Assembly (NCBI GenBank): GCA_030681075.1
Contig: JAUXUE010000078.1
Span: forward strand, 1 to 6,889
Source: Candidatus Amesbacteria bacterium
GTDB taxonomy: Bacteria > Patescibacteriota > Microgenomatia > CAZETR01 > Amesbacteraceae
Direction of reading: 5' to 3'
Length of the DNA: 6,889 nt
Under the pieces are notes generated by a model. The model did no database searches. It was not told where the DNA came from and saw only the letters and a program-made list of their open reading frames with translations. Positions 1-6,889 of the stretch are shown here, in pieces (within the stretch, counting starts at the first letter, position 1; every line of letters begins with the position of its first letter). A program made the translations under genes and the position numbers.

Positions 1-271
1 TAAAGTCAGGTATCCTGACAATATTTGGATGAATCAACATTTTGAAAGTCCCCTCCATTATTCTAAATACACCCACTAAAAAATAGACTTCTATCTTGGT
101 CCAACCAGCAATAGTATCAGCAAAGCTGAAATAGATATTGATGGTCAGTAAATGAAGTCCGACGTAGAACACCTGGACTAAAACCCAGAAGATAAAGTTC
201 TCTCTATACTCCATCTCTCTGGCGAGATTATTCTGAGTGAATTTTTGAAATAAGCTTAAATATCTTTTCAT
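1..271 (-). CDS. ABC-2 type transporter permease, DUF990-like (partial)
   Basis: This is the N-terminal 90 codons of a membrane protein that runs off the left edge, so its stop codon is not in the window. It begins with ATG at 271-269, only 3 nt after the stop of the preceding permease gene. The start reads MKRYLSLFQKFTQNN, then a REMEYRENFIFW stretch followed by a hydrophobic segment (about residues 28-50). A short basic N-terminus, the 'M-E-Y-R-x-N-F' box and a first transmembrane helix are typical of DUF990/ABC2_membrane_6 permeases. These usually form pairs with a second permease and share an ATPase. It probably builds the second half of an export channel with the upstream gene product. 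The substrate cannot be read from sequence. The ATPase gene may lie beyond the left edge. I am confident of the family type and less so of the exact subfamily. Confidence 0.8.
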   Translation of the reverse strand, partial: MKRYLSLFQKFTQNNLAREMEYRENFIFWVLVQVFYVGLHLLTINIYFSFADTIAGWTKIEVYFLVGVFRIMEGTFKMLIHPNIVRIPDF

Positions 272-274
272 ATT

Positions 275-1060
275 TTATGCCCCTGAGGCTGAATATTTTT
301 TTAAACCTCTTGACCAGGATAGCTTGTAGACAACAACTGCGACGCTGAGCCATAAAATCTGAATGGTCAAGCCTTTTAATATATCTAATGAAGAAAGTTT
401 GCCCAAAAATAATTCTATTGGGAATGACAGAACATATCTAAATGGGAGAAAATCCGATACTTGTTGAATGATCTTTGGCATCATGACCAAGGGAATAAAT
501 TTACCTGAAAAGAAAAACATACAGACTCCAAACAACTCGAATACTGCTGCTGTATCATCTAACCAAAAAGCCCAAAAACCAATACACATATCGACAATAA
601 ACATTAACAAGGTCGATACACAAATCACGACTATAAATAGGAAAATATTCAAATAACCATTGAGGGGTAAATTGAAATTAAAACTCACTACTAAATAAAC
701 AGCAAATGGGAGTAGGTATGTGGTCTTAATAATTTTTTCACCGATATTGTTAGCAATCTCGTGAAAGATAAAAGGAACCGGCTTTAATAAAAAGGGAGAA
801 ATTTTACCCAACCTGATATCTGCAGATATAAATTGTCCTGCCCAAGCAGAAGTCCAAGTGCCGATAAGAATCACGAGAATAAAATATTGTATAAATTCAA
901 TTCTGGTCATCGGACTTGCAGCCATTCCAGAAATTGATAACCAGACAAATATGTTTATTACAGGTTGTGCAAGACCACTTAAGGTAAACAACAAAATATT
1001 TCCTCTGTATGTCAGAGTATCCAGAAAATAAACTCTCAAATATGCAAATAGTTTGCGCAT
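275..1060 (-). CDS. ABC-2 type transporter permease
   Basis: A 261-residue polytopic membrane protein, the usual length for permeases of the COG4587/DUF990 kind that pair with another permease and an ATPase. About six hydrophobic segments are visible (roughly residues 22-44, 56-74, 112-128, 137-165, 172-192, 230-247). Family-like signatures are the amphipathic cytosolic stretch DIRLGKISPFLLKPVP (81-96), WLDDTAAVFEL (166-176), FFFSGKFIPL (182-191) near a membrane entry, and LPFRYVLSFPIELFLG (205-220). It would act in the cytoplasmic membrane as one half of an exporter channel; the substrate is unknown. The ATG is 5 nt after the HU stop and the next permease starts 3 nt after this stop, so the three genes are almost surely co-transcribed. 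No good ribosome binding site precedes it, which suggests translational coupling to hup. No ATPase gene precedes the pair in the window. Confidence 0.85.
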   Translation of the reverse strand: MRKLFAYLRVYFLDTLTYRGNILLFTLSGLAQPVINIFVWLSISGMAASPMTRIEFIQYFILVILIGTWTSAWAGQFISADIRLGKISPFLLKPVPFIFHEIANNIGEKIIKTTYLLPFAVYLVVSFNFNLPLNGYLNIFLFIVVICVSTLLMFIVDMCIGFWAFWLDDTAAVFELFGVCMFFFSGKFIPLVMMPKIIQQVSDFLPFRYVLSFPIELFLGKLSSLDILKGLTIQILWLSVAVVVYKLSWSRGLKKYSASGA

Positions 1061-1065
1061 GGAAC

Positions 1066-1338
1066 TTATTTTACTGCCTTTTTGAGAGACTTGCCTGGAG
1101 TAAACCTAGCAGCCCGGTGGCCTTTGACAATCTTTCTGATCTTGGTTCCAGGAATAATTACTGGCTTGTCTTTGACAGAGACTACTTTGAAAGTTCCAAA
1201 TCCAGACAAGACTACTTTTTCACCTTTGGACAAGGCTCTCTTTACTTCTTCCAAAAAAGTATCCACGGCATCGCGAGCAGCTTTCTTGGTCAAGTGCGCT
1301 TTGCGCGCTAATAATTCAAACATTTGTTGCTTGGTCAT
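1066..1338 (-). CDS. hup: HU-family DNA-binding protein
   Basis: A 90-residue histone-like protein of full HU length that binds and bends DNA as a dimer to organise the nucleoid. The N-terminal helical dimerisation part (1-45) leads into the family signature SGFGTFKV (45-52). The DNA-binding beta-arm follows, then FTPGKSLKKAV (79-89), equivalent to the F-x-x-G-K-x-L-K end of other HU proteins. Counting from GFGTF, the arm has the same length as in E. coli HU. The intercalating proline is kept as P63, but the usual tip NPxTG reads IPGTK. The gene has its own candidate promoter and a GAGAGGTGG ribosome binding site about 12 nt before ATG, one of the few good ones here. It is followed after 5 nt by an ABC permease gene. 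The family call is secure; whether it works as HU or a more specialised IHF-like factor is open. Confidence 0.95.
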   Translation of the reverse strand: MTKQQMFELLARKAHLTKKAARDAVDTFLEEVKRALSKGEKVVLSGFGTFKVVSVKDKPVIIPGTKIRKIVKGHRAARFTPGKSLKKAVK

Positions 1339-1350
1339 TTAAATTAATTC

Positions 1351-1360
1351 ACCACCTCTC
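1351..1360 (-). promoter_or_regulatory. Shine-Dalgarno for hup
   Basis: The minus strand reads GAGAGGTGGT here, 12 nt before the hup ATG. It is the clearest purine-rich ribosome binding site in the window; recA, rpsI and the GxxExxY gene have none that I can see. It supports the chosen HU start. Confidence 0.6.
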
Positions 1361-1383
1361 AAATATTTCCTATACATAGCCAT

Positions 1384-1412
1384 AAATTAATTCATTGTTC
1401 GTCATTTGTCAA
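1384..1412 (-). promoter_or_regulatory. Candidate sigma-70-type promoter for hup and the ABC permeases
   Basis: On the minus strand a perfect -35 hexamer TTGACA (1412-1407) is followed after 17 nt by TAATTT (1389-1384, 3 of 6 matches to TATAAT). Initiation about 7 nt further on would give a leader of roughly 40 nt containing the ribosome binding site. The -35 and spacer sit inside a 10-bp dyad (1390-1420), so this promoter could be controlled by a dimeric protein. The weak -10 lowers certainty. Confidence 0.5.
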
Positions 1413-1420
1413 CAATGAAT
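1390..1420. repeat. 10-bp perfect inverted repeat over the hup promoter
   Basis: ATTCATTGTT (1390-1399) and AACAATGAAT (1411-1420) are exact reverse complements separated by 11 nt. The centres of the arms are 21 bp apart, two helical turns, as expected of an operator for a dimeric regulator. The right arm and the loop cover the -35 element of the candidate hup promoter. With only two G/C pairs per arm and no T-tract, it makes a poor terminator. It also abuts the outer end of the repeats flanking the GxxExxY gene and might belong to that element. Confidence 0.6.
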
Positions 1421-1436
1421 AAAACTAATGACAACA

Positions 1437-1467
1437 AATTTAAACTAATACTAACGAATCAATCTGA
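1437..1467. repeat. Left arm of the inverted repeats flanking the GxxExxY gene
   Basis: Positions 1437-1459 match the reverse complement of 1846-1868 at 20 of 23 bases; the three differences are adjacent (1450-1452). The next 8 bases, CAATCTGA (1460-1467), pair exactly with TCAGATTG at 1826-1833. The arm contains the stop codon and last codons of the GxxExxY gene. A looser outward match (1414-1426 against 1869-1883, two bases missing here) extends it. Read on the minus strand, 1455-1416 is four 10-bp units: GTTAGTATTA, GTTTAAATTT, GTTGTCATTA, GTTTTATTCA. Confidence 0.8.
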
Positions 1468-1847
1468 GGATTAATGATTCTACGATAAGTTAAACGAGGG
1501 GTGCGAAAGTTGGCAATAATTCCTAATGGCAACTTACTCGATTTTAAATAAGAAATAACTTGACCGATATAATCTGGGGTTATTCTTAGGTCAGTTTTGG
1601 TTTCTAAAACAATTTTTTGATCTATAACAAAATCCAAGAAATGCTTTCCTACTTTGATATCTGAATATTCTACATCAACTGAAACTTCTCTTTGAAAATT
1701 TATATTTTGAATTATAAATTCTTGCTCGATAGCTCTTTGGTAATATTTTTCTTGGTATGAAGAACCCAATTTGGAGTGTACTTTAAATAGTACGCCCATT
1801 ATTTTGTAACTCAATTCTGGATATATCAGATTGGCATTCGTTGCCAT
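1440..1847 (-). CDS. GxxExxY family protein (PD-(D/E)XK nuclease-like)
   Basis: A 135-residue protein of normal length for the GxxExxY family (TIGR04256, Pfam PDDEXK_3), small proteins with a nuclease-like fold and no settled function. The N-terminal helix KIMGVLFKVHSKLGSSYQEK carries the name motif in altered form: S30-x-x-E33-x-x-Y36 instead of G-x-x-E-x-x-Y. The nuclease-like core LDFVIDQKIVLETK (71-84) gives D72 and E82-x-K84 as candidate catalytic residues, followed by the usual Q-V-x-x-Y-L-K stretch (96-102) and a C-terminal GIIANF (109-114). By hand count the gene is about 31% GC, against about 50% in two 60-base samples of the RNase Y gene. It starts 31 nt after RNase Y without a ribosome binding site, and both gene ends lie in inverted repeats. 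This suggests it arrived as a mobile or selfish unit. The family is clear; the activity is inference. Confidence 0.88.
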   Translation of the reverse strand: MATNANLIYPELSYKIMGVLFKVHSKLGSSYQEKYYQRAIEQEFIIQNINFQREVSVDVEYSDIKVGKHFLDFVIDQKIVLETKTDLRITPDYIGQVISYLKSSKLPLGIIANFRTPRLTYRRIINPQIDSLVLV

Positions 1848-1868
1848 TCGTTTTAATTAGTTTAAATT
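1826..1868. repeat. Right arm of the inverted repeats flanking the GxxExxY gene
   Basis: This is the partner of the left arm: 1846-1868 matches 1437-1459 in inverse orientation (20/23) and 1826-1833 matches 1460-1467 exactly (8/8). The arm has 12 extra bases (1834-1845) holding a near-duplicate, AACGAATGGC/AACGAATGCC on the minus strand. These could fold as a small TGGC/GCCA hairpin. The arm contains the start codon of the GxxExxY gene, so in the mRNA the start region could pair with the stop region. The outer part continues as three 10-bp units (GTTTTAATTA, GTTTAAATTA, GTTTTAAATT; 1850-1879) up to the RNase Y stop codon. Confidence 0.8.
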
Positions 1869-1878
1869 AGTTTTAAAT

Positions 1879-3045
1879 TCATTTAGCTTTAGTGATGTCT
1901 GTTGTCCGCACTTCGCGAATGGCTGTCACTTTGATCTGTCCTGCATACTGGACTTGCTTTTCCAGCTGCTCGCGGATCTTGGCGACGAGAACCGTCAGCT
2001 CTGAATCGGAAACCAATTCCGGCCGGACAATTATCCGGACTTCCCGCCCCGCTTGGAAAGCAAAAACTTCGTCTACACCCTTGAAAGACTTACCTATCTC
2101 CTCGATCTGTTTCATACGCTTGACATAGGCATCGTGTGGTTCATAGCGGGCTCCAGGACGTGATCCTGATATAGCATCAGCAATCCAGACGATTCTAGAT
2201 ACCGCGGAAGAAAATGGCTTGTCTTCGTGATGCTCAGCGACTGCAGCAATGGCAATAGGTGATATATTGTGTTTTTTTAATAATTCTACTCCCAGCTGAA
2301 CATGTGTACCTTCCTCGTCTGTTACCACTTTGCCTATATCGTGCAATAGACATCCAAGTCTGACATTTTCCAGTTCTTCGTCCGACAAGCCCAAATCAGA
2401 GGCAATCTGAACACCTATTTTGGTTTCTTCAATTGTATGAATTCCAAGATTCTGGCCATAAGAAAATCTGAAACGATATTTACCAATCATCTTGACTAGA
2501 TCGGCATCGAGATTAAAGACTCCACAAGCTGCACAAATTTTGTTGCCTTCTTCGACCAAGACCTGATCGACTTGTTTGCGGGTTTGTGTGACTACGTCTT
2601 CGATTCTGCCTGGATGAATTCTGCCATCTTTCATTAAAATATCCAGACTACGGCGGGCCACCTCACGCCTCACTGGATCAAAGCTCGAAAGCCTGAGTGA
2701 ATTGCCCTCTTCCATCTCGATTTCGACTCCAGTTGCTCTCTCAAAAGCGGCAATATTTCGTCCCCCTTGGCCAATAATAGATCCCTTGGCTGAATCATTT
2801 GGTAATTGGACAATTGAGACCGAATATTCGGCTGTATAGCTGGTCGCCCCGTGAGCCATAGCATCCACCAAAATGTCCCGAGCTATTTCAGATGCGCGGG
2901 TTGTATAATCTTCACGGGCTTGATTGAGTCTCTGGGCCAAATCATCGGCCAAATCTTTCTCGACTTCTTCTAGTAATAACTTTTTGGCTTCGTCCCGGGT
3001 AAGCGAGGCTGCTTTTTCTAATTTTTTGATATAATCATCTCTCAT
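1879..3045 (-). CDS. rny: Ribonuclease Y, short form without membrane anchor
   Basis: RNase Y is an endoribonuclease that starts mRNA decay. The protein has a KH domain with GSIIGQGGRNI (88-98), then FDPVRREVARR (122-132). The HD domain follows, with SYGQN (195-199), H203, the HD pair in LLHDIGK (233-239), the HHED stretch (272-275) and the hallmark IADAISGSRPGAR (288-300). The C-terminus ends in a conserved AIREVR stretch. At 388 residues it is much shorter than the usual 510-520. It begins in the last part of the coiled coil (LLLEEVEK) and lacks the transmembrane helix and most of the coiled coil. An in-frame TAG lies two codons before ATG, so no upstream extension is possible. The usual LQHS motif after GQN reads GIHT. 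The start overlaps the recX stop as ATGA, implying coupled translation. The product would be cytosolic unless recruited by a partner. Confidence 0.93.
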   Translation of the reverse strand: MRDDYIKKLEKAASLTRDEAKKLLLEEVEKDLADDLAQRLNQAREDYTTRASEIARDILVDAMAHGATSYTAEYSVSIVQLPNDSAKGSIIGQGGRNIAAFERATGVEIEMEEGNSLRLSSFDPVRREVARRSLDILMKDGRIHPGRIEDVVTQTRKQVDQVLVEEGNKICAACGVFNLDADLVKMIGKYRFRFSYGQNLGIHTIEETKIGVQIASDLGLSDEELENVRLGCLLHDIGKVVTDEEGTHVQLGVELLKKHNISPIAIAAVAEHHEDKPFSSAVSRIVWIADAISGSRPGARYEPHDAYVKRMKQIEEIGKSFKGVDEVFAFQAGREVRIIVRPELVSDSELTVLVAKIREQLEKQVQYAGQIKVTAIREVRTTDITKAK

Positions 3046-3458
3046 TCCTCGCTATTATACCAAGCTTTGACCGCCCTCTCAATGACCGAAGTCGAAAATC
3101 CTCTGGAATACAAAAACCTCTGCAATTGATTGCGATCCTTAAATATTTTCTTTTTCAGCATTGCCTTTTTGGCCAATTCGTCTTCATTAATATCCAAATC
3201 TTTCACTTTTATTCCTTTTCTGGCCAATTCTATCATCAAGGCTTTCTTGCCTTTGGGTTTATTTTTTGATCTTGAGTCTACAAACTCTTGGACAAATTTC
3301 TGGTCGTTTATAAAGTCCAGCTCTTTTAATTTCCCAATGGTTTCGTCTATCTCTAAAACCTCTTTTTTCTTTAAGTAGTCCCTCATCTCTTTTTCTGTCC
3401 GTGATCGGAACGACAAATAATGAAATGAGTTTTCCAGTGGAGATTTCTTATTCTTCAT
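3042..3458 (-). CDS. recX: Regulatory protein RecX
   Basis: RecX binds in the groove of RecA filaments and modulates, usually inhibits, RecA activity. The 138-residue product has the three-helix-repeat pattern of the family. The first repeat opens with [19 protein letters not shown] (14-32) and continues to [20 protein letters not shown] (44-63). The second follows, with [15 protein letters not shown] (69-83). The third contains [19 protein letters not shown] (112-130). It is somewhat shorter than E. coli RecX (166 residues) but appears complete. It sits directly behind recA with an 11-nt overlap, the classical arrangement, and overlaps the RNase Y start by 4 nt. Only a weak GAAG-type purine stretch precedes the ATG, so expression probably depends on translation of recA. 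Context and sequence together leave little doubt. Confidence 0.92.
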
Positions 3459-4494
3459 TGACTTCGCCCACTTGTTTTGGAAGTGATTTTTTTCCTTCGC
3501 GGACTATTTTCCAAATAGCATCTTCTATTTGTTTGGCCAACTTGGTATTTTCTGTTAAAACCATCCTCGCCGCCTCGCGTCCCTGGGCCAGGATTACGTC
3601 ATTATGATAGATAAATGCTCCTTTTTTGGTCAAGATTTCCAATTCTAGACCAACGTCAATCAGCCCCCCAGCCCTGTTTATGCCGCCATCGTTTAAAATA
3701 TCATACTCAGCCACCGAAAAGGGCGGGGCCACTTTGTTTTTGACTATTCTGGCCCGGTGCCTGGAACCGATGGGCTTGTCACCATCTTTGAGTGTTTCAA
3801 TTTTCCGAGTATCAATACGAATTGAAGCATAAAATTTGAGAGCCATCCCCCCCGAAGTTGTTTCGGGATTACCAAACATGACCCCAATTTTCATCCGCAA
3901 TTGATTGGTAAAAATTACCACGGTTCGGGATTTGGAAATGGCTCCGGTGATTTTCCGCAAAGCCTGGGACATGAGCCTGGCTTGCATCCCCATGACCGAA
4001 TCCCCCATCTCACCTTCTATTTCCGCGCGGGGAACAAGGGCTGCTACTGAATCAATGACAATGACATCAAATCCTCCGGAGCGGATCAATGTTTCCACAA
4101 TTTCCAAAGCCTGCTCACCGGTATCCGGCTGGGAAATATAGAGATTGTCTAAATTGACTCCAATGGCGGCGGCCCGTGAAGGGTCAAGCGCGTGCTCGGC
4201 ATCTATAAAAGCAGCCTGACCACCTGCTTTTTGGGCCTCAGCAATACAATGCAAGGCAATCGTGGTCTTGCCTGAGGCCTCTGGTCCATAGATTTCGGTA
4301 ATCCGGCCCCTGGGAAATCCGCCCACTCCCAAAGCCACATCAATAGCCACCGATCCTGTGGGAATTACCTCGACAGCCATTTTTTCAGCTCGGTCACCAA
4401 GCTTCATAATCGATCCCTTGCCAAATTGTTTCTCTATTTGATCCATGGCGATCTTGATCGCCTGCATTTTTGAATCGTTTGCACTTGTTGCCAT
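3448..4494 (-). CDS. recA: Recombinase RecA
   Basis: RecA is the ATP-dependent strand-exchange protein of homologous recombination and DNA repair, forming filaments on single-stranded DNA. The 348 residues are complete. Visible motifs are Walker A GPEASGKT (70-77), the catalytic glutamate in FIDAEHALD (96-104), Walker B VIVIDSV (144-150), loop L1 GEMGDSVMG (161-169), and loop L2 beginning [15 protein letters not shown] (197-211), where Q198 would be the ATP-sensing glutamine. The C-terminal tail is short and acidic (EVNEE). The ATG at 4494 fits the standard N-terminus, with [12 protein letters not shown] at 22-33. There is no Shine-Dalgarno; a -10-like TATATT ends 10 nt before the ATG, so the leader would be about 4 nt. 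It heads a recA-recX-rny unit. I see no LexA-type operator in the short upstream region. Confidence 0.98.
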
Positions 4495-4504
4495 ATCAAA
4501 CCCA

Positions 4505-4532
4505 AATATAACTCTTAATTGACAAATTGCAA
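4505..4532 (-). promoter_or_regulatory. Candidate recA promoter with a very short leader
   Basis: The minus strand shows TTGCAA (4532-4527, 4/6 match to TTGACA), a 16-nt spacer, and TATATT (4510-4505, 4/6 match to TATAAT). Transcription would start near 4498, leaving only about 4 nt before the recA ATG. The site overlaps elements of the divergent membrane-protein promoter. Confidence 0.45.
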
Positions 4533-4533
4533 G

Positions 4534-4562
4534 TGGATAAATATTTTTGTCTGGTATATACT
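4534..4562 (+). promoter_or_regulatory. Candidate promoter for the membrane-protein gene, near-leaderless
   Basis: TGGATA (4534-4539, 4/6 to TTGACA), a 17-nt spacer and TATACT (4557-4562, 5/6 to TATAAT) would place +1 at about 4569, one base before the ATG at 4570. An alternative is the perfect TTGACA at 4519-4524 with TATTTT at 4542-4547, giving a leader of about 16 nt without a ribosome binding site. Either way the promoter lies back to back with recA. Confidence 0.45.
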
Positions 4563-4569
4563 AATCTTA

Positions 4570-5262
4570 ATGCTTTATTCATTTGGACTAATCAAAGAAA
4601 GTTTTCGGATACTTTTTAAAAATATTGTTTATTTACTTAAGTTCTGGCTTTTTAGACTTGGTATACTTATTCCCCTACTTATTCCCTTGGGAATCGGAGC
4701 GTTTTTTTCTGGATTTCTCCTCTCCTGGCCACTCGTAGTTGGTGGAATCGTCACTCTTATCTTGACAGTTGTTTATGGGATATGGTTTTCGGCTTCGACT
4801 TTTGTAGTTACAAAATCCATGGTCGACAATGAAATTGTCCCCATAAAGACTCTCGCACAAAACAGCTGGCATCAGATGGGTAAGATATTGTGGACCAGCT
4901 TTTTGTCTGGTCTAATAATAGCCTTGGGAATTATTCTCTTGGTTGTTCCGGGAGTAATCTTTGCTTTCTGGTTTTATTTTGCAATTCAAGTGGCACTCTA
5001 CGAAAACCTGAGTGGCAAAGCTGCTCTCTTGAGAAGTAAGGCACTAGTTAAGGGTCATTTTTGGTGGTTATTAAAGAATTTAGCAATTTATACTGGGGTA
5101 AGTTTACTCGTAAGCATGTTGTTTAGTTTTGCAGTGGGCTTAACACCACTTTCGGAAAATATCCAAAAAATAATTCTCTCTCCGATCAATATTATTGAGA
5201 CAACTATAGGAATGATTTATTCTTTCCTCCTTTACCGAGACTTGGTCAAATCAAGCCGATAA
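4570..5262 (+). CDS. Multipass membrane protein, DUF975/GPDPase membrane-domain-like
   Basis: A 230-residue, very hydrophobic protein with about six membrane segments (roughly residues 30-50, 54-80, 107-127, 128-145, 168-190, 205-222) and no signal peptide. The middle section, LLVVPGVIFAFWFYFAI (123-139) then ENLSGKAALLRSKALVKG (145-162), has the 'VPG-hydrophobic helix, then S-G-x-A-L-x-R-S-x-x-L-V-K-G' layout of DUF975 and glycerophosphodiester phosphodiesterase membrane-domain proteins. Their biochemical role is largely unknown. I chose ATG 4570 over an in-frame TTG at 4519. That TTG lies inside a TTGACA promoter-like hexamer, and the 17 residues it would add are unsupported. ATG 4570 lies just after a good -10. 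The gene is divergent from recA and converges on the 63-codon ORF with only 23 nt between stops and no evident terminator. The family assignment is moderate. Confidence 0.82.
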   Translation: MLYSFGLIKESFRILFKNIVYLLKFWLFRLGILIPLLIPLGIGAFFSGFLLSWPLVVGGIVTLILTVVYGIWFSASTFVVTKSMVDNEIVPIKTLAQNSWHQMGKILWTSFLSGLIIALGIILLVVPGVIFAFWFYFAIQVALYENLSGKAALLRSKALVKGHFWWLLKNLAIYTGVSLLVSMLFSFAVGLTPLSENIQKIILSPINIIETTIGMIYSFLLYRDLVKSSR

Positions 5263-5285
5263 ATCCAAGCTCCGCAAACTTTCTA

Positions 5286-5477
5286 TCATGCGCGAACTAC
5301 TCCAAATTTTTTGAAGTCTCCCATAACACCATCAATCAAATCATAAAATCTACCCATCTTATTATTTAACTTGACAATATTCTCTTGTAATTCTTTAATG
5401 TCCTGTTTCATCAATAGAATTTCATCTTTCAACAACTGAAACTTGAGGATAATATCATTAATTGAAGAACTTACCAT
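5286..5477 (-). CDS. Small coiled-coil protein, unknown function
   Basis: A 63-residue ORF that I do not recognise as a named family. It is dominated by one amphipathic helix (about residues 8-41, INDIILKFQLLKDEI onward to KLNNKM) with heptad-spaced I/L residues and abundant K/E/D, so a coiled coil is likely. A short aromatic tail follows (GRFYDLIDGVMGDFKKF, 42-58). There is no signal peptide or membrane segment. It has no Shine-Dalgarno, but the minus strand carries TTGCGT, 17 nt, TATAGT, with the -10 ending 6 nt before ATG. The predicted transcript would begin at the start codon. It is divergent from tRNA-Pro and convergent with the membrane-protein gene. It could be a real small protein or a chance ORF; the promoter placement and helical pattern favour a gene. 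Confidence 0.55.
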   Translation of the reverse strand: MVSSSINDIILKFQLLKDEILLMKQDIKELQENIVKLNNKMGRFYDLIDGVMGDFKKFGVVRA

Positions 5478-5483
5478 AAGACC

Positions 5484-5512
5484 ACTATAAATAAAAATGT
5501 TAAAATACGCAA
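5484..5512 (-). promoter_or_regulatory. Candidate leaderless promoter for the 63-codon ORF
   Basis: On the minus strand TTGCGT (5512-5507, the TTG conserved) and TATAGT (5489-5484, 5/6 to TATAAT) are separated by exactly 17 nt. Counting 7 nt from the -10 puts +1 on the A of the ATG at 5477. It overlaps the plus-strand extended -10 of tRNA-Pro. Confidence 0.4.
5498..5506 (+). promoter_or_regulatory. Extended -10 promoter for tRNA-Pro
   Basis: TGTTAAAAT matches the extended -10 pattern TGn-TATAAT, with 5/6 in the hexamer TAAAAT. Initiation near 5513 would give a tRNA precursor with about a 10-nt 5' leader. No convincing -35 is present, as is common for extended -10 promoters. Confidence 0.45.
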
Positions 5513-5522
5513 GTAGTCAACT

Positions 5523-5596
5523 CGGGGCGGAGTTTGACGGTAGAATGCGCCGATGGGGTCGGTGTGGAGGCAGTTCAATTCTGCCCGCCCCGACCA
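5523..5596 (+). tRNA. tRNA-Pro (anticodon GGG), CCA encoded
   Basis: A 74-nt cloverleaf can be drawn by hand. The acceptor CGGGGCG (5523-5529) pairs at all 7 positions with CGCCCCG (5586-5592), followed by A73 and encoded CCA. The T arm GGCAG-TTCAATT-CTGCC is perfect. The anticodon arm CGCCG-ATGGGGT-CGGTG has one G-T pair and gives U33, anticodon GGG (5555-5557) and G37. C1-G72, A73, G35, G36 and G37 agree with proline identity. The core is unusual: position 8 is G rather than U and position 14 is G rather than A. The D stem GTTT/GAAT has two G-T pairs and the variable loop has only 4 nt. It reads codons CCC and CCU. It may be a functional divergent tRNA or a decaying copy. It has its own extended -10. 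Confidence 0.85.
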
Positions 5597-5701
5597 TATT
5601 GCTTTTAGGATATTTGAATGAAATATTTCAGAATTATTTAAGTATAATTGGGTTTCGAGTTTCCGAATCATCTCTCATATCTTCTTCATGCAACAAGCTT
5701 T

Positions 5702-5723
5702 CGCCTCAAAAGGCGTGGCCTTT
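5702..5723 (-). terminator. Possible weak terminator hairpin(s) after the rplM-rpsI unit
   Basis: Two overlapping, mutually exclusive stems are present: AAAGGC/GCCTTT with a 3-nt loop (5709-5723) and CGCCT/AGGCG with a 4-nt loop (5702-5715). On the minus strand the first stem ends in GCCTTTT, a very short T-run partly inside the stem. The place, about 50 nt after the stop of the 129-codon gene, is right for a terminator, but the T-tract is poor. Confidence 0.3.
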
Positions 5724-5728
5724 CAGAG

Positions 5729-5737
5729 TTATCCACA
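5729..5737 (+). promoter_or_regulatory. DnaA-box-like 9-mer
   Basis: TTATCCACA is an exact match to the strong DnaA-box consensus. A near match, TTATCCACT (8/9), occurs on the minus strand at 4540-4532 between recA and the membrane-protein gene. A single exact box, without a cluster, an AT-rich unwinding element or dnaA nearby, does not make an origin. It may be chance or an accessory DnaA site. Confidence 0.25.
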
Positions 5738-5774
5738 TCTTACACAACTTTCTCATGGTCGTGAAATAATTGTG

Positions 5775-6164
5775 TTAATCAATGTAGTGAGGGTTTAGAA
5801 GAGCATACAAATGACGTTTAGTATCACCCATATATGTGCTATATGCAATAAGGAATAAAAATGCTTCTCGACCAATACTACCAACAAGATTTTGTCTCGA
5901 ATCCTCGGGTTTAAAAATTACGCCAATTGCAGACGGGAAACTGGCAAGATCTTGTAAGGCCATCGTTCTCGAAACATTAATTGTGGATGGATTCAAACTT
6001 ATTGTTATGTCATATCCTCGTACTGGTTGATATTCAGAGAAAATCGATCCAGGAGAAAAAGTAATAGATGTCCCAGAGGGTTGGGATAATAGAAGTTTAG
6101 AAGCAACTCCGATATTTTTTTTGATGAGTAAGGACATATAAACAAAAAGGCTGTTTTCCACCAT
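5775..6164 (-). CDS. Hypothetical protein linked to rpsI
   Basis: A 129-residue ORF that I do not recognise. The sequence looks protein-like: a hydrophobic N-terminal part (SLFVYMSLLIKKNIGVASKLL), a serine- and proline-containing middle with alternating beta-strand pattern (SQPSGTSITFSPGS, 27-40; GYDITISLNPSTINVSRTMAL, 50-70), then ALQDLASFPSAIGVIF (69-84) and a more helical C-terminal part (AFLFLIAYSTYMGD, 101-114). There is no clear signal peptide or known catalytic motif. The start is 2 nt after the rpsI stop (TAA-AT-ATG), so it would be translated by coupling within the rplM-rpsI transcript. The 129-codon length in DNA of this AT content, and its exact placement after rpsI, favour a real gene. 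Ribosome association would be guilt by neighbourhood only. Confidence 0.6.
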   Translation of the reverse strand: MVENSLFVYMSLLIKKNIGVASKLLLSQPSGTSITFSPGSIFSEYQPVRGYDITISLNPSTINVSRTMALQDLASFPSAIGVIFKPEDSRQNLVGSIGREAFLFLIAYSTYMGDTKRHLYALLNPHYID

Positions 6165-6166
6165 AT

Positions 6167-6574
6167 TTATCTCTTTGGAGAACTCTTTTGCCTTCTGGAT
6201 TTGCCACCGGTGCCGATCATGCGCCTCTGGCGCTCGCGGGAATCGCGGGTCATCAGACCTGCTTTACGAAGCAGAGATTTGTATGTATCTTTGATTTCAG
6301 ATAGTGATCTGGCAATACCAAGAACAAGTGCATCGAGCTGACCTTCTTTGCCTCCACCATGAACTTTGACTGAAGCGTCATATTTGAATAAATCGGTCAC
6401 TATAAAAGGCAGGGAATAAATTCTCTTGGCAAATTCACCTGGAAAATAATTCTCGACTGGCTTGGCATTGACAGTAATCTTGCCATCCCCTGCTGTCAAA
6501 TAGACAGAAGCTACCGCGCGCTTTCTGCGTCCTACTGTTTTTTTGATAATTTTAGGATTTGAAGTATTGTTCAT
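6167..6574 (-). CDS. rpsI: 30S ribosomal protein S9 (uS9)
   Basis: uS9 binds 16S rRNA in the head of the small subunit, and its C-terminal tail reaches the P-site tRNA. The 135 residues contain the signature motifs TVGRRKRAVASVYL (13-26), a NYFPGE-type stretch (42-47), VKVHGGGKEGQLDALVLGIARSL (69-91) and LLRKAGLMTRDSRERQRR (101-118). The basic tail ends in the invariant K-R (SSPKR). The length is close to the family's usual 130. The start overlaps the end of rplM by 23 nt, which is longer than usual, and the first eight residues (MNNTSNPK) are a family-variable extension. No Shine-Dalgarno is visible, so translation is probably coupled to rplM. The rplM-rpsI pair is conserved across bacteria, which confirms the call. 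Confidence 0.97.
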   Translation of the reverse strand: MNNTSNPKIIKKTVGRRKRAVASVYLTAGDGKITVNAKPVENYFPGEFAKRIYSLPFIVTDLFKYDASVKVHGGGKEGQLDALVLGIARSLSEIKDTYKSLLRKAGLMTRDSRERQRRMIGTGGKSRRQKSSPKR

Positions 6575-6889
6575 ATGGGTTTACAGAGCCAATAATTAAA
6601 TGTAGACGAGTCAACATTTTGGCACGCAATTTGTTTTTTGGCAACATCCCGGAAATGGCGTGTTCCAAAAGTCTATTTGGATGAGCCTCCCGGACTTGGG
6701 AAACATTGAGCTTTTTGTATCCTCCGCCGAAGCCCGAGTGTCTATGATACAGCTTTTCCAATTCTTTTTTACCTGTGACTTTGATCTTCTCGACATTGAG
6801 AATTACCACTTGGTCTCCATTGTCCAAGTGCCTGGAAAAAACTACTTTGTCTTTGCCCATCAGAAGCTTAGCGACTGTAGTCGAAAATC
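6552..6889 (-). CDS. rplM: 50S ribosomal protein L13 (uL13), partial
   Basis: uL13 is an early-assembling protein of the large subunit. The window holds the C-terminal part, about 111 codons; the true start lies beyond the right edge. The reading frame stays open past the methionine at 6860 (preceding residues FSTTVAKLL), and that residue falls within the conserved 'A-x-x-L-x-G-K' helix, so it is internal. Visible motifs are GKDKVVFSRHLDNGD, NVEKIKVTGKK, the hallmark YHRHSGFGGG, and GMLPKNKLRAKML. The C-terminus is short (NPYEQYFKS) and overlaps the beginning of rpsI by 23 nt. It forms the usual rplM-rpsI operon, here continued by a hypothetical gene. Confidence 0.95.
   Translation of the reverse strand, partial: FSTTVAKLLMGKDKVVFSRHLDNGDQVVILNVEKIKVTGKKELEKLYHRHSGFGGGYKKLNVSQVREAHPNRLLEHAISGMLPKNKLRAKMLTRLHLIIGSVNPYEQYFKS

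Follow-up and report, generated by a model that had tools for sequence, protein, structure and literature searches.

The window, a 6,889-nucleotide stretch that forms a 6.9-kb contig in a Candidatus Amesbacteria genome of 636,582 bases and 105 contigs, carries on its minus strand a gene for RNase Y (rny), followed by a gene of the GxxExxY family and then by a gene for an HU-like DNA-binding protein (hup). The middle gene is enclosed by inverted arms, and the features of this region are the following.

1066–1338, minus strand: hup, encoding an HU-like DNA-binding protein; host flank (PF00216, 80.8 bits)
1407–1412, minus strand: TTGACA, just outside the element and kept
1414–1419, plus strand: outer tip of the 3' arm, an inverted match to 1878–1883 (AATGAA) and the probable outer edge of the element
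1420–1459, plus strand: 3'-end arm of the GxxExxY gene, inverted; AACNAAT units at 1423–1429, 1433–1439, 1443–1449 and 1453–1459, in 10-bp steps; includes the stop codon
1440–1847, minus strand: GxxExxY gene, 135 amino acids, predicted PD-(D/E)XK nuclease (PF13366, 98.5 bits; TIGR04256, 102.2 bits)
1836–1875, minus strand: 5'-end arm of the GxxExxY gene; AACNAAT units at 1866–1872, 1856–1862, 1846–1852 and 1836–1842, in 10-bp steps; overlaps the start codon
1878–1883, minus strand: outer tip of the 5' arm, sharing bases with the rny stop codon
1879–3045, minus strand: rny, encoding RNase Y; host flank (TIGR03319, 424 bits, under the cut-off of 454)

Farther out, the window holds recA-like and ribosomal-protein-like genes, named from their translations, and two frames without any Pfam match (4519–5262, plus strand, 247 amino acids; 5775–6164, minus strand, 129 amino acids).

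Scores of 98.5 for PF13366 (cut-off 22) and 102.2 for TIGR04256 (cut-off 35) place the protein in the GxxExxY/PDDEXK_3 family, and its predicted structure has a model pLDDT of 91. Residues E33, E82, K84, Q96 and Y100 are invariant across 86 sequences and D72 is nearly so. The active-site pattern E..D..ExK..QxxxY is kept in 98 of 108 GxxExxY elements, suggesting that the nuclease has been maintained in a functional state. PDDEXK_3 was the sole Pfam match and GxxExxY the sole NCBIfam match within the element, in which no known transposase domain of the DDE, HUH, serine or tyrosine type was found. No homologue of the protein was found in 50,697 phage records and none of the PHROGs families matched, and a sequence search against solved structures returned nothing meaningful. 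Cas4, Hjc and lambda exonuclease were considered as functional equivalents and rejected, as the likeness is one of fold only.

The arms were recovered by a repeat search as 40-nt inverted copies at 1420–1459 and 1836–1875 with 78% complementarity. A gapped alignment of 1414–1449 with 1846–1883 scored 35, a value equalled by none of 5,000 dinucleotide-preserving shuffles (maximum 33). The arms match each other because each is a row of four AACNAAT units in exact 10-bp steps, mirrored around the gene. The N is free to vary between the two arms, and in the 5' arm the unit closest to the middle of the element lies within the GxxExxY coding sequence. Four further AACNAAT-like matches are looser and off-register. 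Several details that the original prediction had read from this DNA were confirmed: the inverted copies at 1437–1459 and 1846–1868, identical at 20 of 23 bases; the exact 8-bp inverted pair further inward (1460–1467 and 1826–1833); the presence of the start codon (1847) and stop codon (1440–1442) of the gene within the arms; and the low GC content of the gene, which is about 0.30 over 1401–1800 compared with 0.40–0.51 in windows within rny.

We then compared the locus with its counterparts in related genomes. All 13 family genomes searched have rny, and the rny–hup junction is empty in each of the 11 in which the two genes adjoin; the two exceptions have another gene downstream of rny (G002) or end at a contig edge (G012). 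One relative of the same genus (G001) encodes an rny protein with 98.7% identity and has the junction without the insert. In empty relatives, TTGACA lies about 8–30 nt past the rny stop codon, and in the window the cassette sits between the rny stop codon and TTGACA, which at 1407–1412 is, by its consensus, likely to be the −35 box of hup. The rny stop codon itself is TGA in the window, whereas the relatives inspected use TAA or TAG. The GxxExxY gene is patchily distributed, being present in 13 of 59 genomes, the window's included; its own family has 13 other genomes, one of which carries it. A below-cut-off match inside a long frame in another member of the family (G011) was not taken as a GxxExxY gene. 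GxxExxY matches occurred in 39 of 280 genomes of the class and in 45 of 286 of the phylum, with up to nine in a single genome.

Arms of this kind accompany GxxExxY genes in general. From 169 loci we retained 108 distinct near-full elements, 106 of them with sufficient flank, after removing duplicate entries for a gene and matches that covered less than 85% of the profile length, so that most broken copies do not enter the arm statistics. (A smaller arm survey with a flank and length filter used 34 of 39 unique loci.) With a flank-to-flank score of at least 26 as the threshold, inverted arms were present in 90 of the 106 elements. The same threshold was reached by 6 of the 106 when their flanks were aligned directly, and by 7 of 197 control ORFs from the neighbourhood. 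Mean best flank matches were 37.3 for inverted flanks and 18.6 for direct ones; comparison with flanks taken from other elements gave 18.0, and the 197 control ORFs gave 17.6. The window provides one example of a pattern that is general. The original prediction of a mobile element had named empty rny–hup junctions in relatives and like ends around GxxExxY genes elsewhere as checks, and both were found (11 of 11 adjoining pairs and 90 of 106 elements, respectively); together with the patchy occurrence of the gene, they support that reading. In other phyla, a Margulisiibacteriota copy (L037) has arms with a score of 30, and five plasmid-borne homologues range from clear arms in Sphingomonas (43) and Bernardetia (36) through weak ones in Treponema (22) and Gemmatirosa (22) to none in Persicobacter (13). 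The Sphingomonas element lies between fabD and fabG, a junction without insert in Sphingomonas paeninsulae and Methylobacterium bullatum.

The units are iterated throughout the set. Arm autocorrelation peaks at 10 nt, the core is YRCNRA(T/A), and 331 of 496 steps between cores measure 8–11 nt. CNRAT occurs 453 times in the arms, against a shuffle mean of 71 (maximum 95) and 69 occurrences in the opposite orientation. Unit sequences vary by element, for example CCACAAATT in L142, GATCCGAAT in L025 and ACGAAACT in L089. When the two arms of an element were compared column by column, they mismatched in 35% of cases at N and in 4% (C), 7% (R), 0.3% (A) and 5% (T) at its neighbours. A free N between conserved letters points to protein recognition of DNA units and not to RNA pairing between arms, since selection to keep the arms paired would be expected to constrain that position as well.

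We consider it quite improbable that the arms act in RNA, as in the intervening sequences (IVSs) of 23S rRNA, with a stem processed by RNase III and DNA mobility as an incidental matter. In the predicted fold of the transcript the arms do pair, at −88.5 kcal/mol (z −2.0; 2 of 100 shuffles did equally well), although folding alone is weak evidence, and rRNA IVSs too have paired ends around a small ORF (PMC4990558). Pairing is, however, lost where the unit permits change, as the mismatch rate at N illustrates.

Copies within protein-coding genes bear on the same question. In one family, 3 of 14 genomes, representing three genera, carry the cassette in frame within LepA (L073, L074 and L075), with MEW (or MLY) on one side and, on the other, the strand that precedes DTPGH, and LepA is empty in the other 11; a further cassette lies in frame within RecG (L078). 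Both the LepA and the RecG inserts are open in frame on both sides, which speaks against RNA processing, as a cut in the transcript at that point would ruin the host mRNA. We set aside intein-like splicing for the LepA insert: it stays in frame, and of the 25 families listed out of 29, GxxExxY is the only one that matches it. Other in-frame GxxExxY fusions involve genes that, by their translations, are pilin-like (L148), purN-like (L167) and ruvX-like (L168).

The original prediction had also remarked on the lack of an obvious target-site duplication, and this holds for the wider set. No duplication was consistent over the 89 elements that had the longer flanks required; match rates outside the arms were 0.26–0.34 for lengths of 1–15, with no clear peak. 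At rny–hup, LepA, G422/G442 and fabD–fabG, empty sites are too diverged from filled ones to place the junction base. Two comparisons were tried as sources of recent insertions with exact junctions and were discarded. For G388 against its congeners G440 and G476, another inverted-repeat element occupies the corresponding spot; for G422 against G442, L143 is absent, but the downstream side is rearranged. Dozens of places in the genus of G388, G440 and G476 carry a further, separate repeat, some 130 bp long and with a core of 23–26 nt (for example, L179:190–330), and inverted copies of this core bound positions 1130–1475 (approximately) of L201, the spot that corresponds to the G388 GxxExxY insertion. 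Elsewhere, L023 and L030, from different families, both lie past an apparent ftsH 3' end and have a different unit (GATTAGCACATGA) in common upstream, with different genes downstream; L030 has an inverted-arm score of 17 and no arm by score.

The choice of sites also informs on homing, in which the nuclease would cut one fixed empty target and repair would copy the cassette in. Such a process would fit the related copies at the common LepA site in three genomes and those that occupy equivalent positions in three congeneric genomes (L076, L079 and L080). Related elements, however, are mostly at unrelated sites, with non-homologous flanks in 3,985 of 4,005 pairs, and no common target is visible around the 89 elements. 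This variety of sites largely refutes homing, to which we give a very slight chance.

Arms and gene keep together. Across the 3,985 pairs left after removal of the 20 with homologous flanks, arm similarity rose with protein identity (Mantel r of 0.449, against at most 0.108 in 999 permutations), and the mean arm score climbed from 15.2 at 25–30% protein identity to 38.0 above 60%. At like protein identity, arms from the same genome did not resemble each other significantly more than arms from different genomes in any of four bins (P values of 0.099 to 0.68), a comparison in which homologous-flank pairs were kept and same-genome pairs were few (37, 34, 18 and 7 per bin). Arm likeness tracks the protein and not the host genome, indicating that the code is a property of the element. 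L142 and L144, which lie at unrelated sites of one genome (G422) and have 80% protein identity, show perfect outer repeats and sharp matching ends, outside which only a few bases agree.

Arms also recur without the gene. In G388, those of L076 form four inverted pairs of about 94–116 bp (L259–L262); of 20 loci retrieved by the arm search, 12 have arm matches, and pairing was checked in seven and found in four. Arm-like stretches of the element neighbouring L076 recur in this genome as well. Arm-like stretches of L179-1, 28–40 nt long, are likewise dispersed (L263–L266 and L278); the copy in L263 starts with CCTA and ends with TAGG, and a second such stretch follows about 100 nt further on. For the window's own copy, no gene-less arms were seen in its genome. 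The comparison thus shows a bracketed cassette that is present or absent at the same place, whose ends go with the nuclease and can stand alone, and on this basis the GxxExxY gene and its arms very probably constitute a mobile element.

It is very improbable, by contrast, that the arms are operators through which the protein represses itself, in the style of toxin–antitoxin or defence systems, with the gene spreading by ordinary horizontal transfer. Phased sites about one helical turn apart by the start codon would be operator-like, but a mirrored array also lies downstream of the gene in 90 of 106 elements, paired arms exist without the gene, and the same-genome copies L142 and L144 end sharply at their arms. 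As to defence, none of the PADLOC models matched the element.

The same phylum has a second class of cassette. Genes for PF05635 four-helix-bundle proteins, the family known from 23S rRNA IVSs, gave matches in 111 of 192 genomes searched in the phylum. Inverted arms surrounded 22 of 28 loci, two of the initial 30 being left out as they end at contig edges, and then 14 of 20 further loci (L229–L258 and L279–L298); L246 fell below the inverted threshold and has a direct match instead (43 versus 15). The units of these arms have a 7-nt period (autocorrelation of 0.496 at a lag of 7 and of 0.456 at 14) and a motif that differs from that of GxxExxY elements. Arm sequence alone was sufficient to assign the class of cargo correctly in 110 of 112 cases by a three-nearest-neighbour vote (GxxExxY, 90 of 90; four-helix bundle, 20 of 22). 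The window's own genome has a PF05635 cassette with its own code (L279), whose score of 27 is barely above the threshold.

A mobile cassette could also be moved by a host transposase encoded elsewhere, such as a Y1 enzyme of the IS200/REP type, with the nuclease as cargo. Matches to Y1-like genes were obtained in 12 of the 14 genomes examined, the window's own contributing five, and the gene-less paired arms look like REPINs, the spread of which is attributed to Y1-type REP-associated transposases (PMC3116915). Two genomes (G427 and G397), however, carry a GxxExxY element without a Y1 match, and over the 14 genomes the numbers of GxxExxY matches (fragments included) and of matches to the Y1 family, the only one compared, gave a Spearman coefficient of −0.14 (P value of 0.62). 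Moreover, the arm code tracks the nuclease and not the genome, and four-helix-bundle cassettes, some of them in the same genomes, have another code. We regard movement by a host transposase as unlikely.

Our preferred reading, held with moderate confidence, is that a minimal mobile cassette entered the rny–hup junction and is moved by its own product, a Cas4/RecB-like PD-(D/E)XK nuclease predicted to read the AACNAAT units. That the nuclease is the mover is somewhat probable, and we infer the following course. Ten base pairs are about one turn of the helix, and several nuclease subunits may align along each arm on one helix face. An oligomer of the nuclease would pair one arm with the other and cleave at their outer ends. 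Host repair would then join the liberated cassette, or its copy, into a new site, which would account for the lack of a fixed target-site duplication. Gene-less paired arms would be moved in trans. If this is true, GxxExxY, known mainly by the name of its motif, gains a role: it drives a very small mobile element that is complete in itself and able to settle in frame even within LepA and RecG. Arm codes that drift with their protein would, in addition, provide a natural data set of protein–DNA recognition pairs.

In the open-access library searched, which covers few subscription papers and no bioRxiv preprints, GxxExxY is mentioned in passing, and among the matches listed no title or abstract start describes a class of iterated-arm cassettes. 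Several known systems nevertheless resemble the element in part. As in insertion sequences and miniature inverted-repeat transposable elements (MITEs), one gene lies within terminal inverted repeats, distribution is patchy and there are gene-less derivatives, those with both ends being L259–L262 of G388, which carry the arms of L076. Unlike them, the GxxExxY element has no known transposase domain, its ends are iterated and no consistent target-site duplication was found. Rickettsia palindromic elements insert in frame within host genes, as do the LepA and RecG inserts; here, however, a whole nuclease domain is inserted. With the Cas4/RecB/lambda-exonuclease branch, GxxExxY has in common the fold and the pattern E..D..ExK..QxxxY, which we take to be that of RecB-type nucleases, but it is a stand-alone domain of 135 amino acids in its own bracketed cassette, without a helicase or iron-sulfur part. 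TnsA is a PD-(D/E)XK transposition enzyme, and if our reading is correct, a Cas4/RecB-like nuclease without a known transposase joins the ways of moving DNA. The REP/REPIN-RAYT system consists, as described in PMC3116915, of short repeats that form inverted doublets, are dispersed in extragenic DNA and have a cognate protein. GxxExxY arms resemble it in these properties, but the cargo is a PD-(D/E)XK nuclease instead of a Y1 transposase, and the arms are rows of phased units instead of REP hairpins.

The rRNA IVSs, as described in PMC4990558, are about 0.4–0.5 kb long, have inverted-repeat ends around one small ORF and are termed selfish, with an origin termed unclear; the 23S IVS of Coxiella burnetii has tandem heptamers ahead of its ORF and a 28-bp terminal stem. 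The window's element is of similar size and likewise has inverted-repeat ends around one small ORF, so that 'IVS-like', as the original prediction had put it, is apt for the architecture. It does not fit the location, as the element lies between rny and hup, with no rRNA at the site, and Rfam matched nothing in the window; the protein family and the unit length (10 bp instead of 7 nt) differ as well. The free-standing four-helix-bundle cassettes of the phylum, on the other hand, carry heptad arms. Iterated-arm cassettes may represent a new class of transposable element, in which a small protein reads its own mirrored, phased units, unrelated proteins have evolved separate codes (CNRAT at about 10 bp for GxxExxY and 7 nt for S23) and 23S rRNA IVSs, familiar for decades, are copies of the class that by chance lie in rRNA; for this broader proposal we see the scales as evenly balanced. 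Should it be true, the heptad arms of four-helix-bundle genes would offer a directly testable answer on the origin of rRNA IVSs.
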